Below, one piece after another: positions 1-64,000 of a stretch of DNA of 64,000 bases (positions within the stretch are counted from its first letter, which is position 1; every line of letters starts with the position of its first letter). The translations under genes and the position numbers were made by a program. The stretch covers positions 1 to 64,000 of the forward strand of contig JAFDZV010000003.1 of NCBI GenBank assembly GCA_018266795.1, read 5' to 3'. This DNA comes from Bacteroidota bacterium. GTDB lineage: Bacteria > Bacteroidota > Ignavibacteria > OLB7. The notes below the pieces were generated by a model, which made no database searches, had not been told where the DNA came from, and saw only the letters and a program-made list of their open reading frames with translations.

Positions 1-157
1 CGTTGGGCATGAAGTCTCCCGGCAATCCACGCACGTCGGCACGGGGGAATACCAGGAAATGGAACTCTCCGTTCATGAGATGCCGTCGGGACTCTACTTC
101 CTGGAGTTGCGAGATGGCGGAGAGCGGAGCATGCTTCCGGTTATTGTCACTCAATAA
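1..157 (+). CDS. C-terminal fragment of a T9SS-sorted surface protein
   Basis: The window opens inside a gene; the frame from base 2 to the TAA at 155-157 gives 51 residues. They form the end of a type IX secretion sorting domain: alternating beta-strand residues, the turn 'PSGLYFLELRDGG', and a terminal 'LPVIVTQ' strand. The piece aligns well with the last 50 residues of the large SBBP/Ig-like protein at 4074-9707 (shared VGHE...GTG...SG.Y.LEL..G.ER..LP.V), so the missing part is probably a paralogue of it. It lies 18 bp upstream of the OmpA-family gene on the same strand and may be co-transcribed. The function of the missing body cannot be told from this fragment. Confidence 0.8.
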   Translation, partial: VGHEVSRQSTHVGTGEYQEMELSVHEMPSGLYFLELRDGGERSMLPVIVTQ

Positions 158-175
158 GTCTTTGCAGATACCCGG

Positions 176-2215
176 ATGAAGCTGGGATACGGACTTACAA
201 TCATGATGCTTGTGGCACTGGCAGTGCCGGTGGCGTCGCGTGCCCAACAGGAGAAGTCGACGATTCTGGCTGGGCCGATCCTCGGCCTTGGCGGTGCAAT
301 CGACCGCTCGACGATCCCGGTGTTCAGCGGGTCGCCGGAGTGCGGGACCTTTGCTCGGGGCACATCGATTGCCGTCGGTGCCGGTGGTCTCCTGCAGCTG
401 CCGAATCTCTTCAACAACGATCTCGGCGCCGAACTTGGATTGCGCCTCAACTCCGTACGCAGCCGGCTGCGCACGAACCCCGTGGACCCCACACGCCTTG
501 TAGATAACGGCACGCTGGTGACGCTGGATCGCGAGTTCGATCTCGATGTGAACAGTGTGGTTGTTGCATGCGACCTGTTGCTCCACTACCGAATAGCGGA
601 GCGGCTCACGGTTGCCGGCGGACCATCCATCGGCGTCAGGATCTCCTCCACGTTCAACGCCGTCGACCGCGTCCTTGGGCCTCGCGACTACGCGTTCGAT
701 GACGGCCAGCGCGAACATCAGTTGGTGGGCGGCACCCCGCTCTCGCGTGCGCTTCTTGCAATGGGACCCGTGATACGCGGCGCATGCGAGTTGCCGGTAG
801 GTCGCGTTGTGCTGCTGCCGGCGCTCGAGTTGCGCGCGGATCTGCTCTCGCCCGTTCAGCATACGTCGTGGCAGCGGTATCAGCTTGGCGTGAACCTGGG
901 CCTTCTCTTCGACCTCACACCTCCTGCGCCGGCGCCGGCCGATACGGTGCGGCCCGTTCAGCCGGTGGTTGTGGTTGCGCGCGAGCGGCCGCGTCTTTCA
1001 GCCAGCATCGGACTCTACGCAGTCGACGAGAACAATCAGCGACAGCCGGTTGCAAAGGTTCATGTCAGCGAGGTGCTGTTCCATTCGCACGCCCCGCTCA
1101 TCCCCGCCATCTTTTTTGATCCCGGTGTTTCGCAGTTCGCCGATCGCTATGTCCGGATCGCACCGGATGGGGCGCGGCGTTTCCGCCCGGATGATCTGGC
1201 CGGTCAGAACCTCCTTGCCGTTCAGCATCGCGTTCTCGATGTGATCGGATATCGCATGCGTGGAGATACGGCGGCGCGCCTTACGCTGTTCGGTTCCGTC
1301 TCGCGCGGCGAAAGCCCGATGCTTGCTCGCGATCGTGCACGTTCGTTGCAGAAGTATCTGGTTGAGACATGGGCCGTTCAACCGGAACGCATCATCATCT
1401 CCGAAAGTGCGGGCATGATGGAGCGCTCGAACGAGAATTCCGAGGATGGCCGTGCGGACAACCGGCGCGTGGAAATTCTCTCCAACCACGACGGCGTGCT
1501 TGCGCCGGTGGCAACGGATCAGATCGTCCGCGAGTTCGATCCCCCTCTCGTCAAGCTTGTTCCGTCGTACGTGGCGGAGGCCGGCGTGAAGCGTTGGGAA
1601 CTCTCTCTGACGCAGCAGGGGCGAACCATCGCACGCTATTCGAGCAACGACTCCGGAAAGCTTGCGGCACCGGAGATGACGTGGAACTTGGAGACGGAGA
1701 AGATCGATTCCGGTCTGGCGCCGTTGGTGGGATCGATCACCGTGGAGGATTCCACCGGCGCCGTCGTGACCGCACAGAACCAGGTGCCGCTGCAGTTGGA
1801 ACGGCGCGTCAGCGTGGTGGAGGGGCATGTGGTGCGGCAGGGCGGTCGGGAGCAGCTCTCCTACAGCCTGGTTGGTTTCAACTACGACAGTCCGGAACCC
1901 GGCCGTCCGAACGAGCTTGCGCTACGTGAGATTGCGGACGCTGTGCAACCGGGAGCAACCATCACCATTACCGGATACACCGATCGCATCGGCGAACACC
2001 GGCGCAATGTGGAGCTATCGGCACAGCGTGCTGCGCGCGTCGCCGCTCTGTTGCACGCGCGCCTGGAAGCACGGCATCTCGAGAGCGTTCAGGTTACAAC
2101 CGCGGCGGGAGGCATCGATGCGCAGCGGTTCGGCAATGATGTCCCGGAGTCGCGCATGCTTACACGAGGCGTTGGTATCGTGGTGGAGCAGATGGCGCCT
2201 CCCGCACCGAAATAG
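176..2215 (+). CDS. OmpA-family outer-membrane protein with two OmpA-like domains
   Basis: A 679-aa exported protein. Residues 1-24 form a signal peptide ending in 'VASRAQQ'. Residues about 25-250 contain aromatic/hydrophobic alternation typical of an outer-membrane beta-barrel or surface domain. A first OmpA-C-like segment lies near 365-440 (LTLFGSVSRG, then ARDRARSL and NRRVEIL), and a second near 562-670 (YSLVGFNYDS, ITITGYTDRIG, NVELSAQRAARV). OmpA-C domains bind peptidoglycan, so the protein probably tethers the outer membrane to the wall. Two such domains in one protein, separated by about 120 residues, is less usual than one. The ATG at 176 is chosen because it begins the signal peptide. 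The gene ends 107 bp before a perfect hairpin shared with the convergent anti-sigma gene. Confidence 0.85.
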   Translation: MKLGYGLTIMMLVALAVPVASRAQQEKSTILAGPILGLGGAIDRSTIPVFSGSPECGTFARGTSIAVGAGGLLQLPNLFNNDLGAELGLRLNSVRSRLRTNPVDPTRLVDNGTLVTLDREFDLDVNSVVVACDLLLHYRIAERLTVAGGPSIGVRISSTFNAVDRVLGPRDYAFDDGQREHQLVGGTPLSRALLAMGPVIRGACELPVGRVVLLPALELRADLLSPVQHTSWQRYQLGVNLGLLFDLTPPAPAPADTVRPVQPVVVVARERPRLSASIGLYAVDENNQRQPVAKVHVSEVLFHSHAPLIPAIFFDPGVSQFADRYVRIAPDGARRFRPDDLAGQNLLAVQHRVLDVIGYRMRGDTAARLTLFGSVSRGESPMLARDRARSLQKYLVETWAVQPERIIISESAGMMERSNENSEDGRADNRRVEILSNHDGVLAPVATDQIVREFDPPLVKLVPSYVAEAGVKRWELSLTQQGRTIARYSSNDSGKLAAPEMTWNLETEKIDSGLAPLVGSITVEDSTGAVVTAQNQVPLQLERRVSVVEGHVVRQGGREQLSYSLVGFNYDSPEPGRPNELALREIADAVQPGATITITGYTDRIGEHRRNVELSAQRAARVAALLHARLEARHLESVQVTTAAGGIDAQRFGNDVPESRMLTRGVGIVVEQMAPPAPK

Positions 2216-2321
2216 CTGCGAGCGTTGCGTGGCCGGGCAGGATGGAGCCGGATGCTCCTGCACCTCTTCGTGCGCCGGCGAAAGGAGTGAGCCGTTCGGG
2301 GGATGGTGGGGAGTTAAGTCG

Positions 2322-2361
2322 CGTTCCTCGGCAGGCCCGAATGCAGGACTGCCGAGGAACG
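2322..2361. terminator. Bidirectional terminator hairpin
   Basis: A 13-bp perfect inverted repeat (CGTTCCTCGGCAG at 2322-2334, its complement at 2349-2361) with a 14-nt loop lies between the convergent OmpA-family gene and the anti-sigma gene. No clear U-tract follows on either strand, but position and stem strength fit a shared terminator. Confidence 0.7.
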
Positions 2362-2369
2362 GGTAGTTA

Positions 2370-3131
2370 TCAGCGAGGCAGTTCAACCTGCACGCGCACC
2401 TTCAGGCTGCTGTCGCGCACGGAGATCGGATGAGCGTTGGTATCGCCGTGAAGTTGCTGCGCATCGGATGTTGCCGTGGCCGTGCGGTCCGTTGGCTGCG
2501 GCTGGTTCGAGCGCTCGGCGTTCGCGGCATCTCCCGACGCCGTGATACTCCGGCCGGCACGCGCCGTGATCGCCGACGTGCGGCGAACAGGCTGCACCGG
2601 GCGGGCGGGCGCAGAGCCGATCTCCACCTGGCCCGGGTTGCTTGCGAGCGGAGCACTGAGATGGTTGCCAGCCGCTGCAACGGAGCCTGCCGTTGCGGGC
2701 TGAGGCGTTCCCGCCGATGGCCGGATGCCGGTCGCGGCTCGCTGAATGCCCGGAGCCTGATTGCTGCTCGACTGCAGCAGCGGAGCGATAACGAACGCCC
2801 CGACGGTCGTGAACAGTAATGCCACCAGTGCGAACGCCCAGGCACCTCGTATCCGGCGCCCGCCTTCGGGAGCCCTTCCGGGCGATGTCTTGTCCGCAGC
2901 CTCGGGGGCTGCGCTCAAGAGCCCGATAAGCCTGGAGCGCGCGCCTCCGTGCGTTACGGCCGCAGCTTCGCGATGCTTGCGGATCGCGCTGTCCACGATC
3001 TGCTGCGCCTTGAGCGTTGTCCGAAGATCGTGGTTCAATGCAACCTGAATGAAGAATTCCTCTTCCTCGGTGTGCGACAGCTTGCCGCAGAGGTAGCGTT
3101 CAACCAGTTGTTCCTGCTGGACTCGTGTCAT
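2370..3131 (-). CDS. Putative anti-sigma factor, single-pass membrane protein
   Basis: A 253-aa protein. The N-terminus (about 1-60; QLVERYLCGKLSHTEEEEFF) matches the short helical region common at the start of membrane anti-sigma factors of this phylum. One transmembrane helix sits at about residues 95-118 (WAFALVALLFTTVGAFVIAP). The rest is a low-complexity periplasmic part rich in Ala, Pro, Gln, Thr and Arg. Its ATG overlaps the stop of the upstream ECF sigma gene by 4 bp (ATGA), so the two are translationally coupled. The family role would be to hold the sigma factor at the membrane until an envelope signal releases it. The sequence shows no ZAS zinc motif (HxxxCxxC). Assignment rests on the layout and the N-terminal pattern. 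Confidence 0.7.
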   Translation of the reverse strand: MTRVQQEQLVERYLCGKLSHTEEEEFFIQVALNHDLRTTLKAQQIVDSAIRKHREAAAVTHGGARSRLIGLLSAAPEAADKTSPGRAPEGGRRIRGAWAFALVALLFTTVGAFVIAPLLQSSSNQAPGIQRAATGIRPSAGTPQPATAGSVAAAGNHLSAPLASNPGQVEIGSAPARPVQPVRRTSAITARAGRSITASGDAANAERSNQPQPTDRTATATSDAQQLHGDTNAHPISVRDSSLKVRVQVELPR

Positions 3132-3787
3132 TGAGCCCCTCCCGATTCCTCGCTGCGGCGAGGCTTTAGTTTATCCTCTTCCAAACCTATCATCGCTCCA
3201 ATAATTCGTCCCAGGTGCGTGCGCGCACGCCAGGCTCGTGTTCGAATCGTTCCAACCGGTTCGCCCAGCATCTCGGCAATCTCCTCGAACTGATATCCGG
3301 AGTATGCATTCAGCGCCAGGACCTCGCGTTGATGCGCGGGAAGATGCGGGAGCGCCAGAATCACGAGTTCCTCGAGATGCGACAGCTCCGGGATGCTCGA
3401 TGTCGGGTGCTTGGACTCCGGAATCTCCTCCAGGTCGGCATGATGCCGGCGGGTGCGAATGGAGTCGATGCACAGATTGCGAGTCATCGTGAACAATAGC
3501 CCCGGCACATTACGAATCGTTCGCTCCGTTGATGTACGCCGCATCTTCATGATTCGCTCCCAGACTTCCTGCGTAACATCTTCAGCCTGTTCGGAATCGT
3601 TGAGGTACTGATGACAGTAGAGATACAGCCGATGATTGTGCCGGTCGAACAGTTGTACCAATGCCGTGTCATCCCCTTCAAAGAAGCGGCTCAACAATTC
3701 CGAATCCAGATTCTCCTGCCCCGTACGGTTCGGGGAGGATTCCTCGGGATCGGATGACTTGGAGAGAATTGTACCGAGCCAGCTCAT
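3128..3787 (-). CDS. ECF-type sigma-70 family RNA polymerase sigma factor
   Basis: A 219-aa sigma factor. Region 2 spans about residues 35-105 (LVQLFDRHNHRLYLYCHQYL, then AEDVTQEVWERIM for -10 recognition). Region 4 spans about 140-190 (LPAHQREVLALNAYSGYQFE followed by the helix-turn-helix EIAEMLGEPVGTIRTRAWRA). Region 3 is absent, as in ECF factors. The ATG at 3785-3787 starts MSWLG; an in-frame TTG at 3817 would add ten residues, and neither has a good ribosome-binding site. It forms an operon with the overlapping anti-sigma gene. The pair lies between two genes for related surface proteins, which suggests, but does not prove, that it controls envelope or surface genes. Confidence 0.92.
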   Translation of the reverse strand: MSWLGTILSKSSDPEESSPNRTGQENLDSELLSRFFEGDDTALVQLFDRHNHRLYLYCHQYLNDSEQAEDVTQEVWERIMKMRRTSTERTIRNVPGLLFTMTRNLCIDSIRTRRHHADLEEIPESKHPTSSIPELSHLEELVILALPHLPAHQREVLALNAYSGYQFEEIAEMLGEPVGTIRTRAWRARTHLGRIIGAMIGLEEDKLKPRRSEESGGAQ

Positions 3788-4073
3788 GGCTTCAGGAAGA
3801 TGACGAGTCTGCGACAATGCCTGGGCATACGGTCACAGTCGGATATAGAAATAACGGGCCAGGTCTTCGAAACGTCACACCTGGTCTCAATATCGTGTAT
3901 TGTGACGTTAGGGCCTGCTTGTTCGTTCAGATAGTGATGGCGACCCGGGCCGGCAGGGTGGTTGCCTCGATACGGCTCCCACATATCTCACCAACGCCGA
4001 ACCGTGGCGCATGAGTGGCATGTGTATGCCGGGCACGGTGCTGTCACTACGCGATTCCTCCGTAATATTGATC

Positions 4074-7000
4074 ATGGCCGTCCCGCGAATACACCTGCAG
4101 CGAAACGCTGTCTGGTTGGCGGCTCACTGCCTGTTGCTGCTGAACGCTGTATGCTGGCAGCAGGCTGGAGCCCAACCGGGAGAGTCGCTCTGTGCCCGGA
4201 ACGGCGGAACGCGCTTCGTGGAGAATCGAGGGCAGATCCGCGACGCCGATCACCATGCACGTCCGGACATCCTCTACATTGCAGAGTCACCCGGCACCCG
4301 GGTGTATCTCCGTGCCGCCGGCCTCAGTTACGTCTTCTCCAGAGTGGAAGGGCAATCCGCCTCCCCGCCTGCGCTCGGTTCGCGCGTGCTCGGCTCGCCC
4401 GTGCTCGGCTCGCGGTTGGGTACGGCTCCTCCGCCCGATACTGGTCTTCGCCTGACGGTCTACCGGATGGATATGGACCTCGTGGGCGCCAATCAGAACG
4501 CGCGCATCGAATCGGCAGGCGCAACGGAGTGTTTCGCCAACTACTACCTCTCGCACACACCTCAGGGGATAACCAATGTTCGTGCGTACGATCGCGTGAC
4601 CTATCGCGACATCTATCCGCACATCGACCTGGTATATCACGGCACGCGGAATGGGATGAAGTATGACTTCGTGGTCCATCCGGGCGGGCGGGTCTCCGAT
4701 ATCGCGATACGATATACCGGTGCTCGGACGTTGAGGCAGACCGAGGCGGGGAGCGTGACGGTGGAGAGTCCGCTGGGGAGAGTGGAGGAGGGGACGCCTG
4801 AAGTGTATCAGACGCGTTCCGATACACGGCGGCCGGTCCGGGGAACCTATGCAGCGGCCGGGACTACCATTCGCTTCAACGTCGGAGCCTACGATGCCGC
4901 GCGCGACCTGGTGATCGATCCCGCGCTTCTCTGGAGCACATTCGTCGGCGGGGGCAACTCCGAGCTGGGGGCGAACTTCTTCAACACCGGCAATGTGTGG
5001 GGGCCTGGAAGCGGCCGGGTTGGCGGGAACGGCTGTGCAGCCGATCGCGATACAACGATCACCTTCGTGGGAACAACGTTCAGCCTCGATTTTCCCGTTA
5101 CGCCGGGCGTTGCGCAGACTACGTATGCTGGCGGAGCAACGGACTTCGATTGCTATGTGGTCCGGATGAGCCATCACGGGGCTCGCATGTGGGCAACGTA
5201 TTTCGGCGGATCGAACCAGGACATCGCCGGAGGCGTTGCCGTGGACGCGCAGCACAATGCATACTTCACCGCGGGCACGCGCAGCGCGGACTTCCCGACA
5301 ACACCGGGAGCGTTTCAGTCGCCGGGCGGCGCAGGGACTTCAGGCGCCGCCATCGTCAAGCTGGACTCCCTGGGGCGTCTGGTCTGGAGCACCTGCTATG
5401 CGGGCGCAAGCCTGCCCGGCATCGCCGTTGATGGAGCCGGCAATGTATACGTTGCCGGCTCCGCATCCAGCACGGTTACCGCAACGCCGGCTGCCTTCCG
5501 TACCAACCCGCCGGCCGCCGGCCAGTTCGCCGGTCTGATCACCAAGTTCAACAGCACGGGTACGGCCCGCATCTGGTCCACCTTCTTCGCAACCGCTGCC
5601 GTCACCGGGCCGTCGTTCCTTCGGTTCGAGGTGCTCGGGGCAACGAGCCTTGCGCTGGATCGCAGCGGCAACCTCTGCTTGTGCGGCACGACGGGGGCGG
5701 CCGATCTACCTGTGACCGGTGGTGCATTCCAGACTACGAGCCGGGGCGCCACCGACGCGTGGGTGGCGGAGTTCGACAGCGCCGGACGCCGGCAGTGGTG
5801 TACATACTATGGCGGAGGTTCTGACGATCATGCCTCCGGCATTGCCGTTGATGCACACCGCAACGTCGTAGTGATCGGCACCACGCAGAGCGCGAATCTT
5901 CCCGTAACGGCCGGTGCATTTCAAACCGCCATCGCCGGAACGGGTACCGATTGCTGGATCGCCCGCTTCGATTCCAACGGAACAAATCGCTGGGGTACGT
6001 ACTACGGCGGCACCAATTACGACTATGGCGCCGGCGTTGCAATCGATGCCGCTGGAAGGATCTGGTGCTCGGCCTATTCCATATCGCCGGACTTCCCCGT
6101 CTCCGGTGATGCCTATCAGGCGGCAATGCGCGGGAACGTGGACGCCGCCGTGGTGAAGCTCGATTCCAACGGCAACAGACAGTGGGCAACGCTCCTCGGC
6201 TCTCCGGGCTGGGACTACCCCGAGGGGATTGCCGTGAATACGTTCGGCTGCATCGTGACCGGTGAAACCTCGGACAACGGCTTCCCGACATCGGCAAATG
6301 CATTTCAGCGGACGCTGAGCGGCGGATCCGACGGGTTCGCCACGGCGTTCTGCGATGCAGCGGTGACCGTCAGCGCCAATGGTCCGCTGGCCTTCTGCGC
6401 CGGTGATTCCGTGACGCTGCGCGTTCCTTCCGGATTCGATTCGTACCGGTGGACCAACGGGAGCGTATCCAGTTCGATTGTCGTGAAGCAATCGGGAACC
6501 TACGGCGTCACCGTCACGATAGGGAACTGCACGTTCGTTTCCGATCAGGTGCAGGTGGTCGCGCATTCGGTTCCGCAGCATCGCGTTGTACCGCATCTGA
6601 TTCAGCTCTGCGATGGCGACAGCAGCACCATCACCGTGCTCGGCCAGCTCACTGCCTATCACTGGAGCACGGGCGATACGACAGCCGCCATCACCGTTCG
6701 GAAGGCAGGACACTACAGCCTTACATATCTGGATTCCAACGGCTGTGCCGGGCATGGCGATACGGCGATCGTGACCGTTGTCCCGCGTCCAACGGCCACC
6801 ATCGTCACAACGCAGCCGCTCACGTTCTGCGATGGCGGCAGTACGCTTCTCGATGCGGGGAGCGGCTACGCACAGTATGTGTGGAGCAACGGTGCAACCA
6901 CGCCGTCGATCGCCGCCACGAAGTCCGGCACCTACACCGTGCGCGTGCTGAGCACGTCCGGTTGCTGGAGCGACGAATCCGCGCCGGTCCGCGTGAATGC

Positions 7001-9707
7001 GTTGCCGAATCCGGTGGTGACTCTGCGGAACATCCTCCCGACAACGTTCTGCAACGGCGACAGCACCATTCTCGTTGCGGCATCCGGAACAGGCGCCACC
7101 TTCAGCTGGTCCGACGGTTCAACCACGCCGGTGATCACCGTTCGCAAATCAGGAAAGTATACGGTTATCGTTACCGACACGAACGGATGCTCTACGAACG
7201 CGAGCATGAGCATCACGGTGATCGAGCGTCCGCAGCTGACCGTCAGGGCTCATGGGCCAACGAGGTTCTGCGACGGTGACAGCGTTGAACTGTCGGCATC
7301 CGGCTCCGGCCAGTTCCAATGGTCCAACGGCTTCAGCGATTCAACGATCGTGGTGAAGGCTCCGGGAAAATACTTCGTGATCGGAACGAATGTCTCCGGT
7401 TGCCTGGGGACGTCGGACACGATCACGGTCGAGGTGGTGCCGCTGAGATCGGCGGCAATTGCCGGGCCGGTGCGGGTCTGCAGTTCCGCACTCGCAAGCT
7501 ATTCGGTAACCAATGCCGCAGGCGCTCGATACGACTGGGACGTGACCGGCAGCGGGGCGATTAACACCGGTGCCGGCACGAGCACCATCAGCGTTCTTTG
7601 GGGCGCAACAGGCGGCGGTATCGTTCACGTGCGGGTCACGGACGACTCCACAGGATGCAGTCACGACACCTCGCTCAACGTTGTCATCGGCGCGTCGCTG
7701 GTGCCGGTGGTGACGTCGAGCCGATCGCTGAACCTGTGTCCAGGTGACAGCGTGACGCTCGACGCCGGTGTGTTCGCAGGTTATCACTGGAGCAACGGTG
7801 CAACGGATCGCTCCATCACGGTATCGGTTGCCGGAGATTACACCGTGACGGCCGTTGATTCGAAGGGGTGCAGCGGCACCTCCGATCCCGTGCACGTACG
7901 AACCGCTACCCCCCCGACGCCGGTGATTGCTCTGCCGGACGGGCCTTTGTTCTGCGAGGGTGACAGCCTCGTGCTCGATGCCGGTGCCGGGTATGCGAAG
8001 TACCAATGGTCCAACGGGTTTACCTCGCAGCGCGTTGCCGTACGTTCCGGCGGCGTCTACAGCGTGGTGGTGACCGATGCGAACGGGTGTACCGGCGCTG
8101 CGCCACCCGTTACGATTACCATGGAGCGTTCGCCGGTGCCCGAGGTTCATGGGCCCCGGATTGTCTGTCATGGCTCGCACATCGGTTATATCACCGCCGA
8201 CAGCGCCGGTGCCAGGTACGCCTGGCAGGTGAACGGCGGTGTGATTGCAAATGGGCAGGGGAGCAGTTCGATCGTTGTGGACTGGGGCCCCATTGGTGTC
8301 GGGACGGTTGCTGTAACGGCTACGAGCGCGCGTGCATGCAGCGCGACCTCGCAGACCTACGAAGTGAACATCGGCGACAAGCTGGAGCCCGCGGTAACGC
8401 CGTCGGGTTCGCTCTCGCTCTGTCCGGGAGGGAAGATCACGCTCGACGCCGGCGCCGGATACGTCAGCTACCTCTGGAACACCGGCGCCACCACGCAGAC
8501 AATCGATGTCACCGTCCCCGGCCAGTATGCCGTGACGGTGGCCGACGCCGGCGGCTGCAGCGGCACATCGGCATCGGTGGACGTTGTTGCAAAGATCGCG
8601 CCGATGCCGGCCGTGGAGCCTCCGGGGCCGATCGAATTGTGCGACGGCGACAGCGTCGAGCTGAACGCCGGAGCAGGCTATGCAGGCTATCTCTGGTCCA
8701 GCGGCCAGCGGACACAGAAGATCGTCGTGAAGAGCGGCGGGGCGTACAGCGTGACGGTTACGAGCGTGGAGGGTTGCCAGGGGACGTCGAGCATTGTGCC
8801 GGTGCGAATTCACGCGCGGCCCGCACGGCCGGCGGTTACTCTGAATGGCGGCATACTTGCTTCAACGCCGGCGAGTACCTATCAATGGAGCCTGAACGGT
8901 GCGTCGATCGCGGGTGCGACCGCGCCGCAATATGTGCCTGCGGCCAGCGGACTGTATCGCGTAACGATAGGCGACGCCAACGGATGCACGGCAACATCGG
9001 ACCCATTCCCCTACAGCATCCGTTCGCGGCTCGTCTGGCTGGATACCGTTTCCGCACGTGTTGGCGATCGCATTTCGATGGCGATGCACGTGCAGCCGGG
9101 CCTGCTGGTTGACGATGGAATCCACGGCTACCATGCAGAACTATCCTACGATCCGAAGGCGATCTTCATTCACGATGTGGTCTCGCCCGATCGCTCGGTA
9201 GCCGGCGACGCCGCCAGCTTCAGCGTCACATCGCTCGGCAGACTTACCGTGGACCGATCTGTTTCCAGCCCGGCGATCACCGGCGGCGAACTGTTCCGCA
9301 TCGAACTGGAGGGGCTGGTGAGCGGACAGCCTCTCGATCCGATGCGCGTCGAGAAGGTGGAGGTGCCGGAAGCCTCGGGGCTTGCCATTGCCGGGAACGG
9401 CCTGTTGATTCTGAGCGGGTGCCAGATCGGCATGGGATTCGGCAAGCTGGCGCGGCTGGACGTGGTGCGTCCGAATCCGGCGACCGGCGGCATCACGATT
9501 CGGTATCGGCTTCCGGCCGGAGCGGCAGCAACGCTGCATGTCTTCGATGGCGTAGGGCACGAACTCGAGGGGACGGCACTGCCGCCGGGAACGGGCGACT
9601 TCGAGGAGCGGTACGTATCGCTCGGCGATCTCTCCTCCGGGGTCTATCTCCTGGAACTGCACCAGGGAGCCGAACGCTGCGCGCTCCCCCTCGTGGTTGC
9701 ACGCTGA
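4074..9707 (+). CDS. Giant SBBP-repeat and Ig-like T9SS surface protein
   Basis: An 1877-aa secreted protein. A hydrophobic signal (AVWLAAHCLLLLNAVCWQQA) follows the ATG at 4074; an ATG at 4011 would add 21 residues and put the signal too far inside. Residues about 43-276 resemble the DUF7948-type head (FVENRGQI, YRDIYPHIDLVYHG, VIDPALLWSTFVGG). About 283-756 hold SBBP-type propeller repeats (TYYGGSNQD..GIAVD..N.Y..G.T.S..FP.T.GAFQ). About 766-1640 hold nine Ig-like modules with the pattern GDS..L.A...Y.WSNG...I.V...G.Y.V.V....GC, plus two PKD-like inserts. About 1653-1783 look like a cohesin-type beta-sandwich, and 1796-1877 are a T9SS sorting domain ending GVYLLELHQGAE. Probable role: adhesin or matrix protein, inferred from architecture only. 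Confidence 0.88.
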   Translation: MAVPRIHLQRNAVWLAAHCLLLLNAVCWQQAGAQPGESLCARNGGTRFVENRGQIRDADHHARPDILYIAESPGTRVYLRAAGLSYVFSRVEGQSASPPALGSRVLGSPVLGSRLGTAPPPDTGLRLTVYRMDMDLVGANQNARIESAGATECFANYYLSHTPQGITNVRAYDRVTYRDIYPHIDLVYHGTRNGMKYDFVVHPGGRVSDIAIRYTGARTLRQTEAGSVTVESPLGRVEEGTPEVYQTRSDTRRPVRGTYAAAGTTIRFNVGAYDAARDLVIDPALLWSTFVGGGNSELGANFFNTGNVWGPGSGRVGGNGCAADRDTTITFVGTTFSLDFPVTPGVAQTTYAGGATDFDCYVVRMSHHGARMWATYFGGSNQDIAGGVAVDAQHNAYFTAGTRSADFPTTPGAFQSPGGAGTSGAAIVKLDSLGRLVWSTCYAGASLPGIAVDGAGNVYVAGSASSTVTATPAAFRTNPPAAGQFAGLITKFNSTGTARIWSTFFATAAVTGPSFLRFEVLGATSLALDRSGNLCLCGTTGAADLPVTGGAFQTTSRGATDAWVAEFDSAGRRQWCTYYGGGSDDHASGIAVDAHRNVVVIGTTQSANLPVTAGAFQTAIAGTGTDCWIARFDSNGTNRWGTYYGGTNYDYGAGVAIDAAGRIWCSAYSISPDFPVSGDAYQAAMRGNVDAAVVKLDSNGNRQWATLLGSPGWDYPEGIAVNTFGCIVTGETSDNGFPTSANAFQRTLSGGSDGFATAFCDAAVTVSANGPLAFCAGDSVTLRVPSGFDSYRWTNGSVSSSIVVKQSGTYGVTVTIGNCTFVSDQVQVVAHSVPQHRVVPHLIQLCDGDSSTITVLGQLTAYHWSTGDTTAAITVRKAGHYSLTYLDSNGCAGHGDTAIVTVVPRPTATIVTTQPLTFCDGGSTLLDAGSGYAQYVWSNGATTPSIAATKSGTYTVRVLSTSGCWSDESAPVRVNALPNPVVTLRNILPTTFCNGDSTILVAASGTGATFSWSDGSTTPVITVRKSGKYTVIVTDTNGCSTNASMSITVIERPQLTVRAHGPTRFCDGDSVELSASGSGQFQWSNGFSDSTIVVKAPGKYFVIGTNVSGCLGTSDTITVEVVPLRSAAIAGPVRVCSSALASYSVTNAAGARYDWDVTGSGAINTGAGTSTISVLWGATGGGIVHVRVTDDSTGCSHDTSLNVVIGASLVPVVTSSRSLNLCPGDSVTLDAGVFAGYHWSNGATDRSITVSVAGDYTVTAVDSKGCSGTSDPVHVRTATPPTPVIALPDGPLFCEGDSLVLDAGAGYAKYQWSNGFTSQRVAVRSGGVYSVVVTDANGCTGAAPPVTITMERSPVPEVHGPRIVCHGSHIGYITADSAGARYAWQVNGGVIANGQGSSSIVVDWGPIGVGTVAVTATSARACSATSQTYEVNIGDKLEPAVTPSGSLSLCPGGKITLDAGAGYVSYLWNTGATTQTIDVTVPGQYAVTVADAGGCSGTSASVDVVAKIAPMPAVEPPGPIELCDGDSVELNAGAGYAGYLWSSGQRTQKIVVKSGGAYSVTVTSVEGCQGTSSIVPVRIHARPARPAVTLNGGILASTPASTYQWSLNGASIAGATAPQYVPAASGLYRVTIGDANGCTATSDPFPYSIRSRLVWLDTVSARVGDRISMAMHVQPGLLVDDGIHGYHAELSYDPKAIFIHDVVSPDRSVAGDAASFSVTSLGRLTVDRSVSSPAITGGELFRIELEGLVSGQPLDPMRVEKVEVPEASGLAIAGNGLLILSGCQIGMGFGKLARLDVVRPNPATGGITIRYRLPAGAAATLHVFDGVGHELEGTALPPGTGDFEERYVSLGDLSSGVYLLELHQGAERCALPLVVAR

Positions 9708-9747
9708 ACATGCCGTCCGCAACGTGTGATCTCTCAACGCCCGTTTC

Positions 9748-10734
9748 TCATTCAACGATGCGTCCCATGTAGAGATCCAGATCGCCGAAGCTCTGCATGT
9801 CCGCGCGCTTCGAAGCGAAGTAGATCAGGTCGCCAACCGTTGTTGCCGCAACTGAGCGTTCGTCTGCACTGGTGTTGAACGGTGCTCCCAGATTGACGGC
9901 CGCTCCCCACGTTCCGTCCGTCTGGAGCCACGACACGTAGATATCGAATCCACCATGGCCGCCCGCCCGGTCCGATACGAACAGGAGAGCCTTGCCGTTC
10001 ATCGTTATGCACGGGCTTTCGTTGTGAATGCCGCCGTTCACCGTTTCCGGCAGCCGCCTCGGCGAGCTCCAACCCCCATCGCTCTGCATCGTGCTGGCGT
10101 AGATGTAGCTGTGCTCCTCCCGGTCCTTCCCGGTTGGGCGGTTGGAGACGAAGTAGAGAATCCGGCCGTCTGCGGAGAGTGCTGGCTGGCTTTCGGAGTA
10201 TTTGGTATTGATGCGCTTGAGAGGATGCACCCCGGATGCGCCCGCGTCCTCCAGCCTTCCTTCGAAGATGTCGCAGTCGCCGGCGCCATCCGCCCTGTTG
10301 CAGGCAGAGAAGTATACGGCCTTCCCATCATGTCCCACCGCGATTCCGTTCTCGTTCCCGGTGCCGTTCAGCGGCGTTGCCATGCACTGGGCGGGGGTGA
10401 AGACCGTATCGAAGCGCGTCCACTTGCTCGTTATCCAGAAGTCATTCCCTCCCGGTCCGCCGGTCCGGTTGCTGACGAAGTAGAGCGTGAGGCCGCCCGG
10501 GCCAAGCGATGGCGCGTACTCCATGGCATGCGAGTTGACAAGCGCTCCGAGGTTGGTGACCTCGCACCGCTTCGTGCTGTCGAACGGCCATGCCCCGAGA
10601 ACACCACGCCCCGTGGGCGCCGGCGCCTTGGATGCAACGGATGTGGATGACGTAGTGGAAGGCGTGCTGCATCCGGACACCGCGATTACGATGCCGATCA
10701 GGATGGCGCGGGCGGAAAACGATCGTTGGACCAT
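9748..10734 (-). CDS. PD40 beta-propeller lipoprotein
   Basis: A 328-aa lipoprotein. The lipobox is VSGC near residues 16-20 after the helix ILIGIVIAV. The body contains PD40/WD40-like propeller strands, seen as repeats of 'LYFVSNRTGG', 'AVYFSACNRADG', 'ILYFVSNRPTG', 'ALLFVSDRAGGHGGFDIYVS' and 'LIYFASKRADM'. These are typical of Bacteroidota lipoproteins related to the N-terminal part of OmpA/Pal-linked PD40 proteins, often T9SS- or envelope-associated. The start at 10734 (ATG) is used since it begins the lipoprotein signal; the open frame extends 93 codons further upstream without protein-like sequence. It converges on the giant surface gene with only 40 bp between. The exact function is unknown. 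Confidence 0.82.
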   Translation of the reverse strand: MVQRSFSARAILIGIVIAVSGCSTPSTTSSTSVASKAPAPTGRGVLGAWPFDSTKRCEVTNLGALVNSHAMEYAPSLGPGGLTLYFVSNRTGGPGGNDFWITSKWTRFDTVFTPAQCMATPLNGTGNENGIAVGHDGKAVYFSACNRADGAGDCDIFEGRLEDAGASGVHPLKRINTKYSESQPALSADGRILYFVSNRPTGKDREEHSYIYASTMQSDGGWSSPRRLPETVNGGIHNESPCITMNGKALLFVSDRAGGHGGFDIYVSWLQTDGTWGAAVNLGAPFNTSADERSVAATTVGDLIYFASKRADMQSFGDLDLYMGRIVE

Positions 10735-10879
10735 ACGCTTCGCTCTCGATTGATCCCGGAAGATACGAGGGAAGCGAATGTCGCGTGAAGGGAATTGCAG
10801 GAGGAAGGTTCGGGGTCCGGGCGGGCGGCATGGATCGTATCGCAACGAGAGATCGCCGGCCCGCCCCATCAACGGCGGC

Positions 10880-12538
10880 CTATACCTGCAACACCCCGGT
10901 GCTGAACTTCGGCACCTCGTGGTTGTGACTGGCCATGGCCAGCCCTCGGGATACGATGCGGCGCGTGTCGCGCGGGTCGATGATGCCGTCAACCCAGAGC
11001 CGCGCCGCCGCATACACCGGATTGGTCTGCGAATCGTATCGGTCCTGAATCTCCTTCAGCATCTCAGCCTGCTTCTCCGGGGTGATCGTCTGGCCCTGCT
11101 TCTCCAGCTGTGCGAGCTTGATTGTCAACAGCGTCTTCGATGCCTGAGCTCCCCCCATCACCGCGATGTTGGCGCTGGGCCAGGCATAGATCAGCCGGGG
11201 ATCGTACGCCTTGCCGCACATAGCATAGTTCCCCGCGCCGTAGCTGTTGCCAACGATGAAGGTGAACTTCGGAACCGTGCTGTTGCTGACGGCGTTCACC
11301 ATCTTCGCGCCATCCTTGATGATGCCTCCCTGTTCGGCGCGCGTGCCGACCATGAATCCGGTGACATCCTGGAGGAACACGAGGGGGATGTGGCGCTGAT
11401 TGCAGTTCATGATGAAGCGGGCCGCCTTGTCCGCACTGTCGGAGTAGATAACGCCTCCCACCTGCATTTCCCCCTTGGCCGTGCGGACGATGTTGCGGTT
11501 GTTGGCAACGATCCCCACGGCCCATCCATCCATGCGCCCGTAACCGCAGACGATCGTGCGGCCGTACTCCGCCTTGTACTCCTCGAACTCGGAGCCGTCC
11601 AGCAGGCGTGCAAGCAACTGATAGGTATCGTAGGGGCGCGTGCGGTCGTGAGCCAGAATGCCGAACAGCTCATCCGGAGCGAACGCCGGCTCCGCCGGTG
11701 TTACGCGGTCGAAGAGCTTGCGCGCGCCGAGCTCCGGTCCGAAGCGTGCAACGAGCGAGCGGATGATCGCGATCGCCTCCTGATCGTTGGCGGCCTTGTA
11801 ATCCGTGTTCCCGCTGATGGAACAGTGCATGGTTGCGCCCCCCAGCGATTCGATGTCCGTACGTTCACCGATCGCGGCCTCAACCAGTGCAGGCCCGGCA
11901 AGGAACAGGCTTCCGTTTCCTTCAACGATGATCGCCTCATCCGACATGATCGGCAGGTAGGCGCCGCCCGCAACGCAGGGACCCATGATGCAGGCGATCT
12001 GCGGAATGCCCATGCTGGACATGATGGCGTTGTTCCGGAACTGCCTGCCGAAGTGTTCCTTGTCCGGAAAGATCTCATCCTGCATCGGGAGGAAGACTCC
12101 GGCGGAGTCCACAAGGTAGATCGTCGGGAGCCTGTTCTCGATGGCGATCTCCTGTGCGCGCATGTTCTTCTTGGCCGTGAGCGGGAACCATGCTCCGGCC
12201 TTCACCGTGGCGTCGTTGGCAACGATCATGCACTCACGCCCCTCGATCACCCCGACGCCTGCAACAACGCCGGCCGACGGTGCGCCCCCCTGTTCCTCGT
12301 AAAACCCGCTGGCGGTAAGCAGGCCTATCTCCATGAACCAGGTGCCGGGATCGATCAACAGGTCGATCCGTTCGCGAGCCGAGAGCTTTCCCCGTTCATG
12401 CAGGCGCTCGCGTGCCTTGGCGCCGCCTCCCGCACGCGTGCGTTCCGCAACGGATTCCATGGAGCGGAGCAGCTCGTTGTTGGTTTCGTAGTTCTTCTGA
12501 TAGGCAGGTGTTTCCTGCACGTCGTTGCCGATGAACAT
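10880..12538 (-). CDS. Acyl-CoA carboxylase carboxyltransferase (beta) subunit
   Basis: A 552-aa biotin-dependent carboxyltransferase. Both crotonase-like halves are visible: N-half with GKLSARERIDLLIDPGTWF, ARE..VVAND.TVKAGAWFP, GPCVAGGAYLPIMSDE; C-half with FLQDVTGFMVG, GNSYGAGNYAMCGKAYDPRL and WPSANIAVMGGAQAS. The 'MCGKAYDPRLIYAWP' stretch is most like methylcrotonyl-/geranyl-CoA carboxylase beta subunits, but propionyl-CoA and other acyl-CoA carboxylases cannot be excluded. The reaction moves carboxyl from carboxybiotin to an acyl-CoA in the cytoplasm. The ATG at 12538 (MFIGNDV) matches family length; no Shine-Dalgarno is visible. No biotin carboxylase or biotin carrier gene is adjacent, so its alpha partner must be elsewhere. 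Confidence 0.93.
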   Translation of the reverse strand: MFIGNDVQETPAYQKNYETNNELLRSMESVAERTRAGGGAKARERLHERGKLSARERIDLLIDPGTWFMEIGLLTASGFYEEQGGAPSAGVVAGVGVIEGRECMIVANDATVKAGAWFPLTAKKNMRAQEIAIENRLPTIYLVDSAGVFLPMQDEIFPDKEHFGRQFRNNAIMSSMGIPQIACIMGPCVAGGAYLPIMSDEAIIVEGNGSLFLAGPALVEAAIGERTDIESLGGATMHCSISGNTDYKAANDQEAIAIIRSLVARFGPELGARKLFDRVTPAEPAFAPDELFGILAHDRTRPYDTYQLLARLLDGSEFEEYKAEYGRTIVCGYGRMDGWAVGIVANNRNIVRTAKGEMQVGGVIYSDSADKAARFIMNCNQRHIPLVFLQDVTGFMVGTRAEQGGIIKDGAKMVNAVSNSTVPKFTFIVGNSYGAGNYAMCGKAYDPRLIYAWPSANIAVMGGAQASKTLLTIKLAQLEKQGQTITPEKQAEMLKEIQDRYDSQTNPVYAAARLWVDGIIDPRDTRRIVSRGLAMASHNHEVPKFSTGVLQV

Positions 12539-12745
12539 GATTGAAAATCGTATGTGCAGTTTCGGTCGTTGAGTGCCGGGGCATGCACGCTCGGTGCACT
12601 GCATCCGGCGTTGCGATGCGCGCCGCATCTCGTGCGTGGACGTTGTCGTGAACGAAGACGGCGTACCGTGTGCGCTACCGGTTCTTATCGAAACCGGGTT
12701 GCGCTTCGGAGCCTGCACGCCTTGCAGCGTTGAATGTCAGGAACT

Positions 12746-13510
12746 CTACGGCATCGTGAACGAGATCACCGGCGAGTGAAAGTAGCCGAGATTGGTCTCG
12801 TGCCATTCCTGTACGGCAGGCTCGTAATAGCCCACCGTGCGATATGCCATGGGATATGCGAGCACGTACACCGCCTGCCCCTTGCGCACGCCTGCGCTGC
12901 GAAGTCCGGAGAGCGCAACGGTTCCGTTGAATGTTTGATCGCCGGCCTGCAACGTCACCACGTCGGCGCCGATGTGCCCGCTCTGCCTGGAGGTGAGGGC
13001 GGCGCTGGTATCCATGTAGACACGGATGTGACGGTTTGCCGTGGCGGGGGCCGGAGCGCTTGCCGTTCCGGTAATCCGAACGAAGTCCGCGCCAAGGCTG
13101 GATGCCGTGTCGATGGTGGCGTTGAACTCGTTGAACGCATAGTCCGGAAGGCCGGTGAGATACAGGTCGCGCAGATAGGCGGTCCCTCCACCGACGAACT
13201 GAAAGCCGTAAACCTTCATGTTGGAGAAGAGCGGCTTCGTCAGTGTGAAATCGTAGGTGCCGGCGGGAAGATCGTCGAACCTGCAGAGGCCGGTTGGCGA
13301 TGTGGTGGCGGTGCGGTCCGAACCGTCGATCGACACCTTTACGTCGCCACGATCAGCAAGCAGGCTCCCGTCCTGGTCGACGAGATTCACCTCCACATAG
13401 AGCGTGCCGCTGAGCCGTCCGCTGCCGGTCGCGTTCTCATTGCACGAGAAAAGCGTCAGACAACAGAGCAGTGCCGCGCAAAGCCGGTAAGCCGATGTTC
13501 TGATGTTCAT
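12746..13510 (-). CDS. Lipoprotein of unknown function with a carboxypeptidase-regulatory-like fold
   Basis: A 254-aa protein with a lipoprotein signal (CAALLCCLTLFSC, Cys at about residue 23). Residues about 30-95 (GTLYVEVNLVDQDGSLL..GDVKVSIDGS..TATTSPTGLCRFDDLPAGTYDFTLTK) look like a carboxypeptidase-regulatory/CNA-B type beta-sandwich that decorates surface proteins. The rest is beta-rich without a family I recognise. It precedes the carboxylase gene on the same strand with a 207-bp gap, so a shared transcript is uncertain. No enzyme motif is visible. Confidence 0.65.
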   Translation of the reverse strand: MNIRTSAYRLCAALLCCLTLFSCNENATGSGRLSGTLYVEVNLVDQDGSLLADRGDVKVSIDGSDRTATTSPTGLCRFDDLPAGTYDFTLTKPLFSNMKVYGFQFVGGGTAYLRDLYLTGLPDYAFNEFNATIDTASSLGADFVRITGTASAPAPATANRHIRVYMDTSAALTSRQSGHIGADVVTLQAGDQTFNGTVALSGLRSAGVRKGQAVYVLAYPMAYRTVGYYEPAVQEWHETNLGYFHSPVISFTMP

Positions 13511-13803
13511 GTTGCATCTCCACGGAGGTTGCGCGCCGAACGGAGTCCCTACGATACGACAACGTCGTCACGCAGGCAAGCGCCCGCTTCGGACCTGCGG
13601 CGGCCGGATGCCCGCACCCGCCATCGCGGCTGCCCCTCCGGCTGTCGGCGCACGATTGCCGGACGGCCGTGCCGTGCTACCGGGTGAATGTTACGATTCG
13701 CACGAATGCGATTGCAGCCCGTGCCCGCTTGGGGGGAGGGGGCGACGCATCGTAACTTTGGCGCCTGTTGGACTGCATCGACATCAACTTCGAGACGCTA
13801 CTC

Positions 13804-14061
13804 ATGGAACCGACTCTTCATATGAAGCAGGGATTGAACCTGCTGGATCGCATTCTTCAGTTCTATCCTCTGATGCAGGAGGGGGACAGGGCCACGGTCG
13901 AGCTGACGGAGCAGGATTGGATGGTGCTGTACGACTTCACCGAGAACCCGGACGGAGTCGATGTACGTCCGGCCGCCATCACGGAGATGACGGTGGATCG
14001 TCCCACGCGGACGATCATCCTCACCACCAGCGACTGCACGGTGAGCGTGAGGATGGCGTAG
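13804..14061 (+). CDS. Small protein of unknown function (85 aa)
   Basis: An 85-aa acidic soluble protein starting at the ATG at 13804 (MEPTLHMKQGLNLLDRILQF). It has a helical first half and a beta-rich second half (TRTIILTTSDCTVSVRMA). A TTG at 13768 could add 12 residues. It has no signal peptide and no recognised motif. Codon composition and phase bias resemble neighbouring genes, which is the main reason to accept it. It stands alone between a lipoprotein gene (divergent) and HPr (convergent). Confidence 0.5.
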   Translation: MEPTLHMKQGLNLLDRILQFYPLMQEGDRATVELTEQDWMVLYDFTENPDGVDVRPAAITEMTVDRPTRTIILTTSDCTVSVRMA

Positions 14062-14253
14062 CGCAACGGCGGGCGGTGTGAGCGATTCCCAGCCGGATGC
14101 TGCGGCGGAGTTTCGCGTCGCTGCCCGCGAGGAGACGGCACCTCAACCATCCGCATGCGCGCCTCCGGGTGCACCCTCGATCCTCTCGTGATCGGCTGGC
14201 GGCACGTGCACAGCGCTGCCGCCGGTGCCATTTGCGCCTTGTGCCGGATTGGA

Positions 14254-14523
14254 TCAGAACTCCTCGTCGAAACCCCGCTCGAAATACTCGGCGATGTCCA
14301 CCGATGCCGCCTCCTCGTCGCTTCCCTCGAACTCCAGTGTCAATTCCGATCCCTGTTCGGCAGCGAGCGTCATCACGCCGATTATGCTCTTGCCGTTGAT
14401 GCGGAAGCCTTCCTTGATGATCGTGAACTCGCATCGGTATTGCGAGGCCTTCTTTACGATTGTGGCGGCCGGCCGCGTATGCAGACCGGCCCGATTGCGG
14501 ATTGTGACCGTGCGAGAGACCAT
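14254..14523 (-). CDS. HPr family phosphocarrier protein
   Basis: An 89-aa HPr. His15 lies in 'NRAGLHTRPAA', the site phosphorylated by enzyme I, and Ser46 lies in 'GKSIIGVMTLAA', the site used by HPr kinase in species that have it; both fall at exactly the canonical positions. The ATG at 14523 gives the normal family length; the upstream extension of the frame is not protein-like. A Thr replaces the usual Ala after the active His. The acidic tail (EYFERGFDEEF) is slightly longer than standard. No PTS enzyme I or II is nearby, so a regulatory role is as likely as sugar transport. It lies 80 bp downstream of the prenyl synthase on the same strand. Confidence 0.92.
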   Translation of the reverse strand: MVSRTVTIRNRAGLHTRPAATIVKKASQYRCEFTIIKEGFRINGKSIIGVMTLAAEQGSELTLEFEGSDEEAASVDIAEYFERGFDEEF

Positions 14524-14603
14524 GGGATCGTTGAACGAGAGAGGGAGAATGATCGCCGGGCCGAACCGGCCCGATACGTTTGCATGGAGTGCGGCGTGCC
14601 CGG

Positions 14604-15587
14604 CTACTTGTTTCGGTTCATCAGCATATGAGCGAACCATACAAGCATGTCGCGGGCTGGAGTCTCCGCCAGCACCTGAAGATCGCGCTTCGCCGCCTCG
14701 ATCGCCTCGGCAACGTCCGCTCGTGCTGCGTCCAGAATGCCGTGACGCTCGTAGAGATCGCGCATATCCGGAATGCGGCTCTCCGGAAGCCCCTTGTTCG
14801 CCAGCAGCGTGTCCAGCAGCTCCCGATCGGCTCCGTCCCGAACGCGTTCAAGCGCACGCACCAGGAGATAGGTCTTCTTCCCCTCGATCACATCGCCTCC
14901 CAACTTCTTCCCGAGCTCTGCCTCCTCTGCAGTGATGTCCAGCAGATCGTCCTGAATCTGAAACGCCTGGCCGACATGGCGTGCATAGGCGCGCAGCCCG
15001 GCGATCTGTTCGGTGGTGCCGTCGCCGATCCATCCGCCAACCTCTGCCGCAGTCTCGACAAGGCGCCCGGTCTTCATGCCGATCATGTGCATGTAATCAT
15101 CGAGCGTCACGTCGTGCCGCAGTTCGAATTCGCGATCGAGCGACTGCCCCTCGCACACATCGATGATCCCCTGCGTGAACGCAAGGAGTACCTCCACCAG
15201 ATGCGGTGGGGGCTGCGTTGCAAGGAGAGTCCTGTGCGCGAGGCCGATCATCACATCGCCAACCAGTATTGCCGTTCCCTCGTCCCAGCGCGTGTGAACC
15301 GTTGCGCGCCCGCGCCGTGTTGCGGCGCTGTCCATGATGTCATCGTGAACAAGCGTGAAGTTGTGGAGTATCTCCACGCCGACACCTGCATCAAGCGCAG
15401 CTGTTCCCGTGCCTCCCACGGCTTCGGCTGCGAGCATCACCAGGATGGCACGAATGCGCTTCCCTCCGCCGCTCAGCACGTAGTGTGTGGGTTCATAGAG
15501 AGAGGCCGGCTGGCTGTGGCCGATGAGGGATTGAAGGCGCTCGTCGACGAGCTGCTTGTATGACAGGTAATGTGACTCGAAGTCCAT
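14604..15587 (-). CDS. Polyprenyl (E)-diphosphate synthase
   Basis: A 327-aa trans-isoprenyl diphosphate synthase. The first Asp-rich motif is DDIMD at residues 82-86, in 'LVHDDIMDSAATRRGRATVH'; the second is DDLLD at about 213, in 'FQIQDDLLDITAEEAELGKK'. GGGKRIRA near residue 38 binds the IPP diphosphate. It condenses IPP with an allylic diphosphate to make geranylgeranyl or longer chains, for quinones or carotenoids; the short first motif (DDxxD rather than DDxxxxD) is of the bacterial long-chain/type III style. The start at 15587 (MDFESHYLSYK) fits family length. The IPP isomerase gene lies 116 bp upstream on the same strand, making an isoprenoid pair. Confidence 0.93.
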   Translation of the reverse strand: MDFESHYLSYKQLVDERLQSLIGHSQPASLYEPTHYVLSGGGKRIRAILVMLAAEAVGGTGTAALDAGVGVEILHNFTLVHDDIMDSAATRRGRATVHTRWDEGTAILVGDVMIGLAHRTLLATQPPPHLVEVLLAFTQGIIDVCEGQSLDREFELRHDVTLDDYMHMIGMKTGRLVETAAEVGGWIGDGTTEQIAGLRAYARHVGQAFQIQDDLLDITAEEAELGKKLGGDVIEGKKTYLLVRALERVRDGADRELLDTLLANKGLPESRIPDMRDLYERHGILDAARADVAEAIEAAKRDLQVLAETPARDMLVWFAHMLMNRNK

Positions 15588-15703
15588 ACGGAGCGATGTT
15601 GTCGCGCCGCACATGCGGCGCGTCGAGAGTGGGAGGGAGCCGGGAGCTTTCGATCGAAGCACGAAGAGTTCCTGCGGCACGCCAATGCAATCACGGAATC
15701 ATT

Positions 15704-16792
15704 TCAGGTACGAGCGCGATCCAGCCGGCGAAGCGGCGCCGAACGAAGCTCGGCGATGGTTGCGGAGCCGGTGAGGAACATCATGCCGCGAAGCTGGCGC
15801 CCCCATTGAGCAAGCATTGCATGCAGTGCCGGCTGGCCTTCCTCGAGCAGTGTCTTCAACAGCGGGCGTGCGGCCGCCGTCGTGTGCGCTCCCAGGGCGA
15901 TGGCAACCGCGATCTCCCGCGGAGAGGTGATCCCGCCGGATGCAATCAGCACGGCGTTCGCATTCTCGCAGAGCGTGCGGGCCTCGGCAATCGCATCCGC
16001 GGTTGGAATGCCCCAGTCCCAGAAGGTGCCGTCAGCAGCGGCATCGCTCCGCCGCAGCAACTCCACGCCGGCCCAGCTTGTTCCTCCGGCACCTGCAACA
16101 TCGATGATGCGCACACCGGCATCCAGCAGGCGGGCGATCGTCCGCGCCGAGAGTCCCGCACCAACCTCCTTGACGATCAGTGGAATCTCCAGCGAGCGCG
16201 CAAGCGACTCGATGCCGCGCAGCACCCCGCGAAACCGTGGCGTCCCCTCCGGCTGCATCAGTTCCTGGAGCGGATTCAGATGGATGGCGAACGCATCCGC
16301 TCCCACCATCTCCGAAAGCCGGCGCACTGCATCCACATCCACGCCGCGCGCAATCTCCGCCGCGCCCAGATTTCCGAACAGCGGTATTGTTGGTCCGGCG
16401 CGGCGTGCAGCGCGGAAGCTTTCCACGTAGTCTGCGCTCGCCAACGTCTGGCGTTGCGAGCCCACTCCCATCGGAATGCGGAGCGTTTCGCATACCTCTC
16501 CGAGTTCACGATTGATCCGCTCCGCCTCGGAGTAGCCGCCGGTCATGGAACCGACGATGAGGGGCATGCTGCATTCCTTTCCGAGGAAGGTAACGGAGGT
16601 GGCGACGTCCTCCAGATCCAGTTCCGGCAGCGCGTTGTGTTCCAGTTCGAACAGCTCCAGGCCGGTTGTCTTCGCATGAAACGCCACGTCTTCGCGGACA
16701 CAGAGTTCCACGTGATCTCGTTTTCTGTTCGAGGTTCTTCCCGCAGGTTCGGGGTCCTGCCGGGCATCGTCGGCCTGGTTGGTCATGATCAT
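15704..16792 (-). CDS. fni: Type 2 isopentenyl-diphosphate delta-isomerase
   Basis: A 362-aa FMN-dependent isomerase interconverting IPP and DMAPP in the cytoplasm. Family landmarks are visible: RKRDHVELC near the N-terminus, SMTGGYSEAERIN, MGVGSQRQTL, HLNPLQELMQPEG, IVKEVGAG, DVAGAGGTSWAGVE, and the FMN-phosphate loop IASGGITSPREIAVAIALGA. The ATG at 16792 (MIMTNQ) or 16786 is likely; a TTG at 16801 is less so. It precedes the prenyl synthase, which consumes its products. The type 2 enzyme instead of type 1 is normal for this phylum. Confidence 0.95.
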   Translation of the reverse strand: MIMTNQADDARQDPEPAGRTSNRKRDHVELCVREDVAFHAKTTGLELFELEHNALPELDLEDVATSVTFLGKECSMPLIVGSMTGGYSEAERINRELGEVCETLRIPMGVGSQRQTLASADYVESFRAARRAGPTIPLFGNLGAAEIARGVDVDAVRRLSEMVGADAFAIHLNPLQELMQPEGTPRFRGVLRGIESLARSLEIPLIVKEVGAGLSARTIARLLDAGVRIIDVAGAGGTSWAGVELLRRSDAAADGTFWDWGIPTADAIAEARTLCENANAVLIASGGITSPREIAVAIALGAHTTAAARPLLKTLLEEGQPALHAMLAQWGRQLRGMMFLTGSATIAELRSAPLRRLDRART

Positions 16793-17226
16793 CGTGTGCA
16801 ATGAGTGGGTAAGATACTTCCGTGTCAGGAAACTGGATCGTTACGATGCGTGGTCGATATTCGCGCACGCGCCTCCCGGTTGCCGGAATACAGACGGAAC
16901 AGATTCAGTACGCGAGGACTCCGACATTCGGTTTGCCGGGGAGGGGATGTACGTGGGGCGCAACGGACGTTACCCCGTGTGCGAATGGAGGGATGAAATC
17001 ACGGCTTGCCGTGCGTGCGCCGGTGCGCTCCCAGGCCCGTGCGCGAGGCGTCGTGGAGGCCGCATTGCAGCGGAAATGTGACATGCGAGTTATATCTTCA
17101 TCCGGCGTTCCGGCTTCCGGCGCCGGATATTGTTCCGTTTCGGCTTCGAGATCGCGCGGCGTCAAACGGTCCGCGTCGCGCACCTTGCCAACCGAGTTAT
17201 TCAACAACAGCGAGAGATCCACGATC
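16793..17226. other. Gene-free 434-bp divergent intergenic region
   Basis: This stretch separates the divergent isomerase and PD40 lipoprotein genes. Open frames here are short and lack protein character. It should hold both promoters; an AT-rich patch (GTTATATCTTC, around 17090-17100) about 130 bp before the lipoprotein start is the only promoter-like spot I see. No terminator hairpin or repeat is evident. Confidence 0.5.
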
Positions 17227-18291
17227 ATGATTCCACACATGTTCCGAACGGTATTCACGGCCGCTGTGCTTGCACTGGTTGCGATCGGCTGCAGCGACAA
17301 GACCGTTACCGGGCCGGCTCCGTTTCAGGGGACCGAAATGATTCTCGTCTCCGTGGAGGATTCCGTCAACGACGTCTTCGCGGATCGGGTGCAACGCCTG
17401 GACCCGCTTGGTTCCGGCACCTACAAGACCACGTATCTTCTGGACAGCATGCGTCTCTACTCCTCGCCTCGCGCCGGGAAGATGGCGTTCCTGATCGACA
17501 AGCAGCTTGCCGATATCTACAAGATCATCGTCACCAACATGGACGGCTCCAACCCGGTGACGGTGGCAAGCGCCTCAACGCTCTCCAAGGCGATCTCCTA
17601 TCCAACGCTTTCGCCCGATGCCAAGTACGTGGTCTATGCCACCAACGACAAGCTGCTCATGCGCGTGAACATCGATGGGACGAACCCTCAGACGCTCGCC
17701 ACCGACGCTGCATACGAGGGCATAGCCGCCTTCAGTCCGGACGGGGGCCGCGTGGCCTATTACGGTGAGGATGAGAATCTGCACATCGTCAACGTCGACG
17801 GCAGCAACAGACGCCAGCTTGCAGCGAATGTTCAGAACGACCTCAGCGGCCACTCGAGCGTGGAGTTCTCGCCGGATGGCAAGAACATCGTCTATGTCGG
17901 GAGGAGTACCAAGGGTACGGTGGACATCTACGTTGTCAACGCCGACGGCGATCCGAAGCCTCGCCAGCTTACGAACGATGATGGCGGCGATTCCGATCCA
18001 ACCTGGTCGCCCGATGGAACGCGGATCGCATGGAGTGCCTATCCCGGGGATATCTGGGTTATGAATGCGGACGGAACCGGCGCGAAGGATATCACGACGA
18101 ATCTCTCCAACCGGGACGACTCTCCAAGTTGGGGACCGGACAGCCAGCATCTGATCTTTACGGACACGTACGTCAACATTCAGCAGGGATATGCTGCGGA
18201 TGTCGGCACGCTGCGGGAATACGACTTCACCACCAACGAGTCTCGCTCGATCGCCTTCAAGGTGTATCGTGGGTTCTGGGGGAAGTTCTGA
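17227..18291 (+). CDS. TolB-like PD40 beta-propeller lipoprotein
   Basis: A 354-aa lipoprotein: signal with lipobox VAIGC (Cys at about residue 22), then a TolB-type propeller. Repeats read 'SYPTLSPDAKYVVYATND', 'AAFSPDGGRVAYYGED', 'VEFSPDGKNIVYVGRS', 'PTWSPDGTRIAWSAYP' and 'PSWGPDSQHLIFTDTY', each followed by a strand such as 'IYVVNADGD' or 'IWVMNADGTG'. There is no TolB N-terminal domain and no tolA/pal neighbours, so it is a stand-alone propeller, probably a protein- or glycan-binding lipoprotein. The ATG at 17227 begins the signal peptide. It ends 164 bp before a hairpin terminator facing the PDZ gene. Confidence 0.82.
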   Translation: MIPHMFRTVFTAAVLALVAIGCSDKTVTGPAPFQGTEMILVSVEDSVNDVFADRVQRLDPLGSGTYKTTYLLDSMRLYSSPRAGKMAFLIDKQLADIYKIIVTNMDGSNPVTVASASTLSKAISYPTLSPDAKYVVYATNDKLLMRVNIDGTNPQTLATDAAYEGIAAFSPDGGRVAYYGEDENLHIVNVDGSNRRQLAANVQNDLSGHSSVEFSPDGKNIVYVGRSTKGTVDIYVVNADGDPKPRQLTNDDGGDSDPTWSPDGTRIAWSAYPGDIWVMNADGTGAKDITTNLSNRDDSPSWGPDSQHLIFTDTYVNIQQGYAADVGTLREYDFTTNESRSIAFKVYRGFWGKF

Positions 18292-18454
18292 TGATGGATG
18301 CCTGAGGGGGAGGGAGCCACTTCCCCTCGGAACGCTTCGAGGAGAGTCCTGGAGAGCGGGCTCTCGTTCGCACCGGGCTTCACGCGCTCCATCGGCGCGA
18401 TGCCGTGATCCGCACGGCGATCGGCAGCCGGCGTTCATGGAAGGGTGAACAACG

Positions 18455-18488
18455 CGAAGGCCATCCCGAGCAATCGGAATGGCCTTCG
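18455..18488. terminator. Bidirectional terminator hairpin
   Basis: A 10-bp perfect stem (CGAAGGCCAT at 18455-18464 and its complement at 18479-18488) with a 14-nt loop sits between the convergent PD40 and PDZ genes. It is preceded by AAC and followed by TTGT, giving short U-runs on both strands. Confidence 0.7.
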
Positions 18489-18532
18489 TTGTAACTGTGC
18501 GGCGCGATGGCGCAGCCGGCACGTGGGTAGAA

Positions 18533-19720
18533 TCAGATGTCGATGCGGGGAGCCGGGCCGCCGAGCGCTCCAGCCGGCGGCATCGGGGCATTGCCCAGGG
18601 AGCCGCGGTGCATCATCATCATCGGTCCATGCGGAGCTGCGGAGCCCAGCCGCGGGTTGCCGATCGGACCCTGGTGATCCTCTGCAGGAGCCTGCGGTGC
18701 ATCATCCTCTTCCATGTTCTCCACCCCCTCGTCTCCATTGGAGAACTCCATGAACATCTGAAGCGGACCCTGCATCTTGTCGAGCATCATGAAGGGGACG
18801 TTTCCATCCTGCGGCATCATTTCATCCAGGTTCATTCCGTTCCCTTCCTTCTTCTCGGGAAGCTTGACGGTGATGGTCCGTTCCTGCTTGTCGCGCATCA
18901 CCTTCAACTGCACGTCGCCGGCTCCCTTTCCGGAGAGCGCCTTCATTACATCGCCCGGATTGGAGACCTTGGCGCCGTCCACCGACGTGATGATGTCACC
19001 GGCCTGAAGCCCGCCATCGGCGGCGGGAGACTTCTCGCGGACATCGCCAACCAGGGCGCCGGTCTGGTCCTGGCCAAGCCCGAAATACTTTGCGAGTTGC
19101 GGCGAGATGTTCTGCAGCATCGCTCCCATGCGACCGTTGTTATTGTTGATGACGACATGCATCTCCCGCATTCCTTTCGGCAGGTTCTCCATGAAGTGCT
19201 CGTCCCATCCCTTCGGAAGCGCTCCGCCGTGCGAGAGCATGCACGCGGAGTCGCCGAGCATCTTGAAGACACTGGTCATCGGCGACTTCTGCTCCGCAAG
19301 CTTCACATCGACTTCGGAGCGGGCGCCGGAGCGGAGATAGCCGATATGAACAGAGCGCCCCGACGGGGTCTCGGCTACCAGCCGCCGCAACTGCATGGCG
19401 CTCTCCACGCGAGTGCCGTTCCACGAAACGATGACGTCGTTCTTCTGAAGGCCGGCGCTCTTTGCCGGTGTGTTGTCGATCACATCATCCAGCACCGCGC
19501 CGTAGGGCTCGCTCAGCCCAAGCTCCTTGGCCTTCTGCTCGGTTACCTCGGAGGGTGCAACACCCAGATAGCCACCACCTCCACCAAGCAGGCTTTCAAA
19601 GCGGCGGATCTCAACGCGGTGGCCGTTCCCTTGATCGTTCGGGGTGACCGTTGTCTGTTGTGCGGTTGCCGAGCCGGCAATCACGAGCCCGGCCAGCATT
19701 GGAAACAGGAGTTGTTTCAT
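18533..19720 (-). CDS. Exported protein with two PDZ domains
   Basis: A 395-aa periplasmic protein. A signal peptide (QLLFPMLAGLVIAGSATAQQ) follows the ATG at 19720; an ATG at 19726 is also possible. PDZ 1 spans about residues 45-140 (GYLGVAPSEVTEQ..LGLSEPYGAVLDDV..TPAKSAGLQKNDVIVSWNG). PDZ 2 spans about 215-300 (YFGLGQDQTGALVGDVREKS, DGGLQAGDIITSVDGAKV). The domain order is like DegP/HtrA C-terminal halves but no protease domain (no GNSGG serine motif) is present, so it is probably an adaptor or chaperone-like factor. The tail is rich in Asp/Glu and then Pro, Gly and Met. Confidence 0.82.
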   Translation of the reverse strand: MKQLLFPMLAGLVIAGSATAQQTTVTPNDQGNGHRVEIRRFESLLGGGGGYLGVAPSEVTEQKAKELGLSEPYGAVLDDVIDNTPAKSAGLQKNDVIVSWNGTRVESAMQLRRLVAETPSGRSVHIGYLRSGARSEVDVKLAEQKSPMTSVFKMLGDSACMLSHGGALPKGWDEHFMENLPKGMREMHVVINNNNGRMGAMLQNISPQLAKYFGLGQDQTGALVGDVREKSPAADGGLQAGDIITSVDGAKVSNPGDVMKALSGKGAGDVQLKVMRDKQERTITVKLPEKKEGNGMNLDEMMPQDGNVPFMMLDKMQGPLQMFMEFSNGDEGVENMEEDDAPQAPAEDHQGPIGNPRLGSAAPHGPMMMMHRGSLGNAPMPPAGALGGPAPRIDI

Positions 19721-19850
19721 TGTCATCCTCTTGACATCGTTTATTCGTTCTGCGGAATTGCGAAGCCTCTTCAACGAAGGGGGAGCGCCTCGCGAGCGCC
19801 TTTCCCTCTCGATGCCAACCCTGTCACATCCGGAGAACAGCCTCTTCCGG

Positions 19851-21932
19851 TCAACGGACCACGATCACTCGTCCCAGCCCCCCATTGTTCCACCACAGAA
19901 AATATTCGCCCGACGGAAGAGGGGGAAGGAGGATCGTCTGCGAGGCGTTGCCTTCGAGCAGTTCCTGCCGCATGATCTGGCGGCCCAGCGGGTCGGTCAC
20001 CCATAGTGACGCACCGCCCGGAGGGATGTTCCCCGAAATTCTGATGGTCCGTTCTCCGCCGGCAAGCACCGTTGGAGTGATCGCGAGTCCCTGCGCGATC
20101 GCCGGATCGGTACGCAGACCGGACGACGTTTGCGTGGAACGATACGCAAGCAGTCCTCCGGCTGCCGTACCAACCACGATGTAGGTTCCTTCCGGCAGCA
20201 CCAGCGCCGCAGGGATCGCGCTGCGATCCGTTGCCACATCCGGATAGGTAATGGTGTCCCGAACGAACGCACTGCCTGAGCGCAGGTAGACGCGAAGAAT
20301 GCCGTCGATTGCATCGGGACGCGTGCGGCCGGCAACGATGGCGTCCAGCCGTCCGTCGCCGTTCAGGTCCGTGAATGTCACCGCGGAATTCCATCCGATG
20401 TCCAGCGAGTCGAACGGCGCCGGCGGCGTCTTCCGCTCGAATTGCGGCGCCGTTGCGGTGCCCGTGTTCTCGAAGTAGGTGAAGCGGCCGCTTCCGGCGC
20501 CTACCAGCAGATCCAGATCGCCGTCGCCGTCCAGATCTACAAGGCACGGGGCCGAGTACTGATTGACGTGAAAGGTGTCCAACGGCCACGGAGCGTTTAC
20601 CAGCGTGTTCCCCTGAAAATGGAATAGCCGTACGCGCCCGTCGTTGGCATCGCCGACAACGATTTCGGCGCGGCCGTCGCCGTCCAGATCGCCTGCGGTC
20701 GGCACCGACTGGAACAGCCCGGCCTGTGTGGCATAGCGGCCAAGCTCGTGCCAGGTTGTTGCGTTGCCGGCGGTCGTGGCACCATAGTATTGCAGCGACC
20801 CATCGCTGGAGCCAACCAGCACGCCGTCGTGTGCCGCATCGTGGATCGCGGTTGGCGCAGCATAGGTACCGAGGTCGATCTCGCTGGTCAGGTCAACCTC
20901 GCGCCTGCGCATGACGATCTCCCTGGACCCGCTGGGCGCAACGTTCTCGTAGTAGATGATCGGCTGCTCGGTGGAGAGCGGGTAGAGCGAGGAGATCAGT
21001 ACGTCAGGGTCGCCGTCGCCGTCCAGATCGCCGGTGACCGGCTGGTTGAACCCGGCACTCTGAACATCGTCGCCGTTCGGACGGAAGGCGGTGTCCAGAT
21101 GGTCCATGCTGAAGCGGGCGTTGGTGCGCGAGCCGTCGTTGGTGAACAGGAGGAGCTTCGTTGTGAAGAAGTCGCCGAAGAGGATGTCCAGATCGCCGTC
21201 GCGATCGAGATCGGCGAAGTCCAGAACGCTGGCTCCGTGACGGTTGGGCGTGCGTCCGCCTCCCTTCTCGTGCGCCTCGCCGGCGGAGATCACCAGGATG
21301 CTTCCGTAGTGGGCCGTGATGAATGTGAACCGCGGCTGCGTTGCCGTGCCGATGTTCTCGTAGTAGGTGATGGATCCGTCCGTGTTGCCGCTGAACAGGT
21401 CCAGATCGCCGTCTCCGTCGATATCCACGAATGATGGAACCGTTTCCTGCTGCGTGTAGATGATCGTGTCGCCGCGCTTGAGCGTATCGGGGATCGCGGC
21501 GAAGCGCGGGACCGCGGCCGAGCCGATATTTCTGTACTCCAGAAGCTGAGATGTTTCGCCGGAGGTGAAGAGGTCTAGGTCGCCGTCGCCGTCGAGATCG
21601 GCCAGACGGAACCAGCTGCGCATCGAGACGCTGTCGAAGGCGGTCCCGAACTCCCGTTTGAACTGCATCGAACCCACGTTGCGGTAGAGCCGAAGCCTGT
21701 TATCCGGATTCAATGTCAGCAGATCCAGATCGCCGTCGGCATCGATGTCGCGCAGGCCTATCCGCGGCTGCACCAGTCCGCCGGAAAAGGGATTGGCATA
21801 GGTCTCGCCGCTGCTGCGCACCACGGTGAAGGGGGCCAGCTCCTGTACGAACGGCTGAGCCGTTGCGGCCTGGTGAAGGGACGCCGCACCGAGGAGCGTG
21901 CAGACGAACAGGTGAGCGATTCTAGCGTTCAA
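19851..21932 (-). CDS. FG-GAP/VCBS-repeat T9SS-secreted protein
   Basis: A 693-aa secreted protein. The signal peptide is 'HLFVCTLLGAASLHQAATAQ'. The body has at least seven FG-GAP/VCBS-type repeats, each with a calcium-loop-like 'DxDGDGDLDL' (DIDADGDLDLL, DLDGDGDLDLF, DIDGDGDLDLF, DLDRDGDLDIL, DLDGDGDPDVL, DLDGDGRAEIV, DLNGDGRLDAI), giving an integrin-alpha-like propeller. The last 80 residues form a T9SS sorting domain (GNIPPGGASLWVTDPLGRQI, PSGEYFLWWNNGGLGRVIVV). The only start that keeps the signal peptide is a TTG at 21930-21932, which lies 11 bp inside the end of the upstream lipoprotein gene, so translation is probably coupled. Likely a surface-binding or adhesion protein. Confidence 0.87.
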   Translation of the reverse strand: MNARIAHLFVCTLLGAASLHQAATAQPFVQELAPFTVVRSSGETYANPFSGGLVQPRIGLRDIDADGDLDLLTLNPDNRLRLYRNVGSMQFKREFGTAFDSVSMRSWFRLADLDGDGDLDLFTSGETSQLLEYRNIGSAAVPRFAAIPDTLKRGDTIIYTQQETVPSFVDIDGDGDLDLFSGNTDGSITYYENIGTATQPRFTFITAHYGSILVISAGEAHEKGGGRTPNRHGASVLDFADLDRDGDLDILFGDFFTTKLLLFTNDGSRTNARFSMDHLDTAFRPNGDDVQSAGFNQPVTGDLDGDGDPDVLISSLYPLSTEQPIIYYENVAPSGSREIVMRRREVDLTSEIDLGTYAAPTAIHDAAHDGVLVGSSDGSLQYYGATTAGNATTWHELGRYATQAGLFQSVPTAGDLDGDGRAEIVVGDANDGRVRLFHFQGNTLVNAPWPLDTFHVNQYSAPCLVDLDGDGDLDLLVGAGSGRFTYFENTGTATAPQFERKTPPAPFDSLDIGWNSAVTFTDLNGDGRLDAIVAGRTRPDAIDGILRVYLRSGSAFVRDTITYPDVATDRSAIPAALVLPEGTYIVVGTAAGGLLAYRSTQTSSGLRTDPAIAQGLAITPTVLAGGERTIRISGNIPPGGASLWVTDPLGRQIMRQELLEGNASQTILLPPLPSGEYFLWWNNGGLGRVIVVR

Positions 21933-22935
21933 TCGTGATCTCCATCGATGGGCTCGCCGTGGCGAGCGGCAGCAGGATCAGCGTTCGCGTCACCGCTCCC
22001 GCCGCGATCGCGTTCAGCGAATAGAGCGGGATGAACGGATGCGAAAGCTCGACGCTGTCCGGTTCCACGGACACTACGATGCCGTAGGTGCCGTCGTTCA
22101 AGGCTCGCCGGGACGTTCCGGTGAAGTCCTCTCCGGGACGGCTGTAGGCGCGTTCCGGATGTGCACCGGCGCCTGGGCCCGGGCCGTCGGCGTCGGGACC
22201 GGTAAGCGTTCGGAAGCGCCCCATCTTCACATACTCCGGACTTCCCGATCCTGCATTGCGTACGAGCCACGTCTGATAGGTCCAGCCGGGGTTGTCGGGA
22301 TTGAGAGGCTGCGGCGCAAGGCTGAGGCCGCTGAGCGTATCGATGCCGCCACCGCTTCGGTTCCTGAACGTCACGAACCAGATGCCCGAGACGCTGTCCG
22401 CCGGATCGTCGCTGGTGGGCGCCTGCAGCAGACACCACGCGCTCGAATCCACGGCCAGCTTGGGGCCGAACGCCGCACTGTCGCTCGGCTTCAGGATTGC
22501 GTCCATCTGGCTGCCGTTGCCGGAGAAGAGCCCGGCCAGCACGCGTCGTTGCGGCGTGCCGAGCCCCTGGTTCTCATGTTCGAGCGTTACGATCGCATCG
22601 GAAATGAGATCGGCCTGAAATCCTTGGGGGATGATGAACTGAGCCGGATTCCCCTGCAGGTCGATTGCCTGCCCGGACGCGTCCACGCGGAAGGAACCTG
22701 CGGCGATGTAGTCGCGAACGCCGTCGTCGAAATGTTTGTCCTTCGGCGAGGTGCCCGCCTTCGGATAGCCGAACCAGAATTCGTAATAGAGATCCCCCTC
22801 CAGCATCGGAAGGTTGTTGACGCGAACGCTTACCGGCTTCTCCGGGGCGAGCGGATCGTTGGTGCATCCGGTGAGTGCCAGTGCGAGCCCGAGGCAGCAG
22901 GCAAGGGTAATCGGGATGAGCGGTCTGTTCAGCAT
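21922..22935 (-). CDS. Lipoprotein of unknown function, coupled to an FG-GAP protein
   Basis: A 337-aa lipoprotein with signal and lipobox LTGC (Cys at about residue 24; 'LALALTGCTNDPLAPEKP'). The body is beta-rich (LEGDLYYEFWFGYPKAG, IVTLEHENQGLG, WVRNAG) and resembles anti-sigma-K-substrate or surface beta-sandwich proteins only loosely; I do not assign a family. The gene overlaps the FG-GAP gene by 11 bp on the same strand, so the two products probably act together at the outer membrane. The ATG at 22935 begins the lipoprotein signal. Confidence 0.65.
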   Translation of the reverse strand: MLNRPLIPITLACCLGLALALTGCTNDPLAPEKPVSVRVNNLPMLEGDLYYEFWFGYPKAGTSPKDKHFDDGVRDYIAAGSFRVDASGQAIDLQGNPAQFIIPQGFQADLISDAIVTLEHENQGLGTPQRRVLAGLFSGNGSQMDAILKPSDSAAFGPKLAVDSSAWCLLQAPTSDDPADSVSGIWFVTFRNRSGGGIDTLSGLSLAPQPLNPDNPGWTYQTWLVRNAGSGSPEYVKMGRFRTLTGPDADGPGPGAGAHPERAYSRPGEDFTGTSRRALNDGTYGIVVSVEPDSVELSHPFIPLYSLNAIAAGAVTRTLILLPLATASPSMEITIER

Positions 22936-23271
22936 GCGGACGTGAGTGTTTGTTGATCCGGCGGCTCGCGAATGCGTGAACGCCTCTGCGGCGTAACGAG
23001 ACTGATCGCGGGATTCGGTTCCCGGGAGTGCTGCCGATTCTCATTGCGCGCAGGTCCGTGACACGTAGTGCCGTAATGTCCAAGAATACAGCGGAAGAGC
23101 GGGCCGGGCAATCCAAATGGTAGCTGGTCAATGGTCAGTTGTCAGTAGCAACGTCAGCAGCTACAATCATTCTACGGACCACCGACAAATGACGACTGAC
23201 TGCGAACAAATAAACGCCCGTCCGGGCACCGGGCCGGGACGGGCGTTGAACATCGAACGCAGCCGATGGCG
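22936..23271. other. Intergenic region with inverted repeats
   Basis: This 336-bp gap between two genes on the minus strand holds no gene. It has two overlapping inverted repeats: GTAGCTG at 23120-23126 with CAGCTAC at 23157-23163, and GTCAGTTGTCA at 23134-23144 with TGACGACTGAC at 23190-23200 (10 of 11 paired, one G-T). A terminator hairpin follows at 23213-23247. The GTCAGT-type wording resembles dispersed extragenic repeats seen in many genomes. Confidence 0.55.
23213..23247 (-). terminator. Rho-independent terminator of the metalloprotease gene
   Basis: An 11-bp stem (AACGCCCGTCC at 23213-23223, complement at 23237-23247) with a GC-rich loop lies 25 bp past the stop of the minus-strand metalloprotease gene. 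Read on the minus strand it is followed by TTTATTTG, a good U-tract. Confidence 0.85.
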
Positions 23272-25899
23272 CTAGTGCACCACGGAGAGCGTCTGGCTTC
23301 TGGATCCGGCGGAACCACTCAGACGGAGGTAGTACGCACCGGCGGCGAGATCGGCGGTGGCGATCCGAGAGATCGTTGCCGTTGCCGCGAACCTATCGGT
23401 GACCGTCCTCACGATGCGTCCGGCGGCATCAGCCACTGTCAGCGTGTAGGGCTGCCCCTCCTCACCCGGCATGGGCGCGATGAAGAGCGAGGCTTCACCG
23501 TGCGCAGGGTTCGGCATCACCGCGAACGACGACGCGATCTCCTTCTCCCCCGGCACTCCGCTCGGCCCAACGATATTCGCCAGCAGCCAGATCGTATCCT
23601 GGCGATACTTGGTGAAGTTCTCCGTCTCGATCTGATTCACGATCAGGAATGCCTTCTTGTAGCCGGGCTCCGTGGCGAAGAGCGTTACCGGAAGATCGTA
23701 GGAATCACCCGGGTTCAGATCGATCGCGTTGACGTTCACGACGAACGACCCCGCGTCCGGTCCGTCCATGTCACCGATCACCTGCATGGCATCGCTGCCG
23801 GCATTGTGGAAGAACTCCGTGAAGTTGGTGTCGTACTTCACGCTCTTCTGGCGATCGCCGAAGTTGATCGAGCGAAGCGCCAGCTTGTACTGAAGCAGCG
23901 GACCGATCTTCGCGGTTCCCTTCAGCGTCAACGAGTCCACGCCGCCTCCCTTCGAGTTGCTGTGCACACGCAGGTAGGCAATCTTGTCACCCACGGTCGT
24001 CGGCGCGAAGCGGAACTTGCCCGGCAGGCGGGAGGCGCCGTCATCGATCTGGAACGGTGCGGTTCCCTCAACCATCTGGAACTCGAAGCGGTCCGGACCA
24101 ACGATCTCGGTGCTGTCCACGCGAAGCGGGGCAGTGCCGTTGTTGGCGAAGAGTGTTGCCATGGTGGTATCCACCGTTTCACCAACGCGATGCGTCTTGA
24201 AGTCGACCTCCTTCTTGCCGCCGGCGATGATACCGAGAACCGGCTGCTTGTCCACGGCGAAGGCTTCGATCGTCACCACCACAGGCGGATGCAGGCCGTT
24301 GCTCTTGATGGTGAGCGTGGCCGTGGTCGGGTTCTCCGTGGTGGAGAGATAGTGGATCTTGATCTGCCTGTACTCGCCCGGCTTCAGCGTGAAGGGGAAA
24401 GTGGAAGGCTCCGTAATCGTGATCGCATCCGCGTTCGTGCCTGCAAGCGTCTCCTCGCTCACCTCGATTTCCTGCTTGCTGTTGTTCTGGTAGAACGCCT
24501 CGAGCGTTGTGTCGAGGGGCTGATTGACGAGCGCCTTCGGGAAGTAGATCACCGTTGGATGTACGGTGAGGCGGCGCGAGAGCTCCACACAGGCCTTGGT
24601 GGGGAGGTGTCCCTGCATGTAGGCGATCTGCTTCGGATGGAACACCTGTTCCGCCTGCGAGCAGTAGCTCATGATGGTGCCCAGCGTCTGCGTCACCTGC
24701 GCCGCGGAGAAGCAGGCGCCATCCTCGGCTGCGGCGCAGCGGTCGATCTCGGGATTCCACGAGCAACTGTGCGTATGCTTCAGGCCGAAGTTGTGCCCCG
24801 TTTCGTGGCTGATCACACGCAGATCCTGCTGCGGATTGCTCCGCGTGATGAGGCTGTAGGCGCAGGCGATCGGCTTGTTGCAGAGAACATCCAGGAAGGC
24901 GATGCCGATCGGATTCACCCACGGCTTGCCGCTGAAGATGTGCTCGAACGCGCGGTCAACCGTCGGCTTGGACTGCAGCCAGTACTGCTGGGCCTGATTG
25001 AGCGCCGCGTCCATCGAACCGCTTTCGGTATAGGGATAGCCACCGGTCTGCGTGTCCCACAAGTTCACGTAGCTCGCGAAGATCTGGCAGCTGAAGTCGC
25101 GCTCATAGATGGCGCTCATCTGGCCGATCAGCTCCATCATGTAATCCTGCGCGGCCTGCTTGTTGCCGGCGAAGCGATCGTGCAGATACTCGTAGTCCGA
25201 CTCGAACGCTCCCTTCACCGAATAGAGGATCTCGTCCGCCGGATGCATCGGGGCCTGCGACATCTGGCGAAGCATCTCCTTGTCGGAGGGAAGATCCGGC
25301 CCAAGCACCTTGAGCTTGTCGTCTGTGACTCCGCACGCGTCCCCAGGCAGGGAAACGTCGGCGAGCGGATATGCCTGCGCCGCAAGCGTTGCACCGTTGG
25401 CCGGAACGTCCTCGTCCGTGGTGATCTCGTACGAGGTGCCGTCCACCGTCACCGTTGCGCGGATACTGTTGTCGCTGATCGAGAAGTATGCCCAGCTCTT
25501 CTGCTGGTCTGCCACGGTCCCGCGATAGGTGCGCACGGTGGATGCCGGCAGCGGGAATACGCCGGCAGCGGTTGTGATGGTCGGCTGCACGCCCGGCGCC
25601 AGCACCGAAAATTCATTCAGGTCCAGGTCCACGTTCAAGCCGCGAGACAGGGGCACTCCGGCGAGATGCAGTTCGTTGCCGGCCGCCGCCGCGCGAAACG
25701 CCTTCAGATCAACCGAGAGTGGAAGTACATGGACGTTGGAAAATAGGTGGTCCGATTTTACGGCGGCCTTTCTCGAGGTGACCGAGAAAATGGACTGCCG
25801 TGCCTGCTGTGCCGATAGCGGTGCTGCAATCAGGCACAGGAGCATCAGGGGGACCCACAGCATACGCAACCGAGGGTGAATTGGTACCGGATGGCTCAT
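23272..25899 (-). CDS. Secreted zinc metalloprotease with T9SS sorting domain
   Basis: An 875-aa secreted protein. A signal peptide (MLWVPLMLLCLIAAPLSAQQ) follows the ATG at 25899; an ATG at 25863 is an alternative. Residues about 200-420 form a reprolysin/M12-like metalloprotease with the extended zinc motif HETGHNFGLKH at 365-375 and a downstream Met-turn-like 'GTIMSYCSQ'. Next come choice-of-anchor-D/ASPM-SPD2-Hydin-like beta-sandwiches (VGETVDTTMATLFANNGTAP; INFGDRQKSVKYDTNF). The last 80 residues are a T9SS sorting domain (FAVMPNPAHGEASLFIA, LAAGAYYLRLSG). Likely role: extracellular proteolysis at or beyond the cell surface. The pro-region at 25-200 may keep it inactive during export. 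Confidence 0.92.
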   Translation of the reverse strand: MSHPVPIHPRLRMLWVPLMLLCLIAAPLSAQQARQSIFSVTSRKAAVKSDHLFSNVHVLPLSVDLKAFRAAAAGNELHLAGVPLSRGLNVDLDLNEFSVLAPGVQPTITTAAGVFPLPASTVRTYRGTVADQQKSWAYFSISDNSIRATVTVDGTSYEITTDEDVPANGATLAAQAYPLADVSLPGDACGVTDDKLKVLGPDLPSDKEMLRQMSQAPMHPADEILYSVKGAFESDYEYLHDRFAGNKQAAQDYMMELIGQMSAIYERDFSCQIFASYVNLWDTQTGGYPYTESGSMDAALNQAQQYWLQSKPTVDRAFEHIFSGKPWVNPIGIAFLDVLCNKPIACAYSLITRSNPQQDLRVISHETGHNFGLKHTHSCSWNPEIDRCAAAEDGACFSAAQVTQTLGTIMSYCSQAEQVFHPKQIAYMQGHLPTKACVELSRRLTVHPTVIYFPKALVNQPLDTTLEAFYQNNSKQEIEVSEETLAGTNADAITITEPSTFPFTLKPGEYRQIKIHYLSTTENPTTATLTIKSNGLHPPVVVTIEAFAVDKQPVLGIIAGGKKEVDFKTHRVGETVDTTMATLFANNGTAPLRVDSTEIVGPDRFEFQMVEGTAPFQIDDGASRLPGKFRFAPTTVGDKIAYLRVHSNSKGGGVDSLTLKGTAKIGPLLQYKLALRSINFGDRQKSVKYDTNFTEFFHNAGSDAMQVIGDMDGPDAGSFVVNVNAIDLNPGDSYDLPVTLFATEPGYKKAFLIVNQIETENFTKYRQDTIWLLANIVGPSGVPGEKEIASSFAVMPNPAHGEASLFIAPMPGEEGQPYTLTVADAAGRIVRTVTDRFAATATISRIATADLAAGAYYLRLSGSAGSRSQTLSVVH

Positions 25900-26180
25900 G
25901 GGAGATACGTGGTTATGATAGTTGTTAAGGCTTGCCGTAGAGGTTACGGCTGTGCCCACCGATAAGGGACTGTGGGAAGTGGACACACTTTGATAAAATT
26001 CGCATAATGGAGAAGATGTGCAAGGTGAAAAGCGAAGCTGCGACCTCCCGCGTCCGAAGCGGATTCGCCGAATTACCGGGGATTCGCGCGTGAATCTCTA
26101 TATTGGCAATTGTTCAAGAACGCCGGCCGCTGCGGCGTCCATGTGGGATAGCCCCTCACAACCCTCCTCCCCGTTTCGCG

Positions 26181-27266
26181 ATGCATCTGCTCCGCTTCCC
26201 ACTCGGTTCCCTGGCTGCGGCACTGCTGGTCTGCTGTACCGTAGCGGTGGCCACACTGCGCGCTCAATCGCGCAAGGGGGTGCCGCCAACCGCCGCTCAG
26301 GAGGAGTTGATCCGGCAGGGAACGAACGCCCACGACTCCGGCGACTACAACCGCGCGATCTCCTTGTATCGGCAGGTGCTGGCCAAGAATCCCGACGCGG
26401 TGACGGCGATCTACGAGATGTCGTACGCGTTCTTCGAAGCGAAGCAGTTCGACAGCGCGGTGGCATATGCAAGGCACGGGCTGGAGTATGCCTCCGATCT
26501 GGAGCCGCTGCTCTACGTGACACTCGGCTCCAGCTACGATGCACAGGGGAAGGGGGAGAAGGCCATCGAGACGTATGCGAGCGGTCTGAAGAAGCATCCG
26601 TCGTTCTCGCTGCTCCATTTCAATCTCGGCGTTACCTACTTTTCCAGGCGGGAGGGGAGGCTGGCGCTTGCAAGCTTCAAGCGGGCGCTCCGCTTGGAAC
26701 CGGATCATCCCGGCAGCCACTTCTGGCTGGGGCAGACCTATCAGGCACTTGGTTACCGTATCCCGGCGGCACTTGCCTTCTGCCGCTTTCTGATGCTGGA
26801 GCCGGCCACGCAGCGTTCGGAGACGGCAGTCCGCAACATCCACGGGATTATCGGCACGCTGGTGAGCGTTGGCGGCGAGGCGAAGAATGAGATCGTGCTC
26901 CGTCCATCGGATTCACTTCATCTGGATGAAGGGGACTTCCGTGGGCTCGAGATAAGGCTCGGGATGCTGATCGGGACGAGCCGGTCCATGGGGCTGTCGA
27001 AGGAGGATGACGCGATTAGCTGGCTCGATATCTCCCAGCTTGTGGACGGCTGCGGCGACAGTGCGATAGTCGCAGGCCACGGTTTTGCCGCCACCTACTA
27101 CGCGCCCTACTTCGCTCAACTCGAGCAGCACGGCTTCAGCGAGGCGTTCAGCAAGTACGCACTGATCTCCACGAGTGATTCCAATACCGTTGCGTGGCTG
27201 AAGGAGCACCAGGATGACATCAGGAGCATGTTCCGTTGGTCCGCGGAGTATGTGTGGCCCCGGTGA
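26181..27266 (+). CDS. Exported TPR-repeat protein
   Basis: A 361-aa protein with a signal peptide (LGSLAAALLVCCTVAVATLRAQ) after the ATG at 26181. About residues 35-220 carry five tetratricopeptide repeats (NAHDSGDYNRAISLYRQVLA, YAFFEAKQFDSAVAYARHGL, YDAQGKGEKAIETYASGLKK, SRREGRLALASFKRALRLEP, YQALGYRIPAALAFCRFLML). The rest (220-361) is an unassigned domain with charged and aromatic residues. Two Cys in the signal do not sit in a good lipobox. The gene faces the thiamine pyrophosphokinase gene with a gap of only 31 bp and no hairpin. Function unknown; TPR proteins mediate protein contacts. Confidence 0.75.
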   Translation: MHLLRFPLGSLAAALLVCCTVAVATLRAQSRKGVPPTAAQEELIRQGTNAHDSGDYNRAISLYRQVLAKNPDAVTAIYEMSYAFFEAKQFDSAVAYARHGLEYASDLEPLLYVTLGSSYDAQGKGEKAIETYASGLKKHPSFSLLHFNLGVTYFSRREGRLALASFKRALRLEPDHPGSHFWLGQTYQALGYRIPAALAFCRFLMLEPATQRSETAVRNIHGIIGTLVSVGGEAKNEIVLRPSDSLHLDEGDFRGLEIRLGMLIGTSRSMGLSKEDDAISWLDISQLVDGCGDSAIVAGHGFAATYYAPYFAQLEQHGFSEAFSKYALISTSDSNTVAWLKEHQDDIRSMFRWSAEYVWPR

Positions 27267-27297
27267 TGAAGATTCGCGCGCGGCGCAACGTGGCGGA

Positions 27298-27954
27298 TCA
27301 CTCCATGATGGCGGGATAGTGAACCACAACCACCATCCCCTCGTGCACGGTGATCGATATCCCGTCTCCTACCGCCCGATTCGAGGCTCCTTCACGCACC
27401 CCCAGCTGCAATTTCTCGTCATCCAGTTCCCACTCGAGTCCGTGCGTCGTCAGCCGTGCGGATGCCGTCGGTATCAGCGAAACGCGGTCACCGGGATGCG
27501 TTCGGGCACGAAGCCGGTCGCCAACGAAATAGCCGCAGGATGCATCGTCCCGGATCGCAATCCGCATCGTGGCCGCATGGCGGGCCAGCACAGAGAAATT
27601 GTTCAGCGTGTGATCGATCATCCCTCCGCCCACACCGATCACCGTCGCCTGCGTCATACCGCTCCCGGCGAGCCAGGTCAGCGCCTTGTCCAGATCGTTC
27701 GCCTCCTGGCTGGGGCGGTGCAGGAACGTTGTCCCGGTCAGTGCCAGACGCTCGGCGGCATCCCCCACGGAGTCCATGTCGCCGATAACCACATCCGGAT
27801 GAACTCCGATCTCCAGCAACCGCGAAGCGGCGCCATCGGTTCCCACAACCAGGGCGTGCTCGCGCGCAAGCCGCGCTACGAGCAGAGGTGAGGGGAGCAC
27901 CCCTGCGACCGCCACAAGCGCTTCGCCGGCAAAGCGATCGGTATCATCGATCAT
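27298..27954 (-). CDS. Thiamine pyrophosphokinase
   Basis: A 218-aa enzyme that transfers pyrophosphate from ATP to thiamine, giving TPP. Family motifs: GTDGAA near residue 38, PDVVIGDMDSV, 'QEANDLDKAL' and VGGGMIDHTLNN; the beta-rich C-half contains 'GISITVHEGMVVVVHYPAIM'. The start is either the ATG at 27954 or a GTG at 27957, which overlap the stop of the upstream DUF3891 gene by 1 or 4 bp, so the two are coupled. The de novo thi operon lies 24 kb away; this enzyme would handle thiamine salvage, since ThiE makes thiamine phosphate. Confidence 0.92.
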   Translation of the reverse strand: MIDDTDRFAGEALVAVAGVLPSPLLVARLAREHALVVGTDGAASRLLEIGVHPDVVIGDMDSVGDAAERLALTGTTFLHRPSQEANDLDKALTWLAGSGMTQATVIGVGGGMIDHTLNNFSVLARHAATMRIAIRDDASCGYFVGDRLRARTHPGDRVSLIPTASARLTTHGLEWELDDEKLQLGVREGASNRAVGDGISITVHEGMVVVVHYPAIME

Positions 27955-28679
27955 CACAGGCGTCCCATCGGCTCGATCGTGACATTCAGCATCTCCGGCC
28001 TGTCGAACGCCGCACGCAGCTGCTTCTCATCGCGATAGCCTCCGTCTGCCATGCGGAAGAAGGGGAGCGAATAGGAGAGGCTCCGCAGATCGAACGGATA
28101 TGGTTTGAACTGCAGCGTGTCCGCAACGCGACGGAACTGATAGCCCGCGTAATGCTCCGGGCGTTCTGCTCCCAGATCATGCCGCATACAGAACTGAAGG
28201 GAGAACCAGTCCGCCATTCGCAGATAGGAGTAGGCGCGCTCGATTGCCGGATGGTCCAGTCCCAGCGCATCGCGCAGTTCCGCTCGGAGCTGTGCGAACT
28301 CCGTGAAGAACGCCTTCCACGCCGGCTGGCGCTTATGAGCGATCTCGTGGATCGAGTAGGCATGATGCGTGATCAGCAATGCAACGAAGGGATCGTCCTC
28401 CAGATGCAGCGCGGTGGCGCGGCGCCAGATGGTGAGCGCATCCTCCGGTTCAACGCTCGTCATGTCGGCAGGCAGGCAGGTAACAGGGTCCAGGCGCGGC
28501 ATTGCGTCGAACGCGATCCATCCCACGTCGTGATGCCGCGCTGCGAGGATGATCTGATCGCGCTGGGGATCCTTGGTGAAGTTGTTGTTGGACCAGTGCT
28601 CCAGCAGGAATGCCGCGAACGCGGCATGATCGTCCTGCCGGATCGCAATGGTTCCCTCGGGCGCGTGCTGCAGAATCAT
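27954..28679 (-). CDS. DUF3891 family protein
   Basis: A 241-aa soluble protein recognised as DUF3891 by the 'RQDDHAAFAAFLLEHW' start, 'ILAARHHDVGWIAFD' near residue 46, 'LLITHHAYSIH' near residue 104 and 'ADWFSLQFC'. The clustered His and Asp (HHD, THH) look like metal ligands of an HD-domain-type hydrolase, but the activity is unknown. It is the first gene of a two-gene unit with thiamine pyrophosphokinase, overlapping it by 1-4 bp. The ATG at 28679 is the only good start. Confidence 0.82.
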   Translation of the reverse strand: MILQHAPEGTIAIRQDDHAAFAAFLLEHWSNNNFTKDPQRDQIILAARHHDVGWIAFDAMPRLDPVTCLPADMTSVEPEDALTIWRRATALHLEDDPFVALLITHHAYSIHEIAHKRQPAWKAFFTEFAQLRAELRDALGLDHPAIERAYSYLRMADWFSLQFCMRHDLGAERPEHYAGYQFRRVADTLQFKPYPFDLRSLSYSLPFFRMADGGYRDEKQLRAAFDRPEMLNVTIEPMGRL

Positions 28680-28747
28680 GTCCTCTCCTTGATATCACTC
28701 CGTCGGATGCCTCAAAGAGACGTATGCCACGGTGCGTACGTGTTCCT

Positions 28748-29389
28748 CTACTGGGCCGATATCACACGAACGTCGAATATCAACGTTGCGTTGGGCGGAA
28801 TCGCACCGGAACCACCGCTGCCGTAGGCCATGTCCGGAGGAATGATCAGCCGGCGACGGCCTCCAACCCGCATGTTCGTGGTGAGCCCATCGTCCCAGCC
28901 ACGGATCACCTGCCCCTTCCCCACAACGAACTCGATCGGCTGGAAGGGATAGCCTCCGCGGTCGAAGCGGTTCTTCAGATCCGCCGCCTCGGCGTTTGGA
29001 GGGAAGGCATAGCCGTCGCGATTGTACTTCCTGGCAACCGAGTCGATGGAGGTATCGAACAGGCGGCCATTGGTAAGGTAGCCGGCATAGTCCACCGATA
29101 CTTTCATTCCCGGGCGCACCTCGGTGCCGGTTCCCTGCTGATACTCGATGTAGCGCAGGCCGGTCATCAGGGTTACCGTGTCGTACTTGACTGGTGCGTG
29201 CATCGATCCGGCCGCGCCATCCTTGGTGGTGGAACCGGGCGTGCCGCATGCCGACAGCGCAAGCAGGACACATGTGAGAGTTACCGCGAGATGCGGCAGA
29301 AGGAAGAACAGACGGCGAAGCGGATTGCGGTGCTGTGTGATCACGATGAGAACCCTGAGCGACCTGGTCGGCCTGGATAGCGTGGACAT
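28748..29389 (-). CDS. FKBP-type peptidyl-prolyl cis-trans isomerase lipoprotein
   Basis: A 213-aa lipoprotein: long basic n-region, helix 'LAVTLTCVLLALSAC' with lipobox LSAC (Cys at about residue 48). The FKBP domain spans about 80-213 (GTEVRPGMKVSVDYAGYLTN, GRLFDTS, PFQPIEFVVGKGQVIRGWDD, GGRRRLIIPPDMAYG, NATLIFDVRVI). It catalyses proline isomerisation in periplasmic or outer-membrane proteins. An insertion of about 35 residues between GRLFDTS and the PIEFVVG strand is longer than in minimal FKBPs. The minus-strand gene lies 69 bp upstream of the DUF3891-TPK unit. Confidence 0.92.
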   Translation of the reverse strand: MSTLSRPTRSLRVLIVITQHRNPLRRLFFLLPHLAVTLTCVLLALSACGTPGSTTKDGAAGSMHAPVKYDTVTLMTGLRYIEYQQGTGTEVRPGMKVSVDYAGYLTNGRLFDTSIDSVARKYNRDGYAFPPNAEAADLKNRFDRGGYPFQPIEFVVGKGQVIRGWDDGLTTNMRVGGRRRLIIPPDMAYGSGGSGAIPPNATLIFDVRVISAQ

Positions 29390-29630
29390 TCCCTGCAGAG
29401 CCCTCTCAACGGGGCCGGCGGGCGTGATAAGGAATTCGTATGAATATACCCCAACGGAAGAAAACGATCGTTCGCTTCTCGTGCACGCAACCGGTTGTCA
29501 GGTGCACACTCGGCCTCGCGCCGCTCGCCTTGCGAAGACTATGAAACTCCCGCATGGTCGTTGCGAGCGAACGGAGTGAGCGCGGCAACCTTTCCAACCT
29601 TCTCTCGATCATGCACCAACGGAACAATCT

Positions 29631-29717
29631 CTGTAGGGGGCGGACTATCTGTCTCCGTGAAAGCATAGGCCGCTCCCTGCGGGGAGCTTGTGATCGCGAG
29701 GAAGCGGGCTTCTACAG
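29631..29717. repeat. Divergent solo copy of the repeat element
   Basis: CTGTAG (29631-29636) and CTACAG (29712-29717) enclose the same central hairpin as the array units, GCTCCC-TGCG-GGGAGC (29672-29687). The sequence between is diverged. It looks like an older relative of the tandem units that start 175 bp further on. Confidence 0.65.
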
Positions 29718-29890
29718 ATGGGACGAATCCAACGGGTTGACCGGCATCGCCGGACTTTGGCTCTTCGGGCTTGAGCCGCTCGGCTGCGCCTGGCTGGGGT
29801 TCTTCGTCGGTGGCGCATGCGTTGCCGATCGCGAGTTCGCCATTGCATTGCGCGGCCGCATGTGACATCACTGGGCGGCCTGGAAAGAAC

Positions 29891-30607
29891 GCCCATCCTA
29901 CCTGTAGGAACCGTTCCTATTCTTCCCATCAAAGCACCGCCGCTCCCTGCGGGGAGCTTGATGATGGTGAGGAGGTGGTGCAGGCTACAGAGGGGACGCA
30001 TTGAATCGCGTGCACGGCAGCGCATCATCTTGACGTGGACGATGCCGATCGGATCCACTGCCGCATTCGGTACTTCCGTGCGTCCTCGAAGGCAGCCCAT
30101 CCTATCTGTAGCAGTCGTTTCCATTCTTTCTATCAAAGCACCGGCCGCTCCCTGCGGGGAGCTGGATGATAGTGAGGAGGTGGTGCAGGCTACAGAGGGG
30201 ACGCATTGAATCGCGTGCACGGCAGCGCATCATCTTGACGTGGACGATGCCGATCGGATCCACTGCCGCATTCGGTACTTCCGTGCGTCCTCGAAGGCAG
30301 CCCATCCTATCTGTAGCAGTCGTCTCCATTCTTTCCATCAAAGCACCGGCCGCTCCCTGCGGGGAGCTTGATGATGGTGAGGAGGTGGTGCAGGCTACAG
30401 AGGGGACGCATTGAATCGCGTGCACGGCAGCGCATCATCTTGACGTAGACGATGCCGATCGGATCCACTGCCGCATTCGGTACTTCCGTGCGTCCTCGAA
30501 GGCAGCCCATCCTATCTGTAGCAGTCGTTTCCATTCTTTCTATCAAAGCACCGGCCGCTCCCTGCGGGGAGTTGGATGATAGTGAGGAGGTGGTGCAGGC
30601 TACAGAG
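29891..30607. repeat. Tandem array of about 205-bp units (3.5 copies) with conserved stem-loops
   Basis: Four copies start near 29891, 30095, 30300 and 30505; spacing of the central hairpin is exactly 205 bp, and the last copy is only the first half. Each copy holds an outer pair CTGTAG(C)/(G)CTACAG about 85 bp apart, a middle pair, and the inner hairpin GCTCCC-TGCG-GGGAGC. The middle pair is CCATCA/TGATGG in copies 1 and 3 but CTATCA/TGATAG in copies 2 and 4, a compensatory change. In copy 4 the inner stem has G-T in place of G-C, still pairing. The units lie between the FKBP and LptD-like genes. Confidence 0.9.
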
Positions 30608-30762
30608 AGGGAGGAACGAACTGCTTTCACCGACTTCTCGATGCCATCGAGCACTGAGGCCGATCGGGAGAACGCATGAACAGTCGGGGGCGGATATCAT
30701 GAGCGGAGAGTGTGAACGATTGCCGCGTCGGCAAGGACCGTTCGTGCGGCGGCAGGCAGGGC

Positions 30763-33549
30763 TCAGTAATAGATGCGCCGGATCGGCGGGATGATGTCTC
30801 GCAACTGCGGAGCCTTCGGTGCAAGGTGGAAGGAGAAGCCGCGCCCGGGCCCTGCAGGTACCAGATCGAGCGTCATGAGCCAGCAATCCAGATCCTTCGA
30901 GACGTTGATCGAAGGAACCCGAAAGGCGCCGGCGAGAATGTTGTACTCCGCGGTGCTGTTGATGTGCAGCGTCGGCGTGAGGGCGAAGGAGAAGGTCGTG
31001 TTCAGTGTGAGATACGGAGTAAACGTGTTGCCGGAGCGGCTGAGGTTGTAGTTGCCCGTGAACGAGACCTGCCAGGGGATGCGGAACTGGTCGTTGCCGG
31101 TAACGTCCTCGCCGAAGAACTCCGGTTCGTTGAACGGGATGTGCTCGAAGTTGAAGCGCTCGCGGCGTGCCGCGGCGGAGTCGCCCGCGATGGTCTGCGT
31201 AACTCCGGTCGCGAAGCCCTGGTCCGTGAAGCTGGTGCCGAACGTAATGCCGGCGCTCTCCATCCGCATCAACCCCTTTCCCTTGTCGATCAACAGTTCC
31301 GGAATCAGGTTGCCGAGAGAGTCGCGATCGTACAGCGAGAAGGTGGCGTTGCCGCTTACGTTTCCCAGCGGACCGAGATCGGTTGTACCGCTGGCGTTGA
31401 CGGATGACCACCGGAAGCTGGTGGCGGCGGCCGCATTGTACGAGGTGGAGATGGTCAGCGAGAGAAGCCGGACCTTGCGGTCGGGAAGCGTATCTCCCTG
31501 CGCCACCTTCGCCTCGAAGTCGTTCCGCAGCGTAAGCCCGATGCTCTGCTGCAGACCGCTGCCGGGGACGATCCCCACATTGCCGTCGCGTTCGAAGAGG
31601 GAGTACTTCTCGATCGCATTCGTGCGCGGGTTGAACACTTCGTCGTAGTAGCCGTACTTCGCCTGTCCGAAGTCCGGCACGTAATTGAGCGAGACGACCG
31701 GGGTGAACGTATGCCGGATTGCATTCACACCGAACAGTCGCGGCTGCACGATGCCGTAGAGGCTTGTCGATGCGCTCACGCCGAAACCGTAGGTGAACGT
31801 TGGATAGATTCCGGGAATGAATGTGGCGATCACCGTATCACCCACGGCCTGCTTCACGATGCGCCGCGTGAAGATGCTCCCGCTCATGCTGACGCCCGGC
31901 TGTATCGTGAAGTAGCCGAGCTTTGGAGAGAGGCTCACCGTTGGCACGTACGAGAATCCGTAGCGGCGATCGTTGGTGCGGAACCCGCCGCCGGGGAGCG
32001 TGTCCTGCTTTATCCATTCGATGTTGAAGCGCGCAGAGCCGCCAACGGAGAAGTTCAGCTTGTCCATCAGGCCGTCTCCGGTCGGCGTGGTAAACGGCGT
32101 CCAGGAGGGGACCGAGAACTGCAGCGGCAGCGACGTGGCCTCGTTCCGGTTGAGAATGTTCTGGTCGCGACGGAAGTCCGCCGTTACCGACATACCGTTA
32201 CTCCACGACGTGTTGTAGGAGAAGTTCGATCCCAGCGTTGCCGTGGTGTAGTTGTTCTGCTGCTGTGTCTGCGACAGCCCGGACTGTACCACGGAGTAGG
32301 TGTTGCGGATCGCGTTCTCGCTGGCAAAGTTGATCGTGCCGCCAAGCCTGCCGCGGCGCCCGATCTCCATCTGGTGCGTGTAGGTGAGCGTATAGTTCGT
32401 CGTGAAGTTGCTGTCCGGGTCGAACCGTGTGCGGCCGAAGGAGGTCTCGAGATCTGCCACGTCGATTACCCCTCGCAGCCGGAAGCGCGTCGTGTTGTGG
32501 AGCGTGAAGCCTCCCTTGCTGTAGAGATCGGCCATAAGGCGGGTATCGAAGTAGCTTCCCAGATCGAGGAAGAGGCCCAGCCCGGTGAGCTGCAGTCCGC
32601 GCTGCGTGGTCTGGTCGAAGCTCGGAATGATCAAGCCGGATTGCCGGCCGTTCTGGCTGGAGAAATAGACGCCGAAGGGGATGTAGAAGATCGGCACGTC
32701 CGCCACATAGAGCGCTGCCTGATCGGCGAAGATGCGATCGTTGGCGATCACCTTCATGCGCGGCGAGGCGAAATAGAAGTGTGGATGCGGCGCCTGACAC
32801 GTGGTATAGCGTCCGTCCTGAACGAAGTATGTATTCTCTGCAACCTGCTTGATGCGCGCGCCATAGTAGAATCCATCCCCCATCTTCGTCTCGGCGGCCC
32901 CCAGCGTGCCTCTCTTGTTCCTGAAGTTGTAGGTAAGCGAGTTGGCGGAGAGCTCCTGCGTGCCGTCGTGGAACACCGGAACTTCACTGTACTTCTTCGT
33001 CGCGGAATCGAATCGCGCCAGCGCGAACAGCTCGGAGTTGTTGAAGTCCACGCGGATGTAGTTCGCGGTAAGCTTCTGCGCTCCCTTCACCAGATTCGCA
33101 TCCGAGTAGAGATGCATCTGCCGCTTCTTCACATCGAACAGCATCCGGTGCGATGCGCTGTACGTCACCACGGTGTCGATGCCCGAGGAGCCGGCCGAAA
33201 CACCAACGGAATCGGTGCCGAGCGAGTCGGTCCTCAGCCCCCGGAGCGAGTCCGCATGTATTGCCGTGGTCCGGAGGGAATCCGCACGCAGCGAGTCCGT
33301 GCGGAGCGAATCGCGTTGTGCCTGCAGGGCGCGAAGAGAATCGGCTCGGAGCGAATCGTTCCTCGTGGTTGGTGTGCTGCGTCCCTTCTTCTTCTTGCCG
33401 GCCGGTTTCGTCTTCGTGCGGCTCGTGGTGTCGGCCTGCTGTGTCTTCGTTGATGGGTTCTGTCCCAGCAACGGCGTCGCCAGGCTCGCCGCGAAAAGCG
33501 GAAGCAGCAACAGCATGAGCGAAATCAGTAACGAACGCTTCGGCGTCAT
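30763..33549 (-). CDS. LptD-like outer-membrane LPS-assembly protein
   Basis: A 928-aa protein. A signal peptide follows the ATG at 33549 (LLISLMLLLLPLFAASLATP). Residues about 30-115 form a basic, Ser/Asp-rich linker with repeats of 'DSLRADSLR' and 'DSLRTDSLR'. Residues about 125-250 are an OstA/LptA-like beta-jellyroll (MLFDVKKRQMHLYSDANLV, LTANYIRVDF, ELSANSLTYNF). Then 'DGRYTTCQAPHPHFYF' marks the Bacteroidota-type LptD. The rest (about 300-928) is a beta-barrel of alternating strands ending in aromatic 'IRRIYY'. It would insert LPS into the outer membrane. It follows the DUF4292 and TPR lipoprotein genes on the same strand. Confidence 0.87.
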   Translation of the reverse strand: MTPKRSLLISLMLLLLPLFAASLATPLLGQNPSTKTQQADTTSRTKTKPAGKKKKGRSTPTTRNDSLRADSLRALQAQRDSLRTDSLRADSLRTTAIHADSLRGLRTDSLGTDSVGVSAGSSGIDTVVTYSASHRMLFDVKKRQMHLYSDANLVKGAQKLTANYIRVDFNNSELFALARFDSATKKYSEVPVFHDGTQELSANSLTYNFRNKRGTLGAAETKMGDGFYYGARIKQVAENTYFVQDGRYTTCQAPHPHFYFASPRMKVIANDRIFADQAALYVADVPIFYIPFGVYFSSQNGRQSGLIIPSFDQTTQRGLQLTGLGLFLDLGSYFDTRLMADLYSKGGFTLHNTTRFRLRGVIDVADLETSFGRTRFDPDSNFTTNYTLTYTHQMEIGRRGRLGGTINFASENAIRNTYSVVQSGLSQTQQQNNYTTATLGSNFSYNTSWSNGMSVTADFRRDQNILNRNEATSLPLQFSVPSWTPFTTPTGDGLMDKLNFSVGGSARFNIEWIKQDTLPGGGFRTNDRRYGFSYVPTVSLSPKLGYFTIQPGVSMSGSIFTRRIVKQAVGDTVIATFIPGIYPTFTYGFGVSASTSLYGIVQPRLFGVNAIRHTFTPVVSLNYVPDFGQAKYGYYDEVFNPRTNAIEKYSLFERDGNVGIVPGSGLQQSIGLTLRNDFEAKVAQGDTLPDRKVRLLSLTISTSYNAAAATSFRWSSVNASGTTDLGPLGNVSGNATFSLYDRDSLGNLIPELLIDKGKGLMRMESAGITFGTSFTDQGFATGVTQTIAGDSAAARRERFNFEHIPFNEPEFFGEDVTGNDQFRIPWQVSFTGNYNLSRSGNTFTPYLTLNTTFSFALTPTLHINSTAEYNILAGAFRVPSINVSKDLDCWLMTLDLVPAGPGRGFSFHLAPKAPQLRDIIPPIRRIYY

Positions 33550-33774
33550 TCGGAATAGATGGGATCGGAACTCGATCGGATCGCAGCGCGGCCCGGCGCT
33601 GAACGTATCATCCTGCGTTATCCTTTCGGAAAAGACACCGGCCGGTTTCCGTCGTGACATACACACAACGAACGGCGGTGCGTCTGCCTTGCATCTGTGT
33701 ATTCTCTCTGCGGGCGGCGATTGAGAGACCGATGCGCGCTCCGTTCATGTCTCCGGATTGCCGGCAATGTTTCT

Positions 33775-34566
33775 CTACAGTCGCTTGCGCGGCACGTCGG
33801 CCGGAACAACCAGCGCACAACTGCGATCGGAATCGATCCTGTCCCGCACCTTCTCCACCGTTACTGCAACCTTGCGTTCACCGTTGGCGATGCTCACGGA
33901 AGCCTTCATCGCGAACATCCGATTGCCAACACGCCGGAAGTCCTTGAATGCAATGGAGAACTCCTCGCTTTCCGCTGCGCCGTCCGTGCGCGAGCGGGCG
34001 TAGCTTTCAACGGCCAGCTTCTCCATGTTTACCGCGAACGTTTCCACATGGTTCGGCGTATGAACGGTGTAATGCATGATACCGTCGCGCGCCTCGGCCG
34101 TGTAGGTTCCGGCGGCCGGAAACTGCGGAAGCTCGCCCCTGAACATGGAGATCATCTGATCGTACTCCATGTCCAGCTGCATCAGCTTCCCGAACGTTTT
34201 CCGATCCGGTATCCCCTCGACCGCCTCCCCTTCCTGGGCGTTGAAGAAGACGAAGCTGGAGCGCGTGGATCCCAGCGCACCCACCGGCACACCGAACGGA
34301 CCAACCAGATTCACCTTCAGCGAGTCGCGCGACCGCACCAGTGCATCGTACCAGACGGTGACGCCCAGCCCGGAGATCTTCATGTCACCGTTGAGAGCAA
34401 GGTCCGGTGTGGATGCATAGCTCTGCCGCAGGCGAACCAGCAGGGAGTCCGCGGCAGTCCCGCCCGCGGTTGCGGAGGTTGTCTGCGTGGAGGCGGAACA
34501 TCCGCCAATCAGAAGCGCGGCAGCCAGTGCGGCGCACAGAACGGGTAGTGTCGGAATCTTCATCAT
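33775..34566 (-). CDS. DUF4292 family lipoprotein (LolB-like)
   Basis: A 263-aa lipoprotein (lipobox IGGC, Cys at about residue 23). Features of DUF4292: 'LNGDMKISGLGVTVWYDALVRSRDSLKVNLVGPFGVPVGAL', a strand-rich half-barrel, 'FNAQEGEAVEGIPDRKTFGKL' and 'YTVHTPNHVETFAVNMEKL'. The fold is probably LolA/LolB-like, and members lie next to TPR lipoproteins in Bacteroidota, as here. Its likely role is outer-membrane lipid or lipoprotein handling. The ATG at 34566 or 34563 is the start. It lies downstream of the TPR lipoprotein gene and 225 bp upstream of the LptD-like gene. Confidence 0.8.
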   Translation of the reverse strand: MMKIPTLPVLCAALAAALLIGGCSASTQTTSATAGGTAADSLLVRLRQSYASTPDLALNGDMKISGLGVTVWYDALVRSRDSLKVNLVGPFGVPVGALGSTRSSFVFFNAQEGEAVEGIPDRKTFGKLMQLDMEYDQMISMFRGELPQFPAAGTYTAEARDGIMHYTVHTPNHVETFAVNMEKLAVESYARSRTDGAAESEEFSIAFKDFRRVGNRMFAMKASVSIANGERKVAVTVEKVRDRIDSDRSCALVVPADVPRKRL

Positions 34567-34781
34567 CGTTTCTGCTTGGAGTTCCTGAACATTCGGCGTT
34601 GCAAGGCCCATGGGCTCTCGAGTGCAGTCGGAGTTTGACAGGAACCGTCACTCGGCATGATTGGGGGGCGCCGTCAACATCTCCGCTCACATAACAATTC
34701 TCAGACAATGCCCAGCAGAAACGCTCTGACGAGCGTGAGGTTTATCGGGCGCCGGCCTCTGTGTTGCGTTGCTTCGTGGAG

Positions 34782-36428
34782 CTATCGCGCGGCCTGATAC
34801 TTCCTCTGCAGTTCGGCATTGTCAGGGTCCAGCCGAACCGCCCGCCGGTATGCATCGCGCGCCTCGGTGCGGTTCCCGAGCGCAAGCTGCGTGTCGCCAA
34901 GGTGTTCGTACACGTCCGGGCCGGCTCCGCCGATGTCAACCGAGCGTTGAATATAGCGAAGCGCCTCGTTGTACTCCCGTAAGCGGTAGTGAATCCATCC
35001 CTTCGTATCCAGGAACGTTTCGTTCTCCGGCTCGCGATCGAGTGCCCGCGTGATCATCTTCATGGCGCGATCCAGTTTGCGGTTGAAGTGGGCGAGCGAG
35101 TAGGCGTAGTTGTTCAGGATCGCGGCGTTGTCCGGATCCAGAGTTGTTGCGCGTTGATAGGCGTTCTCGGCCGCGGCCGGCTTCTCCTGGCGCGTGTAGG
35201 TGGCTCCCAGACAGCTCCATGCTTCGGCGTTCTCTTCCTCCAATGCAATCGATCGCCGAAGATATCTCTCGGCGCTGTCCAGGCTTCCGGTGCGGTAGTA
35301 GGAGTAGCCGATCAGGTAGGCAACGCGGGGCTCGGCGTGAAAGCGCGAAGCGGAGGGGAGCATCAGATGCAGAGCCCGGGTGAGGTAGCCGTCGTTGACC
35401 CACGTGGACGCGGACTCCAGCCAGGCGTCGCGGTTGATCGCGCGCTCCCCCATGGCGTGCGCGGTGAGAGAATCTGCCGCCACCGAATCACCCGCCCGGT
35501 AGGCGAGCATCCCGGCCATCTGCCACGGCTGCCAGGCAGACGGAGACGAGGCGGTAAGATGCTCCGCGAGTGCGAGCGCATAGATCCGCACACCGGGCTC
35601 GCTGATTGGCGTGGTGCCGCGTGCGATGGGCCGCGCCTGATTCATCAGGAAGTCCAGGCGAACCGAGTCGGAGGGAACGAAGCGATCCACATCCGCCAGC
35701 ATCGCCGCCGCGTCGGCCGTGCGGCCGGCCATCGTGTAGGTATGCGCCAGCACCATGTACACATCGGTGCTCCCGGGGGTGAGGAGCAGAAGATCGTGCA
35801 TGGTGCGGATCGCCTCGTCGTACCGGCCAAGGGTGACGTAGAGATCGGATAGATTGAGCAGCGTCTGATAATCGCTCGTAATGTTCCGGCGGATATACTC
35901 GTAGTGCTCGATTGCGCGCTGGGCGTTCGTGCGATGCTGAAGCCGTGCCGCGTTGAATCGAGCCTGGATATTGTCCGGGTACTGCTGCAATACTCCTTCG
36001 TACAGGTCTATGGCCTCTCGGATCTCTCCGTTGGCGACTGCAAGGTCCGCCGCCAGCAACCGGACATCCAGCGTCGTGCTGTCCAGCTCCAGCGCCTGCC
36101 GGATGCGAAGGAGCGCGCTGTCCTTCCGGCCCATGGCATCGTAGCATCGCGCCTGCGCGTAGCGTGGCGCGGCCAGGTGTGGTGCGAAGAGCGCAGCCCG
36201 CTCGAAGCGTGCGATTGCATCGGCATAGTGCCCCTCGAGCTGGAGCACCGATCCATCCACGAAGAATCGGTCGGTAAGATGCATGCGCGTGCCGTTGTCC
36301 ATTCCCATGGCGGCTTCGGCAAGCGCTGTCTCCAGCGTCTCGCGAGGGGCGGCCTGCCGCGAAGCCGTGCAGCCGGCGGCGGTCAGCGCAATCAGCAGCG
36401 GGATTGCGATGGGGTGTATGGGGCGCAT
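34782..36428 (-). CDS. TPR-repeat lipoprotein
   Basis: A 548-aa lipoprotein with lipobox TAAGC (Cys at about residue 20) after the ATG at 36428. The body is made of tetratricopeptide repeats, e.g. 'LEGHYADAIARFERAALFAP', 'YDAMGRKDSALLRIRQALEL', 'YVTLGRYDEAIRTMHDLLLL', 'YTRQEKPAAAENAYQRATTL', and 'QLALGNRTEARDAYRRAVRL' at the end. In related genomes such proteins precede DUF4292 genes, as here, suggesting an outer-membrane assembly module. It is divergent from prfA with a 166-bp gap between the two starts. No catalytic motif is present. Confidence 0.85.
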   Translation of the reverse strand: MRPIHPIAIPLLIALTAAGCTASRQAAPRETLETALAEAAMGMDNGTRMHLTDRFFVDGSVLQLEGHYADAIARFERAALFAPHLAAPRYAQARCYDAMGRKDSALLRIRQALELDSTTLDVRLLAADLAVANGEIREAIDLYEGVLQQYPDNIQARFNAARLQHRTNAQRAIEHYEYIRRNITSDYQTLLNLSDLYVTLGRYDEAIRTMHDLLLLTPGSTDVYMVLAHTYTMAGRTADAAAMLADVDRFVPSDSVRLDFLMNQARPIARGTTPISEPGVRIYALALAEHLTASSPSAWQPWQMAGMLAYRAGDSVAADSLTAHAMGERAINRDAWLESASTWVNDGYLTRALHLMLPSASRFHAEPRVAYLIGYSYYRTGSLDSAERYLRRSIALEEENAEAWSCLGATYTRQEKPAAAENAYQRATTLDPDNAAILNNYAYSLAHFNRKLDRAMKMITRALDREPENETFLDTKGWIHYRLREYNEALRYIQRSVDIGGAGPDVYEHLGDTQLALGNRTEARDAYRRAVRLDPDNAELQRKYQAAR

Positions 36429-36594
36429 GAAGGTCACGATCTTCAATCGAGCCGAACGGATGCCGTGTGGGTGCCGGATGGGAAGACGATTCCCCGGCAA
36501 TTGCTAGATTGCGCGTTCGTTCTCCGAGGTCTGCCTCCTGATTGGCAGAGTGCCGGGAAAACGTACGGCAATTCCGTTCTGCACACAACGTACA

Positions 36595-37674
36595 ATGCTC
36601 GATAAACTTAGCCAGATCCATCGCCGCTACGAAGAGATAGAAATGCGTCTTGGCGATCCCGGCATCATGAACGACATGAAGGCCTATCGCGATGCAATGC
36701 GGGAACAGCGGCAGTTGAAGCCGATCGACGAGGCCTATCACCTCTACGCGAAGCTGCTGAAGGACCTCGACGGTGCACGCGAACTGATTGCCGTTGCGGA
36801 CGATCCGGCCATGCGCGATCTGGCCGAGCAGGAGCTTGCCGATCTGCGCGCGAAACGGGAACGGATGGAGGAGGAGATCCGCTACCTCCTGATCCCGGCC
36901 GATCCGGACGATTCCAAGAACTCCATCATCGAGATCCGCGCCGGCACCGGCGGCGAGGAGGCCGCACTCTTCGCCGGCGATCTCTATCGCATGTACTCAC
37001 GGTACGCCGAGATGAAAGGATGGAAGCTGGAATTGCTGGACTTCTCGGAGTCCGAGATGGGGGGCTTCAAGGAGGTCTCCTTCATGCTCTCCGGTGAGGA
37101 CGTCTTCGGGTCGATGAAGTACGAGTCCGGCGTGCATCGCGTACAGCGCGTTCCGGAGACCGAACAGCAGGGACGCGTTCATACATCCGCCGCGTCGGTG
37201 GCAGTGCTTCCGGAGGTGGAGGATGTGGAGATCGACGTCAACCCCGCGGACATCCAGATGGACACGTTCCGTTCCGGCGGCAAGGGAGGGCAGAATGTGA
37301 ACAAGGTGGAGACCGCCGTTCGGCTCACGCATGTTCCAAGCGGAGTGGTGGTGGCCTGCCAGCAGGAACGGTCGCAGTTGCAGAACCGCGAACGTGCCAT
37401 GAAGATGCTGCGCGCGAAGCTTTACGAGCTGGAGCGCGAACGGCGCGATGCCGCGTACGCCGCGCAGCGCAAGGGGATGGTGGGAAGCGGCGATCGCTCC
37501 GAGAAGATCCGCACCTACAACTTTCCGCAGAACCGGCTCACCGATCATCGCCTGGAAGGGGAGTCGAAGAACTACTCCCTGCGTGAAGTGATCGAAGGAG
37601 AACTCGATCCGGTGATCACCGCGTTGAAGGTGGCGGATCGCGCGGAGAAGCTCAGATCCGGTGCTACGGTATAA
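36595..37674 (+). CDS. prfA: Peptide chain release factor 1
   Basis: A 359-aa class I release factor that ends translation at UAA and UAG. The GGQ motif (GGKGGQNVNK) lies at residues 231-233, close to its E. coli position, and inserts into the peptidyl-transferase centre. The stop-codon-reading tripeptide is PET, in 'RVQRVPETEQQGRVHTSA', of the RF1 PxT type rather than RF2 SPF. 'STRSGGKGGQ'-type context is complete, and no RF2-like programmed frameshift is seen. The ATG at 36595 (MLDKLSQIHRRYEEIE) gives the normal length; no Shine-Dalgarno is visible. No prmC methyltransferase gene follows. Confidence 0.97.
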   Translation: MLDKLSQIHRRYEEIEMRLGDPGIMNDMKAYRDAMREQRQLKPIDEAYHLYAKLLKDLDGARELIAVADDPAMRDLAEQELADLRAKRERMEEEIRYLLIPADPDDSKNSIIEIRAGTGGEEAALFAGDLYRMYSRYAEMKGWKLELLDFSESEMGGFKEVSFMLSGEDVFGSMKYESGVHRVQRVPETEQQGRVHTSAASVAVLPEVEDVEIDVNPADIQMDTFRSGGKGGQNVNKVETAVRLTHVPSGVVVACQQERSQLQNRERAMKMLRAKLYELERERRDAAYAAQRKGMVGSGDRSEKIRTYNFPQNRLTDHRLEGESKNYSLREVIEGELDPVITALKVADRAEKLRSGATV

Positions 37675-37992
37675 AGGTTCCTGACACAGGGCCTCCCACG
37701 TTATCGACGGCTTTTCATAAGCAGGCGTTTGGTCCTTTGTACGCTCGCCTGCGGCTCGCCGTAGTTCCTGGTCAGTGGCAAGAACAAGCCAGGCTGCATT
37801 TGACAGGAACGGTAAAACCCTGGCATGCCGAAACCTTATGGCTGCGAGGTCCGCTTCGCAGATCGCGCCGCTTGACAGAGGCGGCGGAGTGATATATTCA
37901 CGCACAACCCGGTACGCGTCCCGGCGATCAGCCCGGGGTACGGCAGCCGATTCGAACCCAGACTATCCTCCATCTTTTACACTACCGTATCG
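37675..37992. other. Intergenic region with a dispersed motif and a likely promoter
   Basis: This 318-bp gap between prfA and the L,D-transpeptidase gene has no gene. GTTCCTG (37678-37684) and CAGGAAC (37804-37810) form a widely spaced inverted repeat. The motif TTTGACAGGAAC at 37799-37810 also occurs at 34633-34644, in both cases followed within 20 bp by GGCATG. A sigma70-like promoter lies at 37872-37900. Confidence 0.5.
37872..37900 (+). promoter_or_regulatory. Candidate sigma70-like promoter for the L,D-transpeptidase gene
   Basis: A perfect TTGACA (37872-37877) is followed after 15 bp by TATATT (37893-37898) or after 17 bp by TATTCA. The gene starts 93 bp downstream. Spacing for the better -10 is short, so the call is tentative. 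Confidence 0.45.
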
Positions 37993-39201
37993 ATGACGAC
38001 ACGTCGTTCGACCACTCCGGATGCCGTAGCATTTCGTGCGGCGTCGGCATTACTCCTGTTCGTACTTCTCGCACTCGGTGCTGCCTCCTGCAACAACGGC
38101 AGGCCCGAACCTGGAAGGGAGGAGACCGCCGGCGTTCCACATCAGGCATCCGACTCGGCACGTCATGCGGACTCGGCAGCGAAGGTTTCCGAGCACAAGC
38201 TCTCCGTTGCAGAGGCGAAGTTCCCGGAGATCAAGTACACGCGACTCGCGCTCTCGAGCCGCACGTTGCTCGATTCGGTTCGTCGCCGGTTCGGGAAGAC
38301 GAAGGATGGGATTCAGGCGTTCCGTGCCATCACCACGTTGAACCGTAAGGAGTTCGGGTTCATCCGCCTGGGTGACACCGTGGTGGTGCCGGATACTGTG
38401 ATCGGCGACATGCGTGCCTACTCCGTGTTCCCGGAGCACTACCCCGCTGCGGACACGCTTCCCAAGCTGATACTGATCTCGAACAAGTACCAGTGCTATG
38501 CCTGCTACGAGTATGGGCATCTGGTGCGCTTCGCCGCCTGCAACACGGGCACGGAGAGGAAGGCGACATTCCCGGGCCGGTACGCTCTCAACTGGAAGGA
38601 GCGCCTTCGCACCTCGTCGCTCAACGAGAACTGGAAGCTTCCGTTCACGTTCAACTTCCATCTCTACGCGGGCAACGCCTTCCATCAGTTCGTGATGCCC
38701 GGCCGGCCGGTGTCGCATTCATGCGTGCGCCAGTTCATGCCGGATGCCGAATGGCTGTTCAGTTGGGGAGAAGGGGCGAAGCGTGATGGGAACGGGCGAA
38801 TGATTCCGCTGACCGGCACGCCGGTGATCATCATCGACGTCTTCGACTTCAACCGGCCTCGCGGCGGTCCATGGCTGGAGCTTGCCTCCAATCGGGAGAA
38901 TGTGCTGAAGCTTCCGGAGCATCCGATGGGTGTGGAGGAGGCATGGATTCCGCTCTCGCAGGTTCCGGCGGATGCGCGCGGCGGCATTCCCAATCGCCAG
39001 CGCTATCTGGTTGCAGAGGATACGCTGCGTGCCCGCGGCCAGATCCGGCCGAACGTGCATCTCTCCGCTTCCATCGACTACAACAAGCTGCACAAGGCGA
39101 AGGAGGCCGCGAAGGCTCGCGCGGCTGCTGCCAGGGCGAAGGCTCAGGGAGGGACCGAACAGCACGTTGTTGTGCCGGTGGAGAAGAGCGGGAACAACTG
39201 A
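37993..39201 (+). CDS. L,D-transpeptidase (YkuD) lipoprotein
   Basis: A 402-aa lipoprotein: signal and lipobox AASC (Cys at about residue 33). Residues about 145-300 carry a YkuD-type catalytic domain: 'LILISNKYQCYACYEYGHLV' and the active-site block 'AFHQFVMPGRPVSHSCVRQF', where the Cys before VR is the nucleophile. The family would cross-link peptidoglycan stem peptides (3-3 links) or attach proteins to the wall. The usual SHGC reads SHSC here. The C-terminal 40 residues form a basic Ala/Lys-rich helix (KEAAKARAAAARAKA). The ATG at 37993 begins the signal; there is no Shine-Dalgarno. Confidence 0.85.
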   Translation: MTTRRSTTPDAVAFRAASALLLFVLLALGAASCNNGRPEPGREETAGVPHQASDSARHADSAAKVSEHKLSVAEAKFPEIKYTRLALSSRTLLDSVRRRFGKTKDGIQAFRAITTLNRKEFGFIRLGDTVVVPDTVIGDMRAYSVFPEHYPAADTLPKLILISNKYQCYACYEYGHLVRFAACNTGTERKATFPGRYALNWKERLRTSSLNENWKLPFTFNFHLYAGNAFHQFVMPGRPVSHSCVRQFMPDAEWLFSWGEGAKRDGNGRMIPLTGTPVIIIDVFDFNRPRGGPWLELASNRENVLKLPEHPMGVEEAWIPLSQVPADARGGIPNRQRYLVAEDTLRARGQIRPNVHLSASIDYNKLHKAKEAAKARAAAARAKAQGGTEQHVVVPVEKSGNN

Positions 39202-39391
39202 TGCCCCCGGCCGATGCCGGCGTATGCTCGATACCTGCACCCGGCTGAATCACCGGTAGCGATGCGCGCGCCTGTTTCAACCGGGGTGCTGCTTGCCGCT
39301 CCTGACGGAGTGGACTCGTTGTGGTTCATGGACGTGGCTGGGCCAGCGCCGATGGCGTTGGCGGTATCCATCATGCGGTGGGAGGCGGGCC

Positions 39392-40360
39392 TCATGCCTC
39401 CGCGCGCGAGGCCTTCTCGAACATCCTCCGCGCGTTCCAGCGGCTCTGTTTCACATGATAGGCCACCTCCGCGCCGATCAGAAAGACCAGCGAGCTGACA
39501 TAGATCCAGAGCGCGGCCGCGGCGAAGAAGGCATAGGTGCCGTAGACCTTGCCGAAGGAATTGAACTCCGTGATGTAGATGCTGAAGATGTAGTGGGCCA
39601 GCTCCCAGAGCGCAGTGCTTGTGAGCGTTCCAACCAGGATGATATGCCGCTCCTGACGCTGGTACGGCATGTATCGGAACATCACCAGAAAGAGAAGCAG
39701 CGTAACAACGAAGTTGACGCCGAAGGAGAGAAGCGATTCCAGTTGCGACAGATGGATCACCTGGCCGATCCTGTCGCCGGCGGCCAGCGCCAGTTGAAGT
39801 ATCGGGCCTGTGATGATCGAAAGGAACACCAGCATGCCGATCATCATGATGGCCATGAAGTCGTACAGCTTGTAGATGAGGTAGCTCCGCACCTCACGGC
39901 AGCGCAGCACGCTGTTGATGGCCACGCGTATGGACGAGGCCAGCGCCGATGCGCTCCAGAGCAATCCCACCGCACCGATCACTCCCGCCAGCCCGCGATT
40001 GCGAATCAGTATGTCGATCTGCGATTGCAGCTTCACCAGGATATCCTCGCGGAAGCCCTCGGCGACGATGTACGTATGCGCCACCCGGTTCAGCTCCTGC
40101 ATGATCGCGGCGGAGTCCAGTACGTAGCCGAGGACGAAGAGGATCAGAAGGATGGTTGGAACCAGCGAGGTGATGATGTTGAACGCGATGCCGGCGGCGT
40201 ACATGTAGACATGATCGCTGTCCGTGCGGAGCGCTATCGCCCAGACATGGCTGCTGATGCGGCGAATCCAATGCCATGCCCAGCGCCACGAGTCCGTGAC
40301 AGGCCTCAGTGTCGTGGGTTCTTCCGCGGTCGATCGTGATTCGGAGGATATGTCCGGCAC
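39392..40360 (-). CDS. YihY/BrkB family inner-membrane protein
   Basis: A 322-aa polytopic membrane protein of the YihY/BrkB family. About six hydrophobic helices are visible: AAGIAFNIITSLVPTILLIL, GVIGAVGLLWSASALASSI, FMAIMMIGMLVFLSIITGPI, FGVNFVVTLLLFLVMFRYMP, ILVGTLTSTALWELAHYIFS, YAFFAAAALWIYVSSLVFLI. The family motif 'YGTYAFFAAAALWIYVSS' and 'LIGAEVAYHV' are clear. The transported or bound molecule is unknown for the family. The start is a GTG at 40358-40360; no better ATG exists. It follows LolA by 63 bp on the same strand. Confidence 0.9.
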   Translation of the reverse strand: MPDISSESRSTAEEPTTLRPVTDSWRWAWHWIRRISSHVWAIALRTDSDHVYMYAAGIAFNIITSLVPTILLILFVLGYVLDSAAIMQELNRVAHTYIVAEGFREDILVKLQSQIDILIRNRGLAGVIGAVGLLWSASALASSIRVAINSVLRCREVRSYLIYKLYDFMAIMMIGMLVFLSIITGPILQLALAAGDRIGQVIHLSQLESLLSFGVNFVVTLLLFLVMFRYMPYQRQERHIILVGTLTSTALWELAHYIFSIYITEFNSFGKVYGTYAFFAAAALWIYVSSLVFLIGAEVAYHVKQSRWNARRMFEKASRAEA

Positions 40361-40423
40361 GGAGTCGTGTTGTCACATGATGAACTGCAGCACCGCTCCG
40401 GGCGATGCTGCGAATATGCGCGA

Positions 40424-41092
40424 CTACTTCGAGAGGTCCACCACGCGAACACCGCTTGGCGGGTTGAACGTGAATGTGGAGGCGGGGATCGATCCGCCAT
40501 AGCGCGCGGAAAGGATGCGCAGCTTCAGCGAGCCCACGGACGGGCCTTCGATATCCACCTGTTGAAATCTGTACGTGCTCTTGTCGATGTAGAGCGTGGC
40601 CTTCGTCACGTCGCCGATCTTCCTGCCGGCTCCGGGGGTGCAGCGCACAATCCATACCGGCCTGCCGTTCAGCTTCGTCTCGCCGGCCAGATCCGTTGCA
40701 TAGTCCCCAGGGAACGCCGTCAGAATATCCTCCGGCGTAAGCCGCCCCGTTCCCTTCGATGCCCTGGAGATCACAACCTGCTTCTTCTCCGGCGTATACG
40801 TCCACACCTTCGCTCCATCGCTGACGATCGTCTGCTTCGGCAGATCCAGACGGTAGCGGTCGCCTCCCTGATACATCAGCGTCCCGCTCGCGTTGCCGGT
40901 GCCGCCCGTCTGTTCGAACCGGATCTCCGCGCTCGACGTGGATGCATAGAGGCTCTTCACCTTCTGAACGATCTGCTTCACGTCTGCCGTCTGATGCGGT
41001 CTGACGCGTGCAAGACCCGTATTGAACGCAACTGTGACGAGAAGCAGTACCGTTGCAATCTTCCGTGGTTGTATGTGCATGAAGGTATCCAT
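40424..41092 (-). CDS. lolA: Outer-membrane lipoprotein carrier protein LolA
   Basis: A 222-aa periplasmic protein. The signal peptide (IATVLLLVTVAFNTGLARV) follows ATGs at 41092 and 41080. The LolA half-barrel is seen as 'VKQIVQKVKSLYASTSSAEI', 'FEQTGGTGNASGTLMYQGGD', 'RYRLDLPKQTIVSDGAKVWTY', 'LTPEDILTAFPGDY' and 'LYIDKSTYRFQQVDIEG'. It carries mature lipoproteins from the inner-membrane LolCDE complex to the outer membrane. The window has many Cys lipoproteins that would be its cargo, while the DUF4292 protein may play the LolB part. It is likely co-transcribed with the YihY-like gene. Confidence 0.9.
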   Translation of the reverse strand: MDTFMHIQPRKIATVLLLVTVAFNTGLARVRPHQTADVKQIVQKVKSLYASTSSAEIRFEQTGGTGNASGTLMYQGGDRYRLDLPKQTIVSDGAKVWTYTPEKKQVVISRASKGTGRLTPEDILTAFPGDYATDLAGETKLNGRPVWIVRCTPGAGRKIGDVTKATLYIDKSTYRFQQVDIEGPSVGSLKLRILSARYGGSIPASTFTFNPPSGVRVVDLSK

Positions 41093-41343
41093 GTTGTTGA
41101 CTGCGCTAATTAACGGAATGGGCAGGAATGCGAGATCATCCCTGCGGCAATTTTCTTGCGGCTGTGACCTGTTCGTCGTTGCATGCGTTTAACGGTCGCC
41201 AATCCGAATCGTGTCCGCAGCAACATATCTGCCACGCGCCGCCGGCACCGAACCGATCTGCCATCCCTGAGGTCCCATGCGCCGGCATCGTACACGCGGC
41301 CTCCCGGCTTGCAAGGATACGTCGACCGCAGGCCATCGGCCTG

Positions 41344-43524
41344 CTACTGAAACGTAACGTCGGCCTGAAGTGCAAGTACGTCGAGGGTAGTGCCGCGAAT
41401 TTCCTGAAGGCTTCCCGGGCTTATGCTGCGGCGGTCGTTGTACGTTGTCGAGGCGAACGAGCCCGATATGAGAACCCGGTCGAGTGGCTGCCAGCGCACG
41501 AACATGGCAACGTGATATCCGTCTCCGGAGAGTGGCGAGCTGGAGATACGGCCGGGGAGATCGGCATCGGCAATGCGCGGCGCGGCGTCGAATGTGCTGG
41601 CGGTGAAGAGCGCAACGCGCCAGCCTGCAGTGAAGCTGCGTGTGGGACGATAGCGAACTTCGATCATGGTAAGAATGCCGTCGCCGGCCGGCCGCGAGTC
41701 GTCATACTGAACCTGCGTGCGCTCGAACCGGCCATGCAGCAGCAGCATGCCGCTCAACGCCGCAAGGCGTGCGTCGCAGCGGACGCCGGCAAGGTCGCGG
41801 TCCAGCAGTCGCTTCCGTTCGCGATCGAGCGTATCGGGCACCGTAAACGCATTCAGGTTGCGTGCGCTGCGTAGGCGGAGCGAGAGCAGAACGGCGGAGC
41901 CCGGACGATATTCCGCCGTGATCGCCGCATCATGGCCGGCTCTCGGGAACGGCACCGTCGGCGTGCGCTCCACGGTGTTGAACAGATCCAGATGAGCCTC
42001 GATGCGCGCCGAGCGCAGCGGCCGCAGTTCCACCGCAGCATACAGCCCCTCCTCGTTGCCTGAGGCCGAGCCGAACGGATCGCCGTGAATTGCAGCCAGC
42101 CGGGGGGACTGATAGCGGAGCGATAGCGACGCCTCCAGATGTGTTCCGCGCGTGAGCATGGTTGCAATTCCTCCCACTCCGCCGCCGGCACCGGCCACCT
42201 CGCCGGCAAGCACCGTTCCGCGCAGCGCGTAGTGCCAGTTGAAGGAGATTCCGGTAATGCGATCTCCTGAGAACTCGTAGAACAGCCTGCGCTGGAACGG
42301 TGAGGAGTACGCTGTACTGTACACCGTGAGACCGCTGCTCCCCTCCGCGCTTCGCGAACGCACCGATGCCCCGATCAATGTCTCGCTCACATTGCCGGAA
42401 CGTCGCAGCTCGCTCCAGGTGCGTCTGAAGCCATCACTGCGCAGCGTTGCGATGACGGTTCCGCTGTCGGCTCCCGTACCTGATGCATCCAGCGTCGCGT
42501 CCAGTGAGCGGCTGGAGGCGAAGATCATCGCCTCCAGATTATCCGCCAGCGCGCCGCGGCGGGTCTCCAAAACCACGCCGCGCAGAAAGCGTGTCTCCTC
42601 GGCCGACGTATGCCCCGATGCTCCATGTGCGATGCGCAACGGTGCCGTTACTGCAGCCGCAGTTCCAAAATTTCCTGTGGAGGTCCAGAGGAGCAGTCCC
42701 TGGCCGATCTCGAGGTCGTAGTCGCCCGCAACGATCCGTACGGGTCCGGCTGCGCCATCGGCGTAGGCGCTCAGAAAGGCACCGAGTCGTGTGCGAACGT
42801 CGGCGTGCGCAGGCGTTGCCTCAGTCAGTTCGTAGTCCGCGTAGGTAAAAGCGCTCGTGTCGCGCACCAGCAGCGCCTCGCCGGCGTCTTTCTCGAACAG
42901 CAGGCCAGCCCTCCACTCCGATGCCTCGATCTGCACACGTGCCAGTGCGGCAACGGGATTGCCGAGATACCGTGGTCCAAGCGGCAGCGTATCCACCTTC
43001 AGTGAATCGCCGGTGACGGGGTCGCGGCGCACAACCCGCCGATGGAGCATGCCGAGGTAGCCGCGGCGCTCCTCCAGCGCGCTCGATGCACGCAGCCGTA
43101 CGATCGCTTCGGGGAGTGTGATCCGCGCGGAGCTGTCCAGCGTCGTGTAGTCGCCCAGTGTCAGCAGCGCATCCGCCGTTATGTCGTCCAGCGAATCGAG
43201 CTCCGCGAGTGCCGTCGGATGACGGTTGCGCACGAAGCTCAGAATGGAGCGGGCAAGCATCGGAGAAATGCCGGGGAGGCGGTCGAGAGCGTCCTCATCG
43301 GCGCGATACAGGTTCAGCGGATGCCGCCGAAGCCGTTCCAGGTAATCGAGCCGCGGATCGTCCTCGTCACCATCCAGCCCCGCTCGGTCTGCATCCGATT
43401 CGATCAGGTTGTCCACAATGTTGCTCTGGCCGCGCGGCCATTGCTGCGCATTCAGAAGAAGATGTGCTGCAAGGAGGAGCGCAATTGCCGGCGTCGTGCG
43501 CGCGGCGCGGATATCGTGGCTCAT
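41344..43524 (-). CDS. Helix-hairpin-helix protein with a beta-barrel-like body
   Basis: A 726-aa exported protein. A signal peptide ends near 'LLLAAHLLLNAQQ'. Residues about 35-130 hold two HhH-type segments (HPLNLYRADEDALDRLPGIS, ARSILSFVRNRHPTALAELD), like ComEA DNA-binding repeats. Residues about 160-726 are beta-rich with many turn/strand alternations (YLGNPVAALARVQIEASEWR, GDYDLEIGQGLLLW, FSGDRITGISFNWHYALRG) and end in 'LDVLALQADVTFQ', as in outer-membrane barrels. Such HhH-plus-barrel proteins are common but uncharacterised in this phylum; a part in DNA uptake or T9SS-linked export is guesswork. The start is the ATG at 43524. Confidence 0.7.
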   Translation of the reverse strand: MSHDIRAARTTPAIALLLAAHLLLNAQQWPRGQSNIVDNLIESDADRAGLDGDEDDPRLDYLERLRRHPLNLYRADEDALDRLPGISPMLARSILSFVRNRHPTALAELDSLDDITADALLTLGDYTTLDSSARITLPEAIVRLRASSALEERRGYLGMLHRRVVRRDPVTGDSLKVDTLPLGPRYLGNPVAALARVQIEASEWRAGLLFEKDAGEALLVRDTSAFTYADYELTEATPAHADVRTRLGAFLSAYADGAAGPVRIVAGDYDLEIGQGLLLWTSTGNFGTAAAVTAPLRIAHGASGHTSAEETRFLRGVVLETRRGALADNLEAMIFASSRSLDATLDASGTGADSGTVIATLRSDGFRRTWSELRRSGNVSETLIGASVRSRSAEGSSGLTVYSTAYSSPFQRRLFYEFSGDRITGISFNWHYALRGTVLAGEVAGAGGGVGGIATMLTRGTHLEASLSLRYQSPRLAAIHGDPFGSASGNEEGLYAAVELRPLRSARIEAHLDLFNTVERTPTVPFPRAGHDAAITAEYRPGSAVLLSLRLRSARNLNAFTVPDTLDRERKRLLDRDLAGVRCDARLAALSGMLLLHGRFERTQVQYDDSRPAGDGILTMIEVRYRPTRSFTAGWRVALFTASTFDAAPRIADADLPGRISSSPLSGDGYHVAMFVRWQPLDRVLISGSFASTTYNDRRSISPGSLQEIRGTTLDVLALQADVTFQ

Positions 43525-43617
43525 GCATGCGGGCGGGGAGATCGTGAAGCCTTATGGGCTGAACACCGTTTGCGGAGTGTGCGGGGGGGCATCGGCTACG
43601 GGGCGTGAATGCGTACG

Positions 43618-44454
43618 CTACCAGCGCAGGCCGATGCCGATGGCATGGCGTATGCCGACGTTGGCGACGTACGAACCGCCATACTCCAGCAGTAGCGTCT
43701 CCGCTGTGTAGGCGAATCCTGCGGCCACTCGCCCCGGCGTCACACCCGCGCCGAAGCGCAGCGTCAGGCGATCGACCGGGATGTGCGAGATGCCGAACGC
43801 GGCGCCGGCGGAACGTCCGGACTCGTGTACGATGTCGAAGGAGACGGTGGTTTGCGGGATCAGATCGAACGCAACGCCGAGCGATATGCTTTGCGCGAAC
43901 GGCGCGCCGGCGATCGACGCCCTGTTGAGATTGCGCACGGCGGCGGCCGCACGCATTCGTGCGTTCATGCGGAGCATGAATCCGGCGTCCAGTTCCGGCG
44001 CCGCGGCCATGCCGTAACCCCGAACCGCGATGGCGTGAAGCCGAAATGCAACACCGATCCTCGCATCATCGGCGGCGGAATATGCTCCGGCTATTCCGGC
44101 GGACATCTCGCTGTAGCTCAGCGCGGCCACGCCGCCGATCGTTGCGGCCAGCGCCAGTGTGCTGTCGCGCCGCAAAGCTGCAACCGCGGCGCCGTCGCGA
44201 TATCCTTCGATTCCCAGCGCGGATGGTGCGAACGCCACAGCGAGCACCCGGCCGGAGTCCGCCTCCACCGCAGCGGGGTTGGAGGCCGCAAACCACGGGC
44301 TCTCCGTCCGTGCGGTCACGGCGCCGGCCATCGCGATCTCCGGCGGTGAGTCCCAGTTCTGTCCCGGGACGCTGCCGGGAGCGACAAGCAGAATCAGGCA
44401 GGGAAGCGAAGCCCCCTTTATCCAATGGATGCGGTTCAGTATGTTGTTTTTCAT
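43618..44454 (-). CDS. PorV/PorQ-like outer-membrane beta-barrel protein
   Basis: A 278-aa exported protein with signal peptide 'ASLPCLILLVAPGSVPGQ' after the ATG at 44454. It shows the features of the PorV/PorQ/FadL-like barrel group: N-terminal 'EIAMAGAVTARTESPWFAASNPAAV', strand pairs with Ala/Gly alternation, and the last strand 'NVGIRHAIGIGLRW' ending in Trp. PorV and PorQ are T9SS outer-membrane parts that hand cargo to the attachment complex; this protein could be one or a related barrel. It lies 93 bp before the HhH/barrel gene on the same strand and is divergent from the PorD-type gene. Confidence 0.7.
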   Translation of the reverse strand: MKNNILNRIHWIKGASLPCLILLVAPGSVPGQNWDSPPEIAMAGAVTARTESPWFAASNPAAVEADSGRVLAVAFAPSALGIEGYRDGAAVAALRRDSTLALAATIGGVAALSYSEMSAGIAGAYSAADDARIGVAFRLHAIAVRGYGMAAAPELDAGFMLRMNARMRAAAAVRNLNRASIAGAPFAQSISLGVAFDLIPQTTVSFDIVHESGRSAGAAFGISHIPVDRLTLRFGAGVTPGRVAAGFAYTAETLLLEYGGSYVANVGIRHAIGIGLRW

Positions 44455-44713
44455 CACGGCCCCCACGGATGAAGGATCCACACAATGCGCCGAACATGTG
44501 CCGTGTGAGAAGATGCAGGGAGGATGACGTGCGGAGGGAGGAGAGGAGGCGGCTCGGTGCCCGACAGCTTCCAACGGCGAACGATGCAGTGCCTGCAGGC
44601 AGGTGCGTTCCGCGTTTGATGGAGGCTGTAAACCTGCTGCGTGTGCGCAGGTCCGAACCATCCGGACAACGCTCAACTTACGAAGACGGTTCAATCAGTC
44701 AATGCGCTCAACC

Positions 44714-45625
44714 ATGATCAGATTTCGGATCGCCGTTTCCGCGGCTGCGATGCTGCTTCTCGGCGTCACCTCCCAGTCCCTCAGGGCACAGGAGATCGAT
44801 GCCACGGTGTCGGTGAACTATGAGCAGCTCCCCATCGCGAGCCAGCAGGAGCTTTCAACCTTCGCCGACGATTTGAAGCGCTATGTGGAGAACACGCGCT
44901 GGACCGGCGAGAATTGGGAGGGGCCGAAGATCAAGATGAACTTCGCAGTGATCTTTACCGGAGCCAGCGGCGACGGAATGTATTCCACGCGTCTCGTTGT
45001 GGGAAGCCAGCGCCACATCAACAACTCCGAAAAGACGTCGCCGATGGTGAAGATCCTGGACGACTCCTGGAGCTTCAGCTACACACGCAACCAGCCGTTC
45101 GTGCAGGATCCCACACGCTACGATCCGCTAACCGGGCTGATTGACTTCTACGTCTACGTTGCAATCGGTCTGGACTTCGACAGTTACGCATATCTGGGCG
45201 GCGCCTCAACCTACGAGAAGGCATGGACGCTGGCCCAACGCGCGCAGATCCGAACCGATGTGGATGGTTGGAAGACGGACGTTACGCCGGGCACGTTCTC
45301 CAAGTACGGGCTTATCCGCGAGCTCACGGAGATGCGCTTTGCACCGCTGCGCAGGTTCATCTACAATTATCATTACAACGGACTGGACCTTACCACGAGC
45401 AACAAACAGGCCGCACTGGACTCCATCAACACCTACATCGGCGATCTCGTTGTCGCGAAGGACAAGCTGGTGCAGCCCAGCGTGCTCCTGCGCGTGATGA
45501 GCGACGCCAAGTACATGGAGTTCGCGGAGTTGTTTGCCGGCTACACCGATCCCGTTATCTGGCGCAAGCTCATCTATCTCGATCCGGGCCATCAGTCCAC
45601 CTTTGAACAGGCACGCGATCGATAG
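44714..45625 (+). CDS. DUF4835 family protein, PorD-type T9SS component
   Basis: A 303-aa periplasmic protein of the DUF4835 family, to which the gliding/T9SS protein PorD belongs. After the signal 'AVSAAAMLLLGVTSQSLRAQ' come typical features: 'SVNYEQLPIASQQELSTFAD', 'LKRYVENTRWT', 'SFSYTRNQPFVQDPTRYDPL', 'GLIDFYVYVAIGLDFDSYAYLGG', and 'FKYG..RELTEMRFAPLRRFIY'. The conserved segment from about 60 to 240 is intact. The ATG at 44714 or 44702 starts it. It supports the presence of a T9SS in this organism, matching the seven sorting-domain proteins in the window. A 17-bp terminator follows 36 bp past its stop. Confidence 0.88.
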   Translation: MIRFRIAVSAAAMLLLGVTSQSLRAQEIDATVSVNYEQLPIASQQELSTFADDLKRYVENTRWTGENWEGPKIKMNFAVIFTGASGDGMYSTRLVVGSQRHINNSEKTSPMVKILDDSWSFSYTRNQPFVQDPTRYDPLTGLIDFYVYVAIGLDFDSYAYLGGASTYEKAWTLAQRAQIRTDVDGWKTDVTPGTFSKYGLIRELTEMRFAPLRRFIYNYHYNGLDLTTSNKQAALDSINTYIGDLVVAKDKLVQPSVLLRVMSDAKYMEFAELFAGYTDPVIWRKLIYLDPGHQSTFEQARDR

Positions 45626-45660
45626 CTGCCGCCGACTGTCCGCAGCCTCCAGGATACATC

Positions 45661-45704
45661 AACGCAAAGCGGTCCGGAAATCGATTGCCGGACCGCTTTG
45701 CGTT
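45661..45704. terminator. Bidirectional terminator with a 17-bp perfect stem
   Basis: AACGCAAAGCGGTCCGG at 45661-45677 pairs perfectly with 45688-45704 around a 10-nt loop. It lies between the convergent PorD-type gene and the first subtilase gene and would end transcription from both sides. Confidence 0.85.
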
Positions 45705-45739
45705 ACCGATGTTGCATGATCGAGTGGCGCTGCCTCCGC

Positions 45740-48634
45740 CTACGGATTCTGATGCAGCACCTTCCCGCGCGCCACCGCTCCGTTGCAGGAGACTTCGTAC
45801 AGATAGGTTCCCGGAGCCAGCCCTCCGGTTTGAACGGCCAACGAATGTGCTCCGGCCGCGAGAGCCTTCCAGCGCTGCGCACGTACCGGGCGGCCAAGCA
45901 GATCGTAGAGGGTGATGGAAACGTCGCCGCCCGTTCGCATTGCCGTCTGGAACGTCAGCAGGCCGGCGAACGGATTCGGCATCGTGGAGGCGATGACCTC
46001 GCGGTCGGCCTCCAGGCCCGGGAGCGCGACGCCGCTGGCATGGAACAGCGTTGCAGCATGGTCCGCCGCCGCGCGCAGGCTGTCGAACGTTGGAGCGGCG
46101 AGGAGCGCGAACGCCACCTCGGTCCATGCTCCATTCTCCAGCGAGAACGGTCCGCCCCCCACAACCATCGCCATGTCGTCGATCGTATTGTTCTCGTGCA
46201 CGTCGCCGGCCAGTGTGCCCCACTTGCGCTCCGATGTGAAATTGGTGTTCACGCTGTCCGTCTCGTTGTCCACCGCGTAATAGCTCATCGGCAACGTGCC
46301 GAGCAGGCTTGCGCCAACCCACGGCGTGGATGCGTTCAAACCGGTATTCCGCTGATAGCCCAGGCGATGTGCAGGATCGAATCCGGTCTGATCGTTGTAG
46401 CTGGTGGGGCTTACATCCCAGTCCAGATACAGTCCGCAGCGGAGCCCGTCCAGCTTCGCCCCGCTCGTGTTCGTGATGCGATAGACAACGATCACGCAGT
46501 TGGCCGATGCCGAATCGCGATACTCGTAGGTGGTCATCGCAACGTCCAATCCAACCCTGCGCTCGGCCGGAACGTGGGCGTCATCGAAGCGGGCAAGGCC
46601 GATCTGCGCGCTGCTGTCCTGGGTCACGTGCAGGCGGTACGGGTTCTTGAGCTCGAAGCCCTCAGCGGTTCCGTTGAACAGCCCGCCGATGCGCACCACG
46701 TCCGAGACATGTTCCGCATCCTTGCCGATCATCAGGCCGCCATGAAACAGCAGATCGCCGCTGGTGCGATACGTAACGCCGTCGCCGCGCTGCTGGTCCA
46801 CGCCGTCGTGGCCGATGTTTCCCGTGCTGTTGAACGTTGCCGCAATCCGGTTGTAGTCCGTCGTGAGATATGTCGGCGCACCGGGGAGCGTCACGTACTG
46901 AACGTTGCTCCGGTCGGATGTCGAGATGGTGAACTTCAGAACGATGTCCGTGTTCGGCGCAACGGAGTTGGGAACCGTGAACCGGAATGGTGTTCCGGTC
47001 AGGGCCCGCTCCTCGCCGGAGGTCATCGGTCCAATATCCAGTTGCGACGGCGCAACCATCAGATCCGGCACGGTCGTGCATTCCACATCGATATGGACGT
47101 TGGTGGTGCCCGCAAGCAGGTTGGCGATCGTTGGGGTGAACACCACGTTCTCGCCGGGATCCAGGCCGCCGTCCGGAACGGTTTCGGAGACGTCGTAGCG
47201 AAGCATCCGCGCGGATGCGACGGTGGACGCCTCCGTCAGCGCCCGATAGGCGTTCACCCGCCCGGTTCCCATCTTCGCCGCTATCGATCCCATCCATGGC
47301 GTCATGTCATCAGCCGTTGCGCGAAGTGCCTCGGCAACCTGGTCGCTGGTCATGCCGGGAAACTTCTTGTAGAGAAGCGCGGCCACGCCGCTCACCATCG
47401 GCGCCGAGAAGGATGTTCCCTCGTCGAACCGATACGATCCGAACGAAAGCGTATAGATGTTGGTTCCCGGGGCCGAGAGGTCGACACGGTTGCTGTAGTT
47501 GCTGAAGCTCGCCTTCAGATTCCCTTCCGTGATGGAGGCCACGGACACCACCCCCTTGTAGGAGGCAGGGAAGTAATCCACCTCGCGATTGTCGTTGCCG
47601 GCCGCGGCCACCACCAGCACATGCAGATCCTGCGTCACGTATTCGAAAAGCTCGCGTTCCGAACGCGAGATATCGGTTCCGCCCCAACTGCAATTGATCA
47701 CCTTCGCCTTCATCTTCGCGGCATACAACACGCCCAGTGCGCCGTTGTGGATCTGTGTCTCCGGGATGGGCCGGTCATCGGCAACCTTCACGTTCATGAT
47801 GCGTGCGCCGAAGGCCACGCCCGCGATGCCCACGCCGTTGTTCCCGATGCCGGCGGCCACTCCGGCGGTCTCGGTCCCATGTTCCTCCGAAGCCGCGGAT
47901 GGATCGTTGTCCGGATTCTCCCCGTTCGATCCGGAGAAATCGTATCCCCACCAGTCATCCACGTATCCGTTGCCGTCGTTGTCGATGCCGTCGGAACTCA
48001 TGTCGCCGTTCGGCCCCTGTCCCATCTCGCCCGGATTGATCCAGATGGACTTCTCGATGTCCTCGTGATAGCGTTCGATGCCGGTGTCGGTGATGGCGAT
48101 GATGATGGTGCTGTCCGCGCGGTCAAGCTCCCAAGCCTGTTTGGCCCTGATGGAATCCAGATACCATTGCAGTCCGATGCCGGGATCGTTCGGCAGGGAG
48201 AGAGGGTAGCGGGGATAGTCGGGCTCCGCATACTCCACCCCCGGAAGCCTTCCGAATGCGGCGGCCACATCCTCCGGCCGTTCGTTGCTCGAATAGCGAA
48301 CCACCATGATCCGTTCCAGCGAGGCGATGCGGCTGTCTGCAATCGATACCTTGTAGCTCCCGTTCCCCAGCTCCAGCAGCTTCGGCTCGATCCATGGATG
48401 AACGTCGTACGCATCGAAATGCGCTCCGGTCTCCCCGAACGTCGCGATGGTTACATGGCCGGCGAACGCCTCCGGCGTCACCTTCACCAGTATTCGCCCC
48501 GGCTCGCCGCGGGAGGGGAGCGCAGCGGTTCTGTTCTTCGTCCGCAGCGTCTGTGCATGTGCCGGCGCTGTTATCAGGAGCGTGAGGAGTAGGAGGGCCG
48601 ATAGCGAAACGAAACAGCGATTCATCATGAGCAT
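45740..48634 (-). CDS. Subtilisin-like S8 serine protease with T9SS sorting domain (A)
   Basis: A 964-aa secreted protease. Signal peptide: 'LSALLLLTLLITAPAHAQT'. The pro-region (about 30-130) has the fervidolysin-like 'GVEYAEPDYPRYPLSLPNDP'. The peptidase domain (about 155-440) carries the triad Asp183 (AITDTGIE), His252 (EEHGTETAG) and Ser408 (GTSFSAPM), and Asn in 'VAAAGNDN'. Beta-sandwich domains fill 450-880. The last 75 residues are a T9SS sorting domain (STMPNPFAGLLTFQTAM, LAPGTYLYEVSCNGAV). The start is an ATG at 48634 or 48628. It lies 58 bp downstream of a paralogue on the same strand and is probably co-transcribed. Confidence 0.95.
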   Translation of the reverse strand: MLMMNRCFVSLSALLLLTLLITAPAHAQTLRTKNRTAALPSRGEPGRILVKVTPEAFAGHVTIATFGETGAHFDAYDVHPWIEPKLLELGNGSYKVSIADSRIASLERIMVVRYSSNERPEDVAAAFGRLPGVEYAEPDYPRYPLSLPNDPGIGLQWYLDSIRAKQAWELDRADSTIIIAITDTGIERYHEDIEKSIWINPGEMGQGPNGDMSSDGIDNDGNGYVDDWWGYDFSGSNGENPDNDPSAASEEHGTETAGVAAGIGNNGVGIAGVAFGARIMNVKVADDRPIPETQIHNGALGVLYAAKMKAKVINCSWGGTDISRSERELFEYVTQDLHVLVVAAAGNDNREVDYFPASYKGVVSVASITEGNLKASFSNYSNRVDLSAPGTNIYTLSFGSYRFDEGTSFSAPMVSGVAALLYKKFPGMTSDQVAEALRATADDMTPWMGSIAAKMGTGRVNAYRALTEASTVASARMLRYDVSETVPDGGLDPGENVVFTPTIANLLAGTTNVHIDVECTTVPDLMVAPSQLDIGPMTSGEERALTGTPFRFTVPNSVAPNTDIVLKFTISTSDRSNVQYVTLPGAPTYLTTDYNRIAATFNSTGNIGHDGVDQQRGDGVTYRTSGDLLFHGGLMIGKDAEHVSDVVRIGGLFNGTAEGFELKNPYRLHVTQDSSAQIGLARFDDAHVPAERRVGLDVAMTTYEYRDSASANCVIVVYRITNTSGAKLDGLRCGLYLDWDVSPTSYNDQTGFDPAHRLGYQRNTGLNASTPWVGASLLGTLPMSYYAVDNETDSVNTNFTSERKWGTLAGDVHENNTIDDMAMVVGGGPFSLENGAWTEVAFALLAAPTFDSLRAAADHAATLFHASGVALPGLEADREVIASTMPNPFAGLLTFQTAMRTGGDVSITLYDLLGRPVRAQRWKALAAGAHSLAVQTGGLAPGTYLYEVSCNGAVARGKVLHQNP

Positions 48635-48692
48635 TGGGATAAGGTCTTCGCGCCGATGGCCGCCGCGGCGGTGCGCAGAACGAGGGTACGCC

Positions 48693-51575
48693 CTACTCGC
48701 CGATGTGCACCAGCTTTCGAGAGATAAACTGGTCGAACGCGTGCATCTGCACAAGATATACATCGCTCGGCTGGCTACCCGGCGCGAACCGCACCACATG
48801 GGTCCCGCGGGCGTAGTGATCGTTCGTGAGCTGTGCGACATGCTGCCCAAGAGTGTTATAGACGTCGATCGATACATAACCGTCGCGCGGCATCGAAAAG
48901 GAAAGATCCGTGTACCCGGTGAACGGGTTGGGCGTTGCCTGATCCAGCGTCAATTCCTCCGGAAGCACAATCGGGCCTCCGGGTATATAGCCCAGCGCCG
49001 CGTAGCGCGCGAGGATGGAATCGGCCGTGTTCTTCAACTCCGTGAGATTCACTCCCGCAAGCAGAGCGAACGCAACAAGCGTATCGGCGCCGGGTTGAAG
49101 ATCGATCGGTCCGGCCCCGATAACCATGGAACAATCTCCGATGTTGGATTCCTCACGTTGCACGCCGTTGGACATCGAATTCCACTTCTCCACCTGATAG
49201 AATCCGTTGCTCAACGGCGGCGCGCCGTTGTCCATCGCATTGAAGTCCATCGGCTGATTGCTCAGCAGCATCGCCCCTGCAAAGGGGAGGCGGTTGTTGA
49301 GCGTGTTGTGCGCATGTCCCATGCGGTGCAGGAGATCGGACCCGACGCGATCGAACGCTCCGTTTACGCCGATGTCCCAATCCAGATACAGCGCGCAGTG
49401 CAGGCCGATCAACGGAGCGCCGGAGGTGTTCTTGATTCTGTAGAAGAGGAAGGTCGTATTCGCGACGGAGGGGGCGGAGTATTGAACGGTGCGCAGCCCA
49501 ACCTCGATGCCGATCTTCTGCGACTGCGTCAGGTGGGCATCGTTGAACGTTGCCGTTCCAATCATGGCGTTGTCCGGCGCGGAGATCGCAACGCGATACG
49601 GTGCAACAACCTGCAGTCCCTGGCTCTGCGCGCTCTGGTCGCCGGCGCGTACCACGTCCGCCAGACGGTCCGGGGAGACGCCGATCATCAATCCGCCTTC
49701 GGCCAGCAGATTCTGCGACGTGTCGATCCTGAACCCCAGTCCCTGCTCGTTTGCCGGGAAGTCGTTGAACCCGATGCGTCCGTTTCCGGTGAACGTTACG
49801 GTTGTTCGATTGTATGCCGTGGTGGCGTAGTTCGGGTTCACCATCACGTCCACGCGCAACGTGCCGATCTCCGTGCCGTTGTCCAGTGCGATCAGCCGGA
49901 GCGGGAGCTTGTAATCCAGAGGAAGTGGCGAGGGAACCTGCAGTCTGAACGAACCGGGGTGGCTGCTCCGCACATCCCCCTGTTCCATTGCACCGAAACT
50001 CTCCACAGGCGTATCCACCGGTATCGTGCCGCTGGCCGCATCGAGCGTGACGCGAAGATCGGTGACGCGGCGCAGAAGATTCTTTACGGAGGCCCGCACC
50101 TCGATCCATTCACCCGGCTCGATGATGCCGTCCGGCCGCTCCTCGATAATGGAGTCGCTCACGATCGAGGCCCATGCGGCTGCAGGGCCGATCTGGATGG
50201 CGCGCGCAACGTTCAGGCGGCCGCTCCCGAGCAGATAGCGATAGTTGGGATTGATGGAGTCGATATTGTCCGAATTCGCGCGAAGCACGGCTGCGATCTC
50301 TTCGGGCGTCAGGCTCGGGTATTTCAGCGCCACGAGCGCTGCGGCGCCGGCCACCACCGGCGATGCCATCGACGTTCCGCTTGCGGTTCGATAGGGACCG
50401 TTGCCGTTGCCGAAGGCGAGCGGCGTCGTGGAGAATATGCCGTCGCCCGGCGCCGTGATGCCGACATGCGTGTTGTAATTGCTGAAGAAGGAACGCTGGT
50501 CATTCAGCACCACGGACGCAACCGAAAGCACTCCGCGATACGATGCCGGATAGGAGTTGACGTCCCCGCCGTTGTTCCCCGCGGCAGCAACCACGAGCGA
50601 GCCCCAGGAGGTCACTGTGTCGATCAACTCCTGCTCGGCCCTGGAGAATCCCGGACCGCCCCAGCTGCAGTTGATGATCCTGGCACCCATGCGAGCCGAA
50701 TAGAGGATTCCGTCGTGCCCCTTCGTAACCAGTGGATCGCCGCTCGCCTCGTCGTCGCTTATCTTCACGGACATGAGCTGCACGCCGTACGCCACTCCGG
50801 CAATGCCGGTGGAGTTGTCGCCGGTTGCGCCGGCGATGCCGGCTACATGCGTTCCATGCCAGTAGTAGGGGGTGGGGTCGTTGTCGGGAGTGTAGCCGTC
50901 CGTTCCACCGAAGTCGTAGCCGGCCCAGTCGTCAACCAGGCCGTTGCCGTCATCGTCCACGCCGTTCGTCCGTTTGTCGCGGCCTTTGGCGTCCGTGCCG
51001 ATCTCTCCCTGGTTCTGCCACAGGGCCGCCTTCAGGTCAGGATGGGTGGGGTCGATGCCGGTGTCGGTGATTGCGATGATGATCGAACTGTTGCCGCGGA
51101 TCACATCCCACGCCGCGAATGCGCCAATCCGTTCGAGATGCCACTGCTGGCTCAGATACTGATCGTTCGGGACGTAGCTCAGCGTGCGAACGTATTCCGG
51201 CTCCGCATACTCGATTCCAGGCAGCCGCGCCGCTGCACGCGCAACATCGGCGGGGGCGGCGTTGGAGCGATAGTGCACCGTGAGAATCCGGCCAAGCGCG
51301 CCCGCCTGTATCGTGCCCCTCTTGTACAGACCACGAGATGTGGAGTTGAGGAGGCCGGGGTTGAGCCACGAGCCGGCGCTCTCAATGCCGTAACTCCCGG
51401 CAATCGGTCCCAGCGCGGCCATGGCCGCCGCTGCCGGGTCCAGGTTGGTCGCGCGGACCTTTACGATGATGACATGCTGCCGCGAGGCCGGCTCCTGCGC
51501 GTGCGCCCGGCTCGCCGCAATCAGAATGGCTGCTGCTGCCAGCAGTGTGCAACGGATATCGATAGTACGCATCAT
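48693..51575 (-). CDS. Subtilisin-like S8 serine protease with T9SS sorting domain (B)
   Basis: A 960-aa paralogue of the gene just downstream. Signal peptide: 'TLLAAAAILIAASRAHAQEP'. The pro-region ends in 'LPGIEYAEPEYVRTLSYVPN'. Catalytic residues: Asp171 (AITDTGIDPTH), His240 (WHGTHVAGIAG) and Ser402 (ASGTSMASPVV). Beta-sandwich modules follow (FRLQVPSPLPLDYKLPLRLI, LIGLHCALYLDWDIGVNGAF), and the T9SS domain covers about 890-960 (QATPNPFTGYTDLSFSM, QPSDVYLVQMHAFDQF). The start is an ATG at 51575 or 51572. The His motif here (HGTHVAG) is the family standard, while protease A reads HGTETAG. Both are likely extracellular degradative enzymes or cargo processors. Confidence 0.95.
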   Translation of the reverse strand: MMRTIDIRCTLLAAAAILIAASRAHAQEPASRQHVIIVKVRATNLDPAAAAMAALGPIAGSYGIESAGSWLNPGLLNSTSRGLYKRGTIQAGALGRILTVHYRSNAAPADVARAAARLPGIEYAEPEYVRTLSYVPNDQYLSQQWHLERIGAFAAWDVIRGNSSIIIAITDTGIDPTHPDLKAALWQNQGEIGTDAKGRDKRTNGVDDDGNGLVDDWAGYDFGGTDGYTPDNDPTPYYWHGTHVAGIAGATGDNSTGIAGVAYGVQLMSVKISDDEASGDPLVTKGHDGILYSARMGARIINCSWGGPGFSRAEQELIDTVTSWGSLVVAAAGNNGGDVNSYPASYRGVLSVASVVLNDQRSFFSNYNTHVGITAPGDGIFSTTPLAFGNGNGPYRTASGTSMASPVVAGAAALVALKYPSLTPEEIAAVLRANSDNIDSINPNYRYLLGSGRLNVARAIQIGPAAAWASIVSDSIIEERPDGIIEPGEWIEVRASVKNLLRRVTDLRVTLDAASGTIPVDTPVESFGAMEQGDVRSSHPGSFRLQVPSPLPLDYKLPLRLIALDNGTEIGTLRVDVMVNPNYATTAYNRTTVTFTGNGRIGFNDFPANEQGLGFRIDTSQNLLAEGGLMIGVSPDRLADVVRAGDQSAQSQGLQVVAPYRVAISAPDNAMIGTATFNDAHLTQSQKIGIEVGLRTVQYSAPSVANTTFLFYRIKNTSGAPLIGLHCALYLDWDIGVNGAFDRVGSDLLHRMGHAHNTLNNRLPFAGAMLLSNQPMDFNAMDNGAPPLSNGFYQVEKWNSMSNGVQREESNIGDCSMVIGAGPIDLQPGADTLVAFALLAGVNLTELKNTADSILARYAALGYIPGGPIVLPEELTLDQATPNPFTGYTDLSFSMPRDGYVSIDVYNTLGQHVAQLTNDHYARGTHVVRFAPGSQPSDVYLVQMHAFDQFISRKLVHIGE

Positions 51576-51733
51576 GATCTCCACCACGGTCGGCCCGGAA
51601 TGCCGGGAGTTACACCCGGGCAGCAACAATGAAGATGGCGGGTTTCCCGCTCAATTGCATGGGAAAAATTTTGTTCGTCATCGCCGGGTTCCTCGCGCGA
51701 TGCTTCTGCTCTGGAGCGGGGAAGCTATATTTG

Positions 51734-51825
51734 TCTGTCCGTTAGAGGTGCTCCGGCAGCGTCGGGGCTGAGATCATACTCTGGAACCTGATCCGGGTAA
51801 TGCCGGCGGAGGAAATACGGACAGA
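51734..51825 (+). promoter_or_regulatory. TPP riboswitch (thi-box)
   Basis: The conserved core is plain: GGGGCTGAGAT at 51764-51774, then 'ACCTGATCCGGGTAATGCC' at 51786-51804 followed by GGCGGAGG, which bind the pyrimidine and pyrophosphate of TPP. P1 is a 9-bp closing stem, TCTGTCCGT (51734-51742) with ACGGACAGA (51817-51825). It lies 210 bp upstream of thiO and leads the whole thi operon, so high TPP should lower thiO-thiE expression. Confidence 0.95.
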
Positions 51826-51950
51826 TGAAGATTCAGCCATCCTCACCTGTCCCTCCATAACGATGCCGGCGCGGCATCCGGCCGGAACTGTCTGATAGCT
51901 GTTTATGAGCGGATCGCGAGCGATCCGGCCCAAACAAGATCGGCAGACAG
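51819..51950 (+). promoter_or_regulatory. Putative riboswitch expression platform
   Basis: GGACAG, the 3' arm of P1 (51819-51824), can pair instead with CTGTCC at 51847-51852. Downstream lie GATGCC-GGCGC-GGCATC (51862-51878) and a nested structure, CTGTCTG (51888-51894) with CAGACAG (51944-51950), that encloses GGATCG-CGAG-CGATCC (51911-51926). No strong U-tract follows, so whether the switch acts by termination or by hiding the start is unclear. Confidence 0.5.
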
Positions 51951-52035
51951 AGCCTGGTTCCAATCGATCTATACCTCAGGCGGCGAAATGTTACTCGCTG
52001 CGTTCCCTCCGGTGATCTGCCAATCGAACATCGAC

Positions 52036-53166
52036 ATGACCGTGGATTTCTGCGTGATAGGCGGCGGTATCGCCGGGCTTACGATCGCGCGCGCTCTGGC
52101 GCGCGGAGGAGCCCGCGTTGCCCTGGTGGAACGTGGAGAGGCCGGCACCGGCGCCGGCTTCGTTGCAGCCGGCATGCTTGCGCCGCTGGTGGAGGCGAGG
52201 CTCGAGGAACGAGATGTGGTGGGTTTCGGCTACGAGGCACTGCGATACTACCGGACGTTCATCGACGAACTGGAGGGGGAGACAGGCCGGGGCGTTGGAT
52301 ACCGCGACGAAGGGACGCTGATCGTTGCCACCGACCGTGACCAGGCGGGTCTGCTGCGGCATCACTTCGAGGAGCAGCAGCAGCTTGGCCTTCCGGTGCA
52401 GTGGATGAACGGCTACGAGTGCCGCGTGCAGGAACCATGCCTTGCTCCCGGCATCCCGGGCGGCATCTTCTCGCCGGAGGATCGCCAGCTCGACAATCGC
52501 GCGCTGCTTGCGGCGCTGCGAACATTCTGCCTTCGGCATCCTTGCGTGAGCCTGGTGGAGCATGCCGCCGACGTTCGGATCGAAGCGCCGGGCGAGGTTC
52601 GTGTCGGCGAGTCGGTGATCGGAGCGGAGCGGATTGTGCTTGCAACCGGAGCGCACGCCGATCTGCTGGGACCCTGGGCTCCGAGGCTGGCTCGTACCAT
52701 CCGTCCGGTGAAGGGACAGATCCTTCGGCTGGATGGGTCTGCGATGCCGCTTCTCTCGCACGTGGTCCGTACTCCGGAGGTCTATCTTGTTCCCAAGGCC
52801 AACGGGGCATTGGTTGTCGGGGCGAGCAGTGAAGATCGTGGCTTCGATGAGTCCATCACCGCCGGTGCGCTGTATGAGCTGCTCCGCGCGGCATGGGAAT
52901 GCCTTCCCGGCATCTATGAGCTTCCGGTGCTGGAGACACGCGCCGGCTTCCGTCCCGCCACCCCGGATCACGCGCCGTTGCTCGGCGAGGTGGGAGCGCA
53001 TCGCCTTGTGCTGGCAATGGGGTATTATCGCCACGGAATTCTCTTCTCACCATATGCCGCCTCGCTGCTGGCCGCCTGGATGCTGGGGGGGGAGCGGTCC
53101 CGATGGTTGGATACATTTTCTCCGGAACGATTCCATGAAACTCACGCTGAACGGTCGCTTACTTGA
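52036..53166 (+). CDS. thiO: Glycine oxidase ThiO
   Basis: A 376-aa FAD-dependent oxidase of the D-amino-acid oxidase family that turns glycine into the imine used to build the thiazole ring. The FAD motif is 'DFCVIGGGIAGLTIARALA' at residues 4-22, followed by 'VALVERGEAGTGAGFVAAGM'. Later blocks: 'VLATGAHADLLG', 'IRPVKGQILRL', 'YLVPKANGALVVGAS', 'TRAGFRPATPDHAPLLGEV' and 'MGYYRHGILFSP'. The ATG at 52036 puts the FAD motif at the N-terminus; an ATG at 51988 would add 16 residues. First gene of the operon; thiS overlaps it by 32 bp. Using ThiO rather than the radical-SAM ThiH suggests aerobic life. Confidence 0.93.
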   Translation: MTVDFCVIGGGIAGLTIARALARGGARVALVERGEAGTGAGFVAAGMLAPLVEARLEERDVVGFGYEALRYYRTFIDELEGETGRGVGYRDEGTLIVATDRDQAGLLRHHFEEQQQLGLPVQWMNGYECRVQEPCLAPGIPGGIFSPEDRQLDNRALLAALRTFCLRHPCVSLVEHAADVRIEAPGEVRVGESVIGAERIVLATGAHADLLGPWAPRLARTIRPVKGQILRLDGSAMPLLSHVVRTPEVYLVPKANGALVVGASSEDRGFDESITAGALYELLRAAWECLPGIYELPVLETRAGFRPATPDHAPLLGEVGAHRLVLAMGYYRHGILFSPYAASLLAAWMLGGERSRWLDTFSPERFHETHAERSLT

Positions 53167-53338
53167 AAGCGAATGCGAAACGCTGCTGGCTCTGCTGCGC
53201 GAGCAGGGAATCGATACGGAGCAGCGGGGGATTGCGGTGGCGATCGACGACCAGGTGATCACGCGAGGGTACTGGGAAGGCCGGGCTCTGGCCGACGGGG
53301 ACGTGATCGAGGTGATCACGGCGATGCAGGGCGGGTAG
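53135..53338 (+). CDS. thiS: Sulfur carrier protein ThiS
   Basis: A 67-aa ubiquitin-fold protein ending in 'VITAMQGG'; the terminal Gly-Gly is adenylated and thiocarboxylated to carry sulfur to ThiG. The start 'MKLTLNGRLLE' is typical. Its ATG at 53135 lies 32 bp inside the end of thiO in another frame, giving a clear translational overlap. No thiF gene is in the window, so the adenylating enzyme must be encoded elsewhere or replaced by a MoeB-like protein. Confidence 0.92.
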   Translation: MKLTLNGRLLESECETLLALLREQGIDTEQRGIAVAIDDQVITRGYWEGRALADGDVIEVITAMQGG

Positions 53339-53434
53339 CCGGGCTGATGGTCGGGCCGGCGCGGACGTGCTTCGCAATGTTCAACTCCGCGCGCCCCTTC
53401 ACGGTGCACGCACATTCTTCACGATGGCTTGCAG

Positions 53435-54265
53435 ATGTCTGAACCGATACATATCTCCGAACGTGACGCTGCGGGGCTCGCAGACGATCCGCTGCGCCTT
53501 GCCGGCCGTGCGTACGGCTCCCGGCTTCTGCTTGGAACCAGTCGCTATCCGAATCCGCAGACGATGATCGAATCGCTGGAGGCCGGGGGGGCGTGCATCG
53601 TCACCGTCTCCATCCGTCGCTTGAACATCGCCGATCGCGGGGCGGGGAGCGTGTTGGATTACATCGATCGCACGCGCTACGAGCTCCTGCCGAATACCGC
53701 CGGATGCTTCACGGCGAAGGAGGCCGTGCTGACGGCGCAGCTGGCGCGGGAAGCGCTCGGCACCGATCTGGTGAAGGTGGAGGTGATCGGTGACGAGGAC
53801 ACACTCCTTCCGGATGTGGAGCAGTTGCTGAAGGCGTGCAGCGAGCTTGTGCGGATGGGCTTCGTGGTGCTTCCCTACTGCAACGACGATCTGATCACCT
53901 GCCTGAAACTACAGGACTTGGGCTGCGCCGCCGTGATGCCGCTGGCCTCGCCGATCGGCTCCGGGATGGGAATACGCAATCCGTACAACCTGGAGATCAT
54001 CCGCGAGCGTATCACGATCCCGATGATCATCGACGCCGGCATTGGAACGGCCTCCGATGCCGCCCGCGCCATGGAACTCGGCGCGGACGGTGTGCTGCTG
54101 AACACAGCCGTGGCCGGCGCGCATCATCCCGCGGAGATGGCACGGGCCATGCGGCTGGCCATCGAAGGGGGACGCCTTGCCTATCGTGCGGGCCGCATTC
54201 CAACGCGTCTCTACGCCACCGCTTCCTCCCCCACGGAGGGAATGATCGGTACGAGCGGCGCATGA
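53435..54265 (+). CDS. thiG: Thiazole synthase ThiG
   Basis: A 276-aa TIM-barrel enzyme joining DXP, the glycine imine from ThiO and sulfur from ThiS-thiocarboxylate. Blocks: '[20 protein letters not shown]', '[14 protein letters not shown]', '[16 protein letters not shown]' with the Schiff-base Lys at about 114, '[20 protein letters not shown]', '[17 protein letters not shown]' and '[20 protein letters not shown]'. The ATG at 53435 fits; a TTG at 53429 is possible. It lies 96 bp after thiS, the largest gap in the operon, and ends overlapping tenI by 4 bp. Confidence 0.96.
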
Positions 54266-54912
54266 TTCCCTTCCGTCTGCTTGCAGTGGTTCACCACGTA
54301 TCCGCCGCGGAGTACGTGATGGCATACGCGCGGGAGAACGGCGGGTCGGACTTCGGGCTCATGCTGCGCGATCCTGCGCACGATGCGGCGACCACGGAGA
54401 AGCTTGCGCGTGCGGTGCTCGGCATGCCGTGCCCGCCGAACGTGCACCTGATCACCAACGGCTGCGCCGTGGAATGCGTCGGCCGGATACATCTGCCGGC
54501 GTCGCAGGCGTTGCGTCAGCCGGCCACGATCAGGCTCACGGCCTCGAGGCCGTTTGGCGTCTCCGTCCATTCGATGGAGGAGGCCGTGCGCGCGATCGAA
54601 CTCGGCGCCGGATACGTTCTTTATGGGCCGGTCTATCCCACGCGATCGAAGCCGGGCCATGCCGGGCACGGTGCCGAGGCGCTTGGCAAGCTCTGCAGCC
54701 GCATATCCGTGCCAGTGTTCGCGCTCGGCGGGATCACCGATCTCAATGCCGGGGCGTGCCTCGATGCCGGTGCGTACGGCATTGCGGCCATCTCGCTCTT
54801 CGCTCCGGCTGCGCGTCCGGCACTGGATCGAATCATCGCCCTGCTGCGGAGCGTTCGCACTGAAGAACGGCCGGAGCGTGTCCCGAACTCAGTGCGTGAA
54901 ACGAAATCATGA
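54262..54912 (+). CDS. tenI: TenI-like thiazole tautomerase / thiamine-phosphate-synthase-like protein
   Basis: A 216-aa TIM-barrel protein of the ThiE/TenI superfamily. It looks like TenI, not ThiE: '[18 protein letters not shown]' with the TenI-type active His at about residue 103, '[20 protein letters not shown]', and 'HLPASQAL' in place of the ThiE 'HLG..D' motif. TenI speeds aromatisation of the thiazole carboxylate made by ThiG. A true ThiE is encoded downstream, so the two roles are split. The ATG overlaps the thiG stop (ATGA); its own stop overlaps thiD by 4 bp. Confidence 0.85.
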
Positions 54913-55733
54913 ATGTTGCGTTGACGATTGCCGGCTCCGATTCATCGGGGGGAGCGGGTATTCAGGCCGATCTGAAGACCTTCGAGGCGCATGATATCTT
55001 CGGCACGACGGCCGTAACGTGTATCACGGCGCAGAACACCAAGGGCGTCCGCAGCATCTGCCCGATGGGGCTGGAACTGATCCGCGCGCAGATCGATGCC
55101 GTGTTCGATGACTTCGAAGTCTCCGCCGTGAAGATCGGCATGCTCTCGTCCGGCGCCATCGTTCGTGCCGTTGCCGATGCGCTCCGTTCGCGTGCAGCCG
55201 GAGCCGTCATTGTGCTCGACCCCGTAATGGTTTCAACGAGCGGCCATCGCCTTCTGGATCGTGAGGCCGTGCAGGCGTTGGTGGACGAACTCTTCCCGCT
55301 GGCTTCCCTGGTAACGCCGAATGCTGCAGAAGCCGCCGTGCTCGGCGGCGGCGAAGTTGCCACACTCGATCAGATGCGTGCGGCGGCAGCCGCCGTGCGG
55401 CAGCTTGGAGCTGCAGCTGTTCTGGTGAAGGGTGGGCATATCGTCTCGCGAATGCACGGCGCGGAGTACGACCAATCGGTGGATCTTCTGGATGACGGCG
55501 GCGAGATAACTCTTTACCCGGCCCCGCATCTCGCAACCCGCCACACGCACGGTACCGGTTGCACCCTCTCGTCCGCAATTGCCGCAAATCTCGCAAACGG
55601 ATTTCCGTTGAAGGAGGCGGTAGCGCGCGCGAAGCAGTTCGTTCACGGTGCCATTCAGCATGCTCCCGGGATCGGCGGCGGCAGTGGCCCGCTCATGCAT
55701 CGATGGCAATCACTCACGAGTCGCAATGATTGA
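54909..55733 (+). CDS. thiD: Hydroxymethylpyrimidine/phosphomethylpyrimidine kinase ThiD
   Basis: A 274-aa ribokinase-fold enzyme that phosphorylates HMP and HMP-P to HMP-PP, the pyrimidine half of thiamine. Signatures: 'ALTIAGSDSSGGAGIQADLKT', 'VTCITAQNTKGV', 'AVKIGMLSS', 'VVLDPVMVSTSGHRLL', 'VTPNAAEA', 'VLVKGGH' and the catalytic 'HTHGTGCTLSSAIAANLA' with the GTGC anion hole. The ATG overlaps the tenI stop by 4 bp; the end overlaps the GNAT gene by 8 bp. No fused ThiE domain is present. thiC, which would supply HMP-P, is not in the window. Confidence 0.96.
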   Translation: MNVALTIAGSDSSGGAGIQADLKTFEAHDIFGTTAVTCITAQNTKGVRSICPMGLELIRAQIDAVFDDFEVSAVKIGMLSSGAIVRAVADALRSRAAGAVIVLDPVMVSTSGHRLLDREAVQALVDELFPLASLVTPNAAEAAVLGGGEVATLDQMRAAAAAVRQLGAAAVLVKGGHIVSRMHGAEYDQSVDLLDDGGEITLYPAPHLATRHTHGTGCTLSSAIAANLANGFPLKEAVARAKQFVHGAIQHAPGIGGGSGPLMHRWQSLTSRND

Positions 55734-56229
55734 ACCCCTGCAGGAAACCCTGGCCATTCGTGCGGCAACCGAGGCGGACAGCGCTCTGTTGCTTCGCTTC
55801 ATCACACAGCTTGCCGACTACGAACGGCTGTCTCATGCCGTGGTGGCCACCGAACAGGATATTCACGCGGCGCTTTTCGGTCCGCATCCGGGAGCCGAGG
55901 CCGTCATCGCCGAATACGACGGCCAGCCCGCAGGCTTTGCCATCTTCTTTCACAACTTCTCGACGTTCGCAGGACGGAAAGGGATCTATCTGGAGGATCT
56001 GTTCGTGCTTCCGGAGCTCCGCGGCCGGGGGATCGGCGGCGCGCTGCTGCGGCACCTTGCCGCCCTTGCTGTGGAACGCGGCTGCGCGCGCATGGAGTGG
56101 GCCGTGCTGGACTGGAACGAACCGGCGATCGGCTTCTATCGGGAGATGGGAGCGGAGCCGATGGATGACTGGACCGTGTTCAGATTGTCGGGCGAGGCGC
56201 TTCGGAATGCCGGTGAGGGGAAGCGATGA
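55726..56229 (+). CDS. GNAT family N-acetyltransferase inside the thi operon
   Basis: A 167-aa GNAT acetyltransferase. The acetyl-CoA P-loop is 'VLPELRGRGIGGALLRHLAA' at about residues 92-111, followed by 'CARMEWAVLDWNEPAIGFYREMGAEP', the typical beta5-alpha4 segment. The layout is close to diamine/SSAT-like acetyltransferases. The ATG at 55726 lies 8 bp inside thiD, and its stop overlaps thiE by 4 bp, so it is firmly part of the operon and TPP-controlled. GNAT enzymes are not a known step of thiamine synthesis; the substrate is unknown. Confidence 0.9.
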   Translation: MIEPLQETLAIRAATEADSALLLRFITQLADYERLSHAVVATEQDIHAALFGPHPGAEAVIAEYDGQPAGFAIFFHNFSTFAGRKGIYLEDLFVLPELRGRGIGGALLRHLAALAVERGCARMEWAVLDWNEPAIGFYREMGAEPMDDWTVFRLSGEALRNAGEGKR

Positions 56230-56855
56230 AGGCGATAGGCAGGCTGCACGTGATTACCGATATGGTGCTTCAACGCCGCTTCACGCATCGTGAGCTTGCG
56301 ACGCTTGCGATACGCGGCGGTGCCGACACCATCCAGTATCGAAGCAAGTCCGAGAGCGTCCGTACGTTGCTGGAGGAGGCTGCCGGCGTACGAGACGTCT
56401 GCCGAGAACATGGAGTGACGTTCATCGTGAACGATCGTGTGGATGTTGCCATGGCCGTGGAGGCGGACGGCGTTCATCTGGGACGGAGCGACCTGCCTAT
56501 CGAGACTGCGCGGCGCCTGCTGGGCCCGGACCGGATCGTTGGCGGCACGGTTCGCAACGTTGAACATCTTCAGGAAGCAGAGCGCCTTGGCGCGGACTAT
56601 GTGGGGCTTGGCCCGGTGTTCCGGACGGGTTCGAAGCGCGTCGATCACGAGGAGCTTGGCCTGGATCTGGTACGTGAGGTCTGCTCGCGCGCCCGGATTC
56701 CGGTTATCGCCATCGCAGGAATCACCATCTCCAATGCCGCCGCCGTCGTGGCCGCCGGAGCATACGGCATTGCGGTTATCGGTGCCGTTGCAGCCGCTGA
56801 CAACCCGGACGATGCCGCGGCGGATCTGTTGCGATGCATCGGCGGCTGCGAGTAG
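56226..56855 (+). CDS. thiE: Thiamine-phosphate synthase ThiE
   Basis: A 209-aa TIM-barrel enzyme that joins HMP-PP and thiazole phosphate to thiamine phosphate. Motifs: 'GGADTIQYRSKSES' (diphosphate site; ThiE usually has QLR.K), 'FIVNDRVDVAMAVEADGVHLGRSDLP', 'VGGTVRNVEHLQEAERLGADYVGLGPVFRT', and 'VIAIAGITISNAAAVVAAGAYGIAVIGAV'. The ATG overlaps the GNAT stop by 4 bp. Last gene of the operon; a 13-bp terminator hairpin follows 66 bp later. Thiamine phosphate would then be converted to TPP by a ThiL-type kinase elsewhere, or salvaged through TPK after dephosphorylation. Confidence 0.93.
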   Translation: MKAIGRLHVITDMVLQRRFTHRELATLAIRGGADTIQYRSKSESVRTLLEEAAGVRDVCREHGVTFIVNDRVDVAMAVEADGVHLGRSDLPIETARRLLGPDRIVGGTVRNVEHLQEAERLGADYVGLGPVFRTGSKRVDHEELGLDLVREVCSRARIPVIAIAGITISNAAAVVAAGAYGIAVIGAVAAADNPDDAAADLLRCIGGCE

Positions 56856-56921
56856 CGTTCGGTGCTGCGAGGTCGGGCGCGGTGCCCGACCCGCATGGAG
56901 CAGGAAACCATCTGAAAGCAG

Positions 56922-56954
56922 AAGGCCGCTTCCCGGTTGAAGGGAAGCGGCCTT
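56922..56954. terminator. Terminator of the thi operon, bidirectional
   Basis: A 13-bp perfect stem (AAGGCCGCTTCCC at 56922-56934, complement at 56942-56954) with a 7-nt loop. It ends in CCTTTG on the plus strand and CCTTC on the minus strand, between thiE and the convergent T9SS gene. Confidence 0.87.
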
Positions 56955-57006
56955 TGCACAGTCACAGCTCGCGGCATGCCGTGCGGCGATGCCGGTGAAC
57001 GAAGGC

Positions 57007-57528
57007 TTAGCGGGTTACCACCATCTGGCGCCGGAGGACATGGTTGTCCACCTGGAGCTGATAGAAGTACGTACCGCTCGGCAGCTGCTGGTCCACAACG
57101 GCCTCGTGGTCGCCCGCCTCCATGGTCTCGTTGACCACGGTCGCCACTTCCTCACCCGGCATGCTGAAGACCTTCAAGGTCACATCGGCACGCTGGGCGA
57201 TATGGAAGCGGATGGTCGTGGATCCGCGATACGGATTCGGGAAGTTTTGATAGAGAAGGTTGCCGGCGTACGAGTAGCCGGTAATTACCTCGACTCCGCT
57301 GGCCTTGTCGGCCGGGTACCAGAAGCCGATGCCGTGCGTGAACGTGGCATCGCCGATCAGGCCGATTACCGCCTGGCCGACGGTTCCGTTGAGAGTAAAG
57401 GTGGAGTTGGACATTTCGGAGCCGCCATTGCCGAGAACGCTCTTTACGAGCACGAACTGCGCATTCGCCTTCGTGCCTGCAAGAAACGCCGCCGCGATGA
57501 GAGCCAGTCCAATGAACGCACGCTTCAT
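57007..57528 (-). CDS. Small T9SS-sorted secreted protein
   Basis: A 173-aa exported protein. Signal peptide: 'AFIGLALIAAAFLAGTKANAQ'. The middle (30-80) has 'NGTVGQAVIGLIGDATFTHGIGFWYP', a pattern common at the start of short T9SS proteins. The T9SS domain fills about 85-173: 'YQNFPNPYRGSTTIRFHIAQ', 'ADVTLKVFSMPGEEVATVV', 'PSGTYFYQLQVDNH', 'RRQMVVTR'. So the protein is little more than a signal plus sorting tag and might be a marker, a carrier or a minimal surface protein. The ATG at 57528 has no strong Shine-Dalgarno. It lies 142 bp downstream of the large repeat-protein gene on the same strand. Confidence 0.87.
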   Translation of the reverse strand: MKRAFIGLALIAAAFLAGTKANAQFVLVKSVLGNGGSEMSNSTFTLNGTVGQAVIGLIGDATFTHGIGFWYPADKASGVEVITGYSYAGNLLYQNFPNPYRGSTTIRFHIAQRADVTLKVFSMPGEEVATVVNETMEAGDHEAVVDQQLPSGTYFYQLQVDNHVLRRQMVVTR

Positions 57529-57670
57529 GAATATATCTCCTGAAAGTTCATCGAGTCTTTGTCAAAGCTCAGGGATGGAGGGAGGACCGGGGCACAATAT
57601 ACCCCGATCCTTCTCCTAATTCCAAGCGATCCCCGCCTCGGTATTCCGGGGCGGGAAACCGCCACATCGC

Positions 57671-60600
57671 TTATGGCTGTACCGGAATCCAGTTCGCGCC
57701 GCTCACCGTGCTCACGAAGAGCATCTGGCAGGCACGGCCCGGGTTGATGTTGAACGCACCGGCCGTCGTGTTGGTGAGCGTGATCACCGCACCGGCGTTG
57801 TTCACCACCCACACCGTAGCGCCGTCAACAAGGGGCGGGCCGGTCGGGATCGTCACGTTGCCGGCCGTGGTCACCACCAGAATGGCGTCGTCGACAACCG
57901 TGTTGCTGGCATACGGATGCTGATACGACATCGCTACCGTACCGTTGGCGATCGTAAGGGCGTTGCCACCCTGGCCGGCGGTGGTTGCGATGCGCAGGCC
58001 GCGGCTTGCCGAGCTGTTGTTGGCGTTCGTGAAGTTCGCCGCCCAGCCGGTGCCGTTCGTGGCCGCCTGAAGAGCGTCGTTGCCGTTCGCGGCGTTCACG
58101 TTCTCGAAGCGGCCGCCAACGCCCGTGCCGCCGGAGATGCCGGCCTGGCCCAGAACGCCGATACCGTCCTTCGTGTTGAAGCCGCGGCAGCCGTAGCCGC
58201 TCGAGTCGTTGCGGCCAACCACTGCGCCAACGCCGTTGCCGCCGCGGTTGCGGCCAACCACTGCCTCACCGAACGTGTTGTCGCCGATGACACCGGCGGC
58301 CGAGATCGAGGAGGTGATGCCCCACACGGCGTTGCCGCCGGCCGAAGTTGCGAAGACGCCCGGTCCAACACCTGCCTGAAGCACATCCACACCGCGAGCG
58401 CCGTTGCTGGCATTCGTGAGCTGGATGGTTACGCCGCTGCCGATGCCGTTCGTCGTCACGTTCATCGTGCTGGACGTGCTGGCCGGATTGCTGATCTGGA
58501 AGAAGCCGGCATTGCCGTTGCCGGTGGCCTGGCCGAAGACGCCGTAGCCGCCGCCGTTGGTCTCACCACGAACCGCGCCAACGATGTTGGACGTGTTGTT
58601 GATGATCGCGTACACGCCGCGGCCCAGGCCGTTCTGCGTGGCGCGGACCGCGTCCGCGGTGCTTGCTGCGTTGGTGACATCGAACTGCGAGGCATTGCCG
58701 GTCTGGCTCGTGCCGTGCACGCCGATGCCGCCGCCAAGGCTTACGCCCTCGACGCCGAATCCGTTGACAACGTCGTTGCGGCCCTCGACGCCGGCTGCGT
58801 TTGCAACCACACCCACACCCCACACACCGTGCGTGGTGACGGAGGTGCCGTAGAGGCCCACTGCCGTGTTCGAGGTGCCTGCCACGCCGGGACCGTCGGT
58901 GTTGTCACCGCGGATTGCCTCGGTCTGGCCAAGCGTGATGCCGCTGCCGCCGCGGCGGGTGCCGCCGATTGCGCGGCCGGTGCCGGCGGTCACGACGTTC
59001 ACCGCGTCCGCGGTACCCGCTGCGTTGGTGCTGTTGAAGTACCCGGCGCGGCCCGTGCCGTTCGTGCTCGCCTCGAGGGCGTTGTTGGCATTTGCCGCGT
59101 TGACGATGCTGAACAATCCGCCGCGGCCGGTGCCGGTGTTGACGGCGTTCACACCGTTGCCGCTGCCGTTGGTGCTTGCGTTGACCGCATGCGCCGTATT
59201 GGCGGCGTTGGAGATCGAGAACAGGCCTGCGTCAGCCGTTCCGCCCTGAGCACCGGAGACGGCCGGGCCGGTACCGTTCGTGGTTCCGAAGAGAGCCGGC
59301 GAAGAGTTCGCGGTGTTCGTGTTCTGGAAGTAGCCGGCGGAGCTGGTGCCGTTGGAGGGCTGGATGCCGTATACAGACACGCCGCTCGTGGACTGGCCGT
59401 ACACGCCGAAGCCGGAGGTGCTGAGGCCGTAGACACCGATGCCGCTCGGCGTGGTGCCGTAGACGCCCCAGCCGGAGCCGGCCTGCGTACCGACAACACC
59501 GATGCCGAGGCCGCCCGTGCCGTTATTGGTGCCACGCAATGCGGCGCTGAAGCCGCCCGGCGTGGTGGAGGTTACAACACCGATGATGGCCGAGGCATTG
59601 GCATCCTGGGAGTTCGTCTCACCACGCACGCCCGCGGCGATGCCGGTGGAGGCCGAGCGCCATGCGCGGATGGCATTGCCGGTGCCGTTCGTGGTTACCT
59701 CGAGCGAGTTGGAGGAGTTCGCGGCGTTGGATGTGGTAAGGCACATCACCTGTCCGGTCCCCGTCTGGGTGAATGCCACCATGCAGGCGCTGGTTGCCGC
59801 CGTCTGTGCGAACGGAACCACCAACTGGCTTGCCCACGGATAACCCCAGACCGGAGCGCCGCCGCCAAAGTAGCTGATCGCCATGCCGACCGAGGCGCCG
59901 TTGACATTGATCTTGGCCGGAGTTACCGCTGCGTCTGCAATCGTACGGGTGATGATCGAGTTGTCCTCGATCTTGGACTCGGTGACCGAGTGATAGCCGA
60001 GCATGGTGTTGATAATGGACTCCGTGCCGACGTTGATGTTGATCGTGCCGGAGTCGCCGCCGCCGGTGAGGCCCGGGCCAACGCTGATGCGGCTGATCTT
60101 GCTGTTGGCGCTCGCGGTGCTCGCGATCGTCATCGTGTCGCCGCTCGGCGTGATCGTGATGTTCTGGCCCGCCTTCAGGAACAGGTCGTCATGCAGCCCG
60201 TTGATGGAACGAACCACCGTGCCGTTGGCGATCTTGGTGCCGGTAACCGATCCCTCGCCCAGCTTGGGGGTCGTTACGGCGGAGTCCTTGATCGAGGAGG
60301 TGATCACGCCGTTGTCGATGATGGACTGCGCATTCAACGCATACGGCGAGGAGGTGAACTCCACGCGTGTAGGAAGCTCCGTGCCGCCAACGTCGATGAC
60401 AACGCCGAGGTAGTACTTCTTGTTGAACGCGAGAGTCAGCGGACGAGGAGCGCTCTTGGAGCCGCCCAGAATGACGTTGAAGATGCCGCCGGAAACAGCA
60501 GTGTTGCTGTGCACTTCCTCCCAGAGGGGCGTTGTGGCGCCGGGAGCATCGTAGATCCTGAACGTGAGCGTGTGCGTTCCGTTCACAAGGCCGCCGCTTG

Positions 60601-60706
60601 CATCACGAAGCATGCCTTGGTAACTGATCGTTTGTGGAATCTGCGCCAGTGCGGGAATGGCCATGATGGCCGACAACAGCACCGACAGTACGAGCGTACG
60701 TTTCAT
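57671..60706 (-). CDS. 1011-aa Asn/Gly-rich repeat surface protein
   Basis: An exported protein; the signal 'RTLVLSVLLSAIMAIPALAQ' follows the ATG at 60706, with AAGGAGA 12 bp upstream. Residues about 20-140 form a head like those of Bacteroidota tail-fibre-like proteins (QTISYQGMLRDASGGLVNGT, TFRIYDAPGATTPLWEE). A middle zone repeats 'ITSSIKDSAVTTPKLGEGSV' and 'ITRTIADAAVTPAKINVNG'. About 330-950 are built from 20-30 residue units such as 'NAANANNALEASTNGTGRAGYF' and 'GVRGETNSQDANASAIIGVV', likely forming a beta-helix. The C-terminus (960-1011) ends 'LFVSTVSGANWIPVQP'. There is no T9SS domain, so export beyond the periplasm is unclear. A fibre or S-layer-like role is inference. Confidence 0.8.
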   Translation of the reverse strand: MKRTLVLSVLLSAIMAIPALAQIPQTISYQGMLRDASGGLVNGTHTLTFRIYDAPGATTPLWEEVHSNTAVSGGIFNVILGGSKSAPRPLTLAFNKKYYLGVVIDVGGTELPTRVEFTSSPYALNAQSIIDNGVITSSIKDSAVTTPKLGEGSVTGTKIANGTVVRSINGLHDDLFLKAGQNITITPSGDTMTIASTASANSKISRISVGPGLTGGGDSGTININVGTESIINTMLGYHSVTESKIEDNSIITRTIADAAVTPAKINVNGASVGMAISYFGGGAPVWGYPWASQLVVPFAQTAATSACMVAFTQTGTGQVMCLTTSNAANSSNSLEVTTNGTGNAIRAWRSASTGIAAGVRGETNSQDANASAIIGVVTSTTPGGFSAALRGTNNGTGGLGIGVVGTQAGSGWGVYGTTPSGIGVYGLSTSGFGVYGQSTSGVSVYGIQPSNGTSSAGYFQNTNTANSSPALFGTTNGTGPAVSGAQGGTADAGLFSISNAANTAHAVNASTNGSGNGVNAVNTGTGRGGLFSIVNAANANNALEASTNGTGRAGYFNSTNAAGTADAVNVVTAGTGRAIGGTRRGGSGITLGQTEAIRGDNTDGPGVAGTSNTAVGLYGTSVTTHGVWGVGVVANAAGVEGRNDVVNGFGVEGVSLGGGIGVHGTSQTGNASQFDVTNAASTADAVRATQNGLGRGVYAIINNTSNIVGAVRGETNGGGYGVFGQATGNGNAGFFQISNPASTSSTMNVTTNGIGSGVTIQLTNASNGARGVDVLQAGVGPGVFATSAGGNAVWGITSSISAAGVIGDNTFGEAVVGRNRGGNGVGAVVGRNDSSGYGCRGFNTKDGIGVLGQAGISGGTGVGGRFENVNAANGNDALQAATNGTGWAANFTNANNSSASRGLRIATTAGQGGNALTIANGTVAMSYQHPYASNTVVDDAILVVTTAGNVTIPTGPPLVDGATVWVVNNAGAVITLTNTTAGAFNINPGRACQMLFVSTVSGANWIPVQP

Positions 60707-62101
60707 TGTGCCAGACTCTCCTTGGTGATTGGATGTTGTTTGCATACGGTCAATCATCTATTCACAATCATGTGTTTCAAGCCAACCTCGTCTGCTCGCA
60801 GACCAGCCGGGCGCCCGTGAGGGCCGCCGCTGCGGGCAATGTGCTCATATCGCAATGCGAGCCTGCCGCGTTGACATATCGGCAACGGCATTGTGGAATC
60901 GAGTTCAGCAAGAGGGAACAAACAGATGGGGTCGTGAACGCCTGAAGGAGTGCGCAACCCCAGAATGCCAGTGTAGAATTCCGAAAACGACAACGCAGCA
61001 AGAGAATACGGGATACCCCCGGCATCGCGTTCTGCCCGGGTGCTACGTTCTATCTTCATGGTCGTGCCTTGAGAGGGTGCACGACGTTCTGCATGGTTTC
61101 GTTTCACCAGGCCGGGACCAATGATCCCGCGCAGACGACCACGGTGATGGCCTCTCCGCGCATTGACTACACTGCTAGTGTCTGGGGACGGCAATATGCA
61201 AGATTTCCGCGAAATACACCGGCTTACCTGTCGATATTTCGCGACAAAATGTACAATGGATTATGCAGCGCTGACAGCTTCTGAGGAGCTTCGGATGACC
61301 CAAATCGCCGGTGATTGTTCAAAGGGACACGGCGCGATTCTACAACCGGGCTGCATTCAATGCAATAGCAAACGACGCGTGCCTCCGTCGGCGTAAACCA
61401 TTAGGGCGATGCTCTGGGCGATCATTGGGTGCGTCTTCGAGGGAGCTGCATCAGCGTTCAGCTACTGAAACGTGAGGGCGTGGAGAAAAGTTTGCCGCAC
61501 GATCGCCTCCGCAAATCGGCGGGATCGGAGAAGTATCGGTGCGCAGCGGCTCCGGCCAGGCCGCCATTGATTATGCGGATATATCGCATTGGGCCGCGTG
61601 CTCCCTGATTCCCGCATCGAAGCCTGGAGACGAGACGTACTCCCGGGCGCCAGATCCGCGACGCAGTGCGGACCGGCTCGCGATGGCTGGAGCATGGCAG
61701 CGCCGGCCTGCTGCGGCCCGTGCGAAGCCGGGGGTCTGTATCGCAGTGCGACCTGTGAACCCACGCCTCCCGGCCGGCGCTATCGGACGAGGGGGCCCCG
61801 GCCGCTCGTGGCGGCGGTCCGGACGGCCGGAGATCTCGAGCACACGTTCATGCTGCCTGATGTGTTGCGTTCGGAGGATGATCGCAGTGTAATGATTCGA
61901 TCACACCGGATATCGGCGCTGCGTACGCGGTGTCTGCTGCGCTGCATCTTGCGAGCATCGGGCCATGCTCTCAATGCGTCGATCCGGCGGACGGCACTCG
62001 AAGGATGGGGCGACGCCCGGTGCGCCTCCGGTTCAGCCAGTTGTCCGCGTTCCGCGAAAAAAAAATTCATCCAAAAAAAATCATCGCATGCAAATTTTCT
62101 C

Positions 62102-62131
62102 TTGACATCGGCTTGGCCGGCGGCGTACATT
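62102..62131 (+). promoter_or_regulatory. Strong sigma70-like promoter with upstream A-tracts
   Basis: TTGACA (62102-62107) and TACATT (62126-62131) are 18 bp apart. Two A-tracts, A9 at 62057-62065 and A8 at 62073-62080, lie upstream like an UP element; they stand out in this GC-rich sequence. Transcription would start near 62138. Confidence 0.65.
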
Positions 62132-62180
62132 TGCCGCCCATTTTCAACCGCACATTGCGTGCGGCAAAAACACGAGCGGA

Positions 62181-62294
62181 ATGACAAAGCAAACGGCAAC
62201 ATATATCGTGACCAATCTGCTCCGGCCACACGGTTCGGGAGTAAGGAGTGTCGTGCCTGCAGATGCGAGCGGTGGGTTGCCGGTATCGCCATGA
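62181..62294 (+). CDS. Possible 37-aa peptide inside the ncRNA unit
   Basis: The ATG at 62181 opens a 37-codon frame (MTKQTATYIVTNLL..., ending GGLPVSP) within the promoter-terminator unit. GAGCGGA just before the ATG is a weak ribosome-binding site. It has no signal or motif. The nested helices overlap it, so a non-coding role is at least as likely. Confidence 0.2.
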   Translation: MTKQTATYIVTNLLRPHGSGVRSVVPADASGGLPVSP

Positions 62295-62319
62295 ATATAG
62301 ATCATGGATGAACCTTTTC

Positions 62320-62355
62320 AACCCGCCCTCGCGCATCGTGACGGCGGGTTTTTTG
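62320..62355 (+). terminator. Rho-independent terminator of the predicted ncRNA
   Basis: AACCCGCC (62320-62327) pairs with GGCGGGTT (62343-62350), and the stem runs into a T-run of six (62349-62354). This is the most canonical terminator in the window. Confidence 0.9.
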
Positions 62356-62667
62356 TTGCCATCACATGCGTTCGAATTGTTCACGTGCCGGTATGATCCG
62401 GTTTGCCTGGAGGTGCTGTTCATATGATCCACAGCCGATTCGATAGCCGCTTGTTCGATACGAACGGGAGGGTAAGCGGTCCGGTTTCAACCATGAATGA
62501 TGCGGATGTCCGCTTGCGGTCGCCGTTCCGAAGCTGTGGCGGCACGGCTTGCGAATCGAGCCGCGTTGCCGGTAATGCAGCCGATGGCCGGCTGCATGCT
62601 CATCCGGAGGCACTTCATGGTTGATTCCACCGCCGCAGATACGGGCCTCTTCCTCTGACCTGAAAAT

Positions 62668-64000
<1,333 letters not shown>

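Follow-up and report, generated by a model that had tools for sequence, protein, structure and literature searches.

Two described systems are close to what is seen here. The rsr-yrlBA-rtcBA RNA-repair operon of Salmonella is controlled by RtcR together with damaged tRNAs, and it responds to cut tRNAs (PMC7790460). Attenuators of the trp/his type, such as the E. coli trp leader, combine a promoter, a short leader ORF and three mutually exclusive helices (protector, antiterminator and terminator). The locus described here lies at the right end of the window, the whole stretch of 64,000 nucleotides that was analysed, and resembles both. Like the Salmonella operon it brings together a Ro60 protein, partly tRNA-like Y RNAs and an RtcB ligase; unlike that operon, with its RtcR control, it has a proposed leader attenuator, a Ro60 too diverged to be matched by the Pfam TROVE model, and an additional family of 66-residue proteins. 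Its putative leader has the same parts as the trp/his attenuators and, by fold prediction, the OFF/ON/OFF logic of the E. coli trp leader, but the genes downstream are of the RNA-repair type rather than for amino-acid synthesis, and the predicted leader peptide lacks a run of any single codon. We found no report of leader attenuation at Ro60 or RtcB loci in the open PMC literature.

The Ro60, Y RNA and RtcB cluster

The cluster begins within the window and continues beyond its end at position 64000:

62424 to 62624, plus strand: ORF of 66 codons, a diverged homologue of a 66-residue protein family found upstream of ro60
62899 to 64341 (running past the window end), plus strand: divergent Ro60 gene, as identified by its modelled fold
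64631 to 64728 (beyond the window end): Y-like RNA 1, between ro60 and rtcB
64784 to 64924 (beyond the window end): Y-like RNA 2, between ro60 and rtcB, with a circularly permuted tRNA-like module
65192 to 66622 (beyond the window end): RtcB gene (Pfam E 5e-82)
66669 to 66743 (beyond the window end): Y-like RNA 3, 3' of rtcB

Sequence profiles say little about the ro60 product: its first 367 residues match nothing in Pfam or NCBIfam at E 1e-3, and the full-length protein gives only weak matches to vWA models, with vWA_Ro60 weakly matched in 3 of 28 relatives. An AlphaFold model built with 28 relatives has a pLDDT of 88.5 (an earlier single-sequence model was poor and was excluded) and matches Ro60/Rsr structures above all else (2nvo, Foldseek E 1.9e-12; 9nep, Z 23.6 over 440 residues). 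The match, to a fold of TROVE HEAT repeats plus a vWA domain, extends over nearly the whole protein, and it is this model that identifies the gene as a divergent Ro60. Relatives at about 60% identity are found in cyanobacteria, Armatimonadetes, Myxococcota, Acidobacteriota and other groups, and close relatives also in Chloroflexota and in phage contigs. Three viral contigs (L118, L119 and L120) encode a divergent Ro60; in L119 and L120 a gene like that for the 66-residue protein directly precedes it, and about 70 nt before that gene there is a terminator-like hairpin.

The 66-codon ORF is strongly diverged (best match among the loci, E 1.9e-5), and it aligns with the copy in a congener, G001, at equal length and without gaps (27% identical, E 1.5e-5). 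Of 82 loci, 72 have a member of this family near ro60 (for example L063:1931-2128), and most of the members end in RPEAVYG. They match no family in Pfam or NCBIfam, and a search of 395 genomes of the phylum, run without a positive control, recovered none at E 1e-5. Between the 66-codon ORF and ro60, at 62651 to 62790, there are repeated AATTCCGG-type arms (fold z -2.35) that are perhaps another structured RNA; elsewhere in the window a TPP riboswitch is present at 51734 to 51832 (Rfam RF00059, 60.3 bits).

RNAs of about 115 to 150 nt flank ro60 in these loci. They share a stem core, and their tRNA-like modules are either in normal order or circularly permuted. An alignment of 21 of the permuted ones has two-sided changes in 21 of 29 pairs. 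In cyanobacteria such RNAs form arrays upstream of ro60 (L039:6342-7650, L061:7549-7860, L009:7163-7280), and some of the arrayed RNAs have a normal-order module, its anticodon varying, that is called as a tRNA by ARAGORN and Rfam; in others the module is permuted. Two Y-like RNAs (L009:5877-6060 and L048:5883-6061) carry an insert resembling CCCTAAGGTAGYRAWATTC, which we take to be a conserved stretch of 23S rRNA, as if they mimicked rRNA rather than tRNA. Beside the Nostoc Y RNA array, at L009:5243-5348, a short tmRNA-like sequence matches the Rfam model at its two ends (13 bits, E 0.007).

A putative leader and its predicted switch

Directly upstream of the 66-codon ORF the following elements can be recognized:

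62057 to 62065 and 62073 to 62080, plus strand: two A-tracts 5' of the promoter, seen in the sequence
62102 to 62133, plus strand: promoter TTGACA-N18-TACATT(TG), with the -35 element at 62102 to 62107 and the -10 element at 62126 to 62133
62119 to 62138, plus strand: dyad GGCGGC-8 nt-GCCGCC over the -10 element, a candidate operator
62139 to 62356, plus strand: predicted leader transcript, its start placed from the promoter and its end from the terminator
62181 to 62294, plus strand: 37-codon leader ORF, MTKQTATYIVTNLLRPHGSGVRSVVPADASGGLPVSP, with the geometry of the ORFs in six other leaders
62195 to 62281, plus strand: protector rod, closed by the helix GGCAAC/GUUGCC, which would sequester the antiterminator strand
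62265 to 62279, plus strand: antiterminator 5' strand, GCGAGCGGUGGGUUG, within the final ten codons of the 37-codon ORF and identical with the 3' strand of the rod
62319 to 62332, plus strand: antiterminator 3' strand, doubling as 5' arm and loop of the terminator
62320 to 62354, plus strand: intrinsic terminator, stem 62320 to 62350 and then T6

The sequence-only reading had proposed a near-consensus promoter with two A-tracts upstream and a U-tract terminator, and both stand up to closer analysis. The promoter also fits the Bacteroidota-type pattern TTG-N21-TACATTTG perfectly, and it is the single perfect instance of TTG-N17-23-TANNTTTG in 60701 to 62960 (2.26 kb), where 0.02 would be expected. 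The terminator is of the strong intrinsic type, its hairpin having 13 pairs and a predicted energy of -21 kcal/mol. The plus strand from the leader promoter to ro60 contains no second near-consensus promoter and no second terminator. The dyad over the -10 element is the only one of its GGCGGC/GCCGCC type, with a spacer of 4 to 12, in the whole window, and it may be an operator.

In order, the layout is promoter, 5' UTR of 41 nt, 37-codon frame, 24 nt from its stop to the terminator, 68 nt, and the gene for the 66-residue protein, with the terminator 540 nt ahead of the ro60 start. The earlier description of this region as one with no protein gene is right only in part, since the 66-codon ORF, which is related to a conserved small protein, begins shortly past the terminator and the 37-codon frame fits a leader ORF. 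The codon usage of that frame resembles non-coding sequence rather than genes, and no clear Shine-Dalgarno sequence precedes it. An apparent paralogue of the 37-residue peptide, at G000:C9, was dismissed as an antisense chance match, and the seemingly large number of codons sampled by leader ORFs, apparent when they are compared with genes, does not reach significance when dinucleotide shuffles serve as the reference (Stouffer 1.2).

The 5' half of the terminator, CAACCCGCCCUCGC, is complementary to GCGAGCGGUGGGUUG over 14 bp with one bulge, a match with p 0.004 against shuffled leaders in a set of tests selected post hoc, the sequence having already been inspected; equally good complementarity of this kind occurs in 0.7% of window pieces. 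Folding with the ribosome modelled as a 29-nt mask predicts a three-state switch. Without a ribosome the probability of the terminator is 0.78 to 0.94, the lower value applying to RNA cut at the terminator's last U; with a ribosome stalled at codons 3 to 24 it falls to about 0 and the antiterminator reaches at least 0.98; and with the ribosome anywhere from codon 27 to the stop the terminator is predicted at 0.95 or more. This off/on/off pattern arose in 0 of 150 shuffled leaders, and a stalled state equally low in the terminator in 1 of 150.

Sequence analysis shows the parts, the way they complement each other, the predicted switch and the return of the layout at other loci. We consider it somewhat probable that this RNA forms the leader of an operon whose first genes are those for the 66-residue protein and Ro60, and that it acts by ribosome-mediated transcription attenuation. 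Transcription would begin near 62139. In an untranslated leader the rod would hold the strand at 62265 to 62279 and the terminator would form; a ribosome reaching the end of the 37-codon ORF would cover the same strand, the terminator would again form, and the operon would be off. A ribosome stalled within roughly the initial two thirds of the ORF would break the rod and free the strand to pair with the 5' half of the terminator, so that RNA polymerase would continue over the 540 nt to ro60, through the gene for the 66-residue protein, and on through the rest of the cluster, Y RNAs and rtcB included. What the switch would sense is slowed translation, caused for example by cut tRNAs or damaged ribosomes; we infer impaired translation as the signal from the attenuator logic and from the response of the Salmonella operon to cut tRNAs (PMC7790460).

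Recurrence of the arrangement

Of 14 non-cyanobacterial loci, 6 have a strong terminator no more than 240 nt upstream of the gene for the 66-residue protein. The corresponding counts are 18 of 840 for random positions (2%), 1 of 14 for ro60 starts and 0 of 57 for the other loci, most of which are cyanobacterial. Each of the six has a short frame whose stop is 22 to 41 nt ahead of the terminator. Six leaders other than the one described here share its geometry, with a 5' UTR of 26 to 43 nt (120 nt in L083, where it holds a Y RNA), an ORF of at least 28 codons and the same stop-to-terminator spacing (combined p 1e-4), and the order of promoter, short frame, terminator and 66-residue protein gene recurs in other phyla, at L063, L074, L083, L085 and L086.

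The ro60 locus of the congener G001 has two leaders. The first consists of a promoter of the same type and spacer, a 44-codon frame and a terminator; the second, which is related to it, has a 47-codon frame and ends 59 nt before the gene for the 66-residue protein. These two related RNAs (L007, minus strand, 10443-10560 and 10961-11075) were found nowhere else in the eight genomes searched. Homology between them and the RNA described here was considered and rejected, model R3 retrieving G001 alone.

Significant antiterminator pairing is seen elsewhere in L074 (p 0.003), and weaker pairing in the first G001 leader (p 0.045) and in L085 (p 0.08); it is absent in L083 and L086, and in L063 the best complement falls within the promoter. 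In all seven other leaders tested for an equilibrium switch the terminator wins at every ribosome position, and therefore it is the architecture that is shared, while the predicted switch is limited to the leader described here.

Alternative readings and significance

The sequence-only reading had taken this RNA for a standalone structured RNA. Part of that description holds, in that the predicted product is a short terminated transcript outside the known RNA families. Rfam covariance models give no match at gathering score, permissive matches being noise, in agreement with the earlier statement that no signature of 6S, tmRNA, SRP or RNase P RNA is evident. An identity as 6S finds no support: the fold has no long rod closed by its two ends, and RF00013 matches nothing anywhere in the genome, so that a diverged 6S may have escaped the model. 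The nested helices reported earlier are present in the minimum-energy fold, which is made up of three separate hairpins and a rod, but their stability is ordinary once the terminator is removed: the z-score of -1.2 does not stand out from those of 185-nt pieces drawn at random from the window (mean -0.2, sd 1.3).

If the RNA were free-standing it could be a lineage-specific small RNA, perhaps a Ro60 partner that lacks the canonical Y core. It has its own promoter and strong terminator, its default fold terminates, and it occupies a position where other loci have Y RNAs. We searched it for the Ro-binding stem core, scored as GCGCCC..AC..AAGCUUACAYAC with AACUUGCGC; the RNA scores -4.5, at the level of shuffled sequences (mean -4.7), far below the 28.8 and 41.4 of two Y RNAs of the locus, and the Y-RNA model R2 gives only noise, which led us to reject a Y RNA identity. 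Y-like RNA 2 matches YrlA (RF02553, E 9e-6, under the gathering score), and the RNA described here, without the Y core, does not. No credible homologue was recovered by BLAST among 40 relatives, by a covariance model built from the single sequence and run on 294 genomes from the class and on 81 ro60 loci, or in plasmids and phages; the sole class-wide match of that model (G075, E 8e-5) is antisense within a cysteine-desulfurase-like frame. A free-standing RNA would also leave unexplained the antiterminator complementarity, with its mutually exclusive helices, and the recurrence in other phyla of a short ORF and terminator before the gene for the 66-residue protein. We regard it as less likely than an attenuator leader, and unlikely in itself.

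Less probable again is direct sensing of a ligand, protein or RNA by the attenuator, with the 37-codon frame incidental. The terminator/antiterminator pair would fit such a device, the frame does not have the codon usage of a gene, and the dyad over the -10 element suggests an added layer of regulation, but the ORF shares its geometry with six other leaders and Rfam gives no riboswitch or T-box match, for which reason those identities were rejected. It is very improbable that promoter-like and terminator-like sequences surround decayed, functionless non-coding DNA by chance: the RNA is not conserved, its fold is ordinary without the terminator and the adjacent 66-codon ORF looks degenerate, but such a promoter is expected only 0.02 times, the switch appears in none of the shuffled leaders and a like arrangement exists in the congener and in other phyla.

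Attenuation by a translating ribosome remains the reading we prefer for this leader. Its extension to the family is more tentative: a system of divergent Ro60, Y RNAs and 66-residue protein, present in several phyla and perhaps in phages, may be governed by leader-peptide attenuators that sense impaired translation, such that ribosome stalling turns RNA repair on. The same search uncovered a branch of Ro60 proteins missed by Pfam, whose loci, in cyanobacteria and other phyla, also encode a conserved 66-residue partner and arrayed Y RNAs that mimic tRNA. If translation itself is what the attenuator reads, damage to tRNA or ribosomes would be linked directly and testably to the induction of RNA repair, and the cell could couple RNA repair to failing translation.
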